Positions 1 to 48,360 of a stretch of DNA of 48,360 bases are shown here, one piece after another. The position numbers were made by a program, and so were the translations under genes. The notes under the pieces are model-generated. The model had not been told where the DNA came from. It worked only from the letters and a program-made list of their open reading frames with translations, and did no database searches. The stretch's first letter is position 1, and every line of letters starts with the position of its first letter. The DNA comes from Clostridia bacterium. GTDB taxonomy: Bacteria > Bacillota > Clostridia > Oscillospirales > CAG-272. The DNA is taken from contig JAFULC010000030.1 of the NCBI GenBank assembly GCA_017483305.1, positions 1-48,360 on the forward strand, in the 5' to 3' direction.

Positions 1-216
1 CCTCGACCAAAACTGTGTTTTGTCAAGGTGACAGCGCCATGAGAACTTGCCGCTAAATCGGAGATTTAGCAACGTTCAGAATCTTGTCACCTCGACCAAA
101 ACTGTGTTTTGTCAAGGTGACAGTACCATGAGAACTTGTCGCTAAATCGCAGATTTAGCAACGTTCAGAATCTTGTCACCTCGACCAAAACTGTGTTTTG
201 TCAAGGTGACAGTACC
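1..216. repeat. 89-bp palindromic tandem repeat, about 2.4 copies
   Basis: The unit starting CCTCGACCAAAACTG begins at 1, 90 and 179, an exact 89-bp period; the third copy breaks off near 216. Copies differ at only a few bases. Each unit holds two inverted repeats: GCTAAATC/GATTTAGC with a 3-nt loop (52-70 and 141-159), and a larger imperfect palindrome GTCACCT..AAAAC/GTTTT..AGGTGAC that spans each unit junction (about 85-124 and 174-213). No variable spacers separate the units, so this is not CRISPR. It resembles a REP/MITE-type intergenic element. The array may continue upstream of the window. Function unknown; the hairpins could act as a transcript end for an upstream gene. Confidence 0.85.
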
Positions 217-242
217 AATAGAACTATATTTTTGAGGTAACT

Positions 243-1991
243 ATGAATTTGAAAAAAAGCTTACTTTGCCTGATCCTCGCGCTCGTGGTAGTGCTGACAA
301 GCTGTAATCTGCCCGATCTAAACGCCGGAATCGACGGCTCGGGAGAAAACGAAACCACCGTTGAAGACGACAACGGAAACGAAACTACCGACGCGGATAG
401 CAACGAAACCACCGACAGCTCGGAAAACAATGATATCACGGGCTCCGAAACAAGCGGCTCGGACGGGGATAACACCTCAGACGAGACCACCGTTCGCGAC
501 GAAACCACCGAAGTAACCACCGACGAGGAAGAAACCGTAATTGAGATCGGCTGCGGCAATCATTCCGACACCGATGACAACGGAAAATGCGACGTTTGCG
601 AGCTTTCCGTGCTTGTTTTCGTCGATCTCTACGCGATCAACGACCTTCACGGTAAGTTCTGCACAACAAGTGCCAACACAGGCGTTGAGGGACTTTCCAC
701 CTACCTTAATAACGCGAAAATGACCGACGACCACACGATCTTCCTATCAAGTGGAGATATGTGGCAGGGCGGTCCCGAATCCAACCTCACAAGCGGTCTT
801 ATCGTAACCGATTGGATGAACGAGCTCGACTTCGCATCAATGACTCTCGGTAACCACGAGTTCGACTGGGGAGAACAAAAGATCGAGGAAAACGCAGCCC
901 TTGCAGAATTTCCTATCCTTGCCATCAACGTGTACGATCGCACTACAAACGAGCGCGTTGACTATTGCTCGCCGTCCGTCATAGTTGACCTCGGATATAT
1001 CCAGATCGGAATCATTGGTGCGGTTGGCGATTGCTATTCATCGATCTCGTCCGAAAAATCCGAGGACGTGTATTTTAAGGTCGGCTCCGATCTTACCAAG
1101 CTCGTCAAGGACGAGTCTGAAAGATTGCGCCGCATCGGCGTTGACTATATAGTCTATTCGATCCACGACGGATATGAACAGAGCTCAAGCAGCACCTCGC
1201 AGATAAGCTCAGGATCGCTCGCACCCTACTATGACGTATCGCTTTCAAACGGATACGTTGACCTCGTTTTCGAGGGTCATACCCATAAGAACTACGTTTT
1301 GGTAGACGAGTACGGAGTATATCACCTCCAGGGCGGAGGAGATAACCGCGGCATTTCTCACGTTGAGGTAAGAGTCAACTATGCAAACGGCAACACGGGA
1401 GTGCAGGTGGCAGAATATGTCTCGTCAAGCAGATATTCCTCTCTTGCAGAGGACGCGGTGGTTGACAAATTGCTTGATAAATACGAAAACGAGATCTCAA
1501 AGGCAGACCTTGTAGTCGGATATAACGACAGCACCAGAACCAGCACCGTTATCAAAAGACTCGTGGCTCAGCTTTACTACGAAACCGGCTTTGCCGAGTG
1601 GGGAGATAAATACGACATCGTGCTTGGCGGCGGCTTTATGTCGGTAAGAAGCCCGTATAATCTCTATGCAGGAGACGTTACCTACGGAACCCTTAATACG
1701 CTTTTGCCCTTCGATAATCAAATAGTGCTTTGTTCGATAAAGGGAAGAGACCTCAAGAGCAAGTTCCTCGAAACAAATAACAGCAACTATTACATTTATC
1801 TCGGTGAATACGGAAATCAGATCAAAAACAGTATAAACAGTAACGAAACGTACTATGTAATCGTCGATACGTATACCGCATATTACGCATATAATAACCT
1901 TACTGTAATTGCGGAATATGCCCCCGATGTGTTTGCCCGCGACCTCGTTGCAGAGTTTATAAGCAACGGCGGATGGACGTCGAAAAAATAA
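243..1991 (+). CDS. Secreted 5'-nucleotidase/metallophosphatase-family lipoprotein
   Basis: The 582-residue protein begins with a lipoprotein signal peptide ending in the lipobox LTSC (Cys21), so it is probably anchored on the outer face of the membrane. Residues ~25-100 are a Thr/Glu/Asp-rich linker, followed by a short Cys/His motif (CGNHSDTDDNGKCDVC). From ~130 a calcineurin-like metallophosphatase domain is visible: NDLHG, GDMWQGG, GNHEFDWG and GHTHK supply the metal-binding Asp, Asn and His residues. A 5'-nucleotidase C-terminal domain follows (about 430-560), with a substrate loop around GGGFMS. The family (UshA/YfkN-like) hydrolyses extracellular nucleotides, so scavenging of nucleosides and phosphate is the likely role. 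GAGGT at 233-237 serves as ribosome binding site. The gene stands alone and ends at a terminator. Confidence 0.88.
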   Translation: MNLKKSLLCLILALVVVLTSCNLPDLNAGIDGSGENETTVEDDNGNETTDADSNETTDSSENNDITGSETSGSDGDNTSDETTVRDETTEVTTDEEETVIEIGCGNHSDTDDNGKCDVCELSVLVFVDLYAINDLHGKFCTTSANTGVEGLSTYLNNAKMTDDHTIFLSSGDMWQGGPESNLTSGLIVTDWMNELDFASMTLGNHEFDWGEQKIEENAALAEFPILAINVYDRTTNERVDYCSPSVIVDLGYIQIGIIGAVGDCYSSISSEKSEDVYFKVGSDLTKLVKDESERLRRIGVDYIVYSIHDGYEQSSSSTSQISSGSLAPYYDVSLSNGYVDLVFEGHTHKNYVLVDEYGVYHLQGGGDNRGISHVEVRVNYANGNTGVQVAEYVSSSRYSSLAEDAVVDKLLDKYENEISKADLVVGYNDSTRTSTVIKRLVAQLYYETGFAEWGDKYDIVLGGGFMSVRSPYNLYAGDVTYGTLNTLLPFDNQIVLCSIKGRDLKSKFLETNNSNYYIYLGEYGNQIKNSINSNETYYVIVDTYTAYYAYNNLTVIAEYAPDVFARDLVAEFISNGGWTSKK

Positions 1992-2003
1992 ATAAGCAAT
2001 TCT

Positions 2004-2045
2004 ATTACGGAGTATTGATTTGGTGTCAATGCTCCGTATTTTTTG
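2004..2045 (+). terminator. Rho-independent terminator after the nucleotidase gene
   Basis: TACGGAG (2006-2012) pairs with CTCCGTA (2032-2038), extended inward by ATTGA/TCAAT with one interruption, and is followed by a run of T. Confidence 0.8.
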
Positions 2046-2112
2046 AGTGTAAAAATTTCCTCATTTACCGAATAAAAACACACCCTCAGACGTCCTTTGT
2101 TGTCAAAAAAGA

Positions 2113-2141
2113 TTGACAAAAGCAGAAAGATGTAGTATAAT
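2113..2141 (+). promoter_or_regulatory. Consensus sigma-A promoter of the degV-fakA operon
   Basis: TTGACA at 2113-2118 and TATAAT at 2136-2141 are separated by exactly 17 bp, a perfect match to the housekeeping consensus. The leader to the first gene is about 60 nt. Confidence 0.85.
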
Positions 2142-2206
2142 TAATAAGTTATAGGGCAACTATGCGCATAAGCTTTAATGATACATTTTGAAACGGAGAA
2201 CATATT

Positions 2207-3142
2207 ATGAGCGATTATGTTATTCTCGCCGACGTGACGTGTGATATGTCAAGCGAGATAAGAGAATATTTCGGTGTAAAGGACTACGTAACGGGTCACG
2301 TCCATTTCAGCGATGGCCGCGATTTCGTAACCACACTTGATTGGAGCAATATTTCCCGCGAGGACTTCTACAAGTCTCTCTCGTCCAAGAGCATCAAGGT
2401 AAGCACCGCGCCCGCAAGCCCTGAAGAATATTATGAGTGCTTCAGAAGTTATGCAAGCAAGGGTTATGATATCCTCAGCATATCTATATCTGCGAAAGTA
2501 AGCTCTACCTTTGAAGCGGCAAAAAAAGCGGGGGAGAGAGTAAAGGCAGAGTTCCCGGACAGAGAAATCTATTGCCTTGATTCTATAAGAATGTCGGGCT
2601 CGTTCGCACTTCTGACCGCCTATGCCCACGAGATGAAAAACGAGGGCAAGTCGATGCGTGAGGTCATATCCTGGCTCGAGGAGAATAAGCACAGGGTGCA
2701 TCAGATGGGCCCGATCGACGACCTTATGTTTGTCGCACGCCGCGGCAGAATTTCGACGGGTAAGGCGATAATGGGTAGCTTCGCAGGCGTTAAGCCTATG
2801 GGCGATTGCAACAGCGAGGGCTACGTCACCGTGCTGACAAAGGTGAAGGGAATCAAAAAGGCTCTTACAACCACGGTTGCCTATATCAGACACGCCGCAA
2901 CCGATATTGAAAACAACTACGTTTACATAACGCACAGTAACAGAGAAGCCTACGCTACCGAGCTTAAGGCAATGATCGAAAATGAGCTGCATCCCAAAAA
3001 GGTATTCCTCTGCGACGTTTTCGCGGCGAGCGGAACGAATATCGGACCGGGAATGGTCTGCGCCGCATTTATGGGAGAGGCTATCTCCGAGGACGGCTCC
3101 AAGGAAAAAGAATATATGAATAAGGCAACCGCAGGCTGCTGA
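2207..3142 (+). CDS. DegV family fatty-acid-binding protein (FakB-like)
   Basis: This 311-residue protein has the DegV fold signature: an N-terminal ADVTCDMS segment (residues 8-15, matching the usual D-S-x-C-D start), STAPASPEE at 66-74, a Ser-rich SAKVSSTFEAA lipid-head-group loop at ~95-105, and VARRGRIS later in the chain. DegV/FakB proteins bind one fatty acid and present it to the kinase FakA for phosphorylation at the carboxyl group. The partner kinase starts 12 nt downstream, which strongly supports this role here. It is the first gene after a perfect promoter; GGAG lies upstream of the ATG. Which fatty acid it prefers cannot be read from the sequence. Confidence 0.88.
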   Translation: MSDYVILADVTCDMSSEIREYFGVKDYVTGHVHFSDGRDFVTTLDWSNISREDFYKSLSSKSIKVSTAPASPEEYYECFRSYASKGYDILSISISAKVSSTFEAAKKAGERVKAEFPDREIYCLDSIRMSGSFALLTAYAHEMKNEGKSMREVISWLEENKHRVHQMGPIDDLMFVARRGRISTGKAIMGSFAGVKPMGDCNSEGYVTVLTKVKGIKKALTTTVAYIRHAATDIENNYVYITHSNREAYATELKAMIENELHPKKVFLCDVFAASGTNIGPGMVCAAFMGEAISEDGSKEKEYMNKATAGC

Positions 3143-3154
3143 TAAAGGAAGCTT

Positions 3155-4777
3155 ATGTTAGAACAAATAAACGGATCGTGCTACAAGGGCATGATCGCAT
3201 ACGGAATCAACAATCTGGATAAGCATTGCTCGACCGTCAACGACCTTAACGTTTTCCCCGTGCCCGACGGCGATACGGGCACGAATATGGTAATGACAAT
3301 GAGGAACGGAATGAGCTCTATCGAGAGCTCGACCGATTCGCTCTCCGCAATATCCCAGAGATTTGCAAACGCCACAGTGTATGGCGCGAGAGGCAACTCG
3401 GGAGTCATAGTGTCGCAGTTTTTCAAGGGCGTTAGCGAGGGCTTGAAGGACTTGAGCGAGGCAGATTGCCTTGCGTTTTCAAAAGCGCTTGATAAGGGCT
3501 GTGAATACGCGTATAACTCCGTGGCAAATCCCGTGGAGGGAACGATACTCACTGTAATCAAGGACGCTACGGCGACCGTAAGAGCAAATATTGAAAATAT
3601 ACATAGCATGGAGGAGCTTGTCTCCAAATTTCTTGCAGAGGCGAGAATATCGCTCGACAATACTCCCGAGCTTTTACCGATACTGAAAAAAGCAGGTGTT
3701 GTCGATAGCGGAGGCGCGGGCATCGTCTATTTTTTCGAGGGAATTCAAAAGTACCTCAACGGAGAGAAGATAGAGGCCGTCGAGTCGAAAACCGAGACAC
3801 AGTATATCGATTATTCGGCATTTGATAAAAACAGCAGCTTCGAATACGGCTATTGCACCGAGCTGCTTATTCAGCTCACCTCCGACAAGGAAGAATTTGA
3901 CTATGCCGATTTCGGCAAGGAGCTTGGAAAACTCGGCGAATCGATAGTAACCTCCTTCGAGTCGGATAAGGTCAAGGTCCATATCCATACCTTTACCCCC
4001 GAAAAAATACTGACCTATTGCCACCGCTTCGGCGAGTTTCTGTCTCTCAAGATAGAGAATATGTCGGTTCAGCACACACAGACAACTCAAAAATATCTCT
4101 GTGCCGAGGCGCAGAATACGGGCAGCTTTGCCGTTGTTGCGGTAGCACCTAACGCGTTGCTTCAGAATATGCTCGCAGAAATGGGAGCGGACGTGGTGAT
4201 TTTAAGCTCCGAGTCGCCCTCGTCTCAGGAGTTTATCGAATCGTTCGAGCAAATAGACAAAAAAGAGATATTGGTTTTTCCGAATAGCTCGAATTCTATC
4301 CTCAGTGCAATGCAGGCAGGAAGTCTCTATAAAAAGGCAAAGATCACCGTCCTCAATTGTCGCTCTATACCTAAATGCTACTCGTCGCTCGCGCTTATCG
4401 ACTTCGAGAGTGATATAAACACCACTGTAAGCACTGTCAACGACACGATCGGCAATATTTACGAGGTCTCGATAATCCACGCATCGAAAAACATAGCGTA
4501 CGGCGATAAGACCGTCGTTAAGAACGATTATTTTGCCCTCTCGGGCGATGACATTCTCGAAACGGGTGACCGCTTTGACGAGGTCGTGCTCAGAACAGTC
4601 AGGGAAGTGACAAGCAAAAAGGATTGCAGCGTGGTCAATATGTTTTACGGCAAAAATGCACCGACCGATCAGCTTTACGGCGTTGCCGACGAGATCGGGA
4701 GAGCTTTCGATTGCCTTGAGACATATATGATACCCACGCAAGACAATATATACGATCTTATACTTTCTTTTGAGTAA
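3155..4777 (+). CDS. fakA: Fatty acid kinase catalytic subunit FakA (DAK2 domain, YloV family)
   Basis: At 540 residues it has the usual length for FakA/YloV. The N-terminal kinase (DhaL/DAK2-like) domain carries PVPDGDTGTNM at 35-45, with Asp38, Asp40 and Asn44 placed to hold two Mg2+ ions, and the YGARGNSGVIVSQ segment that contacts nucleotide. The middle and C-terminal parts match the FakA regions that dock FakB. The enzyme turns FakB-bound fatty acid into acyl-phosphate, the substrate of PlsY or PlsX in phospholipid synthesis. It is translated from AAGGAAG about 5 nt upstream of the ATG and is 14 nt from the next gene, so it is probably co-transcribed with the transporter and acyltransferase. 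Confidence 0.92.
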   Translation: MLEQINGSCYKGMIAYGINNLDKHCSTVNDLNVFPVPDGDTGTNMVMTMRNGMSSIESSTDSLSAISQRFANATVYGARGNSGVIVSQFFKGVSEGLKDLSEADCLAFSKALDKGCEYAYNSVANPVEGTILTVIKDATATVRANIENIHSMEELVSKFLAEARISLDNTPELLPILKKAGVVDSGGAGIVYFFEGIQKYLNGEKIEAVESKTETQYIDYSAFDKNSSFEYGYCTELLIQLTSDKEEFDYADFGKELGKLGESIVTSFESDKVKVHIHTFTPEKILTYCHRFGEFLSLKIENMSVQHTQTTQKYLCAEAQNTGSFAVVAVAPNALLQNMLAEMGADVVILSSESPSSQEFIESFEQIDKKEILVFPNSSNSILSAMQAGSLYKKAKITVLNCRSIPKCYSSLALIDFESDINTTVSTVNDTIGNIYEVSIIHASKNIAYGDKTVVKNDYFALSGDDILETGDRFDEVVLRTVREVTSKKDCSVVNMFYGKNAPTDQLYGVADEIGRAFDCLETYMIPTQDNIYDLILSFE

Positions 4778-4791
4778 TCTGGAGGATTAAA

Positions 4792-6141
4792 ATGACTAAC
4801 AAGTTAACTAAAAAATGGCAGCTCGTGCTGTACGGATGCTCGGGATTGGGCATCAATATGCTCGGAATGATAGTTGGAACCTATCTCTGTAGCGCGTTGC
4901 TCGTGGGCGGCTTTGAGGACAACGTAGAGAATTGGACGTATCTCAACCGCGACCTCGTAGTAGCAGGACTCTGGGCAACCTTGATCCTCGTTTCCAAGAT
5001 AGTAGACGGAGTTATCGATATTCCTTTTGCATCCTGGCTCGACAATCTCCGTACCAAGTGGGGACGTCGCCGTCCCGCACTCCTCGGTGGTATGATAATT
5101 ACGATGGCAGTTTATTGCCTCTTTCTCATCCCGATCGATAAAAGCGCAACCATGCTTAATACTATCTGGTTCGCGTTTCTTCTGATGGTATTCTACTCCG
5201 CATACACCCTCACGATGCTTTGCTATTATGCAACCTTCAGTGAGATAGTAGAGAAGGACTCCGACCGCGTTTTCCTTTCCAACACAAAATCTATCTGCGA
5301 CGTCGTATATTTCTCGATGAGCTTCGCCCTCGTGCCCGTATTCGTGGGCATGGGAGTTAATATCCGCTACGTTGCGCTCATCTTCCTGCCTCTCGCGCTC
5401 CTTATGCTGATTCCTATGTTTCTTATCAAGGAAAGCTCTACCAAGGACGGCGTAAGGGACGAAAACGGCGAAATGGTAGCAAAGAGAGAAAGAGTAAGCC
5501 TTGTCAAGTCCTTTGCCTTCTCCTTCAAGAACAAAAAATATCTTTTCTGGTTGCTCATCCTCTCTGTAATGAACTTTGGCTTGCAGCTCTTTTTGAGCGG
5601 CATCAACGAGTTCTTCTCGACCACGGGAATAAATATGACCTTTGTTATGGCGTGCTCCTTTGCACCCGTTCCGTTTACATTGATTATTTATAATAAACTT
5701 ATCAAAAAATACGGGCTTCGCGTTGCATATCAATATGCGCTTGGAATGTTCTCGCTTGGTATGGGATTGATGTTCTTCTGTCAGCTTTTGACCGATAGCT
5801 ATCTGCTTCCGTTTGCGATATTCTGCAGCTTGCTTAATTCATTCGGTATAGGTGCATTTTTCTCCGTAACGTATATGATCCCCTCGCAGCTTGCAAAGGA
5901 AGCCACCGACGCAGGTGAAAAGGGAGCAAACGCGATGTATTTCGCGGTGCAGGGTCTTTTCGAGGGCGTTTCCGCAGGTCTCGCATCGGGAATTATGCTT
6001 GTATATCTCAAGCAGATTGAACGTACCGACCTGATTACCTGCATAGTCGCGGCGGCTTGTCTTGCGGCTTTGGTTATAGCCTTCTTTATGCCCAAATCGA
6101 TCGCCCTGCTCGGAAAGACCGCTAAAAAGGACACAGAATGA
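4792..6141 (+). CDS. GPH/MelB-fold MFS transporter, possibly for a lipid
   Basis: This 449-residue protein is predicted to have 12 membrane helices. Helix II holds two acidic residues four apart (Asp72 and Asp76 in VDGVIDIP), followed by LRTKWGRRRP. This matches the cation-site Asp pair and the RSRWGKxKP loop of MelB, so it belongs to the glycoside-pentoside-hexuronide:cation symporter family. Known members carry sugars, but the animal lysophospholipid carrier MFSD2A has the same fold. Its stop codon overlaps the start of a PlsC-type acyltransferase, and the operon begins with FakB/FakA. I infer that a lysolipid or fatty-acid-containing substrate is at least as likely as a sugar. GGAGG precedes the ATG. 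Confidence 0.8.
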   Translation: MTNKLTKKWQLVLYGCSGLGINMLGMIVGTYLCSALLVGGFEDNVENWTYLNRDLVVAGLWATLILVSKIVDGVIDIPFASWLDNLRTKWGRRRPALLGGMIITMAVYCLFLIPIDKSATMLNTIWFAFLLMVFYSAYTLTMLCYYATFSEIVEKDSDRVFLSNTKSICDVVYFSMSFALVPVFVGMGVNIRYVALIFLPLALLMLIPMFLIKESSTKDGVRDENGEMVAKRERVSLVKSFAFSFKNKKYLFWLLILSVMNFGLQLFLSGINEFFSTTGINMTFVMACSFAPVPFTLIIYNKLIKKYGLRVAYQYALGMFSLGMGLMFFCQLLTDSYLLPFAIFCSLLNSFGIGAFFSVTYMIPSQLAKEATDAGEKGANAMYFAVQGLFEGVSAGLASGIMLVYLKQIERTDLITCIVAAACLAALVIAFFMPKSIALLGKTAKKDTE

Positions 6142-6791
6142 TCTACTATCTTTTCTGGTGGCTTTGCATTATCACAGGCTATCCTTATCAGCTCCTGCTT
6201 TTCAAGCGCAGAACCTTTTACGAGGATAAAAGCGTCCAGTCCCTTAAAATCAAGGGCGGCGCGTTGATAATTTCAAATCACTACCACTTTTACGACTATA
6301 TGATGAATATGTTTGCCGTAACCCCGAGAAAGCTTAACGTAATTTCATCCGAGCTCGGCTTTAAGAACAAGCTTCTCGCGTTCGGAATGCGGTTTTTCGG
6401 CGGCATTCAGGCAAACAGAATAACGAAAAGCATGCGCTTTATGGATACCGCCGCAGATGTCATCCGAAAGGGAGGGCTGGTTCAGATCTTCCCCGAGGCA
6501 AAAATAACCGACGACGGTACGATAAAGCCCTTCAAGCACAGCTATATCGTTATTGCCCACAGATCAAACGCTCCGATCATTCCGATAATCACCGACGGAA
6601 ATTACGGTTTTACGAAAAGAGCAAGCATCATCGTCGGCAAGCCGATATACGTCTCGGATTACATAAAAACAGACCGAAGAACTCCCACCAGAGAGGAGCT
6701 CGAGGCGGTCAACGAGATAATTTATTCCAAGGTCCTGTCACTCAGAAGGGAGCTTGAGGATAAAAAAGCGGCATTAAAAAAGAAAAACTGA
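6138..6791 (+). CDS. PlsC-like 1-acylglycerol-3-phosphate acyltransferase family protein
   Basis: The 217-residue protein shows the acyltransferase block I motif NHYHFYD (catalytic His48 and Asp53, the HX4D arrangement) and block III FPEAK at 118-122 (usual FPEG). A hydrophobic N-terminus (~1-22) should associate it with the membrane. The family transfers an acyl chain to lysophosphatidic acid or another lysolipid. It overlaps the transporter gene by 4 nt (ATGA), which indicates coupled translation and suggests a shared substrate. The Gly-to-Ala change in block III is a small departure from classic PlsC, so acceptor specificity is open. Confidence 0.85.
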   Translation: MIYYLFWWLCIITGYPYQLLLFKRRTFYEDKSVQSLKIKGGALIISNHYHFYDYMMNMFAVTPRKLNVISSELGFKNKLLAFGMRFFGGIQANRITKSMRFMDTAADVIRKGGLVQIFPEAKITDDGTIKPFKHSYIVIAHRSNAPIIPIITDGNYGFTKRASIIVGKPIYVSDYIKTDRRTPTREELEAVNEIIYSKVLSLRRELEDKKAALKKKN

Positions 6792-6805
6792 AAGGACACA
6801 CGGGA

Positions 6806-7807
6806 ATGTTAGAGCTTACCCCCTTATACATCAGCCTCTCGCCAACGCTTCAAGTGGTGGCGTGGATAGTCGGCGTTATGGTCGTGCTTGGCATACTTAT
6901 GTGGCCCTTGTCGGTAATCGTCGCATCGTTTTGTGTCTACGATCAGACCCTTCGCCGCAAGACTAAGGAGCAGTGGGGCAGAGGTCCTTCGGATTCCGAT
7001 GCGAATACGATGAAGATGGATAGCATAGGAATGATTTGGTACGAGGAAAACTCGTCGCATAAAAGGGAAGTCAGTATCACAAACGACGGACTTAGGCTTG
7101 CGGGCGAGTATTACGATTTCGGTAACGACCGATGCGTCATCATTTTCCCTGGAAGAACCGAAAGCCTCAGATACGGCTATTATTTCGCAAAGCCTTACGT
7201 CGAGTCGGGCTACAATTTGCTTCTCATCGACTCCCGCGCTCACGGGCTCAGTGACGGCGAATTCAATACGGTAGGATTTGAAGAAAGCAAGGATGCTATC
7301 GCGTGGACTAAGTTCCTTTGTGATGAGCTGAACGTCAAATCTGTGCTTTATCACGGAAATTGCATCGGATCTGCCACGGCGCTGCTTGCCCTGACCTCCG
7401 AGGATTGCCCCGACTGTGTCGAGGGCTTAGTAGCAGAGGGAATGTTTGCGAACTTCGGCGAATCTATGAAAAATCACATTATAGAGCACAAAAAGCCGAT
7501 CTTTATGGTCTACGGAATGATCAATTTCTGGATGAAGCATTACACGGGACACACGATGGACTTCGGCCCGATAAACGTCATCGACAAAATGAATAAGCCC
7601 CTGCTTATGTTGCATAGCAGGGAGGATATATATTCAACCCCCGAATACGCGCAAAAGCTCTATGATCTCGCATCAAGCGAGAATAAGGAGATCGTCTGGT
7701 TTGAGCACGGCAGACATTCAATGCTCCGTGTGACCGACACCGAAAGATACGACGATGCGATAAAGAGCTTTCTTGCTCGCACCTTTGAGTCCGTAAGGAC
7801 TGAATAA
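6806..7807 (+). CDS. Membrane-anchored alpha/beta hydrolase with Cys nucleophile
   Basis: Residues ~15-45 form one or two membrane segments; the rest is an alpha/beta-hydrolase fold. The oxyanion region is IIFPGRTES (~112-120), the strand-4 turn contains DSRAHGLSDG, and the nucleophile elbow is HGNCIGS with Cys186 where most relatives have Ser. Asp274 (SRED) and His304 (GRHS) complete a likely Cys-Asp-His triad. The nearest architectural relatives are the YqkD/BAAT-like serine hydrolases; a Cys nucleophile is also known in dienelactone hydrolase. Lying 14 nt after the acyltransferase and in the same operon as fakA, it may cleave an acyl ester or thioester at the membrane. Substrate unknown. 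Confidence 0.78.
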   Translation: MLELTPLYISLSPTLQVVAWIVGVMVVLGILMWPLSVIVASFCVYDQTLRRKTKEQWGRGPSDSDANTMKMDSIGMIWYEENSSHKREVSITNDGLRLAGEYYDFGNDRCVIIFPGRTESLRYGYYFAKPYVESGYNLLLIDSRAHGLSDGEFNTVGFEESKDAIAWTKFLCDELNVKSVLYHGNCIGSATALLALTSEDCPDCVEGLVAEGMFANFGESMKNHIIEHKKPIFMVYGMINFWMKHYTGHTMDFGPINVIDKMNKPLLMLHSREDIYSTPEYAQKLYDLASSENKEIVWFEHGRHSMLRVTDTERYDDAIKSFLARTFESVRTE

Positions 7808-7830
7808 CCTCAGAAAAGGAGAATTTTATT

Positions 7831-8241
7831 ATGTTGTGTAGAAAATGCGGTGCGCAAATGGACGATAGTGCGCGCTTTTGCTCCGCTTGCGGACACGATC
7901 ACGCCACCGAAGCACCCGAAACAGTAAAAGAGCCTCTCAATGTCGATCCCGCGTATCAGGAGGCAAAGGACAGACTTTCCAATCAGATTCTCACGTGGGG
8001 AATACTCAGTATTGCCTTCGCATCTACCTTCTATTTTTCGCTTATCGGATTTATCTTTTCCTTCGTGACGAAGAGCAAGGTCATGCAGTATACCACTCAT
8101 ATCGGGCCCGTGTCGTATAAGTCAAAAGTAGGACGCGATCTTGGTAAGGCGGGCTTTATCGTAGGACTTATTCTGACCATAATCTGCACGCTTTACTTGT
8201 TTATCCTTTTTATGGCAATTTTAGGTATGATGCTCGCATAA
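7831..8241 (+). CDS. Zinc-ribbon membrane protein, function unknown
   Basis: The 136-residue protein starts with a compact zinc ribbon: Cys3, Cys6, Cys17 and Cys20 (CxxC-x10-CxxC). A polar linker follows, then two hydrophobic stretches at about 54-77 and 105-135. This zinc_ribbon_2-plus-membrane layout is common in Clostridia without an assigned role. It lies 23 nt after the hydrolase, has a strong AAAGGAG site, and is the last gene before a strong terminator, so it is probably part of the lipid operon. It could be a small scaffold or regulator of the membrane enzymes upstream. Confidence 0.75.
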   Translation: MLCRKCGAQMDDSARFCSACGHDHATEAPETVKEPLNVDPAYQEAKDRLSNQILTWGILSIAFASTFYFSLIGFIFSFVTKSKVMQYTTHIGPVSYKSKVGRDLGKAGFIVGLILTIICTLYLFILFMAILGMMLA

Positions 8242-8285
8242 TTCAAATCGGGAACGGTTTTTGCCGTTCCCGATTTGAATTTTAA
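8240..8285 (+). terminator. Strong hairpin closing the fakA operon
   Basis: An 18-bp perfect stem, 8240-8257 with 8264-8281 (core TCGGGAACGG/CCGTTCCCGA), has a 6-nt T-rich loop and a short TTTT tail. It overlaps the last base of the zinc-ribbon gene's stop codon. Confidence 0.85.
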
Positions 8286-8321
8286 ACATTGTGAAAAAAT
8301 ATTAAAAATCCTTTCTGTTGC

Positions 8322-8350
8322 TTGACATAGAGCAATAAGTGTGATAAAAT
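8322..8350 (+). promoter_or_regulatory. Promoter of the LtaS-like gene
   Basis: TTGACA at 8322-8327 and TAAAAT at 8345-8350 have a 17-bp spacer, giving a leader of about 45 nt. Confidence 0.8.
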
Positions 8351-8403
8351 ATAACACGGAATTTTGATTAATTACTATATTATTCGAAAAGAAGTGAGGA
8401 AAA

Positions 8404-10470
8404 ATGAAAAAAAACATAAATACACCTGCCGAGCAGGGTGCATCGGGCACGATAAAGGCGCGCCTTGCCGCGCTTGGTCGCAAGCTTTTTGACTTCGACC
8501 GTGTGCACGCGCATCTTTTGATGGCATTAATCTTAACCTTGGTGATCGAGTGCCTTTCAAGACGCTCGTTTATCGGAGGATTTGCGTTTATAATTGAGAA
8601 TCCGATCGCCTTTGCGGTCAATTATCTCATTGCGCTCGTTCTCCTTCTGCCCACGCTCCTGATACCGAAGCGCATCGCAAGCGTAGCGCTTGTGTCAACG
8701 CTTTTGTTCGCGCTCGGCGTTATTCAGTTCTTCGTGCTTATCAATCGAGTCACGCCTCTTTCGGCGGTTGACTTTTCGATCTTTTTCAGTATAATTACGA
8801 TCATAGACGTGTACTTCAAGCCCTACGAGCTTGCCTTGATGATCCTTGCGATCCTCGCGGCAATAGCGGGCATCGTCCTGCTCTTTATCAAGACGAAATC
8901 CCACGGCATTAAGCTCAAAAGCTTCCTTATAAGCTTTTTCAGTGCCACAGCCGCGCTTGTCGTAGCAATCGTGGTAGGATTTCAGACCAACCACCTCACC
9001 ACACGCTTCCCGAATCTCGCGGATGCCTATAACGATTACGGATTTGCCTATTGCTTTTCGTTGAGCGTGTTTGACAGAGGAGTAAACCGCCCGAACGATT
9101 ACAGCGAGGACGAGATGACCGAGATCCTCGATCAGATATACGGCGAGAGCGAAGGGGAGGACTCCGACGACGAGCAGAAAAAGCCCAACGTCGTTTTCGT
9201 CCAGCTCGAATCCTTCTTTGACGTAAAATATATAAACGAGCTGACCTATTCAGAGGATCCCGTACCCAATTTTACGGCGCTCAAGGAGCAGTACCCGAGC
9301 GGCTTTCTTACCGTGCCTGTTATCGGCGCAGCTACGATCAACGTAGAATTTGAGGTGCTCACGGGAATGAGAATAAGAGACTTCGGCGCGGGCGAGTACC
9401 CCTACCGAACGATATTGTCCGAAAATACCTGCGAGACTATCGCGTATGACCTTTTGGCATCGGGCTACCGAACCCACGCGATACATAACAACGAGGGAAC
9501 CTTCTATCAGAGAAACGAGGTCTACAAGAACCTCGGATTTGAGAGCTTCACCTCGATCGAGTATTTCCCGAACCCCACCTACAATCCGTACGGCTGGGCA
9601 GAGGACGCGATGCTCACCGACGAGATATTGCATCTCCTTTCCTCAAGCGAGGAATCTGACTTTGTTTTCACAGTAGCGGTGCAGTCTCACGGCGATTATC
9701 CCGACGATTACGTTGCCGTCGAGGGTGACGTTACCGTTACAGGCGGAGCAAGTAACGCCGCAACGTTGAGCAGATATAATTATTATGTCAGCCAGCTCCA
9801 CGCCGTCGACGAATTTGTAAAGGCTATATACAACGAGGTAATGGCTCTTGATGAGGATACGATCCTGGTCTTATACGGAGATCATCTGCCCACCTTGGTC
9901 AAGGACAGCGGCATCACACTCTCTGAAATGAACGATTTCCAGACCGAATACATCATCATCCCCAATTTTGAGGTCGAGTCCGAAACCCTTACGGATAAAG
10001 ATATTTACGCATATCAGCTTTTCCCGAGAGTAATGGATATAATCGGCAACGATGAGGGCGTTATCAATATGTTCCACCGTGTTTGCAGCGAGGACGAAGA
10101 CTACGCGGATAAGCTCACGAAGATCGAATACGACGTGCTCTACGGTGAAAAATACGCGTACGGTGACACCACATACGATTCTATCGACTATATGACGATG
10201 GGTAGCCGCGACATCAGTATCACCGACGTTTACGTCGAGGGTGATTACGTCTACGTCAAGGGCGAGAATTTCACACCGTACAGTGTGATCTTCTGCGACG
10301 ATGACGAAAGAGATACCGAGTATCTCGACTCAAATACCCTCAGAATCCCCAAGAAAACTACCTTCTTCGACTTTGCAAAGACCGATAAGGTCGAGGTCTA
10401 TCAGGTTACCGTAAAAGGTGAGCCGATGTCGAAAACGGAAGAGTTCATTGTTTCTGGAAACGGGAAATAA
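8404..10470 (+). CDS. LtaS-family phosphoglycerol transferase (sulfatase fold)
   Basis: The 688-residue protein has an N-terminal block of about five membrane helices (~36-195) and an extracellular sulfatase-like domain (~260-560). Catalytic landmarks of the lipoteichoic acid synthase family are visible: metal ligand Glu269 (QLES), nucleophile Thr311 (AATINVEFEVLTG), and the GDHLP motif with Asp493 and His494. The family moves glycerol-phosphate from phosphatidylglycerol onto a growing polymer or glycolipid. Residues ~598-685 form an extra beta-rich tail that looks IPT/TIG-like (ITDVYVEGDYVYVKGENF), which ordinary LtaS lacks. The gene stands alone between its own promoter and terminator. The exact acceptor is not predictable. 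Confidence 0.88.
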   Translation: MKKNINTPAEQGASGTIKARLAALGRKLFDFDRVHAHLLMALILTLVIECLSRRSFIGGFAFIIENPIAFAVNYLIALVLLLPTLLIPKRIASVALVSTLLFALGVIQFFVLINRVTPLSAVDFSIFFSIITIIDVYFKPYELALMILAILAAIAGIVLLFIKTKSHGIKLKSFLISFFSATAALVVAIVVGFQTNHLTTRFPNLADAYNDYGFAYCFSLSVFDRGVNRPNDYSEDEMTEILDQIYGESEGEDSDDEQKKPNVVFVQLESFFDVKYINELTYSEDPVPNFTALKEQYPSGFLTVPVIGAATINVEFEVLTGMRIRDFGAGEYPYRTILSENTCETIAYDLLASGYRTHAIHNNEGTFYQRNEVYKNLGFESFTSIEYFPNPTYNPYGWAEDAMLTDEILHLLSSSEESDFVFTVAVQSHGDYPDDYVAVEGDVTVTGGASNAATLSRYNYYVSQLHAVDEFVKAIYNEVMALDEDTILVLYGDHLPTLVKDSGITLSEMNDFQTEYIIIPNFEVESETLTDKDIYAYQLFPRVMDIIGNDEGVINMFHRVCSEDEDYADKLTKIEYDVLYGEKYAYGDTTYDSIDYMTMGSRDISITDVYVEGDYVYVKGENFTPYSVIFCDDDERDTEYLDSNTLRIPKKTTFFDFAKTDKVEVYQVTVKGEPMSKTEEFIVSGNGK

Positions 10471-10478
10471 TACAGAAG

Positions 10479-10516
10479 AGCTACCGAGTGTAAAATGGCA
10501 CTTGGTAGCCCTTTTT
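10479..10516 (+). terminator. Terminator after the LtaS-like gene
   Basis: GCTACCGAGTG (10480-10490) pairs with CACTTGGTAGC (10499-10509, one G-T pair), followed by CCTTTTT. Confidence 0.85.
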
Positions 10517-10569
10517 GGTATATAATTTTCAACTAAACCATTGGTTTAATTTGCCCGAAAAATAAGTTA

Positions 10570-10598
10570 TTGACTTTATTTTGGGTATATGCTACAAT
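10570..10598 (+). promoter_or_regulatory. Promoter of the XRE-family gene
   Basis: TTGACT at 10570-10575 and TACAAT at 10593-10598 are separated by 17 bp. An AT-rich palindrome-like stretch (AACCATTGGTT, 10536-10546) lies just upstream and could be an autoregulatory site. Confidence 0.75.
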
Positions 10599-10632
10599 GA
10601 AATTGTCAGGAAGATGAAAGAGAGGGATACAA

Positions 10633-12027
10633 ATGAATCTTGGTGAAAAAATATACGAGCTGAGAAAAAAGAACAATCTAACGCAGGAAATGCTTGCCGA
10701 TAGTCTTTACGTGTCTGCGCAAGCGGTATCGAAATGGGAAAGAGGAGTTGCAAATCCCGATTTGGAGCTTATTCCGGCAATGGCGGCATTGTTCGGGGTA
10801 TCAGCGGACGAGCTGCTTGGAATGTCTGTAAAAAATGATAACCGCGTGGCAACCGAAATGCTGGAGCAACGTATTATTTATCTTGAACGGCTCGTTGATA
10901 TGCTTATGTCGGGAGATAGCGAGGAGGCGCTTGAAACCTCGCTTAGTGAGTGTAATGCTCTTGAAAGCTTTGATTTTACGTCAATGACCGAAAGTGAGCT
11001 GGGCAAATGGAGCTTGGAAAATGCCAAGATCATCGAATCTGAGGACAAGATCGTATTTGAGACGACTCCAAAATGGAAAACCGTAGGCAGAGTTATTGAT
11101 CCACAGATAGTTAACAAAAAAATGAATCTTGATATTCGAGCAGTTAATCGAATTATCATTAAGTTCAGGTCTTTCAGCACGAGTCGCAAGGATACATTGG
11201 AAATATTCTTCACCACAAAAAATCATCCGAATTGGGATAGGCAAAAAATGATATCCTACCCATACTATACAGGGCAGACGTGCAGCGCCGATATAATTTT
11301 TACAAGTCCGTCATGGGATGATACTCTCACACAGCTACGCATAGACACCACTCTCGGTTATTCTGAAAGAAGCGAGATAGAGTACGTCGCACTTGTTGAC
11401 GAAAACGGGGAAGTAAAATATAGCTGTAGCTTTTCAGATCCCTCCGACCCCGAAATAAAAAATTGGGAGGTTGTAAACGCTACAGCCATACCCTGTCAAA
11501 CGGCGCTTGCATACAGAACCGAGTGGGTAGACAATAAGCAAGCGGTTTACGACCCTATGATTTATAACAATAATTTGTTTTTTGAAATAGGAAAGACCAA
11601 GCATATCCATATCCGCATGAGAGTAGATCTTGATGATCCAAATGCGCGGGGTTGGACGATAAACAATAAGTTTTACAATTCCTACCTGAAATTGTATTTC
11701 AAGACCGAGGCGAGCAATGAATACAGTGAGCAAAAGCACGTAAGAGTTGATTACGTTGCAGGCTGCGGAATGATCGATCTGTACGCGGATATGTCAGCCA
11801 ATGCTTTTTGGCGAGGTATACTTACGGGACTTCGTCTTGACCCCGTTGAGCTCGTAGGAGCTAAGATTGAGCTTGCGCTTATAGAGATACTTGAGCCGAC
11901 CGCAGTTGTTCGCTCTGCAAGCATGCTTAAGAGCCTACAGGATCGGATGCAAAGCATAGAGCTTGTGGTTGATAGCATACAGGACAGAGTTGACGATCTC
12001 GAGTTCAGAATCGAGGATGTTGAATAA
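10633..12027 (+). CDS. XRE-family HTH protein with duplicated beta-sandwich-like domain and coiled-coil tail
   Basis: Residues 1-64 are a standard Cro/C1-type helix-turn-helix (LTQEMLADSLYVSAQAVSKWERG). The remaining 400 residues are unlike a usual XRE effector domain. Two units of ~130-140 residues, about 127-255 and 278-420, match each other in order: W..EN/VNA, IDPQIVNKKM versus YDPMIYNNNL, LEIFFTTKN versus LKLYFKTEA, and LTQLRIDTT..SEIEYVALV versus LTGLRLDPV..KIELALIEI. The last motif resembles the closing strands of jelly-roll carbohydrate-binding domains of secreted proteins, yet no signal peptide is present. Residues ~430-464 are a heptad-rich coiled coil, suggesting oligomerisation. 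I infer a cytoplasmic regulator sensing a ligand, perhaps a saccharide. No partner gene is adjacent. Confidence 0.75.
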   Translation: MNLGEKIYELRKKNNLTQEMLADSLYVSAQAVSKWERGVANPDLELIPAMAALFGVSADELLGMSVKNDNRVATEMLEQRIIYLERLVDMLMSGDSEEALETSLSECNALESFDFTSMTESELGKWSLENAKIIESEDKIVFETTPKWKTVGRVIDPQIVNKKMNLDIRAVNRIIIKFRSFSTSRKDTLEIFFTTKNHPNWDRQKMISYPYYTGQTCSADIIFTSPSWDDTLTQLRIDTTLGYSERSEIEYVALVDENGEVKYSCSFSDPSDPEIKNWEVVNATAIPCQTALAYRTEWVDNKQAVYDPMIYNNNLFFEIGKTKHIHIRMRVDLDDPNARGWTINNKFYNSYLKLYFKTEASNEYSEQKHVRVDYVAGCGMIDLYADMSANAFWRGILTGLRLDPVELVGAKIELALIEILEPTAVVRSASMLKSLQDRMQSIELVVDSIQDRVDDLEFRIEDVE

Positions 12028-12066
12028 AAAAATCACGGTTGCCACTGGCAACCGTGATTTTTGGTG
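12026..12066. terminator. Bidirectional terminator between the XRE gene and metH
   Basis: A 16-bp stem, 12028-12043 with 12047-12062 (AATCACGGTTGCC/GGCAACCGTGATT) and an ACT loop, is flanked by A-run and T-run. It can therefore end the converging transcripts on both strands. Confidence 0.88.
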
Positions 12067-12075
12067 TGCAGGATA

Positions 12076-14478
12076 TTATTTCAATTCCGCCTCAACACTC
12101 TCGGCGTATCTTACAGCCTCCATAGCGTCCGCGGCATACTTGTCCGCGCCGATCATGTTGGCGTAATCCTCGGTCAGCACCGCACCGCCTACTATGACCT
12201 TGCAGAAGGGAACCTTATCGTGAAGCATAGCCACAGTTTTCTCCATTGAGGGAACAGTAGTTGTCATAAGCGCGCTGAGTCCAACGATCTCTGCCTTGTA
12301 GCGTAAAGCCGCCTCGACGACGACCTCGGGAGCGACGTCGCGACCGAGATCAATGACCCTGAATCCGTAATTTTCAAGCAACAAACAAACGATATTCTTT
12401 CCAATATCGTGAATATCACCCTTAACCGTAGCCATAACGATAGTCAATCTCTCCGCACCCTCTGCCTTGCTTGCCGCAAGAGCCTCGCTGATCGGCTCGA
12501 AGGCAGCCTTTGCCGCCTCTGCGCTCATCAAAAGACCGGGCAGATAAACCGTGTGCTCCTCAAATCCCTTGCCAACCACGTCAAGCGCAGGAATTATATG
12601 CTCCTTTACGATCTCAAGCGCAGGCGTATCCTTAAGCATCGCGACCGTAAGCTCACGCGCCTTGTCGCAACGCCCCTTTATTATGGTCTCCTTCAAGGAT
12701 TCCGCGCCGTTGTCGGCAGAAGAAGCAACGGACGAAGAAATCGTCTCATTTCCTGACAAACGTGCTGCAAAGCTCACGTAATCCGAACAGTTTTCGTCAA
12801 GAGAGTGAAGCGCGCGGAAGGAATAATAAGCCTTCATCATCTCGGCGGAATATGGGTTCATTATTGCCGCGGAAAGCCCGTTTTCAAGCGCGCTGACAAA
12901 GAAAGCAGAGTTGAGGACGTCGCGCGCGGGAAGACCGAACGAAACGTTTGAAACGCCAAGAACCGTGTTAGCGCCAAGCTCCTCGCGAATTCTTCGCAGA
13001 GCGCCGAGAGTAACCAGAGCCGCAGTCGGCTCGGCGCTTACAGTCATAGTCAGTGTGTCAAAAATTATGTCCTTTTTGTCGATCCCGTATTCCTTTGCAA
13101 CGGTGAGAATTTTTTTCGCGATCTCAAGCCTGCCGTCGATCGAATCGGGTATTCCGTTTTCGTCAAGCGTAAGCGCCACGACCACGCCACCGTATTTTTT
13201 AACGAGAGGGAAGACCGCGCTCATAGACTCCGCCTTGCCATTGACCGAGTTGATCATCGCCTTTCCGTTGTATCTGCGGAGTGCCGACTCCATAGCGATA
13301 GGATCGGCAGTATCTATCTGCAACGGCAGGTTACAGACCGCCTGAAGTGCGCAAACGACCTCCTTTATAGTCTCAGGCTCATCAATTTCGGGCAGACCGA
13401 CGTTAACGTCAAGAATATGAGCGCCTGCCGCCTCTTGATCAAGCCCTTCCTTGAGAATAAAGTCGACATCGCGGTCACGGAGCGCCTGCTTGAAGCGTTT
13501 TTTGCCCGTCGGATTGATGCGCTCGCCAATAAGTATCGGCGCGTCTGCAAAGTTCACCGCGTGAGTGTAAGAGGACACAAGGGTGTCGTTTTTCTTCTCG
13601 CTCATTGTGGGGACACAAGGCTTTGCCGAAGCGAGAGCGCGGATGTAATCGGGAGTCGTACCGCAGCAGCCGCCGCAGATGCGAACCCCCTTGCCTACGA
13701 GCAGAGCGACCTCTTTCGCGAACTCCTCGGGCGTGATATCATATACCGTCTTGCCGTCCTTGATCTCGGGAAGTCCGGCATTCGGCTTGAGCAAAACGGG
13801 AACAGAGGCATATTTCAAAAGCTCCTCGATCACGGGAGCAAGCTGACGCGGACCGAGCGAGCAGTTTGCACCGATAGCGTCCGCACCCATACCCTCAAGC
13901 ATAGCTACCATTGCCGCAGGTGATGCGCCCGTCATAAGTCGGAGGTCAGATCCGTAAGCGTTGAAAACGAAAACGGGGAGATCGCAGCTTTCTTTAGCCG
14001 CAAGCAAAGCCGCCTTGGTCTCGTAGCTGTCGTTCATCGTCTCAATGAATATAAAATCGACACCGTATTTAACTCCAAGCTTCACCGTCTCGGCAAAAAG
14101 GGAAACGGCATCCTCAAAATCAAAGTCTCCGTAAGGCTTTAACAGCTTGCCCGAAGGACCGATATCGAGAGCAATAAACCTTTCCTTGCCTCCGTCAGAA
14201 GTTTCCTTCGCAATTTTCGCGTTTTCAACCGCTGCTTTAATGATATCCTCAAGCTCCTCGCGAGAAAATTTCAGTAGATTTGCACCAAACGTATTGGTGG
14301 AAACTACGTTTGAACCCGCATTGTAATAATCACGGTGAATTTTCTGAATCACCTCGGGGTGAGAAAGATTCCACCGCTCGGGGAGCTCGCCCGCCGCAAG
14401 TCCGTGAGACTGCAAAAGCGTGCCCATGCCCCCGTCAAGTATAAGCAGATTGTTCTTAATAAAATCAAGTATTTTCAT
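12076..14478 (-). CDS. metH: Cobalamin-dependent methionine synthase, short form without reactivation domain
   Basis: The 800-residue protein has three parts. The homocysteine-binding barrel (~1-290) has zinc ligands Cys206 (GANCS), Cys271 and Cys272 (GGCCGT). The pterin-binding barrel (~315-570) starts at LIGERINPTG. The cobalamin cap and binding domains (~600-800) carry GDIHDIG, with His690 as the lower cobalt ligand. It transfers the methyl group of methyl-tetrahydrofolate to homocysteine. The C-terminal AdoMet reactivation domain of the ~1200-residue enzyme is absent; a separate protein encoded 6 nt upstream supplies it. The gene is the last of the metF operon and converges on the XRE gene. 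Confidence 0.93.
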   Translation of the reverse strand: MKILDFIKNNLLILDGGMGTLLQSHGLAAGELPERWNLSHPEVIQKIHRDYYNAGSNVVSTNTFGANLLKFSREELEDIIKAAVENAKIAKETSDGGKERFIALDIGPSGKLLKPYGDFDFEDAVSLFAETVKLGVKYGVDFIFIETMNDSYETKAALLAAKESCDLPVFVFNAYGSDLRLMTGASPAAMVAMLEGMGADAIGANCSLGPRQLAPVIEELLKYASVPVLLKPNAGLPEIKDGKTVYDITPEEFAKEVALLVGKGVRICGGCCGTTPDYIRALASAKPCVPTMSEKKNDTLVSSYTHAVNFADAPILIGERINPTGKKRFKQALRDRDVDFILKEGLDQEAAGAHILDVNVGLPEIDEPETIKEVVCALQAVCNLPLQIDTADPIAMESALRRYNGKAMINSVNGKAESMSAVFPLVKKYGGVVVALTLDENGIPDSIDGRLEIAKKILTVAKEYGIDKKDIIFDTLTMTVSAEPTAALVTLGALRRIREELGANTVLGVSNVSFGLPARDVLNSAFFVSALENGLSAAIMNPYSAEMMKAYYSFRALHSLDENCSDYVSFAARLSGNETISSSVASSADNGAESLKETIIKGRCDKARELTVAMLKDTPALEIVKEHIIPALDVVGKGFEEHTVYLPGLLMSAEAAKAAFEPISEALAASKAEGAERLTIVMATVKGDIHDIGKNIVCLLLENYGFRVIDLGRDVAPEVVVEAALRYKAEIVGLSALMTTTVPSMEKTVAMLHDKVPFCKVIVGGAVLTEDYANMIGADKYAADAMEAVRYAESVEAELK

Positions 14479-14484
14479 TTCAGT

Positions 14485-15081
14485 TTAATAAATTCCTATT
14501 ATAGCGGTTACCGATTTAGTCGGCGACATTATCAAGCTGTCGTTGAGAGTAAGCCCGATTCGTCTGTCACATCCAAGCATAGAGAAGATCTCCTTCTGCG
14601 CCTCAAGCGGAAAATCGCCGTATCCGGGGCTGAACCTCGGACGAAGCCGTTTGCCCTGCAAGCCTTGCTTTCTTGCCATCTCGGCGCAAAAAATGTCACA
14701 CAGCGCCTCTATTCTCTCGGCGCCGAGCGCCTGTAAGCAGACCGCCAACGAGGGCGAGACCTTGCCGTAGCGCATTATCAGACGGTCTATCTCTATCCCA
14801 ACCGTCGCACCGAAAAGAATTACCGACTCGCAGCCATCAAGATTTTTCAAAAGATTCTTGCTTTCGGTTCGTACTGTTCCAATCCTTATCTGTCCGTCCG
14901 AGACCGACAAAGGAAGCTCGCAAAAGCAGACCTTGCCGCAAAAAGCATCCTTTCCGACCTCGATCGCGCGATCGATAAGCGCCTCGGTCTCGTCGTCAGA
15001 CTCCCTGCAGCCCATATATCGAAGCACTTCACGTCGATCGACCTCGGGCAAAGCAAATCCCTCAAATAAAACCACGCTCAT
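14485..15081 (-). CDS. Stand-alone methionine synthase reactivation-domain protein
   Basis: The 198-residue protein resembles the AdoMet-binding reactivation domain that is fused to the C-terminus of MetH in other bacteria: LRYMGCRE near the N-terminus, a central FGATVGIEID segment, and a RPRFSPGYGDFPL stretch (about 152-164) matching the conserved RxSPGYG region that contacts AdoMet. It should reductively remethylate inactivated cob(II)alamin on MetH. It sits between metF (4-nt ATGA overlap) and metH (6-nt gap), so all three are likely made together. It is shorter than the ~330-residue fused domain, which is usual for the separate clostridial and Thermotoga versions. Confidence 0.85.
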   Translation of the reverse strand: MSVVLFEGFALPEVDRREVLRYMGCRESDDETEALIDRAIEVGKDAFCGKVCFCELPLSVSDGQIRIGTVRTESKNLLKNLDGCESVILFGATVGIEIDRLIMRYGKVSPSLAVCLQALGAERIEALCDIFCAEMARKQGLQGKRLRPRFSPGYGDFPLEAQKEIFSMLGCDRRIGLTLNDSLIMSPTKSVTAIIGIY

Positions 15082-15956
15082 TTTCCGATTATAGCAGAGA
15101 CGTTGCTCTGTATCCTCTCGGCGACCTCGGGCTTGTTCATCGAGTAAACGTGCACGTTGGTTATGCCGTTAGCGTAAAGATCGATTATCTGATCGGTGGC
15201 ATACGCAATTCCTGCCTGCTTCATCGCCTCGGGATCAGAGCCGAACTTGTCAACGAGCGCCTTGAAGCGTTGGGGCATAAACGAGCCCGACATCTTTATC
15301 GATCGCTCTACCATATTGGCGTTGGTTATCGGCATAATACCGGGAACGATCGGGACGGTAATACCTGCCTCGCGTATCTTATAGAGAAAATTATAGAAAA
15401 GATTATTGTCGAAAAACATTTGAGTGGTAAGAAAATCGCAGCCCGCGTCAACCTTTTCCTTCAGATGCCTTATATCTTCCTTCTGATTTGCGCTTTCGGG
15501 ATGTATCTCGGGATAGCAAGCTCCGCCGATGCAAAGATCCGCACCGCTTTCCTTAAGCTCACGAACAAGCTCCACCGCGTGAGAGTATGCCCATCCGCTT
15601 CGATCGGCATCAAGCATATTCGAGGGAATATCGCCGCGAAGCGCCATAATATTCTCAATGCCTGCAGCCTTAATACGTTCGATCATCTCGCGAACAGTAT
15701 CCTTTGTCGACGAAACGCAGGTAAGATGTGCGAGAGTCGGCACACCGTATTGCGCCTTTATGTTTTTTGCAATGTCGAGAGTATATTGACTCGTTCCGCC
15801 GCCCGCTCCGTAAGTCACGCTCATAAACGAGGGCTTGAGCGCCGCGATCTGCTCGGTCGCGACCTTCACACTCTCAAAAGCGGTCGTCGTTTTGGGAGGG
15901 AAGACCTCAAACGAGAGGTGGGGCGTATTTTTCTCAAAAATCTTGGTCAATTTCAT
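15078..15956 (-). CDS. metF: 5,10-methylenetetrahydrofolate reductase
   Basis: At 292 residues it has the size of bacterial MetF, a FAD-containing TIM barrel. Visible motifs are FEVFPPKT near residue 17 (catalytic Glu), SVTYGAGG (~46-53), LAHLTCV (~76-82), ALRGD (~104-108) and CDFLTTQMFFDN, the flavin and folate contacts of the family. It reduces methylene-THF to methyl-THF, the methyl donor used by the MetH encoded in the same operon. It is the first gene of the operon, with AAGGTG before the ATG and a near-consensus promoter. No SAM or cobalamin riboswitch structure is evident in the short leader. Confidence 0.93.
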   Translation of the reverse strand: MKLTKIFEKNTPHLSFEVFPPKTTTAFESVKVATEQIAALKPSFMSVTYGAGGGTSQYTLDIAKNIKAQYGVPTLAHLTCVSSTKDTVREMIERIKAAGIENIMALRGDIPSNMLDADRSGWAYSHAVELVRELKESGADLCIGGACYPEIHPESANQKEDIRHLKEKVDAGCDFLTTQMFFDNNLFYNFLYKIREAGITVPIVPGIMPITNANMVERSIKMSGSFMPQRFKALVDKFGSDPEAMKQAGIAYATDQIIDLYANGITNVHVYSMNKPEVAERIQSNVSAIIGK

Positions 15957-16019
15957 TATTCTTCACCTTCTTTATCGTCAAACCGTTATTTTTTCGGTCC
16001 AAACAATACTTCATTCTAT

Positions 16020-16048
16020 ATTGTAGCATATTTTGTCAGCTTTTTCAA
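16020..16048 (-). promoter_or_regulatory. Promoter of the metF operon
   Basis: On the minus strand TTGAAA (16043-16048) and TACAAT (16020-16025) are 17 bp apart, with a TGC just before the -10 box. The leader is about 55 nt. Confidence 0.78.
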
Positions 16049-16109
16049 CGCTTTTGCGAAAAAAATAACGTCAGACGGCTTGAGCAATAAAAAATCCAAC
16101 GCTCCTGCA

Positions 16110-16152
16110 TAAAAACATGCACCGCCAAAGGCTTTAAACCTTTGACGGTGCA
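16110..16152 (-). terminator. Terminator of the P-type ATPase gene
   Basis: On the minus strand GCACCGTCAAAGG (16151-16139) pairs with CCTTTGGCGGTGC (16131-16119, one G-T pair), followed by ATGTTTTTA. Confidence 0.82.
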
Positions 16153-16169
16153 AAAAATTTATTAATTTA

Positions 16170-18851
16170 TCAGCCGTGACGCTTATCGATCGCTCTGTGG
16201 ATCACCTTTGCAATTTCAACTATCGGGATAATAAGAATTGCAAGTCCGAATGCGATGCCGTATTCGGTAAGGTCGAGATGAGCAAGCTCAAATGCGTTAG
16301 CGAGGAAGGGAATCTCGATAACCGCAGTTGTGAGCAAGAGCGAAAGCGCACCTGCACCCCAGAGCCAGAGATTCTGGGTCTTCATAGCGAAAATAGAACC
16401 GTGAAGACTTCTCATATTGAATGCGTGACAGATCTCGCAAAGCGAGAGGGTAAGGAATGCCATGCTTGTTCCAAGCATCTCAGCGGAGTACGTACCTGCC
16501 GCGATAGCATCTGCGTGGTGAAGATCTGCAAGATAGTATCTGCCGATAAGGTAAGATGCAAGTGTGATGACGGTTACGAGTACGCCCTGATAGAACACCG
16601 CAACGCCAAGACCGCCTGCAAATATGCCTTCCTTTGAGTCACGGGGCTTGCGCTTCATAACGTCAGCCTCGGGCTTTTCCATACCGAGCGCAAGAGCAGG
16701 GAAGCAGTCTGTAATAAGATTGATCCAAAGCAGGTGAACGGGCTTGAATATCGTAAATCCGAGAAGAGTTGCAGCGAATATCGAAAGCACCTCGGAGAGA
16801 TTGGATGCGAGAAGGAACTGAATTGCCTTACGGATGTTGTCGTAGATTCTTCTTCCTTCGCCAACCGCGGAAACGATGGTTGCAAAGTTGTCGTCTGCGA
16901 GTATCATATCCGCGACGTTCTTCGTAACGTCAGTACCCGTGATACCCATTCCAACACCGATGTCAGCGTTCTTTATAGAGGGAGCGTCGTTTACGCCGTC
17001 GCCGGTCATAGCGGTAACCATGCCCTTCTTTCTCCAAGCGTTGACGATTCTCGTCTTGTGCTCGGGTTGAACACGTGCGTATACGCTGTATTTTTCAACT
17101 AAGGTTTCAAACTCCTCGTCGGAGATATCGTCGAGCTCAGCGCCTGTGATCGCCTGCGAGGGATCGGTAATGATACCGAGCTGCATCGCGATCGCGATAG
17201 CGGTATCCTTGTGGTCGCCCGTGATCATTATAGGACGTATACCTGCGCTTCGGCACTCGTCGATAGCAGGCTTTACCTCGGGACGAACAGGGTCGATCAT
17301 ACCAACAAGACCTACGAAGCAGAGGTCGTTCTCGACCGCCTCGCTGGTGTACTCGTCAGGTTCATTGTCAAGGTCCTTCTTCGCAGCCGCAAGAACGCGG
17401 AGCGCCTTGTCTGCCATAGCCTTGTTAGCCGCGAGAATTTCCTGGCGGAGAGCATCTGTAAGATCTACGACCTCGCCGTTCACAAGCGTCTTCGTGCAAC
17501 GCTTAAGGAGCTCGTCGGGAGCGCCCTTTGTGAACTGAACGATCGCGCCGTCAGCGGTCTTGTGTACGGTTGACATCATCTTTCTTCCCGAATCGAAGGG
17601 AACCTCGCCTACACGAACGAAGATGTTTTTCTGAACGTTCTTGGAAAGCTCAAGCTTTTCTGCGTAGTTAACGAGAGCAGCCTCGGTAGGCTCGCCGACT
17701 GCGGTTTTTGCCTCCTCGTCAAACTCCGCATCGGAGCAGAGCGACATAGCGTTTGCAAGGAGCTTTTCGTTGTCTCCGTAGTGCTCAACTACGGTCATCT
17801 TGTTCTGTGTAAGAGTACCGGTCTTATCAGAGCAGATTATCTGCGTGCATCCGAGAGTTTCAACTGCGGTAAGCTTACGAATTATCGCGCTTCTCTTGGA
17901 CATGTTGGTTACGCCGATAGAGAGAACGATAGTAACAACGGTAGCAAGTCCCTCAGGAATAGCCGCAACCGCAAGGGAAATAGCTATCATGAAGGAGTTG
18001 AGTATGGGCTCAAAGCCTAATCCGTCACGAATGAGCTGTACGCCGAAGATAACTACACAGATACCTATAACGAGCCATGTAAGGATCTTGGAAAGACCTG
18101 CAAGCTTGATCTGAAGGGGCGTTTTGCCTTCCTCTGCCTGTGCAAGCGCGTCCGCGATCTTACCCATTTCGGTATCCATACCGGTTGCAACTATTACAGC
18201 CTTACCGCGTCCGTAAACGACGGTAGAGCCCATAAATACCATGTTCTTGCGGTCGCCGAGCGCAACGTCGCCGTTTGCACCGGGGGTGAGAGTCTCAACC
18301 CTCTTGTCCACGGGAACAGACTCGCCCGTGAGGGCAGCCTCCTCGATCTTCATGGAAGCGCACTCGATTATACGTGCATCTGCGGGAACTGCATCGCCCG
18401 CCTCAAGAACTATAATATCACCGATCACAAGGTCTTCACTCGGTATGCTTATCTGCTTGCCGTCACGAATTACCTTGCTTTGTGCTTTAGACATTGCCTG
18501 AAGAGCCTCGATAGCCTTTTCAGCCTTGCTCTCCTGAAGAACGCCGAGAATCGCGTTTATAAGCACGACGGCGAGAATGATCACAACGTCAGCAGGGAAT
18601 TCAAAGCCGTGCTGAAGACCGTTATAGATCTCCACACCTGCGGAAATAGCCGCGGCAACGAGAAGGATGATGGTCATCGGCTCGGCAAGCTGCTTGAAAA
18701 ACCTGACGATCATTGATTCCTTCTTTGCTTCTACAAGCTTGTTCTTGCCGTTTTCGGCAAGTCGCTTTTCTGCCTCGGCGGAGGTAAGACCTTCGGGAGA
18801 GGCGTTCAGCTCATGCAAGACACTTTCTTTGTCCTCGCAATAGAATTTCAT
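16170..18851 (-). CDS. Cation-translocating P-type ATPase, calcium (type IIA) class
   Basis: The 893-residue protein has the whole P-type plan: N-terminal cation-ATPase domain, LTGES actuator motif (~174-178), PEGL in helix M4 (299-302), phosphorylation site DKTGTLT with Asp342, a nucleotide-binding domain, GDGVNDAP, and a C-terminal block of six membrane helices. PEGL and overall layout match SERCA-like bacterial Ca2+ pumps (LMCA1/YloB). It probably exports Ca2+; some relatives carry Mn2+. It is a single gene with its own promoter and terminator, and GGAGG precedes the ATG. The short leader shows no yybP-ykoY riboswitch. Confidence 0.9.
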   Translation of the reverse strand: MKFYCEDKESVLHELNASPEGLTSAEAEKRLAENGKNKLVEAKKESMIVRFFKQLAEPMTIILLVAAAISAGVEIYNGLQHGFEFPADVVIILAVVLINAILGVLQESKAEKAIEALQAMSKAQSKVIRDGKQISIPSEDLVIGDIIVLEAGDAVPADARIIECASMKIEEAALTGESVPVDKRVETLTPGANGDVALGDRKNMVFMGSTVVYGRGKAVIVATGMDTEMGKIADALAQAEEGKTPLQIKLAGLSKILTWLVIGICVVIFGVQLIRDGLGFEPILNSFMIAISLAVAAIPEGLATVVTIVLSIGVTNMSKRSAIIRKLTAVETLGCTQIICSDKTGTLTQNKMTVVEHYGDNEKLLANAMSLCSDAEFDEEAKTAVGEPTEAALVNYAEKLELSKNVQKNIFVRVGEVPFDSGRKMMSTVHKTADGAIVQFTKGAPDELLKRCTKTLVNGEVVDLTDALRQEILAANKAMADKALRVLAAAKKDLDNEPDEYTSEAVENDLCFVGLVGMIDPVRPEVKPAIDECRSAGIRPIMITGDHKDTAIAIAMQLGIITDPSQAITGAELDDISDEEFETLVEKYSVYARVQPEHKTRIVNAWRKKGMVTAMTGDGVNDAPSIKNADIGVGMGITGTDVTKNVADMILADDNFATIVSAVGEGRRIYDNIRKAIQFLLASNLSEVLSIFAATLLGFTIFKPVHLLWINLITDCFPALALGMEKPEADVMKRKPRDSKEGIFAGGLGVAVFYQGVLVTVITLASYLIGRYYLADLHHADAIAAGTYSAEMLGTSMAFLTLSLCEICHAFNMRSLHGSIFAMKTQNLWLWGAGALSLLLTTAVIEIPFLANAFELAHLDLTEYGIAFGLAILIIPIVEIAKVIHRAIDKRHG

Positions 18852-18926
18852 TGATTTTCCTCCAATTTTCAGCTATATGAAAGCTTGAATATAGCCCTAT
18901 CTGTAAAAATAAGGGCCTCTTGTATA

Positions 18927-18955
18927 ATTATACCATAAATAATATACAAAATCAA
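18927..18955 (-). promoter_or_regulatory. Promoter of the P-type ATPase gene
   Basis: On the minus strand TTGATT (18950-18955) and TATAAT (18927-18932) are separated by 17 bp. Confidence 0.8.
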
Positions 18956-19055
18956 CAACACTAGGTTATTTAATATGAAAATACTTTGTTATACAATTGT
19001 GAAAAATATTTGTCCAACTCTCAAAGAATAGCGCTTGTTACAGTTAGTATTCCCC

Positions 19056-19091
19056 AAACAAAAACAGAGCCCTCCGAAAAGAACTCTGTAA
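19056..19091 (-). terminator. Terminator of the feo operon
   Basis: On the minus strand ACAGAGTTC (19089-19081) pairs with GGGCTCTGT (19072-19064, two G-T pairs), followed by TTTTTG. It lies 11 nt past the stop of the small FeoB-associated gene. Confidence 0.78.
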
Positions 19092-19100
19092 TTGTAAAAA

Positions 19101-19265
19101 TTATTGATTATTTTCTTTGTTTTGACTGTTGCAAAGTCCGCAAGCACCGCAGTTTCCGCCGCAGGAGCAGGAGGATTTGCCTTTTTTCTTATTTATCACG
19201 CCAACGACGATTATCGATACGAAAGCCGCGGCAATAACACCGATCAGAAGATATGATAACCACAT
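19101..19265 (-). CDS. FeoB-associated Cys-rich membrane protein, 54 residues
   Basis: This small frame reads MWLSYLLIGVIAA at its start, one membrane helix (~2-24), then a Lys-rich turn (NKKKGK) and a Cys cluster: SCSCGGNCGACGLC with Cys33, 35, 39, 42 and 45. It ends in a polar tail. The start is fixed by AAAGGAGG 8 nt upstream of the ATG, and it begins 26 nt after the feoB stop. It matches the FeoB_associated family, which commonly follows feoB in Bacillota and is thought to aid Fe(II) transport in a FeoC-like way. The cysteines could bind metal or sense redox state; neither is proven. Confidence 0.88.
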   Translation of the reverse strand: MWLSYLLIGVIAAAFVSIIVVGVINKKKGKSSCSCGGNCGACGLCNSQNKENNQ

Positions 19266-19291
19266 AAATTTATCCTCCTTTTAAAGAATTT

Positions 19292-21508
19292 TTATTTGCC
19301 GAGCGCCTTTTTTGCGGGACGAACGAGCATGTATATCATAAATGCAAGCACCACAGCTGCCGCAACGGTACCAATAATACTGCCCGTGCCGATAAACCAA
19401 GCGCCGATTTGATATACGATAAGTGAGCACGCGTAAGCGAAAACGCACATATAGCCGATAGCGAATGCCGTCCACTTGCCGTTGTTCATCTCTCTCTTGA
19501 TCGCACCCATAGCAGCAAAGCAGGGAGCACAAAGAAGGTTGAACATCATAAACGAGAAGCCTGCGAGAGCGTTGCCGCCAAAGAAGATAAGTCCTGCTGC
19601 CTGCTGAGCCGAGAGAGCCTCACCAACAAGCGCATCCTCCATTCCTGCAAGTGCTCCGAACACGCCAACTACCTCTTCCTTCGCAACAAGACCAAGAATA
19701 GTAGCAACGGCTGCCTGCCAGGTTCCAAATCCGAGAGGCGCGAAGATCCAGGCGATAGCGTTTCCAATCACCTCGAGAATGGAAGCTCCTCCGAGCTCCT
19801 CAGTGATGTAGTGGAAGCCACCCTCAAACGAAAGACTGTTGAGAGTCCAGATGATAATGCTTGCCGCAAGGATAACTGTTCCCGCGCGCTTGATAAAGGA
19901 CCATCCGCGCTCCCACATAGAGCGGAATACGTTGCCTGCAACGGGTGCGTGATAAGCGGGAAGCTCCATAACAAAGGGAGCAGGATCACCCGCAAAGGGC
20001 TTTGTCTTCTTGAGAATAATACCCGAGATGATTACCGCCGCAATACCGATAAAATACGCCGAGGTAGCAACCCAAGCGCCGCCGAGCCAGCTGTTGCTGA
20101 AGAGAGCGCCCGCGATAAACGCTACTATGGGCATTTTCGCTCCGCAGGGCATAAAGCCTGCGGTCATAATAGTCATTTTTCTGTCACGGTCCTGCTCAAT
20201 GGTTCTCGAAGCCATAATACCGGGAACGCCGCATCCTGTACTAACAAGCATAGGAATGAATGACTTTCCGGAAAGACCGAACTTGCGGAATACACGGTCC
20301 ATAATGAAGGCAACACGTGCCATATATCCGCAATCCTCAAGCAGAGACAGAAGAATAAAGAGAACGAGAAGCTGGGGAACGAAGCCGAGAACGGCACCAA
20401 CGCCGCCTACGATACCGTCCATAATAAGCGAGTAGAGCCAAGGGAAGATAACGGGATCTCCTGCTTGATTCAGTAGTACCATATCAAGTAGCTCGGGAAT
20501 ACTTACCCACGAGCCCATCCAAGAGGGAAGATCTCCCGCAGCAGCCGCTTCGGCAAACGAGCCGAACAATCCGTCGTTCATAAATACAACGGTAAAATCA
20601 CCGATCGAACCGATAGAAATGAAATAAACCAGGAACATTGCGATAGCGAAGATCGGCAGCGCAAGAATTCTGTTTGTAACGATCTTGTCTATCTTGTCGG
20701 AGAGGGTCAGCTTATCGTGACTCTTCTTTTTGTAGCAGTTCTTCATCAGCTGCGCTATGTAAACGTAACGCTCGTTGGTAATGATCGACTCGGCGTCATC
20801 ATCAAGCTCGCGCTCTGCCGCAGCAATGTCTTTTTCAATGTGAGCAAGCATCTCCTCGGAGAGACCGAGAGCCTCGATAGCCTTTTCGTCTCTCTCAAAG
20901 ATCTTGATCGCGTACCATCTCTGCTGCTCCTCGGGAAGAGAGTGCACCGCCGCCTCCTCAATATGAGCGATCGCGTGCTCAACTGCACCCGAGAAGGTGT
21001 GCATGGGAACGCACTTGCCTGTCTCTGCGGCCTTGATAGCCTCCTCTGCAGCGATGAGAGTTCCGTCGCCCTTGAGTGCAGAGATCTCAACGATCTTGCA
21101 TCCAAGCTCGCGGCTGAGCTCCTCAATATTGATCTTATCGCCGTTCTTGCGAACGATATCCATCATATTGATAGCAACTACAACGGGAATGCCGAGCTCT
21201 GTGAGCTGAGTCGTGAGATAAAGGTTTCTTTCAAGATTAGTTCCGTCAACAATGTTAAGGATAACGTCGGGACGCTCTCCGATGAGGTAATTTCTTGCAA
21301 CTACCTCTTCAAGAGTGTAGGGGGAAAGGGAATAAATGCCGGGGAGGTCGGTAACGGTAACACCGTCGTGCTTTTTGAGCTTACCTTCCTTTTTCTCCAC
21401 GGTAACACCGGGCCAGTTTCCGACGTACTGGTTAGCGCCCGTAAGCGCGTTGAACAATGTCGTCTTACCGCAGTTAGGGTTGCCGGCAAGAGCAATTCTG
21501 ATACTCAT
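19292..21508 (-). CDS. feoB: Ferrous iron transport protein B
   Basis: The 738-residue protein combines a GTPase and a membrane channel. The G domain has G1 GNPNCGKT (~9-16), a switch region at ~38-45 (GVTVEKKEG follows), G3 DLPG (~54-57) and G4 NMMD (~113-116). A helical GDI domain follows (~165-265), then two Gate repeats with about eight or more membrane helices, including conserved Cys in STGCGVPG and LLCAPCFA. It imports Fe2+ in anaerobes. The gene lies in an operon behind two feoA genes and is followed by the Cys-rich accessory protein. The ATG is 13 nt from the nearest AAGG, a long spacing, and a metalloregulator-like palindrome lies 50 nt upstream. Confidence 0.94.
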   Translation of the reverse strand: MSIRIALAGNPNCGKTTLFNALTGANQYVGNWPGVTVEKKEGKLKKHDGVTVTDLPGIYSLSPYTLEEVVARNYLIGERPDVILNIVDGTNLERNLYLTTQLTELGIPVVVAINMMDIVRKNGDKINIEELSRELGCKIVEISALKGDGTLIAAEEAIKAAETGKCVPMHTFSGAVEHAIAHIEEAAVHSLPEEQQRWYAIKIFERDEKAIEALGLSEEMLAHIEKDIAAAERELDDDAESIITNERYVYIAQLMKNCYKKKSHDKLTLSDKIDKIVTNRILALPIFAIAMFLVYFISIGSIGDFTVVFMNDGLFGSFAEAAAAGDLPSWMGSWVSIPELLDMVLLNQAGDPVIFPWLYSLIMDGIVGGVGAVLGFVPQLLVLFILLSLLEDCGYMARVAFIMDRVFRKFGLSGKSFIPMLVSTGCGVPGIMASRTIEQDRDRKMTIMTAGFMPCGAKMPIVAFIAGALFSNSWLGGAWVATSAYFIGIAAVIISGIILKKTKPFAGDPAPFVMELPAYHAPVAGNVFRSMWERGWSFIKRAGTVILAASIIIWTLNSLSFEGGFHYITEELGGASILEVIGNAIAWIFAPLGFGTWQAAVATILGLVAKEEVVGVFGALAGMEDALVGEALSAQQAAGLIFFGGNALAGFSFMMFNLLCAPCFAAMGAIKREMNNGKWTAFAIGYMCVFAYACSLIVYQIGAWFIGTGSIIGTVAAAVVLAFMIYMLVRPAKKALGK

Positions 21509-21557
21509 AACAGTAACAATGCCTTTCTATAAGTTAAATTTTTAATTTCATTTTGAA

Positions 21558-21573
21558 GTTAGCAACCGCTAAC
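21558..21573. promoter_or_regulatory. Second GTTAGC/GCTAAC palindrome, in the feoA-feoB gap
   Basis: GTTAGCAACCGCTAAC is a 7-2-7 inverted repeat with one mismatched pair. It repeats the perfect palindrome in the feo leader (22159-22174), so both look like binding sites for one regulator, most plausibly a DtxR/MntR-type iron sensor. This site would control feoB separately from the feoA genes. Confidence 0.6.
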
Positions 21574-21581
21574 TCTCCGCC

Positions 21582-21613
21582 AAAAATATCAGGGGAATAA
21601 TCCCCGAATATTT
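21582..21613 (-). terminator. Hairpin between feoA and feoB, possible attenuator
   Basis: On the minus strand AAAATATTCGGGGA pairs with TCCCCTGATATTTT around an ATAA-type loop (two mismatched pairs), with T-rich sequence at the 3' side. It begins inside the last codons of feoA and could lower read-through into feoB. Confidence 0.5.
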
Positions 21614-21834
21614 TATTCTACCTCAACCATTTCGGCATCGGCACGGCGCAATGAAAGCTCGTAACCGCGAACGTTGATCTCAACGGGGTCACCTAAGGGA
21701 GCGACCTTTCGGACGTAGATCTCAACGCCCTTGGTAATTCCCATGTCCATGATCCTGCGCTTGACCGCGCCCTCACCGTGAAGCTTAACTACCTTGACCG
21801 TTTCGCCGACCTTGACTTCCTTCAGAGTTTTCAT
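21613..21834 (-). CDS. feoA: FeoA family protein, proximal to feoB
   Basis: The 73-residue protein is an SH3-like FeoA domain: VGETVKVVKLHGEGAVKRRIMDMGITKG at the front and APLGDPVEINVRGYELSLRRADA at the end, the typical FeoA pattern. FeoA proteins are small cytosolic partners that tune the FeoB GTPase. It has a strong AAGGAGG site 8 nt before its ATG. It is the second of two different feoA genes ahead of feoB, separated from feoB by about 100 nt that carry a hairpin and an operator-like palindrome. Confidence 0.92.
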   Translation of the reverse strand: MKTLKEVKVGETVKVVKLHGEGAVKRRIMDMGITKGVEIYVRKVAPLGDPVEINVRGYELSLRRADAEMVEVE

Positions 21835-21880
21835 TTCTGCAACCTCCTTAACGTATTATATTATAAAAGAGCGGGGAAGA

Positions 21881-22093
21881 TCACACCATGATCTTCATAG
21901 CCATTTCCTTGCTTATAGCAACGCGGGACTCCTTGACCTTGACGATAATGTTTCCGCCGATAGAATTAATGATCGAAACGTCACCGCCAACGACGAAGCC
22001 GAGATTCTCAAGATGTTTTTTCACCTCGGGAGAGCCGCCGATCCTTCTGATCAAATATTCTTCGCCAATATTGGCAAGAGCTAAAGGCATCAT
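21881..22093 (-). CDS. feoA: FeoA family protein, distal copy
   Basis: The 70-residue protein shows the FeoA pattern (LANIGEEYLIRRIGG, HLENLGFVVGGDV, NIIVKVKESRVAISKEMA) but is clearly diverged from the adjacent feoA, so the pair is not a recent duplication. Tandem non-identical feoA genes are common in Clostridia. The start is ATG at 22093 (a second ATG follows directly), with AGAGGA 7 nt upstream. It is the first gene of the feo operon, behind a promoter whose downstream flank holds a perfect GTTAGCA/TGCTAAC palindrome, so iron-dependent repression is likely. Confidence 0.9.
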   Translation of the reverse strand: MMPLALANIGEEYLIRRIGGSPEVKKHLENLGFVVGGDVSIINSIGGNIIVKVKESRVAISKEMAMKIMV

Positions 22094-22158
22094 AGATAAG
22101 TCCTCTTTAGTGGTAATTTGCTGTGCTTTTCTATATCTTAAAAAGCAAAAATCTATCA

Positions 22159-22174
22159 GTTAGCATCTGCTAAC
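22159..22174. promoter_or_regulatory. Perfect GTTAGCA-N2-TGCTAAC operator in the feo leader
   Basis: A 7-2-7 perfect inverted repeat lies 8 bp downstream of the feo -10 box, spanning the likely start of transcription, a position suited to repression. Shape and sequence are reminiscent of DtxR-family iron boxes (which contain GGTTAG/CTAACC). The same site recurs at 21558-21573. Confidence 0.68.
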
Positions 22175-22181
22175 CGAAATT

Positions 22182-22209
22182 ATTATACCATAATATAGGA
22201 AAATGTCAA
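22182..22209 (-). promoter_or_regulatory. Promoter of the feo operon
   Basis: On the minus strand TTGACA (22204-22209) and TATAAT (22182-22187) have a 16-bp spacer. The -35 box is only ~31 bp from the terminator hairpin of the upstream esterase gene. Confidence 0.82.
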
Positions 22210-22235
22210 TAAGTTTTACAAAAAAAACGAAAAAA

Positions 22236-22275
22236 TAGCAAAAAGCACAAAAAGAAGCCTTGTCCTTTTTGTGCT
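22236..22275 (-). terminator. Terminator of the esterase lipoprotein gene
   Basis: On the minus strand GCACAAAAAG (22274-22265) pairs perfectly with CTTTTTGTGC (22254-22245), followed by TTTTTGC. Confidence 0.83.
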
Positions 22276-22297
22276 TTTTGTGCAATTATCTTGCGCG

Positions 22298-23863
22298 TTA
22301 GTCAATAGCCTTTGAAAGCGCTTCACCGAAAAGCCTTCCAAGTAAGAGCATAGACTCGGAATCGTAATGCGCAAAGTCATTATTCTCAAACATAGTAGTA
22401 AGACCGTAATCATTAGTATCGATAAAATAATTGAGATGAGAATCTCTCGATACCAAAACTTTAGAGTAATTTAGTGCCAAGAAATTACTCCACATACCGC
22501 TATCCGTGATAGCCGCATCGATGAATGCGATGCCGCGCACCGATGCATGATCCGCAAACTTCTCACGGATATGGCTTATCAGCGCAGTCTCAAGCTCGTA
22601 GTACCCGTATGCCTGAGAAGCCAGATTTGCATCAGACTCTCCCTGCATCCAGAGCATACCGACGATCTTAGGCGTCAAGCCTTCTGCTTCGAGCAGGGCG
22701 AGACCCTTTTCAATATTCTGGTCAAGCTTTACAAAGCACTCACCGTACGAGCCATCGTCGATCGGGTTAAAATGATCGTGAATTGTAGCACCGCCTGCGG
22801 CGTATTTGATGATATAAAAGGTCTCGTCGGGATAGGTCTCGGAAAGGTAAGCGGCAAGACCGAGCTCAGGACCGAACATATTGGCGGTAACGCCCTGACC
22901 TACCTTTACGTTAACAAATGTATCGGAATGCTGGGTGTGCTGGATTACGTGATTTACATCAAGCAGCTCACTATAGTAAAGAATCTTTATATTTTCAAAT
23001 CCGTCTGAGTATTTTTTATACTCATTAGCGCCGAGCTTCTGATACAGATATGCGGTTGAAGATGTACCGACACCGTTGGACTGACCCGAAAGAATAATAA
23101 CCTTTGCGACGTCCTCAGGGTCCTTTTCGGTCACGATGTCAGAGGTTTCTTCCTCCTGCTTGGGAACGGAGTGCTCGATCGTAAAGCCTCCGTACAGAGC
23201 TCTTTGTCCTGCCTTTGTGGGAGAACCGTTCATATAGCAGATCAGATTGTAGGGAGCATATTCCTCGGGCATATCGCCCTTGCTCCAGACTGTTCCGAGC
23301 AGCGTGGATTCGGAGGAATCCTGGGACTCGTTAGACAGAACTACCAGATAATCTCCCTTGCCGACCTCACCGTCCTCAAACTTCATAGTATAGGTCTGGA
23401 AAATAGTTCCAACCTTGTCGGAGCGGATGGGCTCTGCGGCAACAGACTCGTCGTAGTCGCCCGTGAATTTATACAAGTTAACAACGAGGGTTGTATCCGC
23501 CTGAGTGGTCAATGCTCTGATTCTTATCGAAAGCGCGGTAAGCTGACCGTCGGGAATCGTAAACGACATGGCGCAGGATGACGTCTTTTTCAGAACCTTA
23601 GATCCAACGATATCATTCGTATAGCTGCAAAAGCTTACGTAATCCTCGCGGACCTCGGTTTCTCCGAGATATTCCGTGGTCTCCTCGGTCGTCTCGTCGG
23701 TTGTTTCGTCAGCCGTTCCGTCGGTTGTTTCATCGGTGGTTTCCTCGGTTGTTTCTTCGGTTACGGTGGTTTCATCCTCCGCCGTTCTCGAGTCTTTGCA
23801 GGCAACGAAGGAAAGTGCAAGCACCATAGCCAAAATAAGTGCAATAAGCTTCAAGAATTTCAT
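22298..23863 (-). CDS. Lipoprotein acetylesterase, sialate O-acetylesterase-like (SASA/SGNH)
   Basis: From ATG 23863 the protein has 521 residues, a lipoprotein signal peptide ending FVAC (Cys22) and AAAGGA upstream; the open frame runs 21 codons further back but without a better start. Residues ~28-66 are a Thr/Glu/Asp linker of near-repeats (TTDE, TTEE). A beta-rich middle part (~70-235) is followed by an SGNH-type esterase domain: ILSGQSNGVG holds the nucleophile Ser, KYAAGGATIHDHF the conserved Gly, and WMQGESDA the QGE motif typical of carbohydrate acetylesterases. It probably removes acetyl groups from glycans outside the cell. It has its own promoter and terminator. Confidence 0.85.
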   Translation of the reverse strand: MKFLKLIALILAMVLALSFVACKDSRTAEDETTVTEETTEETTDETTDGTADETTDETTEETTEYLGETEVREDYVSFCSYTNDIVGSKVLKKTSSCAMSFTIPDGQLTALSIRIRALTTQADTTLVVNLYKFTGDYDESVAAEPIRSDKVGTIFQTYTMKFEDGEVGKGDYLVVLSNESQDSSESTLLGTVWSKGDMPEEYAPYNLICYMNGSPTKAGQRALYGGFTIEHSVPKQEEETSDIVTEKDPEDVAKVIILSGQSNGVGTSSTAYLYQKLGANEYKKYSDGFENIKILYYSELLDVNHVIQHTQHSDTFVNVKVGQGVTANMFGPELGLAAYLSETYPDETFYIIKYAAGGATIHDHFNPIDDGSYGECFVKLDQNIEKGLALLEAEGLTPKIVGMLWMQGESDANLASQAYGYYELETALISHIREKFADHASVRGIAFIDAAITDSGMWSNFLALNYSKVLVSRDSHLNYFIDTNDYGLTTMFENNDFAHYDSESMLLLGRLFGEALSKAID

Positions 23864-23897
23864 ATCCAAATTCCTTTCATAAGTATTCAACCCAACA

Positions 23898-23926
23898 ATT
23901 ATATCACACATCGACTCAAAAATCAA
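23898..23926 (-). promoter_or_regulatory. Promoter of the esterase lipoprotein gene
   Basis: On the minus strand TTGATT (23921-23926) and TATAAT (23898-23903) are 17 bp apart; it is divergent from the cysK promoter. Confidence 0.8.
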
Positions 23927-23965
23927 GGATTTTTATAAAATTAAATGATAGTTTCGCCGTCGCAA

Positions 23966-23994
23966 TTGACAAAATAAGGGTTATGTGATATAAT
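23966..23994 (+). promoter_or_regulatory. Consensus promoter of cysK
   Basis: TTGACA (23966-23971) and TATAAT (23989-23994) are separated by 17 bp, a perfect consensus. Confidence 0.85.
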
Positions 23995-24024
23995 TTATAT
24001 CGAAACAGGAAAGAGGGTGCTGAT

Positions 24025-24951
24025 TTGAAGATATATAAATCCGTCTTTGACCTCGTCGGAAACACTCCGTTGCTTGAGCTGACAAATTTTGAGCAAAAGA
24101 TCGCATCGGAGGCGAAAATATACGCCAAGGTCGAATTTTTTAATCCGGCAGGCTCAGTCAAGGACCGTGTTGCAAGGGAAATGATCGAAAAATATGAAAA
24201 AGAGGGCAAGCTGACAAAGAACAGCACGCTTATCGAGGCGACCTCGGGAAATACGGGCATCGGACTTGCCGCCCTTTGCGCCGCAAGGGGATATAAGCTT
24301 ATAATCGTTATGCCAGATACGATGTCGGCAGAGCGCAGAGCGCTTATGAGCGCATACGGCGCAAGGCTCGTGCTCACGGACGGTGCGCTCGGCATGCAGG
24401 GCGCGATCCAAAAGGCAGAGGAGCTTGAAAGCAGCATCGAAGGGGCAATGATAGTCGGTCAGTTCACAAATCCCTCAAACCCCGAAGCCCACTATAAGAC
24501 CACGGGACCTGAAATATGGCAGGATACCGACGGCAAGGTCGATATTCTGATCGCTTGTGTCGGCACAGGCGGAACCTTGAGCGGCACGGGAAGATATCTT
24601 AAGGATCAAAACCCGGGCGTCAAGGTAATTGCGGTCGAGCCTGCCGCTTCTCCTTATCTTAGCGAAGGAAGAGCGGGAGCGCATAAGATTCAGGGCATCG
24701 GCGCAGGCTTCCTGCCCGAGACTCTCGACAGATCGGTCATCGACAGAGTAGTAACCGTAACTGATGACGAAGCCTACGAGAGCGCAAGAGAGATCGCCAA
24801 GAGCGACGGATTGCTGGTCGGCATCTCGTCGGGAGCGGCACTTGCGGCAACGCGTAAGATCGCGACAGATCCCGAAAATAAAGGGAAAAATATAGTAGTA
24901 ATCCTGCCCGACACGGGAGAAAGATATCTCTCTGCGGGAGTATTTGAATAA
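24025..24951 (+). CDS. cysK: Cysteine synthase A (O-acetylserine sulfhydrylase)
   Basis: The 308-residue PLP enzyme shows NPAGSVKDR with the Schiff-base Lys47, the substrate loop TSGNTGIG (~73-80) and the phosphate-binding GTGGTLSGTG (~178-187). It makes cysteine from O-acetylserine and sulfide. The start is a TTG at 24025 with AGAGGG 7 nt upstream; no ATG lies nearby in frame. The perfect promoter ends about 30 nt before it. It is followed 15 nt later by rarA, probably co-transcribed, although the two functions are unrelated. Confidence 0.93.
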   Translation: MKIYKSVFDLVGNTPLLELTNFEQKIASEAKIYAKVEFFNPAGSVKDRVAREMIEKYEKEGKLTKNSTLIEATSGNTGIGLAALCAARGYKLIIVMPDTMSAERRALMSAYGARLVLTDGALGMQGAIQKAEELESSIEGAMIVGQFTNPSNPEAHYKTTGPEIWQDTDGKVDILIACVGTGGTLSGTGRYLKDQNPGVKVIAVEPAASPYLSEGRAGAHKIQGIGAGFLPETLDRSVIDRVVTVTDDEAYESAREIAKSDGLLVGISSGAALAATRKIATDPENKGKNIVVILPDTGERYLSAGVFE

Positions 24952-24966
24952 AAAGGAAGAAACGAA

Positions 24967-26184
24967 ATGAGAAACGCACAGCTTGCGGATATTCTTCGTC
25001 CGCAAACAATAGACGATATAGCAGGTCAGAAGCACCTTTTTGGTGAGCGCGGAGTCATCCGTAGGATGATGAATGGCGGCAGGATCACGAATATGATCTT
25101 TTTCGGACCTCCCGGTACGGGAAAGACCACCGCCGCATCGATAATTGCAAAGCAATCGGGAATGAACTTTCACCGCCTTAACGCCACAAGCGCATCGCTT
25201 TCCGACGTGAAGGAGGTCCTTGCAGGCTCGGCAAGTCTTTTCGGCTCAAACGGAACGCTTCTGTATATCGACGAGATCCAGTATTTCAACAGAAAGCAAC
25301 AGCAGTCTCTGCTCGAATATATCGAGGACGGCAGGGTAACACTTATCGCGTCAACGACCGAAAATCCGCATTTTTACATATACAACGCGATAATCTCTCG
25401 CTCGTCTCTCTTTGAGTTCAAGCCTGTCGAGGCAAGCGAGTGTGCAAAAATGCTTTATCGCGCACTTGACTATCTTAACAACGAAAATCAAGCGCAAAAG
25501 ACCGTATCCGAAAAGACAGCGGAATATATCGCCAAGGCGGCAGGCGGAGACGTGCGCCGCGCCATCGGACTCTTTGAAAACGCGTATTTTTCAGCAGAGA
25601 ACGAGATAACCCCCGCCGATGCAGATCAGTTCAACTACGGAGTCGGAAACTATAACGACGACGTGCACTACGATATGCTCGGTTGTCTGCAAAAATCTAT
25701 CCGCGGCTCCGATCCCGACGCGGCGGCATTTTACGTAGCGAAAATGGTAGAGCAGGGAGACATCATCTCGCTCTGCCGCAGATTGCAGGTTATCGCAAGC
25801 GAGGATATCGGACTCGCGTACCCGATCGCTCCGGTCATAGTCAAGGCGTGCTGCGACTCGGCGCGTGAGCTCGGACTGCCCGAGGCAAGAATACCGCTCG
25901 GACACGCGGCAATAATGCTCGCTACCGCTCCGAAATCTAACACCCAGCACCTCGCGGTCGATGCTGCGCTCGAGGACGTCAGAGCAGGTAAGGGATTAAC
26001 TCCTCCCATCCACCTCCAAAGTCCGCTTTTCAAGGGCTATAAATACCCCCACGACTACCCGAACCGCTACGTCGAGCAGCAATACCTGCCCGATGACCTC
26101 AAAAATAAGAAATATTATTTCTACGGAGACAATAAAACCGAAAAAGCGGCAGAGGAATATTGGAAAAAGATAAAGGGTAAATAA
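24967..26184 (+). CDS. rarA: Replication-associated recombination protein A (AAA+ ATPase)
   Basis: The 405-residue protein starts LADILRPQTIDDIAGQKHL, the family's hallmark opening, with Walker A GPPGTGKTT (~48-56), Walker B LYIDEIQ and the sensor-1 segment STTENP (about 119-124). The C-terminal tetramerisation part includes KSIRGSDPDAA and PIHLQSPLFKGYKYPHDYP, typical of RarA/MgsA. It acts at stalled replication forks together with SSB and RecA. AAGGAAG precedes the ATG. It ends in a strong terminator that overlaps the stop codon. Confidence 0.93.
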   Translation: MRNAQLADILRPQTIDDIAGQKHLFGERGVIRRMMNGGRITNMIFFGPPGTGKTTAASIIAKQSGMNFHRLNATSASLSDVKEVLAGSASLFGSNGTLLYIDEIQYFNRKQQQSLLEYIEDGRVTLIASTTENPHFYIYNAIISRSSLFEFKPVEASECAKMLYRALDYLNNENQAQKTVSEKTAEYIAKAAGGDVRRAIGLFENAYFSAENEITPADADQFNYGVGNYNDDVHYDMLGCLQKSIRGSDPDAAAFYVAKMVEQGDIISLCRRLQVIASEDIGLAYPIAPVIVKACCDSARELGLPEARIPLGHAAIMLATAPKSNTQHLAVDAALEDVRAGKGLTPPIHLQSPLFKGYKYPHDYPNRYVEQQYLPDDLKNKKYYFYGDNKTEKAAEEYWKKIKGK

Positions 26185-26225
26185 AGACAAGCCGTGTGCT
26201 GATCGCACACGGCTTGTCTTTATTT
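26181..26225. terminator. Bidirectional terminator between rarA and the unknown membrane gene
   Basis: A 19-bp perfect stem, 26181-26199 with 26205-26223 (core AGACAAGCCGTGTGC), has a 5-nt loop and T-rich tails on both strands. Confidence 0.9.
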
Positions 26226-26229
26226 AATA

Positions 26230-26958
26230 TCAATCAAAAATAATTATCTCAATCTGCTCCCATATTTCGGGATATTTTTCCTTATAAACGCTCTCGGCGT
26301 TTTTAATACTTGCCTCACTGACGTTTTTTTCAATGATAAATCCGCTGTTGTCGAATTGCTCCGAGAGATGTGCCGCGTAAGCAAGCAAATTGACCTTGTC
26401 GGTGCTGAATTTCTCCTTGAATGAGTCCGATTGTGACGTCACAGAGCCAAGAAGCTCAATGACCTCGCCGTCCTTCATCGTTATCTTAAAGGTGATACTG
26501 CCGTCCTCCCCACAAGCGAAGGAGTAGCGCATAACGTCGCTCTTGCCGTCCCATCTGTATTCCTTGGTCGTAACAAAACAGACCTTTGAGATCGAATCCT
26601 CGCGCAGCTCGGTGTAAGTGTTCGCGCCAAAAATAGCAAAGAGCAGTGAAGCGGAGATACAACCGACCGCCACAAGCTTGAATATCTTGTCCATCTTCGC
26701 ACCGTCGCCGTTTTTCGAGGCTATCTGCGAGAGCTTGACCTGCCAGACTATAAATATCACCTCGTAAAGAACGAAGGCGACCGTAAGACCTGTCAGAGTT
26801 GTGGGAAGCAGAGCGCAAGCCGCACTGTCACCGAACCTCAAGCCGATAAAGAGTCGATTCAACAAAGAAGAGATCAGAGCATAAGCCACAACACCGAGGA
26901 TAACGCACAGCGTGCCGAGAATGCCCGACGCGCAACCCTTGTTATTCTTTTTGTTCAA
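26230..26958 (-). CDS. Unknown membrane protein, three predicted helices
   Basis: I do not recognise this 242-residue protein. It has a TTG start with AGGT about 9 nt upstream; no in-frame ATG gives a better N-terminus. Hydrophobic segments lie at about 10-35, 47-72 and 91-112, followed by a ~130-residue soluble domain with beta-strand-like stretches (KVCFVTTKEYRWDG, GSITFKITMKDGEVIEL) and a final helical part. Two Cys (residues ~128 and 149) are in the soluble domain. It starts 35 nt after the end of hom, so it probably shares that transcript and ends at the bidirectional hairpin. Function unknown. Confidence 0.62.
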   Translation of the reverse strand: MNKKNNKGCASGILGTLCVILGVVAYALISSLLNRLFIGLRFGDSAACALLPTTLTGLTVAFVLYEVIFIVWQVKLSQIASKNGDGAKMDKIFKLVAVGCISASLLFAIFGANTYTELREDSISKVCFVTTKEYRWDGKSDVMRYSFACGEDGSITFKITMKDGEVIELLGSVTSQSDSFKEKFSTDKVNLLAYAAHLSEQFDNSGFIIEKNVSEASIKNAESVYKEKYPEIWEQIEIIIFD

Positions 26959-26993
26959 AAGTTTTTACCTGACCTTTCAAAATCCCGTACCCG

Positions 26994-28211
26994 TCAAAGC
27001 AGGCGGTAAGCCTTGCAGCCGTTCAGCTTCGCGCAAAGTCCGGCCGCATCCTTTTCGGTCATCTCGCCCGTAATAAGCGCGACCTTGTCCCCGTAAATTG
27101 CGAAATTGGAAATAGGACCGAAGCACTTTTCCGCAGTCTGGACGTCAAGCGCACACTCGGGGCACTTTTCGAACACGAAAAATCTCTTGCAGGAGTAAGA
27201 CTCAACGTCGGCAATATCCGAAGCCTCTGCAATCTTGAATTCGGGAAGCTTGATCGAGCCGTCAGCGTGCGCGATCGCGTCAACGATGTCCGCACAGACC
27301 GCACTTGCCGTGGGAAGCTTGCCAGCTCCGGGACCGTAGAACATAACCTCGCCAACCATATCCGCGCCAAGCAGAATTCCGTTGAATACGCCGTTTATTC
27401 CCGAAAGAGGATTCGAGTGGGGCACAAGTCTGGGAGAGACCATGGCAAGTATCCTGCCGTCCACCCGTCTCGCGTGACCGATAAGCTTGATAGCATAGCC
27501 GAAGCTGTTAGCCATCTCAACGTCTGCGGTCGAAATATTGGTGATACCTTCAACGTAAATGTCGTTCGGAGAGATAGCCTTACCGAAGGCAAGGGAAGCG
27601 AGAATAACGATCTTTCTCGCCGCGTCAAGACCCTCAACGTCCGCCGCAGGATTTCTTTCGGCATAGCCCTTGTCCTGCGCGTCCTTTAGCACGTCTGCAA
27701 AATCCGCGCCCTCCGTGGTCATCTTTGTAAGAATATAGTTGGTCGTTCCGTTGAGAATACCGCTGATTTCTGTAATATTGTTTGAGGCAAGATCGTTGCA
27801 CATAGGACGGATGATCGGAATACCGCCGCCCACGCTCGCCTCAAAAAGATAAGCAACGCCGTGCGCCCTAGCGATTTCAAGCAGCTCCGTGCCGAAGTTG
27901 GCAACAACCTCCTTGTTGGAGGTCACCACGCTCTTTCCTGCCTCAAGACAAGCCTTGGAGAAATCGTAAGCGGGGTGCGATCCGCCCATCATCTCGGCAA
28001 CCACCGAAACCTCGGGATCGTTCAGAATTATATTAAAGTCGTGTATAACAAGGCTCTCAAAGGGATTTCCGGGGAACTCTCTCAGATCGAGAATGTATTT
28101 GATATTGATCTCCTTATCAAGCTTTTTTTCGATTATGCTTTTGTTTTGTGTCAGCACCTCGGCAACTCCCGAGCCGACGACACCAAAGCCAAGTATTGCT
28201 ACGTTAACCAT
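26994..28211 (-). CDS. hom: Homoserine dehydrogenase
   Basis: The 405-residue protein begins with the Rossmann motif GFGVVGSG (8-15), then TSNKE (98-102), NGTTNYIL (154-161) and DVEGLDAARK (191-200), the catalytic Asp/Lys segment of homoserine dehydrogenases. It reduces aspartate semialdehyde to homoserine, which leads to threonine and methionine and so feeds the metF-metH module. The C-terminal ~75 residues look like a reduced ACT regulatory domain, a little shorter than in Bacillus Hom (~433). It is transcribed divergently from DUF4364, with RBS AAAGGA. Confidence 0.93.
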   Translation of the reverse strand: MVNVAILGFGVVGSGVAEVLTQNKSIIEKKLDKEINIKYILDLREFPGNPFESLVIHDFNIILNDPEVSVVAEMMGGSHPAYDFSKACLEAGKSVVTSNKEVVANFGTELLEIARAHGVAYLFEASVGGGIPIIRPMCNDLASNNITEISGILNGTTNYILTKMTTEGADFADVLKDAQDKGYAERNPAADVEGLDAARKIVILASLAFGKAISPNDIYVEGITNISTADVEMANSFGYAIKLIGHARRVDGRILAMVSPRLVPHSNPLSGINGVFNGILLGADMVGEVMFYGPGAGKLPTASAVCADIVDAIAHADGSIKLPEFKIAEASDIADVESYSCKRFFVFEKCPECALDVQTAEKCFGPISNFAIYGDKVALITGEMTEKDAAGLCAKLNGCKAYRLL

Positions 28212-28266
28212 GCTTTTACCGTTCCTTTATCCGTCTGTAAACAAATTAAATTAATATACGTAGAAC

Positions 28267-28295
28267 AGTATAACATATTTTCTGAAAAAATGCAA
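28267..28295 (-). promoter_or_regulatory. Promoter of hom
   Basis: On the minus strand TTGCAT (28290-28295) and TATACT (28267-28272) have a 17-bp spacer. Confidence 0.72.
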
Positions 28296-28304
28296 CAGTT
28301 ACTC

Positions 28305-28333
28305 TTGAAAAAAATGCAAAAGTGTGGTAAAAT
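28305..28333 (+). promoter_or_regulatory. Promoter of the DUF4364 gene
   Basis: TTGAAA (28305-28310) and TAAAAT (28328-28333) have a 17-bp spacer. Its -35 box is only 9 bp from that of the divergent hom promoter, so the two may compete or share control. Confidence 0.75.
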
Positions 28334-28370
28334 ATATAAGTCACATAATTTTCGGAGGAAAAAGAACAGA

Positions 28371-28922
28371 ATGGGCGCGCGCATCAGAGATAAAAGAAAC
28401 GTAAAGATATTTGTGCTTTACCTTATGCAGAATATAAATTACCCGCTTGACTACGTCACTCTCAACGACATCGTTATGCAAAACGACTACGTTATGTACC
28501 TCGATTTTGCCGAATCGTTCCACGAGATGCTCGATGCGGGACTTGTCAATGAGGAGTGTAAAAACGAGTCGGGAGATCCGATGTACACCGTCACAGACAA
28601 GGGCAGGATAGTAGCAACCGAGCTTCATAGCGAGATCCTCTCGTCGCTCCTTGATAAGAGCCTCGAGTGTGCATTGCGCTATCTCGACTTCAAAAAGAGA
28701 AATATCAAGGTCTCAAGCAGGGTCGAGAAGCGAGACGACGGCAGATATAACGTCGTTTGCATAATCAAGGAAAACGGAGTCACGATAATGCAGAACAGCA
28801 CGGTCGTAGACACCGCAAACCGAGCTCAGCGAATGGAGGACAACTTCCGCGATCACCCCGAGGTCGTATATAAGGGAGTTATGGCTCTTTTGTCGGGAAA
28901 TATTAATTTTATATTCAATTGA
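28371..28922 (+). CDS. DUF4364 family winged-helix protein
   Basis: Starting at ATG 28371 (GGAGG 12 nt upstream) the protein has 183 residues, the usual DUF4364 length. The open frame extends much further upstream but that part overlaps hom antisense and the promoter, so it is rejected. The pattern RDKRNVKIFVLYLMQNINYPLDYVTLNDIV, then DFAESFHEMLDAGLV and YTVTDKGR, is a winged helix-turn-helix, followed by a beta-rich part. The family is found in Clostridia and is thought to be regulatory, without a known target. A strong terminator follows. Confidence 0.82.
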   Translation: MGARIRDKRNVKIFVLYLMQNINYPLDYVTLNDIVMQNDYVMYLDFAESFHEMLDAGLVNEECKNESGDPMYTVTDKGRIVATELHSEILSSLLDKSLECALRYLDFKKRNIKVSSRVEKRDDGRYNVVCIIKENGVTIMQNSTVVDTANRAQRMEDNFRDHPEVVYKGVMALLSGNINFIFN

Positions 28923-28930
28923 CATTATGC

Positions 28931-28964
28931 ACAAAAAAGCGCCTCCTTGTGAGGCGCTTTTTGT
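28931..28964 (+). terminator. Terminator after DUF4364
   Basis: AAAAAGCGCCTC (28934-28945) pairs with GAGGCGCTTTTT (28951-28962) around a 5-nt loop. Confidence 0.9.
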
Positions 28965-29157
28965 TAATCGGTAATAATGTTGTCGGTATCTGAAAGTAAT
29001 ACTTAACAAACTTTTTTAAAATTATTTGTGCAAAAATCACATTTATTTTTCGCGATGTGATTTTTGTGCACAAAACGGCAAATCTCTTTTTGTGCAAAAG
29101 TGACCATAGGTAAACGAATTGTGTCAAATTGTACAAATCCTTGACGAAAAAAAAGTG
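28965..29157. repeat. Intergenic stretch with repeated TTTTGTGCA palindromes upstream of the sigma-factor gene
   Basis: The gene-free interval between DUF4364 and the sigma-factor gene (28923-29228) holds, besides a terminator and a promoter, three near-palindromic sites centred on GTGC: ATTTGTGCAAAAAT (29024-29037), TTTTTGTGCACAAAA (29061-29075) and CTTTTTGTGCAAAAG (29087-29101). A weaker TTGTACAA follows at 29129-29136. The first two sites also form an inverted repeat (CAAAAATCACAT with ATGTGATTTTTG) around a 12-nt AT-rich centre. This looks like a cluster of binding sites for a dimeric regulator acting on the sigma gene. Confidence 0.55.
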
Positions 29158-29186
29158 TTGACCAAAATCTTTGCAAATGTTATAAT
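29158..29186 (+). promoter_or_regulatory. Promoter of the sigma-factor gene
   Basis: TTGACC (29158-29163) and TATAAT (29181-29186) are 17 bp apart; a second TATAAT at 29190-29195 could be used instead. Confidence 0.75.
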
Positions 29187-29228
29187 TATTATAATAGCAT
29201 AGGTATTTACATTTTTAAAAGAGGTAAG

Positions 29229-29843
29229 ATGAATAAAAGCAATCGGGACGGCATCTCCGAGAGCGCAGAATCGCTCTGCGAGCTGATAAAAAGCGCAAGA
29301 GAGGGAAGCCAGGAGTCCTTTTTTGAGCTCAAGCGAAAATACACTCCCCTCATTGAAAGTCAGGTAACAAAGCATACGCTTGCCGATATGTCGGCGCAGG
29401 ACGTCGAGGACTTGAGGCAGGAGGCAACCTCGATTTTCGTAAACGCGGTCTGCAATTACGATTTTTCGTCCGAGGGGGTCGAATTTGGGCTCTACGCGAA
29501 GATCTGCATAGGCAACGGGCTCGTTTCCTTCGTCCGCTCCTATATGAGAAGAAAAAAGAAGACCGTAATTCCGCTCGACCTTGCCGAAGGGTCTGCGGCA
29601 ACGGGTAGCGACCCCTTGCAAACGCTCGTCGATAAGGAAAACGCTGGCGAGCTTGTCAGGATCATAAAAAAGAGCCTTTCAGACTACGAAAACCGCGTCT
29701 GGTGGCTCTACGTTTCGGGAATGTCGGTCTCCGATATTGCCGCCGCCATCGGAGAAACGAATCCGAGATCGGTAACGAACGCCATATACCGCATCAGAAA
29801 AAAGCTGCGTTCAAAAATCACCGATCAGCGCAACTCTGAATAA
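29229..29843 (+). CDS. RNA polymerase sigma-70 family factor (SigH-like)
   Basis: The 204-residue protein has sigma region 2 (~30-105: VEDLRQEATSIFVNAVCNYD and YAKICIGNGLVSFVRSYMRRKKK) and region 4 (~140-198: LSDYENRVWWLYVSGMSVSDIAAAIG then VTNAIYRIRKKLR), and no region 1 or long region 3. It is thus an alternative sigma factor of the SigH/Spo0H type or similar. Such factors direct stress, competence or sporulation genes; its own regulon cannot be read here. AGAGG lies before the ATG. No anti-sigma gene is adjacent; the next gene encodes a double zinc-ribbon protein 89 nt downstream. Confidence 0.85.
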   Translation: MNKSNRDGISESAESLCELIKSAREGSQESFFELKRKYTPLIESQVTKHTLADMSAQDVEDLRQEATSIFVNAVCNYDFSSEGVEFGLYAKICIGNGLVSFVRSYMRRKKKTVIPLDLAEGSAATGSDPLQTLVDKENAGELVRIIKKSLSDYENRVWWLYVSGMSVSDIAAAIGETNPRSVTNAIYRIRKKLRSKITDQRNSE

Positions 29844-29932
29844 ATTCTCAAAGAGAGTTTATTATATACTGTCCCCTCACTGTAAAAGCGGAGTGACGGG
29901 ATATTCACAACATCAAAGTGAGGTAAAAAACA

Positions 29933-30262
29933 ATGTGCGAAAACGAAGTAAAAGTTGAAGGTACGGAAGAGGTTTCCGAGGTAGTATACGAGGATATCAC
30001 CCTTACCTGCAGAGATTGCGGTCAGGAGTTCGTATTCACCGCCGGTGAACAGGCTTTCTACGCTGAAAAGGGCTTTAAGAATCAGCCCAAGTGCTGCAAG
30101 GCTTGCCGCGACAAGAAAAAGAATGCTGAAAGAGGCGAGCGTCAGTACTTCATCGCTACTTGTAGCGAGTGCGGCGGCGAGGCAAAGCTCACGTTCCAGC
30201 CTTCCAGCGACAGACCCGTTTACTGCAGTAAGTGCTTCGAAGCAAGACGCTCTGCTCAGTAA
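29933..30262 (+). CDS. Double zinc-ribbon protein (zinc-ribbon plus CxxC-x17-CxxC)
   Basis: The 109-residue protein has two Cys4 modules. The first is Cys26, Cys29 ... Cys55, Cys58 within LTCRDCGQEF and CCKACRDKK, matching the 'probable zinc-ribbon' family. The second is Cys77, Cys80 ... Cys98, Cys101, exactly CxxC-x17-CxxC, with RPVYCSKCF at its end. The acidic N-terminal ~20 residues are probably disordered. Such proteins are common in Clostridia and often misnamed cytochrome C551; a nucleic-acid or ribosome-related role is only guessed. GTGAGG sits before the ATG. It follows the sigma gene and may share its transcript. Confidence 0.8.
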   Translation: MCENEVKVEGTEEVSEVVYEDITLTCRDCGQEFVFTAGEQAFYAEKGFKNQPKCCKACRDKKKNAERGERQYFIATCSECGGEAKLTFQPSSDRPVYCSKCFEARRSAQ

Positions 30263-30332
30263 AACTGTATTAAAGACACGGTAAACAAGTTGCGCTTTTA
30301 ACTTCAGTTTATACTCGTCAATTTAATTATAG

Positions 30333-30376
30333 TTACAAAATCCCCGTAAGCCATTACGCTTACGGGGATTTTGTTA
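30333..30376. terminator. Bidirectional terminator between the zinc-ribbon and flippase genes
   Basis: A 17-bp perfect stem, 30335-30351 with 30358-30374 (core AATCCCCGTAAGC), has a 6-nt loop and AT-rich flanks on both sides; it reaches the stop codon of the minus-strand gene. Confidence 0.88.
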
Positions 30377-31957
30377 TTGGATCGCTCTGAATTTTCTGTC
30401 GTAGCGTTTCTCGCTGAGCAAGGACGCGTACAAAAACTCTCCCTCGTCGCTCCCGATCGTTCGGGTCAAAAGCAGAAGACCGACGTATATCGCAAGAGTC
30501 AGCAGAATACCGCAAACAAGCTCCCAAGCGCCGCTGAGATGCAAGGGCAGAGCAATCAGAATAAGCTTCGCTGCGTTTGTCGCTCCGACTATGCAAATGA
30601 TCGGCATCGCAACCTGATGGAACACGCGCGGCTTGATTTTGCTCACCGAGATCATTTTTCCGAGGCTGAGCGACGTGTTGAGTATCTCGGTCGCGTATAT
30701 CGAGATCACGTATCCCCAGATACCGATCATCGGTATAAGAGTCAGCGCGAAAATGCAGGCAGTCAGAGTGTCGGCAATGTTGACGTTCATCGAATAGACC
30801 TGATGTCCCGTGCCCTTGAGTATCGCATCGACCGCGCCGTCAATGTACATAACGGGAATAAGCGGCGCAAGCACGCGAATGTAAAGCGCAGTCTCCTCGT
30901 TGTGATATATCAGCATCCCAAGCTCCTTTGAGAAAAAGAGCATAATGCCTGCCACACCCACGGAAAAGATCAACGATAAGGTCAGAGCGCGGTAGGAAAC
31001 ACGCCGCAGTCGCTCGTCGTTTTTCTGAACACAGCATTCACTTATTTCGGGAATAAGAAGACCTGCAAACGCCGAAACGAACGCGGAGGGAAAGAGAACA
31101 ACGGGCAGAGCCATGCCGTGAAGCGCGCCGTATGAGGAAAGCGCCGCCGCCCAGCTTTGTCCGCTCGCCTTGAGCCCTTTCGGAATAAGCGCGTGCTGAA
31201 ACATACTGAGAGCCGACCGTATACACGCGCTGAAGGTCACGGGCAGAGTTATCCCCAGAAGCTTTTTCGTCAATCCCTCGCCCTCAACACTCGCGCTCGG
31301 TGAAGCCTTGCCGAGCTTTTTGAGATCAATTCGGTAAAGCGCGTAGGTTATTACCAACGAGATAAATTCCGCAAGCGTGCCGCCGAGCACGAGCGCAATA
31401 CACGCCTCCTCCGTGCCCTTGTCTACAAGGAGAGCAAGCAGACCCACCGTGATCGCGATCTTACAAAGCTGAACGACGATCTGAAACGCGGCGTTGACCT
31501 TGACCCTGCGCACCGCGGTAAAATAACCCGAAAGACAGGAGCAGATAGCAACAGGCAAAAGCGAAAACGACAATATCCTAAGAGGAGTGACCGCTCGGGC
31601 GTCACCAAGCAATAAATCGGCTATCAAAGGAGCGCCGAAAAAGAGCAAAAGAGTCGCAATAGCTCCCGTGACGGTGCAGCAGATAAGCGCGCGCCGCGCC
31701 GACCGCCTCGCAAGCATAGAATCACCAAGACCGAGAGCGTCGGAAACCAACCTCGTCGTTCCGAGATTTATCCCCGCCGCCGCAAGAGTTATAGAAAAGC
31801 CGTAAACGCTTCCAAGCAGGGAATAAAGACCCATCGCCTCGCTTCCCGCGCGATTTGAAACGTAAACGTTGAATATTACCGCAACTCCGCGCATAATAAG
31901 CGCCGTCAGAGTCAGAGAAATAGCGTTAAGAAAAAATTTTCGTGTTTTTGAAGCCAT
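30374..31957 (-). CDS. SpoVB/MurJ-type polysaccharide flippase (MOP superfamily)
   Basis: From ATG 31957 (GGGAGG 10 nt upstream) the protein has 527 residues with about 14 membrane helices, the size and layout of stage V sporulation protein B and its relatives. The start ASKTRKFFLNAISLTLTALIMRG and the following YVSNRAGSEAMGLYSLLGSVYG are typical of SpoVB. Such proteins flip lipid-linked oligosaccharides across the membrane for peptidoglycan or spore cortex. The frame is open 49 codons further upstream but lacks flippase homology there. It cannot be told by eye whether it acts in sporulation or vegetative wall synthesis. Confidence 0.85.
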   Translation of the reverse strand: MASKTRKFFLNAISLTLTALIMRGVAVIFNVYVSNRAGSEAMGLYSLLGSVYGFSITLAAAGINLGTTRLVSDALGLGDSMLARRSARRALICCTVTGAIATLLLFFGAPLIADLLLGDARAVTPLRILSFSLLPVAICSCLSGYFTAVRRVKVNAAFQIVVQLCKIAITVGLLALLVDKGTEEACIALVLGGTLAEFISLVITYALYRIDLKKLGKASPSASVEGEGLTKKLLGITLPVTFSACIRSALSMFQHALIPKGLKASGQSWAAALSSYGALHGMALPVVLFPSAFVSAFAGLLIPEISECCVQKNDERLRRVSYRALTLSLIFSVGVAGIMLFFSKELGMLIYHNEETALYIRVLAPLIPVMYIDGAVDAILKGTGHQVYSMNVNIADTLTACIFALTLIPMIGIWGYVISIYATEILNTSLSLGKMISVSKIKPRVFHQVAMPIICIVGATNAAKLILIALPLHLSGAWELVCGILLTLAIYVGLLLLTRTIGSDEGEFLYASLLSEKRYDRKFRAIQ

Positions 31958-32080
31958 CAGGCAAGCGCCTCCCAAGATTAGCTTGTACTGTTCTATAAGT
32001 ATGACTCCGAGGGAATGTTTATGCCGTGCCGAAATAAAAATCATTGTTAAAAGAGGAGTTTTATCATTATATCTATACAA

Positions 32081-32122
32081 TAAAATCCTCCTTGCCGATG
32101 TCAATCGGAGAGGAGGATTTCT
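32081..32122 (-). terminator. Hairpin after the small AT-rich membrane gene
   Basis: On the minus strand AAATCCTCC (32120-32112) pairs with GGAGGATTT (32092-32084), with an inner CCGAT/ATCGG stem, and TTTTATTG follows. It lies 4 nt after the stop codon of the 32125-32562 gene and just upstream of the flippase leader. Confidence 0.78.
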
Positions 32123-32124
32123 GT

Positions 32125-32562
32125 CTATGATTCAAATATATCTTTATATATTTTGGGGGACAAATAAAGATTTATATATTTCGTATCTTTATCCTTAGAA
32201 TCGACCCTATATGCAATTTCTACATATCCAAAATCAATAATTCCCCAAATAAGATTTATATAATTATGATACTTTGTATGTAATATTTGATGGCGATATA
32301 CAAGGATTCTTTCAGCGTATCTATTTTGTTCAATGATTTTCTCATTATCAAAGACAATATATTTATGGTTAATCCTGTCTATAACAAAATATAATAACAG
32401 AGAAAGGCAAGCTATAGACAATAAGATCAACAGATATATACAAAAACTGAAAACATTTATATCGAATCCCAAAAAATATCCTAAGGAAGAAATAAATATA
32501 AATAAGGTTGCTATTGCAATGGAAATGCCTTTATATAACTGCTGATTTGCTTTTATTTTCAT
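32125..32562 (-). CDS. Small membrane protein with two helices and a PH-like domain, AT-rich
   Basis: The 145-residue protein has two hydrophobic helices (~12-31 and ~37-61), then a strand-rich part beginning HKYIVFDNEKIIEQNR that resembles bacterial PH-domain membrane proteins. I do not recognise a specific family. Codon choice (many AAT, ATA, TTA, AAA) is much more AT-rich than in the neighbouring genes, which hints at transfer from another source. AAAGGA precedes the ATG. The gene has its own promoter with a built-in palindrome and its own terminator, so it is an independent cassette between the flippase and the ABC transporter. Confidence 0.65.
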   Translation of the reverse strand: MKIKANQQLYKGISIAIATLFIFISSLGYFLGFDINVFSFCIYLLILLSIACLSLLLYFVIDRINHKYIVFDNEKIIEQNRYAERILVYRHQILHTKYHNYINLIWGIIDFGYVEIAYRVDSKDKDTKYINLYLSPKIYKDIFES

Positions 32563-32638
32563 GGCAAGTTTCCTTTCTCTATCAAATTGTTTGTTGTGCT
32601 TGCATCAATTACACAGTTACCCCACGCATCGTACTTAT

Positions 32639-32668
32639 ATTTTACCACAACAGCGCCGCTGTTGTCAA
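32639..32668 (-). promoter_or_regulatory. Promoter with operator palindrome in its spacer
   Basis: On the minus strand TTGACA (32663-32668) and TAAAAT (32639-32644) have an 18-bp spacer. The perfect inverted repeat ACAACAGC-GCC-GCTGTTGT (32647-32665) fills the spacer and touches the -35 box, where a bound repressor would exclude polymerase. Confidence 0.7.
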
Positions 32669-32693
32669 GTAGGGTTTATAACGTATCAAGATA

Positions 32694-32733
32694 TCAAAAG
32701 GCAGTGCAACCAATCGGTCGCACTGCCTTAGAT
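32694..32733 (-). terminator. Terminator of the MacB-like transporter gene
   Basis: On the minus strand AAGGCAGTGCGACC (32729-32716) pairs with GGTTGCACTGCCTT (32711-32698, one G-T pair), followed by TTGAT. Confidence 0.82.
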
Positions 32734-32741
32734 TATAAATA

Positions 32742-35700
32742 TTACTCACTTCTGAGCGCCACAACGGGATCCTTCTTTGCTGCCGAGCGAGAGGGAATTA
32801 TACCCGCAATAAGCGTCAGCACCATGCTGATCACAACGAGTATCAAGCCGCCCTGCCAAGGAAGAATAGCGCGGATGTTGTCAAGCCCCGTGAAGTATTG
32901 AACGATAGCCGAGATCGGAATGCAAAGCAGCACCGTCATCAGAATACCGATGACACCCGCCGCAAGACCGATGATCAGCGTCTCGGCATTGAAGACTCTC
33001 GAAACGTCCTTCTTGGAAGCACCGATAGCACGAAGAATACCGATCTCCTTTGTTCTTTCAAGTACCGAAATGTTTGTGATAATACCGATCATTATCGAAG
33101 AAACAACGAGCGAAATAGAAACGAACGCGATAAGCACGTAAGAGATCGCATTGATAATAATGGTAACCGAGGACATAAGCGAGCCGACAAGGTCGGTGTA
33201 CTGGAGCGCATCGGGAGAATTGCCGTCAGGCTTCTTGCCGTGCTCCGCCTCATATTCCTCTGCATATTTTTCGTTTGCCGCATCGTTGTAGTCGCTGATG
33301 AACTTCTCAATAGCATCCTTGGATTCAAAGTCCTTTGCGAAGAAATTGATAGATGCAGGAGAAGCCTTTTCGGCATCGTCAAGCGTTTCGAGTACGCTGT
33401 CATAGGTCGCATCGATCTGAGGAGCCATATTGTAAAGCGTCTCCTCAAGCTCAATAAACGCGGGATCATCCTCGGTCAGAGTCGAGAGCAGTGTAACGAA
33501 TATCTCCTCGTTGACCGTCATCGACTTAATGCTTTCGGTCAGCTTTTCGTATATCACGTTCATCGCATCCGTGCCCGCCATTTCAATAAGACCGGGAACT
33601 GCGAAGGGCATCTGCTCGCTTTGAGGAATACCCATCAGTGCGCCGAGCACCTGAGTCTGTACGTCAAGCACAGGGAAGAGCTTGACGAAGTTTTCGGGAG
33701 TGATCGTAATTCCGCCGGTAGTGGTGGACAGAACAGTGCAAAGCATCTGAATTCCGCTCTCATTGGCAGGATTAGCCTGAGCGGCGGAGAGCACCGCGCT
33801 GAATATCTGAGCCTGATTGTCCGAGGGAAGCAGCATAAACATACCGAGGAAGGACTCCGTATCGGTAACGTTGATTCTGTCGGAGAAATCGGGATTGTTG
33901 AGTATCTGCTCGGTCATGTAAGCGTAGAACATATCCATTGTCGCGTCGTCGATCTTGCTTACAAGCTCGTCGATCGTGTCGGGAGTATATTTCGTTCTCT
34001 CAAAGGGAAGACCCGTAAGAACGTTGATCTCGGGAGTTTCCTTCTGCTGATTGATAACGTCACTTGCCTCATTCTGCTCGAGAATGTAGTCTGTAAGCTC
34101 CTTGGTGTAGCCGACCGCACCCGAGATCGAGGTAGCCGCAGCGCCCTCTTTGGGACGGATAATACCCGAGATCTTTATGTCGATTCCGTTCTTTGTAACG
34201 AAATCCTCCTGATCGTAAGCAAAATCCTCTCTGAGATCATCCCAAACGGGATACTCAACACCGTCAACCTTGTAGACCTTGTCTTTGCTCTCGTCGAAGA
34301 AGTCCGACGTTGTGAGCAGCTTGAAGCTCATATTGAGAATATCCTCGTAGGTGTAGGGAGGAAGCTCCTTGGACTCGTACTTGCCGCCCATCAGATCCTC
34401 CATTTCCTTGTCGATCTCGTTGGGGTCAAGAATTCCGAGCATATAAAGCGTCATTTTACTTATCTGGTTGTTGGAGTTGACAACGAGAACGACCTCGTTG
34501 TACTCCTTGGGCCAGTTGCCCGCGATCATGTCGTACTGCTGATCAAGAAGCTCCTGATTGTTGATCATCTCGGAGAAAACGTTCATTCCTCCCATGCTTC
34601 CGCCCATTTCCATCAGCTCGGTCATACCCGAGAACGCCTCGCCCATATGCTCGAAAACTGTCTCCATACCGACCTTGTGCTTTCCGTCGGCACTGAATAC
34701 CTGAAGCTGATAGTCGTAGGTGTACTGAATATCGCTTACGTACTGCTTTATATCATCGTAATTTGCGTCGATATGGACCTTGAACGCCTCAAGATTGTTC
34801 TCAACCGTAGAGGTCATAGCCGACATCATCGTTCCGAGCGAGTCGTCGACGTAGATCATACCCGAATCTCTGTAATCATCCGTGTTTGAAACACTTGTCA
34901 TAGCGGAGAGCATCGCCGACATATCCTGCGTGTTCTTCTGAATAGTCAGAGGATAGGTCGAGAGTGTGTCCTCCTGCACCTGTGCGATAAAGGTGTTGAT
35001 ACCGGTTGAGAGCGCAAGTATGAGAGCGATACCGATAATACCGATACTGCCCGCGAAGCTCGTCATAATAGTACGGCCCTTTTTGGTTGCGAGATTGTTC
35101 AGCGAAAGCGAGAGGGCAGTGAAGAATGACATCGAGGTCTGCTTTTTCTTCGTCTTGACGTCCTTGGAAAGCTCGCGCGCTTTTTTGGTAAGTCCTGCAT
35201 CCTCGCTCGAGGTTCTTTGAGTGTCAGCAACGTAGGGATCGGAGTCGTCGGTAACAAGACCGTCAAGCACCTTGATTATTCTCGAGGAATAGGTCTCGGC
35301 AAGCTCGGGGTTGTGCGTGACCATAATGATCAGCTTATCCTTGGAGATCTCTTTGAGAATTTCCATTATCTGAACGCTCGTGGTAGTGTCAAGCGCACCC
35401 GTGGGCTCGTCTGCGAGCAGAATATCGGGATCGTTGACAAGCGCACGCGCGATCGCAACTCTCTGCATCTGACCGCCCGACATCTGCGAGGGGCGCTTCT
35501 TGAGCTGATCGCCAAGACCGACCTTTTCAAGCGCCTCGGTAGCTCTGCGGCGGCGCTCCGCCTTTGAAACACCCGAGAGCGTGAGGGCAAGCTCAACGTT
35601 TGCTAAAACCGACTGATGCGGTATCAGATTGTAGCTCTGAAAAACGAATCCGACCGAGTGGTTTCTGTAAGTATCCCAATCTCTATCCTTAAAATCCTTC

Positions 35701-35906
35701 GTTGATTTTCCGTTTATTACAAGATCACCGTCGGTATATCTGTCAAGTCCGCCTATGATGTTAAGCAAAGTGGTTTTTCCGCAACCCGAGGGACCGAGAA
35801 CCGAAACAAATTCGCTCTCACGGAATTCAAGATCAATGCCCTTGAGCGCGCTTACCGTCGAGTCACCGGATACGTAATCCTTGGTGATACCCTTTAATTT
35901 AAGCAT
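32742..35906 (-). CDS. MacB/FtsX-type ABC transporter, ATPase and permease fused
   Basis: In this 1054-residue protein residues 1-225 are a LolD/MacB-like ATPase: Walker A GPSGCGKT (38-45), signature MSGGQMQR, Walker B LLADEPTGALD. The rest is an FtsX permease: first helix about 280-305 (SFAGSIGIIGIALILALSTG), a ~600-residue extracellular region, and three closing helices (~915-1045) with the SISLVVSSIMIGI and GILRAIGASKKDVS patterns. Such fusions are large clostridial members of the family that exports or senses peptides, antibiotics or lipoproteins. The very long extracellular domain suggests a mechanotransmission or capture role. AGGAGG precedes the ATG. Two TTAACA direct repeats lie in the promoter region. 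Confidence 0.85.
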   Translation of the reverse strand: MLKLKGITKDYVSGDSTVSALKGIDLEFRESEFVSVLGPSGCGKTTLLNIIGGLDRYTDGDLVINGKSTKDFKDRDWDTYRNHSVGFVFQSYNLIPHQSVLANVELALTLSGVSKAERRRRATEALEKVGLGDQLKKRPSQMSGGQMQRVAIARALVNDPDILLADEPTGALDTTTSVQIMEILKEISKDKLIIMVTHNPELAETYSSRIIKVLDGLVTDDSDPYVADTQRTSSEDAGLTKKARELSKDVKTKKKQTSMSFFTALSLSLNNLATKKGRTIMTSFAGSIGIIGIALILALSTGINTFIAQVQEDTLSTYPLTIQKNTQDMSAMLSAMTSVSNTDDYRDSGMIYVDDSLGTMMSAMTSTVENNLEAFKVHIDANYDDIKQYVSDIQYTYDYQLQVFSADGKHKVGMETVFEHMGEAFSGMTELMEMGGSMGGMNVFSEMINNQELLDQQYDMIAGNWPKEYNEVVLVVNSNNQISKMTLYMLGILDPNEIDKEMEDLMGGKYESKELPPYTYEDILNMSFKLLTTSDFFDESKDKVYKVDGVEYPVWDDLREDFAYDQEDFVTKNGIDIKISGIIRPKEGAAATSISGAVGYTKELTDYILEQNEASDVINQQKETPEINVLTGLPFERTKYTPDTIDELVSKIDDATMDMFYAYMTEQILNNPDFSDRINVTDTESFLGMFMLLPSDNQAQIFSAVLSAAQANPANESGIQMLCTVLSTTTGGITITPENFVKLFPVLDVQTQVLGALMGIPQSEQMPFAVPGLIEMAGTDAMNVIYEKLTESIKSMTVNEEIFVTLLSTLTEDDPAFIELEETLYNMAPQIDATYDSVLETLDDAEKASPASINFFAKDFESKDAIEKFISDYNDAANEKYAEEYEAEHGKKPDGNSPDALQYTDLVGSLMSSVTIIINAISYVLIAFVSISLVVSSIMIGIITNISVLERTKEIGILRAIGASKKDVSRVFNAETLIIGLAAGVIGILMTVLLCIPISAIVQYFTGLDNIRAILPWQGGLILVVISMVLTLIAGIIPSRSAAKKDPVVALRSE

Positions 35907-35947
35907 TGGTAGCCTCCTATGTTAGTTTCCAAATAAAATACACGACA

Positions 35948-35979
35948 ATTCTAACACAATAATGTTAAGTAATTGTTAA
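35948..35979 (-). promoter_or_regulatory. TTAACA direct repeats and -10 box ahead of the MacB-like gene
   Basis: On the minus strand TTAACA occurs at 35974-35979 and 35963-35968 with a 5-bp gap (11-bp period), followed 9 bp later by the -10-like TAGAAT (35948-35953). No good -35 box exists, so the repeats sit where an activator would. Spacing and sequence resemble sites for OmpR/PhoP-type response regulators such as the Bacillus Pho box. Confidence 0.5.
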
Positions 35980-36078
35980 TGGTGTGACCCGAAACGGCTC
36001 CATTTATATGATTTTTTCAAGTTTTTTTCGTGATTATTCGGTGTAAACGCAAAGAAATTGCAATTTTCGCTTTGCCTC

Positions 36079-36107
36079 TTGCATTTAAACCCGAAAAGTG
36101 ATATAAT
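36079..36107 (+). promoter_or_regulatory. Promoter of the ABC exporter pair
   Basis: TTGCAT (36079-36084) and TATAAT (36102-36107) are 17 bp apart; it is divergent from the MacB-like gene. Confidence 0.73.
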
Positions 36108-36138
36108 TATCAAGATAAACATTCCATGGGAGCTTTAA

Positions 36139-37872
36139 ATGAAACTCGTTTTTAAATATCTGAAAAAATATAAGCTCGAGTATGTCATGGCACCGCTTTT
36201 CAAGCTGCTTGAAGCCTGCTTTGACCTTTTCGTGCCCATCGTCGTTAAAATGATAATGGACGTGGGTATAAAGAACAACGATAGGAGCTATATCTTGTCG
36301 GGATGCCTCGTCCTTGTTGCGCTCGGCGTGATAGGACTCACCTGCACGATAATCGCGCAATATTTTGCTGCAAAGGCGGCGGTCGGCACCTCTACGGGAC
36401 TCCGACACGATCTTTTCGGTCACATACAGGGGCTTTCCTACTCGAATTCGGACAAGCTTGGCAGGTCCTCGCTCATAACGAGAATGACGAGCGACATAAA
36501 TCAGGTGCAGTCGGGCGTAAATATGGCGCTGAGACTCTTCCTCCGTTCTCCGATAATCGTTTTCGGTGCGATGATAATGGCGTTTGTCATCGATAAGAGC
36601 AATAGGGTCGCTCCGATATTCGCAATCGTTATTCCTGCTCTGGCGGTAGTTGTATTCAGCATTATACTTGCGGGCATACCGCTTTATAAGAGGGTGCAGA
36701 GCAGACTTGATAAGGTCACCTCGCTTACAAGACAAAACCTCAGCGGAGTGCGCGTGATCCGTGCTTTTAATAAGGAAGAAAGCGAGATGGAAGCCTTCAG
36801 TGAGGCAAATCACGAGCATACGTCCGTACAGAATTTTGTCGGCAAGATCACCGCGCTGATGAACCCGATGACCTACGTGATCATCAACCTTGGCATAATT
36901 GCCGTCGTTTATTTCTCGTCGACCGAGATCAACTCGGGAAATATGAGCCAGGGCGACCTCTTTGCAATGTATAACTATATGTCGCAAATACTCGTTGAGC
37001 TTGTAAAGCTTGCGAATACCATCGTCCTGATAACAAAGGCGACCGCCTGCGCTCACAGAATAGAGTCGGTGCTCGAAACACCCACCGGAATGAAGGTAGA
37101 GAAGAGCACGACCGAGAATAAGACCGACAACAGCGTTGCGGTCGAATTCAAAAACGTCGCCCTCAATTATAGCGGCGAGGGTGAAAACACGCTTGAAAAC
37201 ATCAGCTTTACTGTAAAGCGCGGCGAGACCGTTGGAATCATCGGCGGTACGGGCTCGGGCAAGACCTCTCTTGTCAATATGATCCCACGCTTCTACGATG
37301 CGAGCGAGGGAGACGTTCTCGTCTTTGGTAAAAACGTCAAGGAATACGAGCTCGAGGAGCTCAGAGAAAGCGTCTCGGTAGTGCCTCAGAAGGCGGTTCT
37401 TTTTAAGGGCACTATCCGCTCGAATCTCTTGTGGGGAAATGAAAACGCGAACGATGACGACCTCAATTACGCGCTCGAGGTAGCGCAGGCGGCAGACTTC
37501 GTTGCCGAAAAGGACGGCAAGCTTGATGCCGAGGTATCGCAGTTCGGCAGAAACTTCTCAGGCGGTCAGCGCCAGAGACTTACGATAGCCCGCGCGATAG
37601 TTAAAAACGCACCTATCCTCATCTTCGACGATAGTGCCTCCGCGCTCGACTTCGCAACCGAGGCAAGACTTCGCCAAGCCCTCAAGGGACTCAAAAACGA
37701 TCCCACAGTCTTCATAATCTCTCAAAGAACCTCGTCTATCAGCCACGCCGATAAAATAATAGTGCTCGACGACGGCGCAATGGTCGGCATCGGTAAGCAC
37801 GAGGAGCTTCTCTCGACCTGCTCGGTTTATAAGGAGATCTACGATTCGCAGTTCAAGGGAGGGGAAGAATAA
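36139..37872 (+). CDS. ABC exporter half-transporter, degenerate-site subunit
   Basis: The 577-residue protein has six membrane helices (~15-300) and a nucleotide-binding domain. Walker A is GGTGSGKT (369-376) and the signature FSGGQ (473-477) is intact, but two catalytic positions are changed: after Walker B there is Asp498 instead of the usual Glu (LIFDDSAS), and the H-loop has Gln529 instead of His (IISQR). These are the classic marks of the degenerate subunit of heterodimeric exporters (TM287, LmrC or BmrC type). Its partner starts in the overlap of its stop codon. The substrate could be drugs, peptides or lipids. Confidence 0.9.
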   Translation: MKLVFKYLKKYKLEYVMAPLFKLLEACFDLFVPIVVKMIMDVGIKNNDRSYILSGCLVLVALGVIGLTCTIIAQYFAAKAAVGTSTGLRHDLFGHIQGLSYSNSDKLGRSSLITRMTSDINQVQSGVNMALRLFLRSPIIVFGAMIMAFVIDKSNRVAPIFAIVIPALAVVVFSIILAGIPLYKRVQSRLDKVTSLTRQNLSGVRVIRAFNKEESEMEAFSEANHEHTSVQNFVGKITALMNPMTYVIINLGIIAVVYFSSTEINSGNMSQGDLFAMYNYMSQILVELVKLANTIVLITKATACAHRIESVLETPTGMKVEKSTTENKTDNSVAVEFKNVALNYSGEGENTLENISFTVKRGETVGIIGGTGSGKTSLVNMIPRFYDASEGDVLVFGKNVKEYELEELRESVSVVPQKAVLFKGTIRSNLLWGNENANDDDLNYALEVAQAADFVAEKDGKLDAEVSQFGRNFSGGQRQRLTIARAIVKNAPILIFDDSASALDFATEARLRQALKGLKNDPTVFIISQRTSSISHADKIIVLDDGAMVGIGKHEELLSTCSVYKEIYDSQFKGGEE

Positions 37873-39701
37873 TGGCTATCATTAAAAGAAAAAAAACCTC
37901 CGCAAGCAATAAAAGGGCAGCTATGCCGAACGGCGCTACCTATAAGGAAACCGGCAAAAAGGTGCTCAGATACCTGAAAAATTACAAAGCGCTGTTCTCC
38001 TTGTCGCTGATACTCGCGATCGTGATAGTCGCGCTCACGCTTTACGTTCCCGTGCTTGTCGGAGAGGCTATCGACCTCGCGATCGGCAAAGGAAACGTCG
38101 ATTTTGATGGCATCTATAAGATCCTTCTGAAAATAGGCATCGTTGCAGGTGCTACCGCTCTGCTTCAGTGGCTTATGAACGTCTGCAATAACCGTATCAC
38201 CTTCGGTATCGTCCGCAGACTCCGCAGAGATGCCTTCAATAAGATCCAAGAGCTTCCGCTCTCGTACGTTGACAGTCACCCCGTCGGCGACACGGTCAGC
38301 CGAGTCATATCGGATGCCGATCAGTTCTCGGACGGCTTGCTTATGGGCTTCTCCCAGCTTTTCACGGGAGTTCTGACCATCCTCGGCACGATAGCGTTTA
38401 TGGTGTCGATCAATATCAGTATAACGCTCGTCGTTATACTCGTGACACCCTTATCGCTTTTCGTCGCGGCGTTTATCGCGAAAAATACCCACTCCCTGTT
38501 TGCCAAGCAGTCAAAGACAAGAGCAGAGCAGACCGCCCTCATCGACGAAATGATAGGCGAGCAAAAGGTTGTAGCGGCATTCTCACACGAGGATGAAGCA
38601 CTTGCGCAGTTTGACGAGATAAACGAAAGACTCGCAAAATGCTCGCTCAAGGCGGTTTTCTATTCCTCGTTGACCAACCCCTGTACAAGATTCGTCAATA
38701 ACCTTGTTTACGCGGGCGTTGCACTCGTCGGCGCGCTTATCTGTGTGTCGGGTGGCGGAGACTTTATAACAGGACTTCCGCTCACCGTGGGAAGTCTCAC
38801 CAGCCTTCTCAGCTATGCAAATCAGTACACCAAGCCCTTTAACGAGATCTCGGGCGTAATAACCGAGCTTCAGAACGCGATCGTTTGCGCAGCAAGAGTT
38901 TTTGAGCTTATCGACGCCGAGCCGCAGATCCCCGAGGCAGAAAACGCTTATGATCTTCAGGATACCGAGGTCGACGGACGTGTCCATATCGAAAACGTTG
39001 AGTTTTCCTACACCCCCGACCGCGAGCTTATAAAGGACTTCAATCTCTCGATCGAAAACGGTCAACGCGTTGCTATAGTCGGACCTACAGGCTGCGGAAA
39101 GACCACTGTTATCAATCTGCTTATGCGTTTCTATGACGTAAACAGCGGCAAAATAGAGGTAAGCGGACACGATATCCGAGACCTCACCCGCTCGTCGTTG
39201 CGCCGCTCCTACGGAATGGTGCTTCAGGAGACCTGGCTCAAATCGGGAACTATACGCGAAAATATCGCTATGGGCAAGCCCGACGCTACCGATGAGGAGA
39301 TAAAGGCAGCCGCAAAGGAGGCGCACGCGCATAGCTTTATCCGTCAGCTTCCCAAGGGATATGATACCGTGATCGGAGAGGACGGCGGTGCGCTCTCGCA
39401 GGGACAAAAGCAGCTGCTCTGCATCGCGCGGGTTCTGCTTTGCCTGCCACCAATGCTTATCCTCGACGAAGCAACCTCGTCGATCGATACCCGAACCGAA
39501 ATGAAGATCCAGGATGCCTTCGCAAAGATGATGAAGGGAAGAACCTCGTTTGTAGTTGCCCACCGCCTCTCAACGATTAAGGAGGCAGATGTCATACTCG
39601 TTATGAACAACGGAAAGATAATAGAGAAGGGCAACCACGCAAAGCTTCTCAAGGCAGACGGATTCTATGCAAAGCTCTGGAACAGTCAGTTTGAAAATTG
39701 A
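37872..39701 (+). CDS. ABC exporter half-transporter, catalytic-site subunit
   Basis: The 609-residue protein has six membrane helices (~40-335) and a nucleotide-binding domain with Walker A GPTGCGKT (404-411), Walker B plus Glu533 (LILDEATSS) and H-loop His564 (VVAHRLS). Its signature is LSQGQ (509-513) rather than LSGGQ. It therefore supplies the active Walker B while pairing its altered signature with the degenerate site of the partner, which fits a heterodimer with one hydrolysing site. The start codon shares one base with the preceding stop codon, so the two halves are made together. A 22-bp terminator ends the unit. Confidence 0.92.
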   Translation: MAIIKRKKTSASNKRAAMPNGATYKETGKKVLRYLKNYKALFSLSLILAIVIVALTLYVPVLVGEAIDLAIGKGNVDFDGIYKILLKIGIVAGATALLQWLMNVCNNRITFGIVRRLRRDAFNKIQELPLSYVDSHPVGDTVSRVISDADQFSDGLLMGFSQLFTGVLTILGTIAFMVSINISITLVVILVTPLSLFVAAFIAKNTHSLFAKQSKTRAEQTALIDEMIGEQKVVAAFSHEDEALAQFDEINERLAKCSLKAVFYSSLTNPCTRFVNNLVYAGVALVGALICVSGGGDFITGLPLTVGSLTSLLSYANQYTKPFNEISGVITELQNAIVCAARVFELIDAEPQIPEAENAYDLQDTEVDGRVHIENVEFSYTPDRELIKDFNLSIENGQRVAIVGPTGCGKTTVINLLMRFYDVNSGKIEVSGHDIRDLTRSSLRRSYGMVLQETWLKSGTIRENIAMGKPDATDEEIKAAAKEAHAHSFIRQLPKGYDTVIGEDGGALSQGQKQLLCIARVLLCLPPMLILDEATSSIDTRTEMKIQDAFAKMMKGRTSFVVAHRLSTIKEADVILVMNNGKIIEKGNHAKLLKADGFYAKLWNSQFEN

Positions 39702-39715
39702 CGGCTTGATAAGCT

Positions 39716-39768
39716 CCAAAACAATAACGGCATAACGCAAAATGCGTTATGCCGTTATTGTTTTAAAT
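39716..39768. terminator. Long bidirectional terminator between the ABC exporter and ruvB
   Basis: A 22-bp perfect stem, 39718-39739 with 39743-39764 (core ATAACGGCATAACGCA), has an AAA loop and T or A runs on both sides, suited to both converging transcripts. Confidence 0.9.
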
Positions 39769-39802
39769 AATCGTCTGTATCCTTATGAAAAGAATTAATG
39801 TG

Positions 39803-40870
39803 TCAATCCTCTTGGGTAAACATACCTAATTGCTGTGAATCCTTGCTTGGAGTGACCTTTGGCTTGATGCCGAGATGCTCGTAAGCCAGTCTTGTTACGC
39901 AGCGCCCGCGGGGAGTACGACTAAGATAACCGATCTGCATAAGGAAGGGCTCGTAAACGTCCTCGAGAGTCACTGCCTCCTCGCCGATCGTCGCGGCGAG
40001 AGTGTCAAGACCGACGGGACCGCCGTCGTAGAATTTTATTATCGCCTCAAGCATTCTCTTGTCGGTGCTGTCAAGACCGAGCTCGTCGATCTCAAGCTTG
40101 TCGAGCGCAAACTGTGCGATCTCGTTGTCGATCTCGCTCTTGCCCTTGACCTGCGCGAAATCTCGGACTCGCTTAAGCAATCTGTTGGCAATACGGGGAG
40201 TGCCGCGCGAGCGGGAAGCGATCTCGTAAGCGCCCTGCTCGGTAATGTCTATGCCGAGAATGCCTGCGCTTCGCGTAACGATCGTTGCAAGCTGCTCGGG
40301 TGTGTAAAGATCAAGCTTAAGCACTACTCCAAAGCGGTCACGCAAGGGAGTTGTAAGCTGACCTGCGCGAGTGGTCGCGCCGATAAGTGTGAATTTTGGC
40401 AGATCGATTCGTATGCTGCGTGCCGAAGGACCCTTGCCGATAATAATATCAAGCGCAAAGTCCTCCATCGCGGGATAAAGTATCTCCTCGACCTGACGCG
40501 AAAGACGGTGGATCTCGTCGATAAAGAGCACGTCTCCCTCGTTTAGATTTGTGAGAAGCGCCGCAAGGTCGCCCTGCTTTTCGATAGCAGGACCCGAGGT
40601 AACTCGGATATTTACACCCATCTCCGTCGCAATAATGTTGGAAAGCGTGGTCTTACCAAGTCCGGGAGGTCCGTATAGCAAAACGTGATCGAGAGATTCT
40701 TCGCGCAGCTTCGCCGCATCGATATATACCTTCAGATTTTCCTTCACCTTATCCTGACCGATGTAATCGTCAAGCGTTTTGGGTCGCAGGGAAACGTCAA
40801 CGTCGGCATCCTCTGCGGAAAAAGAGGTCGAAACTATTCGGTTTTCAAAATCAAATTCTTCTTCGTGCAT
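39803..40870 (-). CDS. ruvB: Holliday junction branch migration helicase RuvB
   Basis: The 355-residue AAA+ protein has [20 protein letters not shown], Walker [10 protein letters not shown] (~66-74), Walker [10 protein letters not shown] (~115-123), sensor [11 protein letters not shown], and a winged-helix C-terminus ending [13 protein letters not shown], all standard for RuvB. Its hexameric rings drive branch migration with RuvA. AAAGGAG lies 7 nt before the ATG, and it follows ruvA by 23 nt. It is the last gene of the DUF951-yfhO-ruvA-ruvB unit. Confidence 0.96.
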
Positions 40871-40893
40871 TTGAAAGCTCCTTTCCCGAGAGA

Positions 40894-41517
40894 TTATTTC
40901 ATAAGCAGCTTAAGAGCCTTTTTGATGATCTCCTCAAGCTCCAGAGTCTGTGTATCAATGCTTTTAAGCACGTTGAGCGCCTCGCTTCTCGAGTAACCGA
41001 GAACGAGCAGAGCGTCCTGCGCCTCGGAAAGCTTGCCTGAATTGGTCTTGACGGAGGAAGCACTCTCAATGCTCGAGCTTGCCACCTCGTTAAGATCGGT
41101 CTCCTTAAGCAGCTTGTCCTTGAGCTCAAGAATGATCCTCGCCGCCGTTTTCGGACCGATGCCGTTAGCCTTTGAGATAGTCTTTCTGTCCTCTGTGCAG
41201 ACCGCAAGCGCAAAGCGTTCGGGAGTGAGCAGGGAGAGAATAGAGATAGCCGCCTTAGGACCTACGCCCGAGACTGACAAAAGCATCTTGAAGGAAGAAA
41301 GCTCGGTCTCATTTGCAAATCCGAAAAGCTCAACGCCGTCCTCGCGCACCGCCATATAGGTGAAAAGTTTTGCAACAGGAGCGTCGACCGTGTGGCGCGG
41401 GGGGAGAGAATTATAAGTGTTTTCGCTGATTGTCAGCTTGTAGCCGACCCCACCCGCATCAATTACCGCGGTGTTGGGGTTGGCATAAGCAAGCTTACCC
41501 GAAATATAATAGAACAT
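40894..41517 (-). CDS. ruvA: Holliday junction-binding protein RuvA
   Basis: The 207-residue protein begins [28 protein letters not shown], an OB-fold start typical of RuvA, followed by helix-hairpin-helix motifs ([15 protein letters not shown] and [16 protein letters not shown]) that grip the junction. The C-terminal domain III ([16 protein letters not shown]) contacts RuvB. AAGGA precedes the ATG. It lies 41 nt after yfhO and directly before ruvB. RuvC is encoded 3.5 kb away on the other strand. Confidence 0.95.
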
Positions 41518-41558
41518 TTGATATTTCCTTGCAGTTAGATTTTTAATATTTTATTTAA

Positions 41559-44500
41559 TTATCTGCTTTTTCTATGAGTCTTGGATCTGAGTGAATTAAG
41601 CTTAGGGGTCTCAACGGATTTGTCCTCGACTACGAAGAATTCCTTGACAAGCTTAATCTTTCTGAGTCTACGCTCAAATATGAGAATGAGCACAAAGCCC
41701 GCGATAGCAACTATCGTAATAACGATACCAACCTTGAAAGCGGAGGAGCGGTAAACGAATCTGACCGTATGGTCGCCCGCATCGTCAACTCTGAACGCTA
41801 TAAGTGCATCAAGCACCTCAAAGGTCTCAACCTTTTCACCGTCAACGTAGACCTGCCAGCCCTTATCGTAGGGAATGGTGGTCATAACAACCTGATCGTC
41901 TCTATAGGTATTGAGAGTACCCCTGATATCGTCCTCCTTGTATTCCTCATCAATAACAAGCTGATTTTCCTGAATACGACCGAATACGTCGGCAAGCGCC
42001 TCGGTATCGATGTAGTAAACGAAGGAATCGATCTGCTTCGTGTAGAAATTTTTGCTATCGTTGTTGATAGTAACGGTGAACTTGTATTCGGTTCCATCAA
42101 TCGCACCAAGCTCAACTATTCTCTCGTTACATTTGTCAAGCGAGCTTGTGTTGTCGAGAATGGGATGGGGGGAGGAAAGCTTTATGGCACGGGAGTGGTA
42201 TGCGGGGAGATAGAGGTAAAGCATTGCGCCCTCGGGTACGGTATAGGAGTAGGTTATTGTACCGGCTTTTTCTCCCGTAGAGGTGTACTTGTTGTGCTTT
42301 GAGATTACCGCCGACGAGCATCCCGACGTCTTGGGGGCTCCGTTCTGCTTTGCAGGCTTGAAGACCTCAACTTCTTCTCCGAGGATCGCGCTGAGAATAG
42401 CGTTAACTCTCGCAAATGGTGTAGTGTAGCCCTCGGGATTGTTCAACTTATCGTAGTTGGCACTGTTGGGATCGAGATAGGAGTTTTCATCCTTCATATT
42501 AACGTCGAATATCTCGTCGGTAGCGGCAAATGCCAGCGAAAGATGGAAGGGATTGTAATAAACGTTAAAATCGTTGCTGGAATAATATTTGGACTGACCG
42601 GCGGTGTATTTAGATCCCGCAGTGGTCTGCTCAATAAGCTCATCCACGGTGATACCGAGACGCTCAGCGTAGTCCTCGCCGGTTAAGATCGGGTCTCCGT
42701 AAACCGGAGAATAATCTCTGTCGGTTATGATATATTTAAGACCGAGAAGTGAGTCTGTTACGGCGTTTCCACCCTTATACTGCGAGTAGTTGGACTTTGA
42801 ATGATATCCAAGCAGATAAAGGAAATCAATAGTGCTCTTGTTGAGCGTGGAGGACGAATTGGAAAGACCGCGAAGACCAAGCGCCATATCGTCGTTTGTC
42901 TTTCTGTAATAGGTCTTTTCACACCGATAGAACGAGTCGTCGTACTCGTGAAGCGTGTCGGTTATCGGCCGCATCATTCCGTTAAAATCATTGTAAGAGG
43001 AGTAAGAGGTGTATCCAACGTCGCTGTCGAAATCGTTGATGTTGCTAAGACCGCTGAAGAAGAGCTCTCCGCAGATGACGCAAAGCAGCACCGCGGCAAC
43101 GATATCCTTGTTCTTTGCTCTTGCCATCAAGGCGATCAGTGAAACGTATGCGATCAGACAAACGATCGTAAGCATAACCGTTGCGAATGGGTGTATTGAG
43201 AATTTGCCGTCCTTGGGACCGTACGTCAGAGCCTCGAGCTTAGCGATGAAATCTTCCTCGGAATTCTGAAGAATGATCACGTAGAAGAAAACGATCGCCG
43301 CTACCGCCGCAACACTCGCCGCTCCGATCGACCTGATCTGCTCGAATGCACGGAATGCAAGGAAGATCAGGAAGAAGCATAGCATAAAGCTGAAGCGCGC
43401 GTTAAGCCACTGGGGCTTCTGGAAGCCGTGCCAGATGAGGTACAGAGAGGAGATCATAAAGCTTAAAACAAAGACGAGGATCAGCACACCGCTTGCGATC
43501 TTCTCGCGCGCCGTGAACTTTCTGGAGCAGAAGAACAGAGGAGCGAGCAGAACGGTAAGCAGACCGCAATACACAAAGGGAAGTCCGTCAATTCTGACCG
43601 TGTCGTAGGACGAGGGGAGAAGCTTGAAGAAAAGATCGTAGAAATCAAACTTTAAATTGATCTCCCAGGACGGATCGGTAAACTCGTTCTTACCAAACTG
43701 GAGCGAATAGTACGCGCTAAGCAGTATGACCGCCGCTATGCAGACCGCGATCACCGAGAAGAATCCAACGCGCACGAGAGACTTGATAAAATGCTTGTCC
43801 TCGTTGCGGGGATTGTTCACACCGTTGTCCTTGTAAGCAAGCATATAGAAGAAATAGTAGAGCAGCACGAATATACAAACCATATATCCGATATAGAAAT
43901 TACTTGCAAGAGTAAGCGCAAGGAAGATAACGAAGACCTTGTATTTTCCATGCTTTATAAGCTCCTCAAGTCCGTATGTGACCAAGGGCAGCCACATAAC
44001 CGCATCCATCCACATGGTGTTGTTCTGATGAACGACGCAGTACGCCGACAAAGCGTACATTATCGCGAAGGAAACGACTGCAAGCTTATTTTTGTTTATC
44101 GAATGCTTGTGCAGATAGAACGCCATCGTAGCGCCGCAGATCGAAGCCTTCAGCATAAACATCACAAGCAAAAATTCCTGAATCTTGTCAGCAGGGAAAA
44201 GCAGAACGAGATAAGACAGAGGACTTGCGATATAATACGCATAAATTCCGAGAAATTCTCCGCCAAGCTGACGTGACCACGAATAAAGCAGACTTCCGCC
44301 CTCAAGCACGGTGCGCCTGAGCTGCTCGAAGAAGTAGACGTACTGACCGTTCAGGTCAAGCACGAGTACAGTACTGTTGCCAAAGGGATAAATTCCACGC
44401 GCAAGATATATCAGAAAGAATATGACCGCAGGAATAAGTGCCGCCAGACAAATATAGCCGTATTCCTTTTTGATCGCTGCAAGCTTCTGTCCGAAGGTCA

Positions 44501-44579
44501 GCTTTTCTCCACTTATAGCAGCCCCATCGGAAATGAGCACGGCAGGCTGCTTGTTTTGTTCTTTTGCTTTGTTTTTCAT
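41559..44579 (-). CDS. YfhO family membrane protein
   Basis: From ATG 44579 (GGAG 5 nt upstream; five codons shorter than the longest frame) the protein has 1006 residues. A cytosolic lead (~1-40) is followed by about a dozen membrane helices to ~475, a large extracellular beta-rich domain, and a last helix (~945-970). The first extracellular loop has LDLNGQYVYFFEQLR, and SPLSYLVLLFPAD follows, as in YfhO/DUF6044 GT-C-like proteins. Bacillus and Listeria relatives take part in sugar modification of teichoic acids, so it may act with cell-wall polymers such as those made by the LtaS-like enzyme. It lies 19 nt after DUF951 and is probably co-transcribed with ruvAB. Confidence 0.85.
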   Translation of the reverse strand: MKNKAKEQNKQPAVLISDGAAISGEKLTFGQKLAAIKKEYGYICLAALIPAVIFFLIYLARGIYPFGNSTVLVLDLNGQYVYFFEQLRRTVLEGGSLLYSWSRQLGGEFLGIYAYYIASPLSYLVLLFPADKIQEFLLVMFMLKASICGATMAFYLHKHSINKNKLAVVSFAIMYALSAYCVVHQNNTMWMDAVMWLPLVTYGLEELIKHGKYKVFVIFLALTLASNFYIGYMVCIFVLLYYFFYMLAYKDNGVNNPRNEDKHFIKSLVRVGFFSVIAVCIAAVILLSAYYSLQFGKNEFTDPSWEINLKFDFYDLFFKLLPSSYDTVRIDGLPFVYCGLLTVLLAPLFFCSRKFTAREKIASGVLILVFVLSFMISSLYLIWHGFQKPQWLNARFSFMLCFFLIFLAFRAFEQIRSIGAASVAAVAAIVFFYVIILQNSEEDFIAKLEALTYGPKDGKFSIHPFATVMLTIVCLIAYVSLIALMARAKNKDIVAAVLLCVICGELFFSGLSNINDFDSDVGYTSYSSYNDFNGMMRPITDTLHEYDDSFYRCEKTYYRKTNDDMALGLRGLSNSSSTLNKSTIDFLYLLGYHSKSNYSQYKGGNAVTDSLLGLKYIITDRDYSPVYGDPILTGEDYAERLGITVDELIEQTTAGSKYTAGQSKYYSSNDFNVYYNPFHLSLAFAATDEIFDVNMKDENSYLDPNSANYDKLNNPEGYTTPFARVNAILSAILGEEVEVFKPAKQNGAPKTSGCSSAVISKHNKYTSTGEKAGTITYSYTVPEGAMLYLYLPAYHSRAIKLSSPHPILDNTSSLDKCNERIVELGAIDGTEYKFTVTINNDSKNFYTKQIDSFVYYIDTEALADVFGRIQENQLVIDEEYKEDDIRGTLNTYRDDQVVMTTIPYDKGWQVYVDGEKVETFEVLDALIAFRVDDAGDHTVRFVYRSSAFKVGIVITIVAIAGFVLILIFERRLRKIKLVKEFFVVEDKSVETPKLNSLRSKTHRKSR

Positions 44580-44598
44580 TGTATCTCCATTCACAGTC

Positions 44599-44793
44599 TT
44601 ATTGATCGGATTTTACTATTTTCTTTATTGCTTTTTCAAGCTTTATGCGGTCGAGAGTAAGATCGCGCCCGCAGCTCTGACAAACTATCCTCACGTCGCT
44701 TCCAACGCGAAGCACCTTGAAGATTTTTTCGCCGCAGGGATGCGGCTTTTTCAGCTCGAGCAGATCGCCGACCTCGATTTTAATAATTTGCAT
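44599..44793 (-). CDS. DUF951 family small protein
   Basis: The 64-residue protein reads VGDLLELKKPHPCGEKIFKVLRVGSDVRIVCQSCGRDL, the clear DUF951 (YyzM) pattern with Cys20 and a CQSC pair (Cys38, Cys41), which could bind metal. The family is short, basic and widespread in Bacillota; its role is unknown. GGGTGA lies upstream of the ATG. It is the first gene of the unit that continues into yfhO, ruvA and ruvB. Confidence 0.9.
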   Translation of the reverse strand: MQIIKIEVGDLLELKKPHPCGEKIFKVLRVGSDVRIVCQSCGRDLTLDRIKLEKAIKKIVKSDQ

Positions 44794-44833
44794 GATCAGT
44801 CACCCGAAAAATTCAAATTTTACACCAAATAGT

Positions 44834-44862
44834 ATTATAACATAATAATAGTCAAATGTAAA
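44834..44862 (-). promoter_or_regulatory. Promoter of the DUF951-yfhO-ruvAB unit
   Basis: On the minus strand TTTACA (44857-44862) and TATAAT (44834-44839) have a 17-bp spacer. Confidence 0.68.
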
Positions 44863-44912
44863 CCGCATTTATCAAAATTTTCTATTAATTCATAAATTTT
44901 AGTAAAAAGGGT

Positions 44913-44941
44913 TTGACACGCGCGAGGATGTATGATATAAT
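44913..44941 (+). promoter_or_regulatory. Consensus promoter of ruvC and downstream genes
   Basis: TTGACA (44913-44918) and TATAAT (44936-44941) are separated by 17 bp. It diverges from the DUF951 promoter 50 bp away. Confidence 0.83.
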
Positions 44942-45025
44942 AATATGATTAATGATAATGGGTAACTGTGGCCTTTGAGCAAAAAAGCACGTAACAAGGC
45001 ACTAAATCAAAGAAACGGAGAAGCT

Positions 45026-45523
45026 ATGATAATACTTGGAATTGACCCGGGATACGCGATAGTAGGCTGGGGAGTAGTCGAATATTCGGGATCAAAGTTC
45101 AGAACTCTTGGATACGGATCGATCCAGACCCCCGCAGGCATGCCTATGATCGAGCGGCTCGAGCGCATCCATATCGGTATGAACGAAATAATAGATAAGT
45201 ACAAGCCCGAGCAAATGGCAGTCGAGGAGCTTTTCTTCAATACGAACTCGAAAACGGCGATCGTCGTAGCGGAGGCAAGAGGTATAATCTTGCTCTCGGC
45301 AAGGCTCAAGGGAGTGGGGATAGCCGAATATACGCCTCTGCAGGTCAAGCAGGCGGTGGTAGGCTACGGAAGAGCCGAAAAAAAGCAGGTAATAACGATG
45401 GTAACCTCGTTTTTGAACCTGCCCGCGCCCCCCAAGCCCGATGACACCGCGGATGCGCTTGCAATAGCAATCTGTCACGGTCATAGCGGAGCATCAAAGC
45501 TCGCGCAATATTACAACAAGTAA
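45026..45523 (+). CDS. ruvC: Crossover junction endodeoxyribonuclease RuvC
   Basis: Starting at ATG 45026 (GGAG 5 nt upstream) the protein has 165 residues, the normal RuvC length; an in-frame TTG at 44975 adds 17 basic residues without an RBS and is not preferred. MIILGIDPGYAIVGWG supplies the first catalytic Asp (Asp7), AVEELFF a Glu, and KPDDTADALAIAICH the last acidic pair. It cuts Holliday junctions processed by RuvAB, whose genes lie on the opposite strand beyond yfhO. It is followed 26 nt later by a methyltransferase gene. Confidence 0.95.
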   Translation: MIILGIDPGYAIVGWGVVEYSGSKFRTLGYGSIQTPAGMPMIERLERIHIGMNEIIDKYKPEQMAVEELFFNTNSKTAIVVAEARGIILLSARLKGVGIAEYTPLQVKQAVVGYGRAEKKQVITMVTSFLNLPAPPKPDDTADALAIAICHGHSGASKLAQYYNK

Positions 45524-45549
45524 AAAATCAGAACAAACGGAGAAAAATT

Positions 45550-46416
45550 ATGTGGTGCAGTGATAGATGGCAGGATTACGAATTACTCGATGCGTCGGAC
45601 GGAGAACGCCTTGAGCGTTGGGGAAAATATATACTCGTCCGCCCCGATCCCCAGATAATCTGGAAGGGCGCGGCAAGACATCACGCCTGGAAGCAGGCAG
45701 ACGGCGTGTACCGCCGCTCAAGCAGCGGTGGCGGCGGCTGGGTAAAGCACAAAATGCCTGAAACCTGGGATATTTCGTACGGAGACCTTAAATTCCGCTT
45801 AAAGCCCATGGGATTTAAGCACACGGGACTCTTTCCCGAGCAGGCGACCAACTGGGATTGGTTCTCGTCTCTTATAAAGAACGCCAACCGACCCATCAAG
45901 GTCCTCAATCTGTTCGCGTACACGGGCGGCGCGACCGTTGCGGCAGCAAAAGCCGGCGCGGCTGTCGTACACGTTGACGCGTCAAAGGGAATGGTCGCTA
46001 TGGCGAAGGAAAACGCGGCGCTTTCGGGACTCGAAAACGCTCCCATCCGCTATATAGTCGACGATTGCAAGAAATTCATCGAGCGTGAGATCCGTCGCGG
46101 CAACAAATACGACGGAATCATTATGGACCCCCCTTCGTATGGCAGAGGCCCCAACGGAGAGGTCTGGAAGCTCGAGGACAACATAGACGAGCTTATCGGA
46201 CTTGCCTCGCAGGTCCTCTCGCGCGAGCCGCTTTTCTTCCTCATAAACTCCTACACAACGGGACTTTCTCCCCTCACGATGAGCTACATCCTCGACTTGA
46301 AGGTGAGATCGGTCTACGGCGGCAAGGTCGAGGCAGGCGAGATCGGACTTCGCGTATCTCAAACCGGCTCGGTGCTTCCTTGCGGAGCAAGTACACGCTG
46401 GACAAGCGCTAAATAA
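45550..46416 (+). CDS. Class I SAM-dependent methyltransferase, RlmI/RlmL-like
   Basis: The 288-residue protein has a beta-rich N-terminal part (~1-100) and a Rossmann methyltransferase domain: motif I LNLFAYTGGATVAAA (~119-133), VHVDASKGM (acidic loop 2), VDDCKKFI, and catalytic DPPSYGRG (about 197-204). This matches the PF10672-type rRNA methyltransferases (RlmI/RlmK C-terminal domain), but there is no PUA domain, so 23S rRNA is a plausible but unproven target. GGAG lies before the ATG. It sits between ruvC and the ecf genes, with short gaps on both sides. Confidence 0.85.
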   Translation: MWCSDRWQDYELLDASDGERLERWGKYILVRPDPQIIWKGAARHHAWKQADGVYRRSSSGGGGWVKHKMPETWDISYGDLKFRLKPMGFKHTGLFPEQATNWDWFSSLIKNANRPIKVLNLFAYTGGATVAAAKAGAAVVHVDASKGMVAMAKENAALSGLENAPIRYIVDDCKKFIEREIRRGNKYDGIIMDPPSYGRGPNGEVWKLEDNIDELIGLASQVLSREPLFFLINSYTTGLSPLTMSYILDLKVRSVYGGKVEAGEIGLRVSQTGSVLPCGASTRWTSAK

Positions 46417-46451
46417 AATCGCACAAAATATTATTTCAGAAGGAAAAAACG

Positions 46452-47315
46452 ATGTCTTATATCAAGATAAGAAATCTCAAATACTCATACAAGGACGACA
46501 ACGACGAGCCGATCCCCGTGCTGCGAGGCGTGTCTCTTGACATAGAGAAGGGCGAGTACGTCGCAATTCTCGGACATAACGGCTCGGGAAAATCAACCCT
46601 TGCAAAGCTCTTGAATCTCGTAATCGAGGATTACGATTTCTTCGAGGGAAGCATAGAGGTCGACGGCGTGGATATCACGTCCGAGGATATGACCGAGGAC
46701 GATATATACGACCTGCGTAAAAAGATCGGAATGGTCTTCCAGAATCCCGACAATCAGCTTGTTGCAACGATAGTCGAGGAGGACGTCGCATTCGGTCCTG
46801 AAAACCTCGGCGTGCCTCGCGCGGAAATAAGACAGAGAGTCGATTATGCGCTGAAAACCGTCGGTATGACCGAGTTTGCTCATCACGAGCCGCACAGACT
46901 TTCGGGCGGACAGAAGCAGAGGATCGCGATCGCGGGCGTCATCGCAATGAAGCCCGACTGTATGATCTTCGATGAGTCAACCGCGATGCTTGACCCTATG
47001 GGCAGAAAAGACGTAGTCGATACGATCGAAAAGCTCAACAAGGAAGAGGGCAAGACCGTCATAACGATTACGCACTATATGGACGAGGCTGTCAGAGCCG
47101 ACCGAGTGATCGTCATCAACGACGGCAAGATCATTCTCGACGGTGCACCGTCCAAGATATTTGCGCAGGCAGAGATCCTGCGCAGCGCGGGACTCGATCT
47201 TCCGCAATGCGCCGATCTGCTTTTGCGATTAAGAGAAAAGGGAATCAAGCTTGAGGGAGAGATAAACACCCCCGAGCAGTGCGCACAAACAATAGCGCAG
47301 GCACTTAACCGATAA
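46452..47315 (+). CDS. ecfA1: Energy-coupling factor transporter ATPase EcfA1
   Basis: The 287-residue ABC ATPase has Walker A GHNGSGKST (~39-47), a Q-loop in VFQNPDNQLVA, signature LSGGQKQR (~157-164) and Walker B MIFDESTAMLDP with the ESTAMLDP sequence characteristic of EcfA1. It pairs with EcfA2 and the membrane protein EcfT to energise group II ECF importers of vitamins such as cobalamin, folate or riboflavin through separate S components. AGAAGGA precedes the ATG; ecfA2 starts 14 nt later. No S-component gene is visible in the window. Confidence 0.95.
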   Translation: MSYIKIRNLKYSYKDDNDEPIPVLRGVSLDIEKGEYVAILGHNGSGKSTLAKLLNLVIEDYDFFEGSIEVDGVDITSEDMTEDDIYDLRKKIGMVFQNPDNQLVATIVEEDVAFGPENLGVPRAEIRQRVDYALKTVGMTEFAHHEPHRLSGGQKQRIAIAGVIAMKPDCMIFDESTAMLDPMGRKDVVDTIEKLNKEEGKTVITITHYMDEAVRADRVIVINDGKIILDGAPSKIFAQAEILRSAGLDLPQCADLLLRLREKGIKLEGEINTPEQCAQTIAQALNR

Positions 47316-47329
47316 ATTTGGAGTAGGTA

Positions 47330-48187
47330 ATGTCAAAATTAACAGTTGAAAACGTTTCGTTTGTCTATAGCGCAGGTACACCCTTTGAGGTCAGAGCGCT
47401 TGACGGCGTAAGCGTAAATATAGAATCAAATCGCATAACGGGCATCATAGGACACACAGGCTCGGGTAAATCGACCCTCGTTCAGATGTTCAACGGACTT
47501 ATCCGTCCGACAGAGGGCAGGATTCTGCTTGACGGCGAGGATATCTGGGCAGATGCCAAGAAGATCTCCGCGATCCGTTACAGAGTCGGTCTCGTTATGC
47601 AGTATCCCGAATATCAGCTCTTTGAGGAGACCGTTGAGGCGGATATCGCATACGGCCCCAAAAATATGGGGCTTGACGAAGCCGAGATCGCCAAAAGAGT
47701 GATTGAATCGGCAAAATTCGTCGGACTCGATGAGGAAAGCCTCAAAAAATCTCCCTTCGACCTCTCGGGCGGTCAGAAGCGCCGCGCGGCAATAGCGGGT
47801 ATTATGGCAATGCGCCCCGAGGTGCTCGTGCTTGACGAGCCCTCCGCAGGACTTGACCCCGCGGGAAAGAAGTCGATATTTGAGGGAATAAGAAATTACG
47901 CCGAAGCCACGGGAGCGGCGGTCATAATCGTAAGTCACAGTATGGACGATATGGCAAAATATTGCGAGGATATCATCGTAATGTCTCACTCGAAAGTCGC
48001 AATGACGGGAAAGAGAAACGAGATCTTTTCAAGAGGAGACGAGCTTGAGGCGATCGGTCTCGGCGTGCCGCAGATGACCTACCTTGTGCGCCTTTTGGCA
48101 CAAAAGGGAATAGATCTGCCACAGGATATATTCACCGTTGAGGATGCCGAAGCAGCGATCACGGAGTTGTTCGGAGGTGCGCAATGA
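47330..48187 (+). CDS. ecfA2: Energy-coupling factor transporter ATPase EcfA2
   Basis: The 285-residue ABC ATPase has Walker A GHTGSGKST (~42-50), a Q-loop in LVMQYPEYQLFEETV (a typical EcfA2 phrase), signature LSGGQKRR (~145-152) and Walker B VLVLDEPSAGLDP. It forms a heterodimer with EcfA1. GGAG precedes the ATG, and its stop codon overlaps the ecfT start by 4 nt. Confidence 0.95.
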   Translation: MSKLTVENVSFVYSAGTPFEVRALDGVSVNIESNRITGIIGHTGSGKSTLVQMFNGLIRPTEGRILLDGEDIWADAKKISAIRYRVGLVMQYPEYQLFEETVEADIAYGPKNMGLDEAEIAKRVIESAKFVGLDEESLKKSPFDLSGGQKRRAAIAGIMAMRPEVLVLDEPSAGLDPAGKKSIFEGIRNYAEATGAAVIIVSHSMDDMAKYCEDIIVMSHSKVAMTGKRNEIFSRGDELEAIGLGVPQMTYLVRLLAQKGIDLPQDIFTVEDAEAAITELFGGAQ

Positions 48188-48360
48188 AAAGTATAGCCTT
48201 CGGACAGTATTATCCGTCCAATTCGATAATGCACAAGCTCGACCCTAGAATGAAGATAGTCATCGGAATTCTCTATATCGTGACCTGCTTTCTTTGCAAG
48301 AACGTCATCACCTTCGGAATACTCGCGCTCTCCGCGCTTCTGCTTATAATCATAAGTAAA
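48184..48360 (+). CDS. ecfT: Energy-coupling factor transporter transmembrane protein EcfT, partial
   Basis: The first 59 codons are in the window: MKSIAFGQYYPSNSIMHKLD and then PRMKIVIGILYIVTCFLC, the usual EcfT start (the HxLDPRxK motif) followed by the first two membrane helices. The gene runs off the window edge. It overlaps ecfA2 by the ATGA arrangement and is the scaffold that couples EcfA1/A2 to substrate-binding S components. Confidence 0.93.
   Translation, partial: MKSIAFGQYYPSNSIMHKLDPRMKIVIGILYIVTCFLCKNVITFGILALSALLLIIISK

Follow-up and report, generated by a model that had tools for sequence, protein, structure and literature searches.

In Gram-negative bacteria, lysophospholipid is flipped by LplT and acylated by Aas in the LplT-Aas complex, as set out in the available part of PMC11416262. 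MFSD2A, an animal Na+-dependent lysophosphatidylcholine carrier, has Asp/Asp/Thr cation positions that the accessible sections of PMC8329300 describe together with the roles of the sugar-site and cation-site residues of MelB. The FakAB pathway is found in Gram-positive bacteria (excerpts of PMC9136124 and PMC12594616), and PMC12394162 notes that how ruminal bacteria incorporate fatty acids from outside has for the most part yet to be explored.

We analyzed a 48,360-nucleotide stretch of DNA, referred to here as the window, which is the whole of contig C21 of a 2.01-Mb assembly that is 97% complete. Six plus-strand open reading frames (ORFs) lie at positions 2113 to 8285, all of them confirmed by ORF listing and Pfam:

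2113..2141, plus strand: sigma-70-type promoter, TTGACA-17-TATAAT, 12/12 consensus match
2207..3142, plus strand: FakB-type DegV protein (fatty-acid-binding subunit), 311 aa; DegV PF02645, E 1.4e-48
3155..4777, plus strand: FakA-type fatty acid kinase, 540 aa; Dak2, FakA-like_M, and FakA-like_C, with the PDGDTG motif kept
4792..6141, plus strand: MFS_2 (GPH/MelB-MFSD2A fold) transporter, 449 aa; PF13347, E 2.4e-27
6138..6791, plus strand: PlsC-type acyltransferase, 217 aa; PF01553, E 4.6e-18; HX4D and FPEAKIT motifs
6806..7807, plus strand: alpha/beta hydrolase-fold protein, 333 aa, with a long N-terminal helix; Hydrolase_4/Abhydrolase_1
7831..8241, plus strand: zinc-ribbon small membrane protein, 136 aa; PF13240
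8240..8281, plus strand: terminator-like perfect hairpin, 19 bp, short T-run; -30.7 kcal/mol, z -8.1

Like LplT-Aas as described in the available part of PMC11416262, the operon places an MFS carrier beside a PlsC-type acyltransferase, and the full island found in relatives (below) also contains acyl ligases. In addition, the FPEAKIT motif of its PlsC aligns with FPEGRIT of Escherichia coli Aas (BLASTP, 47 residues, E 1e-5). Unlike in that system, the transporter is not LplT by sequence, PlsC and the ligases are separate genes, and the set also includes FakA/FakB, LRAT, and alpha/beta-hydrolase proteins. The transporter resembles MFSD2A in its Asp/Asp/Thr cation positions (accessible sections of PMC8329300) and in a predicted fold that fits MelB as well, but it is bacterial and is 12 to 14% identical to MFSD2A, so that a shared substrate is only putative; it differs from MelB at 11 sugar-site residues. 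As in the FakAB pathway (excerpts of PMC9136124 and PMC12594616), both subunits are present and the kinase motif is kept, whereas this set does not reach the equivalog cut-offs of FakA and FakB1, its FakB has Asn in place of a His, and its FakA is one of three in the host genome. By its parts, the locus is neither LplT-Aas nor MelB; by function, it is likely LplT-Aas-like. We found no description of the operon or the island among the papers listed by searches of the open-licence PMC literature, and we know of no account of how bacteria of this family in which no FabF-type synthase is seen obtain their membrane lipids.

Operon architecture and encoded enzymes

The intergenic gaps, in operon order, are 12, 14, -4, 14, and 23 nt, in agreement with a first-pass annotation that had described six closely spaced plus-strand genes and a 4-nt overlap between the transporter and PlsC genes (4792-6141 and 6138-6791). 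The same annotation had named one perfect promoter and one strong terminator, each of which held in part. The 12/12 promoter match at 2113-2141 is not the sole one, as the window contains four perfect TTGACA-17-TATAAT matches against 0.02 expected; it is beyond chance, yet because there are four such matches it is nothing special within the window. No shuffled sequence was as stable as the hairpin at 8240-8281, but its T-run is short and a rule-based terminator search of the window did not call it. All six genes occur in the same order in a genome of the same genus, G104, with protein identities of 80 to 98% for genes 1 to 5 and 69% for gene 6. An LtaS-like gene of the sulfatase family (8404-10470), with its own near-perfect promoter, follows the operon.

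Using a 10-row alignment of the transporter, we scanned the species genomes of GTDB and obtained 165 relatives, of which the best 80 were analyzed. The FakB encoded in the window scores above the cut-off of TIGR00762 and below that of the FakB1 equivalog (84.8 bits of 350). It has Asn where His precedes GPG in the three PDB relatives compared, a pocket His that binds the fatty acid head, and Asn also occupies this position in 69 of the 76 cluster FakB proteins among the 80 best of the 165 relatives. Because Asn replaces the pre-GPG His, this FakB is a distinct branch, and its ligand should not be taken for granted. The window FakA scores 480 bits against YloV (TIGR03599, cut-off 396) and falls below the cut-off of the FakA_VfrB equivalog (353 bits of 975); DGDTG is kept in 76 of 78 cluster rows, and the other two rows are gapped at this site.

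The best NCBIfam match of the PlsC is PRK08633, an acyl-[ACP]--phospholipid O-acyltransferase, but at a score far below the cut-off (E 9e-16, 57 bits versus 1221). A second PlsC of the host, on contig C37, matches the same entry at 60 bits, and the two PlsC proteins (PlsC1 and PlsC2) of a representative island, L056, score better against NCBIfam as ordinary acylglycerol-phosphate acyltransferases. PRK08633 (1147 positions) is presumably an LplT-PlsC-ligase fusion family. Because the C37 protein matches it too and the L056 proteins score as the ordinary type, the likeness to Aas is weak.

The fifth gene had been proposed to encode a hydrolase that releases fatty acid. The alpha/beta hydrolase fold stands (predicted structure, pLDDT 95.5), but the proposed chemistry has to be changed. 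The Ser nucleophile of serine alpha/beta hydrolases is absent from the window protein and is replaced by Cys186, and all three members of a putative Cys186-Asp274-His304 triad are invariant in 64 of 64 aligned sequences. A GxCIG motif is present in 63 of 65 Cys-type proteins, and the remaining two retain CIG. Matches to the predicted fold include DcsB and GrgF, which we take to be Cys alpha/beta hydrolases whose substrates are the carrier-bound chains of polyketide pathways. Because the nucleophile is an invariant Cys, acyl transfer would be at least as likely as fatty acid release. A zinc-ribbon gene similar to the sixth gene occurs in the same-strand run with the transporter in 30 of the best 80 of the 165 relatives.

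The transporter

The transporter belongs to MFS_2 (PF13347, 96 bits, gathering cut-off 27) and scores below the curated cut-off of the GPH:cation symporter family TIGR00792 (53.6 bits versus 231). A PDB search with its sequence alone gave no match up to E 1, and the sole match of the 10-row profile was weak, to a plant sucrose carrier (E 0.05). An MFSD2A-like fold had been claimed at first pass, and MFSD2A structures are indeed the top Foldseek matches of the predicted structure (pLDDT 88.7; 8d2t, E 4e-10, TM 0.74); with VIA, however, MelB is the top match, above MFSD2A. Since the two programs rank these carriers in opposite order, we dropped the fold as an arbiter between them. Kinship with LplT did not hold up. 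In hhalign comparisons with an 85-row alignment of the transporter, MelB had a probability of 73.7% and E. coli LplT one of 1.1%, and we rejected homology to LplT on this basis.

The predicted cation pair Asp72/Asp76 is present, and D72, D76, and T139 correspond to D55, D59, and T121 of the MelB cation site, at which three of the five positions examined are kept; the transporter is probably cation-coupled. Of the 13 residues of the MelB sugar site, only Tyr120 and Gln372 are kept, while K18, D19, I22, Y26, D124, W128, R149, W342, T373, V376, and K377 are changed, so that most of the MelB sugar-contact set is missing, as had been anticipated. According to the accessible sections of PMC8329300, the listed sugar-site residues are conserved in MelB orthologues only; their loss therefore excludes MelB, but not every sugar carrier. 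In a tree built with 12 of the 80 relatives after three short rows had been dropped, in which several long branches are unsure, the transporter clade is separate from five E. coli GPH carriers, again as expected of a protein that does not cluster with characterized sugar symporters.

Gene neighborhoods and fatty acid synthesis

By their record titles, the 80 relatives are mostly Clostridia, Oscillospiraceae, and Lachnospiraceae, with a few Bacilli. Many of the titles give the rumen, another part of the animal gut, or feces as the source, and others give none. Genes in the 80 loci were labeled by their BLAST best hits to reference proteins, with family checks on representatives only; for two of these, L054 and L056, the island domains were confirmed by Pfam and NCBIfam. 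Among the best 80 of 165, the same-strand run that contains the transporter also contains FakA in 77 cases, FakB in 76, and the alpha/beta hydrolase in 75. AT (ligase-ACP, in which an AMP ligase is joined to a carrier domain) is found in 47 of these runs, ACP in 42, AMP ligase likewise in 42, and LRAT in 39, with many contigs ending early. In the 34 loci covered by at least 9 kb upstream and at least 4 kb downstream of the transporter, FakA, FakB, and the hydrolase are always present, followed by PlsC (32/34), AT (29), ACP (23), AMP ligase (22), and LRAT (20). The expected tie of the transporter to fakA and plsC is thus seen in relatives, although plsC is its direct neighbor in only 8 of 80. 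An LtaS-like gene lies within the run in 1 of the best 80 of 165, and a link to lipoteichoic acid through the gene downstream of the operon was dropped on this count.

Immediately upstream of the transporter is FakB in 62 and FakA in 14 of the best 80 of 165 relatives; immediately downstream is FakA in 61, PlsC in 8 (spaced by -4 to +7 nt), and AT in 8. These 80 loci comprise 49 full islands, 8 transporter-AT loci, 8 transporter-PlsC loci (the form in the window), 2 others, and 13 with FakB-transporter-FakA in which neither a ligase nor PlsC is seen upstream; little upstream sequence is available for 10 of these 13. The usual island begins with AT, PlsC1, PlsC2, AMP ligase, ACP, and LRAT with PPTase and continues with a Ser-type hydrolase, FakB, the transporter, FakA, the Cys-type hydrolase, and often the zinc ribbon. 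At three further loci, a long-form sister transporter with about 200 extra residues (domains checked in L056) lies between AT and PlsC1, directly 5' of the latter. Motifs are well kept in the islands: HX4D in 55 of 56 PlsC1, NCEHF in 38 of 41 LRAT, and GxSMG in 48 of 51 Ser-type hydrolases. The DSL serine pattern matched 4 of 44 free ACPs, and the 25 rows inspected retain the Ser as SV or SI. A chance neighborhood is excluded for practical purposes. The window operon is probably a compact form of a lipid-salvage island that is used mostly by Clostridia without detected fatty acid synthesis.

The host genome contains three FakA, five DegV, seven acyltransferase, and two PlsX matches, and no match to FabH or to a FabF-type ketosynthase; judging by its gene content, the bacterium apparently cannot synthesize fatty acids itself. 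Contig C37 encodes FakB-FakA-PlsY-PlsC-alpha/beta hydrolase, with PlsX nearby on the same strand; this PlsX was not counted as a member of the same operon, as a distance of about 0.76 kb and an ORF on the other strand separate it from the rest. Identities between the window and C37 proteins are 23 to 24% for PlsC and the alpha/beta hydrolase, 25% for FakB, and 38% for FakA. The C37 set looks like the ordinary pathway by which exogenous fatty acid becomes phosphatidic acid, and its PlsY occupies the place that the transporter has in the window operon, which fits a route that imports the first acylated intermediate rather than making it.

The transporter has a match in 30 of 118 genomes of the family, 8 of them at E <1e-60. 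Of the 80 transporter genomes, the 50 best-ranked were searched for a FabF-type synthase, and 3 have one, compared with 32 of 118 in the family (86 without one seen) and 141 of 196 in the class (Fisher's exact test, P = 0.0016 and 3e-18, respectively; kinship is ignored and not all carriers belong to this family). Within the family only, 0 of 8 carriers versus 32 of 110 others have one, a difference that is not significant (P = 0.11). Since 47 of the same 50 transporter genomes have PlsX, 46 of them above the cut-off, missing sequence is probably not the reason for the FabF gap. The host's genus shows the same division: G048 has both the ketosynthase and FabH but lacks the transporter, and in G000 and G104 the transporter is present and both enzymes are missing.

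A candidate route for lysolipid salvage

A role of the operon and the island in lipid salvage by fatty acid auxotrophs is well supported by the ties to FakA, FakB, and PlsC among the best 80 of 165 relatives, and we regard it as highly probable. The first-pass annotation had proposed lipid salvage; the larger parent cluster and the missing fatty acid synthesis genes of most hosts lay beyond what it could see. As the best single mechanism, we propose import of a lysolipid by the transporter followed by reacylation by PlsC, a proposal that we judge to be evenly poised. FakB would take exogenous fatty acid, FakA would make acyl-phosphate, and PlsX, encoded elsewhere in the host genome, would convert this to acyl-ACP. 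The transporter would flip a lysophospholipid or another lipid with a single chain to the inner leaflet, and PlsC would add the second chain. The Cys-type alpha/beta-hydrolase protein might exchange acyl groups between a thioester and a lipid or else set them free. In this way, the operon would do the LplT-Aas job of Gram-negative bacteria with different parts.

The transporter might instead face outward, with acylation in the cytoplasm and the finished (glyco)lipid then flipped to the outer leaflet, much as LtaA, a known Gram-positive MFS lipid flippase, handles the lipoteichoic acid anchor (available part of PMC10083588). We consider this unlikely. The position of the LtaS-like gene after the operon (8404-10470) would suit it, but that gene has its own near-perfect promoter and is in the run in just 1 of the best 80 of 165 relatives; moreover, the kept cation residues are those of Na+-coupled importers, although the direction is not fixed thereby.

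It is somewhat more improbable that the cluster uses its own ligases, ACPs, and PPTase to make a specialized acylated molecule, such as a signal or lipid-like metabolite, and that the transporter exports the product. The full island, with its AMP ligases, two carrier domains, and LRAT-PPTase protein, would fit such a pathway, as would DcsB and GrgF, given the polyketide role that we assume for them. However, 47 of the 50 best-ranked hosts among the 80 gave no FabF-type ketosynthase match, FakA and FakB accompany the transporter in all 34 well-covered loci, and the window operon has neither ligase nor carrier. Further, the AT ligase has FDxS, which we take to be the amino-acid motif of such ligases, in only 5 of 49 cases.

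We think it less probable again that the cargo of the transporter is a small, water-soluble piece of a lipid, such as a glycerophosphodiester or glyceryl glycoside, that PlsC enzymes then acylate. Full islands do contain two PlsC genes, and polar residues (N22, K166, D170, N272, and Q387) are conserved in the transporter helices, but the window keeps one PlsC with no PlsY beside the transporter, and 11 of 13 MelB sugar-site residues are changed. Finally, an ordinary sugar symporter located among lipid genes by happenstance, as MFS_2 membership, the top VIA match to MelB, and the kept Tyr120 and Gln372 might suggest, is very hard to credit and was set aside in view of the changed main sugar contacts, the separate clade, and the tight, conserved neighborhood.

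Lysolipid import with reacylation may be part of something larger. As a tentative proposal, which we hold with some doubt, Clostridia without FASII would run a Lands-type cycle: they would scavenge whole lysolipids through a bacterial counterpart of MFSD2A, and an 11- to 12-gene island, in which the FakB has exchanged its pocket His for Asn and the Cys-type protein is an acyltransferase, would rebuild these lipids on the bacteria's own ACPs. Because the island is so constant, it offers well-defined enzymes and a transporter for experiments, and the transporter is a possible functional bacterial counterpart of MFSD2A, one more easily studied. Such work would also show which environmental lipids these bacteria depend on.

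Genes at the 3′ end of the operon and beyond

The operon ends with a gene for a zinc-ribbon membrane protein, and genes similar to it were present in the same-strand run around the transporter in 30 of the best 80 of 165 transporter relatives. The LtaS-like gene beyond the terminator has a separate, near-perfect promoter at window position 8322. It also adjoins the operon in G104, a same-genus genome with all six operon genes, and is found in 1 of the 80 loci (L059), on a contig equal in length to that of G104. The window also carries a member of the YfhO family, which is tied to lipoteichoic acid glycosylation.

Window 7831-8241, plus strand: zinc-ribbon membrane protein, last gene of the operon
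Window 8404-10470: LtaS-like sulfatase-family gene, 3′ of the operon terminator
Window 41562-44594: membrane protein of the YfhO family (1011 aa)

Further proteins of the lipid island

In two representatives of the larger lipid island, an LRAT domain is joined to a phosphopantetheinyl-transferase-like domain. The NCEHF motif of the LRAT protein is retained in 38 of 41 sequences. The combination is unusual: judged by its domains, one half would be an acyl enzyme of the thiol type and the other an activator of carrier proteins. Three loci encode a long-form transporter with approximately 200 extra C-terminal residues, located between AT (an AMP ligase fused to a carrier domain) and PlsC1; no FakA or FakB was labelled within the stretches examined around it.

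L056:12116-13102: LRAT/phosphopantetheinyl-transferase-like fusion
L054:5182-6219: LRAT/phosphopantetheinyl-transferase-like fusion
L047:5595-7475: long-form transporter
L048:6899-8812: long-form transporter
L056:7123-9051: long-form transporter

Fatty acid supply in the host family

The 2-Mb host genome contains five DegV paralogues (L039 to L043), three of which each adjoin a FakA gene. Among 118 sampled genomes of the host's family, 86 had no match to a FabF-type ketosynthase and 98 had none to FabH. Because these matches are missing so widely, the family looks largely auxotrophic for fatty acids.
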